Assembly (NCBI GenBank): GCA_001769925.1
Contig: MEPT01000029.1
Span: 13,278 to 22,020, forward strand
Reading direction: 5' to 3'
Length of the DNA: 8,743 nucleotides
Source: Bdellovibrionales bacterium RBG_16_40_8
GTDB lineage: Bacteria > Bdellovibrionota > Bdellovibrionia > Bdellovibrionales > UBA1609
A program made the position numbers and the translations under genes. Below, piece by piece: positions 1 through 8,743 of this stretch. Each line of letters opens with the position of its first letter. The first letter of the stretch is position 1. The notes under the pieces are model-generated. The model had not been told where the DNA came from and searched no databases. It was given only the letters and a program-made list of their open reading frames with translations.

Positions 1-1
1 T

Positions 2-619
2 TTTATATGTGCGTGCAGTGAAAAAAACGACAATGCCGAAAGCGGTGAGGAGAAAGACTTGTCGCCAACACTTGTGTCAGAATCAGGCCTTGAAAGCGTC
101 GGCTGTAGGTTTAATACCCGGCTCGTGCTTCTTTGCGAAAATGATGGCGGAATGGCTCAGCAATATAAACAACTCTATCAAGTGTTGCGTTACCTTGACG
201 CTTCCAATCAACACAAGGTCAAGTCAGGTGAAGTGTCTTACGAACTCAGCTACCGTAACATCAGTGCTTCGATGCTAGTCGGTCATTATCAGATGATCGG
301 TTTGATTAAAGAACTTCAGAATAGAGCCACTAGCGAAAAAATGGATGAAAATTCATGCCAGTCGGATATTAAAACTTGGGAGCTCCTTTTAAACCTTCTG
401 CTCAACGAAGGTGTGTATATTGATCTTGAGAATGACTCGATGCTAGAATTTATAGAATTTCGCAAGAATTTGAATGGCATGGATTCAGAGTTGAGTTCAT
501 TTGCAAAATGGGTTGCAAAAAACAAATCAACTCTTCCAGAAGATAAAATCTGCGATTTTTTATTTGCCGAAATGGTTTTGGGTAGGTTCAGAGATCAGCC
601 AAGTGTAGCGGGCTCATGA
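2..619 (+). CDS. Probable lipoprotein of unknown function, 5' end cut by window edge
   Basis: The frame is open from the first bases of the window, so the gene starts upstream. Calling a TTG start at 59 would be arbitrary. The first visible residues read FICACSEKND. I-C-A-C fits a lipobox with the lipidated cysteine at 14-16, followed by a polar, acidic linker as in lipoproteins. This is inference, because the n- and h-regions lie outside the window. About 205 residues are visible, mostly predicted helix with a few cysteines, and no domain I recognise. The stop (TGA 617-619) overlaps the next start as ATGA, so the product is probably translationally coupled to the two exported proteins that follow. 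It may be an anchoring or accessory component of that toxin unit; its function is unknown. Confidence 0.75.
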   Translation, partial: FICACSEKNDNAESGEEKDLSPTLVSESGLESVGCRFNTRLVLLCENDGGMAQQYKQLYQVLRYLDASNQHKVKSGEVSYELSYRNISASMLVGHYQMIGLIKELQNRATSEKMDENSCQSDIKTWELLLNLLLNEGVYIDLENDSMLEFIEFRKNLNGMDSELSSFAKWVAKNKSTLPEDKICDFLFAEMVLGRFRDQPSVAGS

Positions 620-1650
620 AGCACAATTTTAATTTAAAAATATCTCTAACTCTATCTCTAATCATTTCGCTTATGCTACCTTATGGCGCAATGGGAGATA
701 CGACTACTGATAAAGAAATTGTTGGCGTATTTGCGCAGGCCTATCTTCAGGAGCAGATTAAGTCACAGATAGCAAATTTCTTGGACAATAATCCACAAGT
801 TGTGTCATCGGTAAATCCATATGTGGGTACAGAAGCGATGAAATTTTTAGGAAAAATAATCGCTGCATATAGTTTGCTAACCGCGAAAACCGACAAAGAC
901 AGAGCATGGGCGGCTTCTCACTTAATTTTATCTCCAGAGCCAACTACAGCACTCATTATGGTGGCCGTTCAGATTGCCGACACTATTGTTACCCTGAAGC
1001 AACAACGAAATCTGATGAAAATTTATGAGCGAATCGATGCTATTAATGCAGATACGATGCGTAATATGAGAAATATTCTTACCTATAAATACAATCATCG
1101 AATTCAATATGTACAAAATTTTATGACAACAATGTATGAGATAAATTTAGCCTATAAAGATATTGGAAAATTCATTGGTCTAGAGAAAAGCGATGAACTG
1201 AGAAGAGACTTATTGGAGAGCCAAGTTGAATTGCTGCTTGATCTTTTATTTAAGATGCAAGATTTGTTTGTTCAATTGGATATGGACTTATATCATCTTG
1301 AAACGTGGGTTGACATTGAGGAGTTTAATCAGGCAATGCCAACAGAATACCAAGCTCCGTCTCTTAATAAGTTAAAGCAGCTCAGCGCAGGTTTTCAAAA
1401 TTCAAGCCTAGCGATAGAGAGACTTCGCGACAGTGTCTTTCAACTATTTTTTTCGGTGAAGGGTGAGGAGTTTGTGCGCCAGCCGCGCGAAAAATTGTCT
1501 GAGTATCGAAAAGAATTACGCATTTATGCGCGCTGTGCAAGTGTTGTGAACCGATATAAAATGAGCCACGTTTTAGATATCAATAATGAAGTTGAAGCAT
1601 CTGATCTGGTGCCAAGTTGCAGGGAGAAGTACAATGAGATCTTTAAATAG
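616..1650 (+). CDS. Exported helical protein of unknown function, accessory to the toxin operon
   Basis: 344 residues. The N-terminus has a classic Sec signal peptide: basic MKHNFNLK, a hydrophobic core at about 8-23, and a likely cut after A25-M26-G27. The mature protein is almost entirely predicted amphipathic helix. A small-residue hydrophobic stretch at about 111-127 (TALIMVAVQIADTIVTL) could be a membrane-interacting or pore-like helix. Long heptad-like helices follow at about 128-235. Two cysteines near the C-terminus (C307, C335) could form a disulfide in the periplasm. The start ATG overlaps the upstream stop by 4 nt, and the end overlaps the toxin gene start by 17 nt. Hydrophobic-then-helical organisation at about 110-180 loosely resembles residues 126-200 of the toxin downstream, so the two may be partners or share a stalk architecture (inference). 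No named family recognised. Confidence 0.85.
   Translation: MKHNFNLKISLTLSLIISLMLPYGAMGDTTTDKEIVGVFAQAYLQEQIKSQIANFLDNNPQVVSSVNPYVGTEAMKFLGKIIAAYSLLTAKTDKDRAWAASHLILSPEPTTALIMVAVQIADTIVTLKQQRNLMKIYERIDAINADTMRNMRNILTYKYNHRIQYVQNFMTTMYEINLAYKDIGKFIGLEKSDELRRDLLESQVELLLDLLFKMQDLFVQLDMDLYHLETWVDIEEFNQAMPTEYQAPSLNKLKQLSAGFQNSSLAIERLRDSVFQLFFSVKGEEFVRQPREKLSEYRKELRIYARCASVVNRYKMSHVLDINNEVEASDLVPSCREKYNEIFK
1621..1626 (+). promoter_or_regulatory. Ribosome binding site deciding the toxin start at 1634
   Basis: AGGGAG lies 7 nt before ATG 1634, inside the end of the upstream gene. The longer in-frame ATG at 1586 has no such site and would bury the signal peptide behind 16 extra residues. Confidence 0.75.
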
Positions 1651-3109
1651 TTCAACGCGAATAAGTTTACGAATCACAAGTTTTATATTGTCGATGTTAT
1701 TTTGCGTAAATGCATTTGCTATAAAACTAAAAATTGGCGATCCAAAATTTATACTAGTCGTAGAATCTACAGCTATTGGTGAAACGGGTTGGATTCGAAA
1801 TGATGACACGGGTATGTATCATTTTTGTCGCCTTGAGAAAAAGTGGCATGATCAAGAGGGCAATCTGTGGATTGAAGTTAAGAAAGTTGATAATAAATTT
1901 ACGGTAAGAATGGATGATGATGCGATTACAATTTCCCCTTCGCGTGATCAAAATTTTACAATCGATATCGGTGAGTTGGATTTTTCACCCGGTAGTTTTA
2001 TCGTCGGTTTAGATACGGCTGCCTTGGCAGCAATTCAGTACGCATTTATTAAAAACTCGGGAGCTCTTGAAGATATCCAAAAAAGCATGCTTATTATGCA
2101 AAAATTGAGAATGCAAATGGGTGAACACATAAAGCTCATCGAGTCTGCTCAGTTTAATTTAGCTAGTAATATTTTGCAGTTGAAAATGATGACAGAAAAC
2201 TTTGCTGAGTTGCCAAATATTATCTCGACTGGCTTGAGTAACTCGAATGTTAAAGTTTGGGTTGTATCAAATGTGCCAGAGAATAAGGCGGCCCTTGCAA
2301 CATACAAATGGTCGTCTGACGACACTGATTTTATAGAGCGGGCCAATGCTATTCGCGATCAGCTCATTAATAGTAAAGTCGATGATGCCATGGCGCAGAA
2401 GTACTACGATATTTCAACAGAATCACTGATTCAGGCAGACCAAAATAGTTTCTTTGGCAATAAAGAGCAGGCGTTTTTTTTATTAGATATTGCGAAAGTC
2501 GCAGCAGACGTTCTGGTTGGTTTAGATCCGTTTACTGGAATGGCACGAAGCATTTATGAAACGGTAATGGGTACAAATCTAATAACTGGTGCTGAGCTAT
2601 CGAACAGTGAAAGAGTTTTGGCGGCTCTTGGAATTCTATCTGGTGGTTACGCCTTAAAGGCATATAATATTATTAAAGTGCTGCGACCGATGGCGAACAA
2701 GTTAGGTTCGGTGACTATAAGTTCTTATAGGTTTATTGAGAAATTTCTAGAGAAGACTGGGCATGGATTTCAATTGGTTTCCAGCTCAGATATTCGCAAA
2801 GTCAATTTTCGCGGTTTAAGGGATCCCAAGTGGGGACTCAATGCTCGTCATTTGAATAAGCATTTTTTCGGTGACAGTAAGTACGCATTGAGGACTATAG
2901 ATCCGGGCGGTAATTCTGATAATTGGATGACGAATCTAATGGACGTGATTCAGCGTCCAGTTACAAAGATTACTGCCAATGGAAAATTAGATATAATGCA
3001 CTATTATCCGCGTTCCGATGGCAATGGATTTTATAAATTGGGGGTAAGATTAAGTAAAAATTATAACAAGACCTTTGATCTTGTAACAGTGTTGACGAGA
3101 CAAGATTAA
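1634..3109 (+). CDS. Exported polymorphic-toxin-like protein with pre-toxin TG domain
   Basis: 491 residues from the ATG with a good ribosome binding site. Residues 1-29 are a Sec signal peptide ending A27-F28-A29. About 30-125 is beta-rich, with a W/C-containing small domain. About 126-290 is mostly helical with a small-residue hydrophobic start. Residues about 290-345 (DPFTGMARSIYE, then GTNLITGAELSNSERVLAAL) match the PT-TG pre-toxin domain: an entry hydrophobic G-D-P stretch, a central T318-G319, then a Gly-rich hydrophobic helix. In known polymorphic toxins PT-TG sits directly before the variable toxic tip. The tip here is about 385-491, with H406-L-N-K-H410, R420, W431, H456 and a closing T485-V strand. 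This arrangement resembles small BECR-type (barnase/EndoU/RelE-like) RNases, so an RNase tip is my inference, not proven. A Sec signal in place of a T5/T6/T7 leader is notable. A cysteine-rich candidate immunity gene follows 37 nt later. Confidence 0.82.
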   Translation: MRSLNSSTRISLRITSFILSMLFCVNAFAIKLKIGDPKFILVVESTAIGETGWIRNDDTGMYHFCRLEKKWHDQEGNLWIEVKKVDNKFTVRMDDDAITISPSRDQNFTIDIGELDFSPGSFIVGLDTAALAAIQYAFIKNSGALEDIQKSMLIMQKLRMQMGEHIKLIESAQFNLASNILQLKMMTENFAELPNIISTGLSNSNVKVWVVSNVPENKAALATYKWSSDDTDFIERANAIRDQLINSKVDDAMAQKYYDISTESLIQADQNSFFGNKEQAFFLLDIAKVAADVLVGLDPFTGMARSIYETVMGTNLITGAELSNSERVLAALGILSGGYALKAYNIIKVLRPMANKLGSVTISSYRFIEKFLEKTGHGFQLVSSSDIRKVNFRGLRDPKWGLNARHLNKHFFGDSKYALRTIDPGGNSDNWMTNLMDVIQRPVTKITANGKLDIMHYYPRSDGNGFYKLGVRLSKNYNKTFDLVTVLTRQD

Positions 3110-3146
3110 AAGTATGAAAATCACTGAATATTTAGATTGAGAAATC

Positions 3147-3530
3147 ATGGAGAGCATTGTGAAATATCAAAAATTTGTTTGTCCTTGCTGTGGTTATGAC
3201 GGTCTTGATACGAAGCCTTATAAAGATATTCCCAATCCACCTTATCCGATTAATTTAACTCCCCCCTACTCCAATCATTGGGGGGAGGGGTCGTATGATG
3301 TTTGTTTATGCTGCGGTTTTGAGTATGGGTTAGATGATGAGCCAGGCCCAGGACTAAAACCGGATTCATTTGAAAGTTACTTAAAAAATTGGGTTCAGAA
3401 TGAAAGTTGCAAATGGTTTGAGCCTAAATCCAAGCCGACCGATTGGGATATTGTAAAACAATTGGAAGCAGCCGGAATTTCAGTGCCCGAGTACATTCGT
3501 CTAGCCCGACAACTCACTGGAAAAAAATAA
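3147..3530 (+). CDS. Small CPCC/CxCC zinc-ribbon-like protein, candidate immunity protein
   Basis: 127 residues with no signal peptide, so cytosolic. Two cysteine knuckles, C12-P-C14-C15-G and C53-L-C55-C56-G, are spaced as in a zinc ribbon. They are followed by an acidic Gly/Pro turn (DDEPGPG, 63-69) and a helical tail. The opening resembles the Cys-rich CPCC family of small bacterial proteins. The gene lies immediately behind the toxin on the same strand, the usual position of an immunity gene. The immunity role is inference from position. The start is uncertain: ATG 3147 has only a weak upstream site, while GTG 3159 is preceded by GGAGAG at 3149-3154 with good spacing and would remove four residues (VKYQKFVCPCC). 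Confidence 0.8.
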   Translation: MESIVKYQKFVCPCCGYDGLDTKPYKDIPNPPYPINLTPPYSNHWGEGSYDVCLCCGFEYGLDDEPGPGLKPDSFESYLKNWVQNESCKWFEPKSKPTDWDIVKQLEAAGISVPEYIRLARQLTGKK

Positions 3531-3538
3531 CAGCTAAA

Positions 3539-3565
3539 AAATCTTCGCTTCGAAACAGAAGATTT
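3539..3565 (-). terminator. Possible terminator between convergent genes
   Basis: AAATCTTC (3539-3546) pairs perfectly with GAAGATTT (3558-3565) around an 11-nt loop. Read on the - strand the stem runs into a T tract (complement of the A run at 3535-3541), as expected of a Rho-independent terminator for transcripts arriving from the - strand TA operon. On the + strand, 9 nt past the stop at 3530, the stem has no T tract and would be weak. The stem is AT-rich. Confidence 0.4.
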
Positions 3566-3799
3566 ACCTGTGTTATGAGCGCAGCAGTTTAGGCTAACCA
3601 TAATTTGGTAGATATACATTCTGATTCTCGGCGCGAAATGGGCCATTCAATGAAAACTTTTTTGCCTTTTGTAGGGGTTTGAGTTTAGCTAACTGATCAT
3701 AAGTGGCATAGCCGCTCAATACACTTTTGTGTTAATAAATTGGTGGATATGTATTTGGATGTGCAGATTAAAAATATTGACCGCGAGCTTTCAGAATAC

Positions 3800-4117
3800 T
3801 TAGGCCACCTCAATTTTTAGTTCAGAATTGGGATGGAGACGGGCCAAAAATTTGACTAGACGGTCGATTGTGAACTCCTCGAAATGGTAATGAACTACTT
3901 TGCTTACCAATGCTTCGCTTTCATCAATCTTCTCTGCGAGAGCGCGTTGAGAAAGTTCATGTGCGTTCATATAAATCACAATTTTTTGGCATATTGAGTG
4001 TTTGATTCTATCTACCGGGGAGGCATTTTCAGAAAGTGGCTTAGATGCCATACCCTTTGAGAGCTCTTTTCTCATTTTTTTAAGTTGTTTTTCTGGAGGA
4101 AAATTATTTTTTTTCAT
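3800..4117 (-). CDS. XRE-family antitoxin, second gene of a toxin-first TA pair
   Basis: 105 residues. After a basic, probably flexible N-terminus (1-35), residues about 40-95 form a helix-turn-helix of the Cro/C1 (XRE) type: LSQRALAEKIDESEALVSKV, then FTIDRLVKFLARLHP. The last strand-like segment (ELKIEVA) is typical of HigA-type antitoxins. It probably binds and neutralises the upstream gene product and represses the operon. The ATG at 4117 lies inside the end of the toxin gene (14-nt overlap) with a strong AGGAGA site at about 4121-4126 that is itself part of the toxin's last codons, so the two are tightly coupled. Its likely operator is the palindrome at 4442-4459. The family call is firm; the HigA label is by analogy. 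Confidence 0.83.
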   Translation of the reverse strand: MKKNNFPPEKQLKKMRKELSKGMASKPLSENASPVDRIKHSICQKIVIYMNAHELSQRALAEKIDESEALVSKVVHYHFEEFTIDRLVKFLARLHPNSELKIEVA

Positions 4118-4424
4118 ACTTTCTCCTTTTTACTCGAAATGCATTAATAACGCCTAAAAAATCGTCGTGAATGTAAATGACAAGCACAAGTCGATGCGGT
4201 GATTTGTCTATAATAACCGGCTCAACCCTAAAATATTGATAGCCATCCTCTTCTCTGTCGATCGGAAGTATCTCGTTGTTAAGTGTTTTAACTAACTCCA
4301 AGATCTTTCGATCATCGACTGTTGCAGAATGCTTTGTCTTATAATGCTGATCAATTATGACTCGATTGAGTTTTCTGCCATTAATTGTGATCTTAAGTTG
4401 ATATTCATTCCGCGTGTCCATCAC
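4104..4424 (-). CDS. Probable TA toxin, RelE/HigB-like size and position
   Basis: About 105-106 residues (MMDTRNEYQLKITI). The core reads VIIDQHYKTKHS, then an acidic helix (ILELVKTL), then YFRVEP and RLVLVIYIHDDFLGVINAFR, ending very basic (RVKRRKYEKK). An alpha/beta fold, strand-rich C-terminal half and basic tail fit small RNase-like toxins. The ID-HY-KH motif with a closing GVINAFR resembles an uncharacterised toxin family often next to XRE antitoxins. Family membership is from memory and not verified. Translation can begin at GTG 4424 or ATG 4421, two consecutive start codons with no Shine-Dalgarno. The predicted promoter places the transcript start on them. It is the first gene of the pair and overlaps the antitoxin by 14 nt. 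Confidence 0.68.
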   Translation of the reverse strand: MMDTRNEYQLKITINGRKLNRVIIDQHYKTKHSATVDDRKILELVKTLNNEILPIDREEDGYQYFRVEPVIIDKSPHRLVLVIYIHDDFLGVINAFRVKRRKYEKK

Positions 4425-4429
4425 GAGAA

Positions 4430-4458
4430 AGATTATCTGAGTTTGACAAATTTGTCAA
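4430..4458 (-). promoter_or_regulatory. Promoter of the - strand TA pair, predicts leaderless mRNA
   Basis: On the - strand a perfect -35 TTGACA (4458-4453) is followed after 17 nt by TAATCT (4435-4430), a fair -10. GATAAT at 4437-4432 is an alternative at 15 nt. Transcription would begin at about 4424-4421, on the start codons themselves. The -35 lies in the palindrome, so a bound antitoxin would block polymerase. Confidence 0.6.
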
Positions 4459-4459
4459 A
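4442..4459. promoter_or_regulatory. Perfect 18-bp palindrome, probable antitoxin operator
   Basis: TTTGACAAATTTGTCAAA is its own reverse complement over all 18 bases. It lies 18 nt from the toxin start codon and covers the -35 box, the classical position for TA autoregulation. Confidence 0.7.
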
Positions 4460-4460
4460 T

Positions 4461-4498
4461 TGGCGTGGGATGCGAGACGATCTTCGCAACTTTCTGCT
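4461..4498 (+). repeat. 38-bp direct repeat, left copy
   Basis: 35 of 38 bases match 8091-8128 in the same orientation. The three differences are A/C, C/T and C/T. In one frame both copies read WRG(M/L)RDDLRNFLL, with two of the three changes silent and the third M/L, so the repeat probably derives from coding DNA. This copy stays open to a stop at 4572-4574 but has no start of its own. Confidence 0.8.
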
Positions 4499-4547
4499 CA
4501 CTTTTAAGCCTCAAATCAAAATTAGAGGGAAACCACATACGTCATCC

Positions 4548-4570
4548 ATAGTTGACATACTGTCATCTAT
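4548..4570. promoter_or_regulatory. Imperfect palindrome upstream of the broken HigBA-like locus
   Basis: Arms ATAGTTGACA (4548-4557) and TGTCATCTAT (4561-4570) are complementary at nine of ten positions around a 3-nt centre. It lies 20 nt before the toxin remnant start and is the likely operator of that locus. No convincing -10 box was found with the embedded TTGACA. Confidence 0.55.
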
Positions 4571-4589
4571 ATGAGACACTACTTTCAAC

Positions 4590-4789
4590 ATGATTCGACG
4601 TCGCACGGCCATCTATTTTAAAGATTCTCAAAGTAAGTCTGAGCCTGCCCGGGAATGGCTTGAAAAGCTGAAGGATCGGATCGCTCAGGCGGCATGGAGA
4701 TGAGAATTCCTGTCGGGCCAGGCTACAGATTGTACTACGCGTTCGATGGGCAAGAAGTAAGAGAGGTTAAATATGGCACGCGGAACTAA
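4590..4789 (+). pseudogene. RelE/HigB-like toxin remnant with deletions and frameshift
   Basis: An ATG at 4590 opens 37 codons with PAREWLEKLKDRIAQA, the usual N-terminal helix of HigB/RelE-like (phage Gp49-like) toxins, then stops at 4701-4703. The conserved middle strand continues in another frame from 4694: MEMRIPVGPGYRLYYAFDGQEV, matching the ElRi-GPGYR-YY core. It ends at 4787-4789 inside the antitoxin start. What is missing is the segment between the helix and the GPGYR strand (about 25-30 codons in the family) and the LLCGGDK...DI tail between GQEV and REVKYGTRN. The total is about 66 codons against about 100-115 for intact members. The overlap with the antitoxin start is preserved, so this is decay in place. 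Almost certainly inactive. Confidence 0.82.
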
Positions 4790-5072
4790 ATTTCAGACAG
4801 ACTTAGCGAAGAAGCTTCTTGATCCGGATTTTGCAGCACATTTTTTGGCTGCTGCGATAGCAGAAGGGGATGAAGAATTTTTGAACGAAGCACTTGCGAA
4901 AGTAATCAAGGCACATGGCGCGACGAGAGTTTCAGAGGATGCGGGAATCGCTAGGCAGGCTTTGTACAAAATGATTTCTGGTGAAGGAAATCCTTCATTT
5001 AAAAATGTAAATAAATTGCTCGAAGCGGTTGGTCTTGAATTGACGATCAAATCAAAGAAGCGCGCATCGTAA
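4773..5072 (+). CDS. HigA-like addiction-module antidote, orphaned antitoxin
   Basis: 99 residues. Residues 15-45 (LLDPDFAAHFLAAAIAEGDE) and the following helix-turn-helix at about 46-88 (VSEDAGIARQALYKMI, then a turn ending NPSFKNVNKLLEAVGLEL) are the signature of the HTH 'probable addiction module antidote' family that pairs with Gp49/HigB-like toxins. The ATG is preceded by GAGAGG at 4761-4766. The reading frame is intact from start to stop although its toxin is broken. It may survive as a transcriptional repressor or as an antidote against related toxins elsewhere (inference). Likely binding site: the palindrome at 4548-4570. Confidence 0.88.
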   Translation: MARGTKFQTDLAKKLLDPDFAAHFLAAAIAEGDEEFLNEALAKVIKAHGATRVSEDAGIARQALYKMISGEGNPSFKNVNKLLEAVGLELTIKSKKRAS

Positions 5073-5081
5073 ATATGAAAA

Positions 5082-5112
5082 ACCCCCTGAAAGTTCAGAT
5101 TCCCTTCGGGGT
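5082..5112 (+). terminator. Possible weak terminator or structured 3' end after the orphan antitoxin
   Basis: ACCCC (5082-5086) can pair with GGGGT (5108-5112), enclosing a small CTGA-AAGT-TCAG hairpin (5087-5098). It starts 9 nt after the antitoxin stop. There is no T tract, so it is not a standard Rho-independent terminator. Confidence 0.3.
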
Positions 5113-5240
5113 GGATTCGTAACCTATTGAAAATTTGGCAGAAAAAAGAAGAAATGAACTGACAATTTTAATGCGACAAATAAAAGGGTAACTGTCAGAT
5201 CAAGTTTGAACTTCTACACATCATAGGTGTCACTTCAGGG

Positions 5241-5735
5241 TTACTTTAAAAGCCAACTGATAAATGGGCCAAACGCGTTCAATCCCATATTGAGTGTTTG
5301 CTTAGATAATGAGCAGCAGCTTTTTCTGATAAAAACCTTTTCAATTTTTCCGCTATCACCAGGCACAAGTGTTAAAATCCAATCTGCGCTTCCCCGATTT
5401 GTTAGTCGATAGGTAAAGTTTGAATCAGTGACGTAATAATCACCAGTTTCTTCCCCAAGAATATCAGGAATATTGTGATAGTCGATTTTCAGTAAAACTT
5501 GACTAGAAATCAGGTCGACAACCATTTGTGCGCGATCTTGCTCAGAACCGGACTTAAAACTTTCCGATGTAAATGGCCTTTGGGACCACAACAGGCGAGC
5601 CTCCCAAAGGCTTAGGTTATTATTGTACCAATAAAAACAGGAGAATAATACAGCTAGAGCGAATAGTCCTATTGTGGTACGAAGCAATGCTCGAGTGCAA
5701 AAAAATAAAATTGAGCGAAGTGACTTATTTTTCAT
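5241..5735 (-). CDS. Membrane-anchored protein with a BamE/SmpA-like periplasmic domain
   Basis: 164 residues. A basic N-terminus is followed by one membrane segment at about 18-37 (LRTTIGLFALAVLFSCFYWY), giving N-in, domain-out topology. The rest follows a pattern seen in small envelope proteins: RPFTSESFKSG, R68-x-x-M71-V-x-D74-L, then I-P-x-I-L-G94 and Y100-Y101, then strands with W119-I-L-T-L and I131-E-K-V-F. That is the helix-LGxP-strand order of BamE/SmpA/OmlA-like folds (structural analogy, not proven). Paired cysteines C140-C141 lie near the end. The start ATG overlaps the upstream lipoprotein stop by 11 nt with no clear ribosome binding site, so translation probably depends on the gene before it. 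It is the last gene of the four-gene operon. Confidence 0.78.
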   Translation of the reverse strand: MKNKSLRSILFFCTRALLRTTIGLFALAVLFSCFYWYNNNLSLWEARLLWSQRPFTSESFKSGSEQDRAQMVVDLISSQVLLKIDYHNIPDILGEETGDYYVTDSNFTYRLTNRGSADWILTLVPGDSGKIEKVFIRKSCCSLSKQTLNMGLNAFGPFISWLLK

Positions 5736-7083
5736 TATTTAAAATTCTCAAATTCCCGTTGATAATTTCATTGGACGCTTTTTGAAATAGTTTTTCGTTT
5801 TCGAATGAGCCAGTGTTTAAAAGACTTTTAGCCGCTATAATGCCAAGTTCATTGTTAAACTCATCCATCTCTTTCTCGATACGTGGTTGCCTTGGATTTT
5901 GTTCGTGTGCGTTAAGAAATTCACGAGCAGAAGATTCATTTAGATCTCGAGTAATAAGGCCAGACCAAACATAGTGCCTAAACGCATCAGCTTTTCCATT
6001 AACCCCGCTTTGGGGGTAGAGCTTTTCTGCATTATTTTCGGCAATCATTGCATTGTAAAAAACAATAGCAGATTGAATAGGATATTTTTTAACTAGAGTT
6101 TTCTCTGAATCATTTAATGTCGGATACTGGGATGCCATATACCCCAAAAGTTTTAACGAGAACTCCTCAAGTATCTTTTGAATTTCATCAAGAGGGGGCA
6201 TTGTTGAAGCTAAAATAATGGGCTGAACATCGGACCTAACGGGATTAAGAAAGTAGTCCGAGACGGCAATGCGTTGACTCGTGTTTTCAGGATTTATGAA
6301 TGTGATAGTTTGTGACTCGAAATCGTGGCTAGTAGTTAGGGCTAGAATTGGTGTTTTCGGTATGCGTGAGGCGAAATAGTTAGTTGGTAATTTTTCTTTT
6401 GATCTTAACGATTCAATGCGTTCTTTGTAAGCGGCAAATTCATAGTATTGGCCCGTCACAAGACTTTTAGCGTCTTTTATTTCTTGTGGGAGAATTTCAT
6501 CTATAATTTGCGTTCTTAAACGAGAGGGTAGGATAAACTTGGCATTCCGATCTGCTTTATTTAAAAATTTCTTAAGATTTTCCGGGTAGTCTTCATAATG
6601 GGTGCGATTTTCCAGGTTCCAGATGAGCGTCTGTGCTGTAGGTGCATCTAGCTGGCTTAAATTTATGAGTGGAATAATTTGTTTTATCAATTGAATATCT
6701 GGCAACCCCTGAACCCATTGAAAAATTTCGTTTTGAGTTGGGATAGCTTTCTTGCTGGATGCGCAAAACGAATTAAATTTCAAGGTGGTCTTGGTTCTTG
6801 CTGGAAATAGAATTCCCTGTTGGTCTGTTCTTGTAATGTTGTAGAATGCGATCAGAACTTTAATAAATTTTCTTTGGTTTTCGGGATTATTTAAGTTGCC
6901 AATTTTTTTTATTTGCTGGCGAACTTTATCGGGGGTGCTAAAATCGACTTCGGTCTCGTAGTTTGGTTTATAGTCATTGAAAATGATATCGCCGCCGATA
7001 GGTTTTGAAGCGCAGCTTGGCAATAAATTTAATAATATTAAAATTATCAGGAGTTTGAGTTTAACGTGGAGGGGGCCTTTCAT
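5725..7083 (-). CDS. Large lipoprotein with a conserved DAFRH/HE/MD-NN C-terminal domain
   Basis: 452 residues. The signal peptide carries a basic start, a long Leu/Ile core (8-21) and lipobox L21-P-S-C24. The N-terminal 330 residues are mixed helix and strand with no family I recognise. Residues about 355-415 hold a compact motif set: N362-G-K-A-D366-A-F-R369-H370, W373, A392-H393-E394, M406-D407, N410-N411, G414. This order (ADAFRH..W, then AHE, then MD..NN..G) is a domain I recall at the C-termini of polymorphic-toxin and effector-like proteins, possibly catalogued as DUF6973 (name not verified). The invariant His/Glu/Asp set suggests a hydrolase, but the activity is unknown to me. AAAGG lies 6 nt before the ATG. 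The start overlaps the nucleotidyltransferase stop as ATGA and the end overlaps the next gene by 11 nt. Confidence 0.82.
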   Translation of the reverse strand: MKGPLHVKLKLLIILILLNLLPSCASKPIGGDIIFNDYKPNYETEVDFSTPDKVRQQIKKIGNLNNPENQRKFIKVLIAFYNITRTDQQGILFPARTKTTLKFNSFCASSKKAIPTQNEIFQWVQGLPDIQLIKQIIPLINLSQLDAPTAQTLIWNLENRTHYEDYPENLKKFLNKADRNAKFILPSRLRTQIIDEILPQEIKDAKSLVTGQYYEFAAYKERIESLRSKEKLPTNYFASRIPKTPILALTTSHDFESQTITFINPENTSQRIAVSDYFLNPVRSDVQPIILASTMPPLDEIQKILEEFSLKLLGYMASQYPTLNDSEKTLVKKYPIQSAIVFYNAMIAENNAEKLYPQSGVNGKADAFRHYVWSGLITRDLNESSAREFLNAHEQNPRQPRIEKEMDEFNNELGIIAAKSLLNTGSFENEKLFQKASNEIINGNLRILNNEK

Positions 7084-7631
7084 TTGCGGCCTTTCTTGGT
7101 ATTTAGACCTTTCAGCTTATTTTTGAACTCGTCAAACTTGGTTTTTTCACCTTCCAGCGCGGACCATTCTTCAATTTGTTTGATTTTAATAGGATGAAAA
7201 TTTGCAACTAACAGAGCCTGATCCAAGCTCTGTCGATCTCGCCAATGATAAAAGGCTGCAAGCCGGTCCATGACACATTGAGTGGGTGATAGCAGTCGTA
7301 GTGTAAATCCCTTGCGTTCAATTTTTCCATCAGGCTTCATTGGTGAGTTGCCAATAATCAATTGCGACCCTGTAAATTCAACAGAAAAGTCAGTGTCATC
7401 GTGGTAAAAGTCTTTGCCCACATTTTTAAAGCCAAGGTTTTTCATGACTTGAGTAATGGTTTTGTGATCAGTCGCGCTTAAAAAGTCAGCATCCATAGAT
7501 ACGTATTTGCCAGTCGAATAAATGGCAACCACTGCGCCACCCGTAAGAATGACGTCAATATCATGCTTTTTAAGTTCGGCGGCTACAGCAATCGCAAATT
7601 GCTCGAGAGTCATTTTTTTTGTTAGCTTCAT
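7080..7631 (-). CDS. Nucleotidyltransferase, AbiEii/DUF6036-like, possible TA component
   Basis: 183 residues. The pol-beta-type nucleotidyltransferase core is visible: T30-G-G32-A-V-V-A-I-Y38, then M46-D47-A-D49-F, then D79-T-D81-F as the third carboxylate region. The block SPTQCVMDRLAAFYHW (115-130) followed by RDRQSLDQALLVA is a signature of small NTases beside winged-helix regulators. All presumed metal-binding acidic residues are present, so it should be active. Proteins of this kind act as toxins that add nucleotides to RNA or protein in AbiE/MenT-like systems (family knowledge; role here inferred). The start overlaps the regulator stop as TAATG, and the stop overlaps the lipoprotein start as ATGA. 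Its product is cytosolic. Confidence 0.85.
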   Translation of the reverse strand: MKLTKKMTLEQFAIAVAAELKKHDIDVILTGGAVVAIYSTGKYVSMDADFLSATDHKTITQVMKNLGFKNVGKDFYHDDTDFSVEFTGSQLIIGNSPMKPDGKIERKGFTLRLLSPTQCVMDRLAAFYHWRDRQSLDQALLVANFHPIKIKQIEEWSALEGEKTKFDEFKNKLKGLNTKKGRK

Positions 7632-7960
7632 TACAGTTTTTTTCCCGTACGGCGTGGTCGTCTGCGCTGACGATAGTATTGTTCAATTTCACTTGCAGAG
7701 AGCAGTGAAAGAGATTTTTCAAGCAAAGCCTCGAGTTCTTTTTTGTACGGGCATCTGGGGCTTATTTGAAACATACGAATATTTCCGACGTTTCGTCCCA
7801 CCAATACGCCGCCATTCTCCATTTTTATGAGTTGTTTTCGAACTTGAGATTTAGGTAGATCAAATGTTTGGGCAATTCCTGAGGTGTGACCCTCGCCATA
7901 ATTGGCTATATAAAGTAAAACGCGTTCCGCAGTTTGATTGCCAAATAGTGTTTCAAGCAT
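7631..7960 (-). CDS. Winged-helix regulator, probable antitoxin/repressor of the operon
   Basis: 109 residues. Residues 1-66 form a winged helix: helix 1 (ERVLLYIANYG), helix 2 (TSGIAQTFDL), recognition helix (KSQVRKQLIKMENGGVL), and wing (VGRNVGNIRMFQIS). This is an ArsR/MarR-like arrangement. The C-terminus is helical and ends strongly basic (YRQRRRPRRTGKKL), suited to nucleic acid or toxin contact. It is the first gene of the operon, directly before the nucleotidyltransferase. Such pairs occur as TA-like modules in which the wHTH protein represses and antagonises. There is no Shine-Dalgarno before ATG 7960. The candidate -10 box lies 11 nt upstream and inverted repeats lie at 7964-8000. 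Confidence 0.82.
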   Translation of the reverse strand: MLETLFGNQTAERVLLYIANYGEGHTSGIAQTFDLPKSQVRKQLIKMENGGVLVGRNVGNIRMFQISPRCPYKKELEALLEKSLSLLSASEIEQYYRQRRRPRRTGKKL

Positions 7961-7963
7961 AAA

Positions 7964-8000
7964 ATGATGGTATCATAAAGTAGTACGAAAGGTCTACTTT
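7964..8000. promoter_or_regulatory. Promoter/operator region of the wHTH-NTase operon
   Basis: On the - strand TATGAT (7977-7972) matches the -10 consensus at five of six bases, 11 nt before the ATG, predicting a 5' leader of only a few nt. No good -35 was seen. Two inverted repeats abut it: ATGAT-GGT-ATCAT (7964-7976) and AAAGTAG-10nt-CTACTTT (7977-8000). The second is the better operator candidate for the first gene's wHTH product. Confidence 0.5.
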
Positions 8001-8090
8001 GTAGTGCATATAAAAATCAAGAAATAGTAATGTGGCCCTTGTCGGGCCCGCGCTATGAAAAAGATTAATAATTTCAATAGGTTATAAATT

Positions 8091-8128
8091 TGGCGTGGGC
8101 TGCGAGATGATCTTCGCAACTTTTTGCT
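8091..8128 (+). repeat. 38-bp direct repeat, right copy
   Basis: Matches 4461-4498 at 35 of 38 bases. In the WRGLRDDLRNFLL frame it stays open to 8277-8279 but is closed by a stop at 8085-8087 and has no start, so it is a fragment and not a gene. It lies in the 285-nt gap 7961-8245, which otherwise holds the operator region and two GC-rich hairpins. Confidence 0.8.
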
Positions 8129-8228
8129 GTCAGAGCGAAACTATTCGATGCAGAATTTCGCGGTCAAGTTTGAAGAGTTGCGACAATCGAGCAACAAAAG
8201 GATTTATTTAATGCAGAAATCACATGGC

Positions 8229-8242
8229 CGCCGGCCTCGGCG
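8229..8242 (-). terminator. GC-rich hairpin just after the 88-residue gene
   Basis: On the - strand CGCCG-AGGC-CGGCG forms a perfect 5-bp stem starting 4 nt after the stop codon. There is no T tract, so termination is uncertain. Confidence 0.3.
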
Positions 8243-8245
8243 CCT

Positions 8246-8512
8246 TCACGCATTCTTAAAGTGGGAACATTCTGGCTGAACGGTTTCTGTTGAAAAGCAT
8301 TGCCATGCATTGAATGACTCCCAATAGGGAATGGCATCTAGTGCGGAACTTAAAACAGATAATTCCTCTCGATCAAGAACTTCCATCGCTTGGTCTTCGG
8401 GGCTTAACAGGTCGTAGTGATTAATTGTTGTCATAGATAAACAAGAAATGCTCGCCGTTACAATAATAAATATCCTGAGCCGTTTATTCCAAACGAGAGA
8501 TGTTTTGGTCAT
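8246..8512 (-). CDS. Small exported or membrane-anchored protein of unknown function
   Basis: 88 residues. A basic N-terminus (NKRLR) precedes a hydrophobic segment at about 13-30 (RIFIIVTASISCLSMTTI), either a signal peptide or an N-terminal anchor. The SISC sequence is a poor lipobox because -3 is Ser, so lipidation is doubtful. The remainder is acidic (SPEDQAMEVLDREELSVL) with W64, W70 and two cysteines C72 and C82 that could pair in the periplasm. The start overlaps the upstream stop as ATGA, so it is coupled to the lyase-like gene. A periplasmic partner or immunity protein for that enzyme is a possible reading but is inference only. No family recognised. Confidence 0.68.
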   Translation of the reverse strand: MTKTSLVWNKRLRIFIIVTASISCLSMTTINHYDLLSPEDQAMEVLDREELSVLSSALDAIPYWESFNAWQCFSTETVQPECSHFKNA

Positions 8513-8743
8513 TTCTGCGACTCCTTCAATTTGTCATAGTAATCGATAACCCTATTTATAAGTTTTTTGCCTTTTTTCTCAGCCTTGTATTTTTGAATGG
8601 CCTCATTCCAAGAGATTTCGCGTCCAGCAGCCGAATTCGCAATTTGTTTTTTGCGAAAGAGCCACCGGATGCCTGCGCAGATATTTAGATTTGGATCGGA
8701 CATATCTACCTGATCAACATGTACGAGTTGATCCTTGAGTTCG
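8509..8743 (-). CDS. C-terminal part of a lysozyme/transglycosylase-like protein, cut by window edge
   Basis: The frame is open to the right edge, so ATG 8703 is probably internal and 77 residues are the C-terminal end of a larger protein. The visible stretch DQVDMSDPNLNICAGIRWLF, followed by SWNEAIQKYK, resembles the end of SLT-type lytic transglycosylase or lysozyme-like domains (DP..NI.AG..WL, then a helix with W..AI..YK). The catalytic Glu would lie outside the window. The tail is very basic (KAEKKGKK). The domain call is from a short motif and is moderate. It is followed by a coupled small exported protein (ATGA overlap). Confidence 0.55.
   Translation of the reverse strand, partial: ELKDQLVHVDQVDMSDPNLNICAGIRWLFRKKQIANSAAGREISWNEAIQKYKAEKKGKKLINRVIDYYDKLKESQK

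Follow-up and report, generated by a model that had tools for sequence, protein, structure and literature searches.

Four minus-strand genes of the window, the 8,743-nt stretch of DNA analysed here (G000:C29:13278-22020, from a 2.47-Mb draft genome of an order belonging to the Bdellovibrionota), are packed so tightly that each overlaps its neighbour, and the question that they raise is whether they act as one system. They encode, in order, a wHTH regulator, a nucleotidyltransferase (NTase), a lipoprotein and a TM protein. The overlaps reported in the initial annotation were confirmed, with TAATG (1 nt shared) at the first junction, ATGA (4 nt) at the second and 11 nt at the third. The features of the locus are as follows.

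7631..7960, minus strand: wHTH regulator (ArsR/TrmB-like), 109 aa, with only weak HTH matches
7080..7631, minus strand: NTase, 183 aa, with a GG...DxD...E motif
5725..7083, minus strand: lipoprotein of 452 aa, consisting of lipobox (LLPSC), N-module and DUF6973 tip; likely polymorphic toxin
5241..5735, minus strand: TM protein of 164 aa, membrane-anchored and BamE-like; likely cognate immunity
7012..7083, minus strand: lipoprotein signal peptide and lipobox, last residue Cys24; Ala, not Asp, at +2
6169..7011, minus strand: N-module (residues 25-305), candidate thioester domain (TED)
6763..6765, minus strand: codon of Cys107, predicted thioester cysteine; SFCA here, [FYL]C[ALV] in the family
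6619..6633, minus strand: Gln151-x-x-x-Trp155 helical motif, similar to the TQxx-hydrophobic-W motif of TEDs
6223..6225, minus strand: codon of Gln287, predicted thioester glutamine; VQPII, compare the hydrophobic-Q motif of TEDs
5767..6099, minus strand: DUF6973 tip, lipocone/Wnt-like fold, predicted lipid-head-group toxin
8087..8182, plus strand: 96-nt repeat 5' of the wHTH gene, located 5' of the wHTH gene in genome G001 also
4452..4498, plus strand: 47-nt copy of the 96-nt repeat, on the opposite side of the module

A search of 140 genomes from the order found the NTase in 36, and a wHTH gene adjoined it in all 30 loci examined (30 genomes). Residues G31, D47, D49 and E85 were invariant in an alignment of 23 NTases. 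The NTase alone had no confident single-sequence match in Pfam; scanning the 23 alignment members (E up to 1) was more informative, with matches to DUF2204 (18), NTP_transf_5 (9), AbiEii (4) and DUF6036 (4). PDB sequence searches with the NTase and wHTH profiles returned weak or chance-like matches only. The PADLOC matches were to candidate PDC-M05A for the wHTH protein (E 3.7e-9) and to a model of type II MTases for the NTase (E 0.0068). The AbiE, or type IV toxin-antitoxin (TA), architecture is a wHTH protein, AbiEi, together with an NTase, AbiEii. The gene order regulator-NTase and the catalytic motif of the NTase are common to both, but just 4 of these 23 NTases touched the AbiEii profile, the best with an E of 0.0017. 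An internal deletion in the G001 NTase has removed a segment containing the third acid, while the wHTH gene there is intact, as would be predicted for an NTase toxin with a wHTH antidote. The NTase motif and the constant adjacency agree with the earlier view that wHTH and NTase by themselves read as a TA-like module, and such a module is the likely interpretation of these sequences; the NTase would likely be a TA-type toxin, with the wHTH protein as its antitoxin or repressor.

At the level of sequence, comparison of loci demonstrated that the row of four divides into two pairs, wHTH-NTase and lipoprotein-TM protein, which assort independently. A lipoprotein relative followed the wHTH-NTase pair in 3 of 30 loci (the window, G066:C79 and G001:C310), a 23-residue match in L030 (E 0.95) being disregarded; the other 27 pairs had none in the DNA examined, which extended only ∼0.4, 0.2 and 0.6 kb past the NTase in L025, L044 and L041, respectively. 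Among 21 loci carrying the lipoprotein N-module, the wHTH-NTase pair was located upstream in 3, lying 124 nt from the lipoprotein in G001, and was absent from 18. The locus on G066:C79 (L029) carries deletions that damage both the lipoprotein and the TM protein genes, and its comparison with the window gave identities of 79% for the lipoprotein (residues 11-372) and 94% for the TM protein (40-164) versus 36% for the wHTH protein and 45% for the NTase. High identity of the toxin pair combined with low identity of the regulator pair indicates that the pairs travelled apart and that the regulator pair was exchanged.

The genes directly upstream of the lipoprotein varied across the 21 N-module loci (labels were assigned by eye, except for genes scanned against profiles). 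Apart from the three wHTH-NTase pairs, there was one HEPN-MNT pair, which in L015 replaces wHTH-NTase and again has a 4-nt overlap; one Fic gene before a decayed lipoprotein (4-nt overlap); one fragment resembling a Fic C-terminus (4-nt overlap), which matched the Fic protein of the other locus (BLAST E 3e-7) but no Pfam family; one PIN gene behind a MazE-like gene (14 nt); one BrnT with a partner (205 nt); and one DarT with a macro domain (414 nt). No TA-like gene was found directly upstream in 12 of the 21 loci, and TA-like genes were also present downstream. Both observations point to islands rich in TA genes and not to fixed operons. The proposal that upstream TA genes are functionally required was not adopted, given the 12 loci with none directly upstream and the occurrence of TA-like genes on both sides. 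The four-gene order is not conserved, the NTase commonly being found with the wHTH gene and without envelope genes, an outcome that the initial annotation had itself named as refuting its proposal. With lipoprotein following pair in 3 of 30 loci and pair preceding lipoprotein in 3 of 21, the initial proposal of a cytosolic sensor or modifier linked to an envelope effector as one system is not supported.

Its description of the lipoprotein as an envelope effector looks right, and the DAFRH, HE and MD..NN motifs that it had pointed out are present and form the core of Pfam DUF6973 (PF22322), which covers residues 329-439 (E 1.2e-18). Searches for the lipoprotein in relatives detected full-length matches, tip-only matches and three loci matching only within residues 53-317. 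These three contain open frames of 472-602 residues with a PT-TG pretoxin domain and other C-termini, and further loci and proteins also join the N-module to other C-termini. When the gathered proteins of >400 aa were all clustered by BLAST on their final 110 residues, they formed groups of 37 (DUF6973), 21, 15, 4, 2 and 1 behind one N-module, the single-member cluster being a shortened protein. It is apparent from these sequences that the N-module is joined to five or more mutually dissimilar C-terminal tips. None of the tips was named in an NCBIfam scan of ten toxin proteins. The family profile matched in 37 of 143 genomes in a search of the class (tip-only proteins included) and a second profile in 50 of 290 genomes in a search of the phylum (in many cases through nothing more than the PT-TG or tip part), with several paralogues per genome in some cases. 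Sixteen named loci had titles assigning them to Bdellovibrio-like groups (10), Deltaproteobacteria (3), Streptomyces griseus (2) and Defluviitaleaceae (1; 27% identity, E 5e-4). The S. griseus title is probably wrong, the two contigs corresponding to those of G066, a genome assigned to the order of the window. The lipoprotein and its downstream gene likely constitute a polymorphic toxin and immunity pair.

The DUF6973 tip has a helical core of the Wnt type. In an alignment of 18 DUF6973 sequences, His370 (H2), Glu394 (H3), Asp407 (H4) and Asn410-Asn411 were invariant; MDxxNNxxG was present in 16, and the R of the lipocone sNxxGR motif in none. In a Foldseek search with the lipoprotein model, the top rank was BteO (9uu0), titled a Bacteroides fragilis T6SS effector and aligned with the tip region only; nothing reached an E of 0.001 or better among the best 50 of 94 matches. 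A literature search found no paper naming DUF6973 and none naming BteO with B. fragilis. The available parts of a recent study of polymorphic toxins with lipocone domains, Min-Wnt and allied (Burroughs, Nicastro, Aravind 2025; PMC12419801), describe a Wnt/SAA-type fold, a His-Glu-Asp pattern with NNxxG, a lipobox and a neighbouring BamE-like immunity gene, all of which have counterparts here, the immunity gene a likely one. The N-modules differ in that a cystatin-like one but no thioester-type one is described in those parts, compared to a candidate TED in this locus; the main text of that paper never uses the word nucleotidyltransferase. By analogy, the tip likely attacks phospholipid or polyprenol-linked head groups.

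Of 30 DUF6973 loci, counting that of the window, 22 had a small ORF no more than 60 nt further downstream, and 21 of these 22 ORFs aligned as one diverse family. Only 1 of the 21 aligned relatives of the TM protein matched PF04355 BamE (E 6.8e-7) and the TM protein of the window matched no Pfam family, such that the earlier label of BamE-like stands for the family but not for the window protein itself. The available text on the lipocone toxin class reports a membrane-anchored BamE-like immunity protein (PMC12419801), and the TM protein is likely to be the cognate immunity to the tip. Tips other than DUF6973 were followed by other small genes without a signal peptide, as judged by eye (L009, L012, L126-L129, L131 and L133); no small gene was present downstream of the tip in L011. 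The downstream small genes directly adjoin in most cases and vary with the tip type. Tips whose downstream genes lack an evident signal peptide probably act in the cytosol.

The N-module was aligned for 34 proteins with different tips, then for 76 and then for 85. The 76-row alignment excluded exact duplicates, eight fragments or weak matches and a single broken copy; the nine added rows were two copies of earlier rows and seven new ones (27-43% identity to the nearest). Gln151, Trp155 and Gln287 were each present in 85 of 85 rows and Cys107 in 84, the exception being P0029, in which the end of the tip is missing too. Cys107 was the sole Cys of the mature N-module in 83 of the 85 sequences (P0029 has none and L130 two). 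When the alignment was thinned at 50% identity to 37 representatives, the columns conserved at ≥95% were C107, P115, Q151, W155 and Q287 and no others. We rejected a role of Cys107 in a Cys protease or transglutaminase site, no His column of the N-module being conserved (best, 42/85). In the 76 rows, Cys107 was preceded by F, Y or L and followed by A, L or V and then mostly by N, S or D (A in 9). Gln287 mostly followed V or I (Gly or Ala in some distant rows) and mostly preceded P or R and then I, V or L. Asn was mostly found after Trp155.

This arrangement resembles that of the TEDs of Gram-positive TIE adhesins (Walden 2015, PMC4450167). The available portion of that paper gives three TED motifs: a strand with [YFL]C-hydrophobic-hydrophilic, a helix with TQxx-hydrophobic-W (found in most TEDs, though not in every one) and, near the domain end, another strand with hydrophobic-Q-hydrophilic-hydrophobic-hydrophobic; pairwise identity of solved TEDs is as low as 12%. 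A model of residues 1-313 (pLDDT 90.1) placed Cys107 at the end of strand 97-107, Gln151-Trp155 in helix 147-158 and Gln287 before strand 289-291, giving [FY]C, QxxPhiW and PhiQ an order and a secondary-structure context that match those of TEDs, although the Thr of the TED helical motif is not conserved. Solved TEDs were among the first ten matches in a structural comparison, weakly (low Z), with Gln287 apparently in register with Gln267, Gln261 and Gln575 of solved TEDs and the bond-forming residues likewise. The Cys-Gln spacing is 180 residues here versus 129-153 in the solved TEDs compared. A positive control of 20 TEDs found with PF08341 had the Cys in 20, the W in 15 and the Q in 14. No clear profile-level similarity was detected: no Pfam TED matched the N-module, its hhalign comparison with 20 TEDs was neither significant nor above controls, PF08341 found nothing in the L095 genome, NCBIfam NF012162 weakly matched 1 of 10 toxin proteins (E 0.085), and a PDB sequence search with the N-module profile returned weak or chance-like matches only. 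A Foldseek search with the N-module model had no TED, and nothing at an E of 0.001 or better, among the best 50 of 63 matches. Both TIE adhesins and the lipoprotein have a predicted surface location, but the former are wall-anchored stalk proteins and the latter is a lipoprotein of a Gram-negative phylum fused to toxin tips. A Cys107-Gln287 thioester is predicted to form in the N-module.

In E. coli, lipoproteins without Asp at +2 are sorted to the outer membrane. Cys24 was present in 83 of 85 aligned rows, with no Asp at +2 in any of these 83, and the lipoprotein is predicted to be exported to the outer membrane because it would be lipid-anchored and lacks this residue. The thioester would then react with an amine on the surface of a touching cell, resulting in a covalent bond; the DUF6973 tip would be delivered and act on lipid head groups of the target envelope; and the membrane-anchored BamE-like protein would block the tip in the producing cell. 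We consider it reasonably probable that the locus comprises two pairs, a TA-like wHTH-NTase and a thioester-gripping, head-group-attacking lipoprotein with BamE-like protection.

The strongest competitor retains the toxin and immunity pair but interprets the N-module as a novel domain for packaging or anchoring, with a structural or different catalytic function for Cys107, Gln151, Trp155 and Gln287. The missing profile-level match, the low structural Z and the absence of TEDs from the best Foldseek matches would all be accounted for, but the motif order and register agree with TEDs, and the combination of one invariant Cys and two invariant Gln, in the absence of a conserved His, does not suit a site of the Cys protease or transglutaminase type; we regard this interpretation as unlikely. 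A four-gene defence or abortive system, in which wHTH-NTase controls or modifies the envelope pair, is very improbable. It would fit the overlap at every junction, the occurrence of the pair upstream of the lipoprotein in three genomes, the Fic, HEPN-MNT, PIN, BrnT and DarT-type genes upstream of other members and the contact of the wHTH protein with a defence candidate profile. It was rejected on the locus counts (27/30 pairs without lipoprotein, 18/21 lipoprotein loci without the pair), the exchange of the regulator pair next to a retained toxin pair in L029 and the lack of any PADLOC match to the lipoprotein or TM protein. Least probable of all is that lipoprotein and BamE-like protein perform housekeeping lipid remodelling of the cell's own envelope rather than acting as toxin and antidote. 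Lipocone domains do act in lipid metabolism too, as stated in the available text (PMC12419801), but the patchy presence in the class, the swapped tips, the relatives with pretoxin domains, the degraded copy in G066 and the paralogues in some genomes argue against such a role.

Covalent capture by an internal thioester is a feature of complement, alpha-2-macroglobulins and Gram-positive adhesins. The SitA lipoprotein toxins of Myxococcus have a variable toxin tip and a cognate immunity gene, as here, and are transferred by TraAB outer-membrane exchange; they are not known to have a thioester-like motif. A literature search found no paper joining a thioester domain with a polymorphic toxin or an internal thioester with Bdellovibrio, and the accessible parts of PMC8092201, PMC9210967 and PMC12617251 did not mention a TED in any Gram-negative bacterium or one combined with a toxin. 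The E. coli alpha-2-macroglobulin is a Gram-negative thioester protein but not an adhesin, according to the portion available (PMC4498604), and TIEpLS20 of Bacillus conjugation is described in PMC8092201 as acting between bacterial cells.

For this locus, the reading is corrected in that the upstream TA-like genes are exchangeable neighbours, not parts. More broadly, we lean somewhat towards the existence in Bdellovibrionota of a class of contact-dependent surface-lipoprotein toxins, in which a thioester head welds the protein to a neighbour or prey and any of several tips is delivered, here a Wnt relative stripping lipid head groups. If true, this would be, within reach of our literature search, the first thioester adhesin outside the Gram-positives and the first with a warhead, and thioester capture would be tied to bacterial relatives of Wnt. 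A TED signature heading a toxin family in the Bdellovibrio phylum would provide a simple and testable answer to how a surface toxin could be fixed on a neighbour and, if true, a new bacterial way of toxin delivery.

At L029/L135 (contig C79 of the related genome G066), a toxin pair close to that of the window was preceded by a different wHTH-NTase pair, and deletions had damaged the tip of the toxin as well as the first part of the immunity gene. At five other loci (L051, L053, L056, L170 and L171), the gene following DUF6973 was not BamE-like; judged by their motifs, these genes resemble those of exonuclease/phosphatase-type or metallophosphoesterase-type proteins. Among the 21 loci with a lipoprotein N-module, upstream genes that overlapped by 4 nt included NTase, HEPN and Fic genes. 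An apparent MazF/PemK-type gene, judged by eye, was located 7 nt upstream at a further locus, L172. Cys107, the cysteine of the candidate thioester domain, was absent from only one of the 85 aligned N-modules (P0029), in which the tip was also shortened, as if the two had decayed together.

The window contained a second toxin and further toxin-antitoxin (TA)-like genes, as well as copies of a repeat, as follows.

1634-3109, plus strand: secreted polymorphic toxin with a PT-TG domain (E = 7.1e-9)
3147-3530, plus strand: 127-aa gene with a weak CPCC-like cysteine motif (E = 0.024)
3800-4424, minus strand: HigBA-like pair, judged by eye
4452-4498 and 8087-8182: repeat copies (core of 39 nt, length up to 96 nt)
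about 4590-5072, plus strand: HI1420-type antitoxin gene region (PF21716, E = 3.9e-18)
8246-8512 and 8509-8743, minus strand: small gene pair, one member perhaps lytic-transglycosylase-like by eye

The 127-aa gene is likely to be the immunity gene of the PT-TG toxin. A pair similar to the HigBA-like one was present in the related genome G032 (L005, 2114-2758), where it shared 11 nt with the 5′ end of a short DUF6973 gene. An apparently broken RelE/HigB-like toxin gene was observed upstream of the HI1420-type antitoxin. The small gene pair occurred a second time at L018 (3473-4650) on contig C3, which also holds repeat copies.

Five repeat copies, all in one orientation, were detected in this genome and were restricted to contigs C3 and C29, the latter being that of the window; these copies lie near TA-like genes. 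The related genome G001 had one copy 5′ of the wHTH gene. Translations of the copies resembled each other, and the repeat is perhaps a remnant of the end of one gene.
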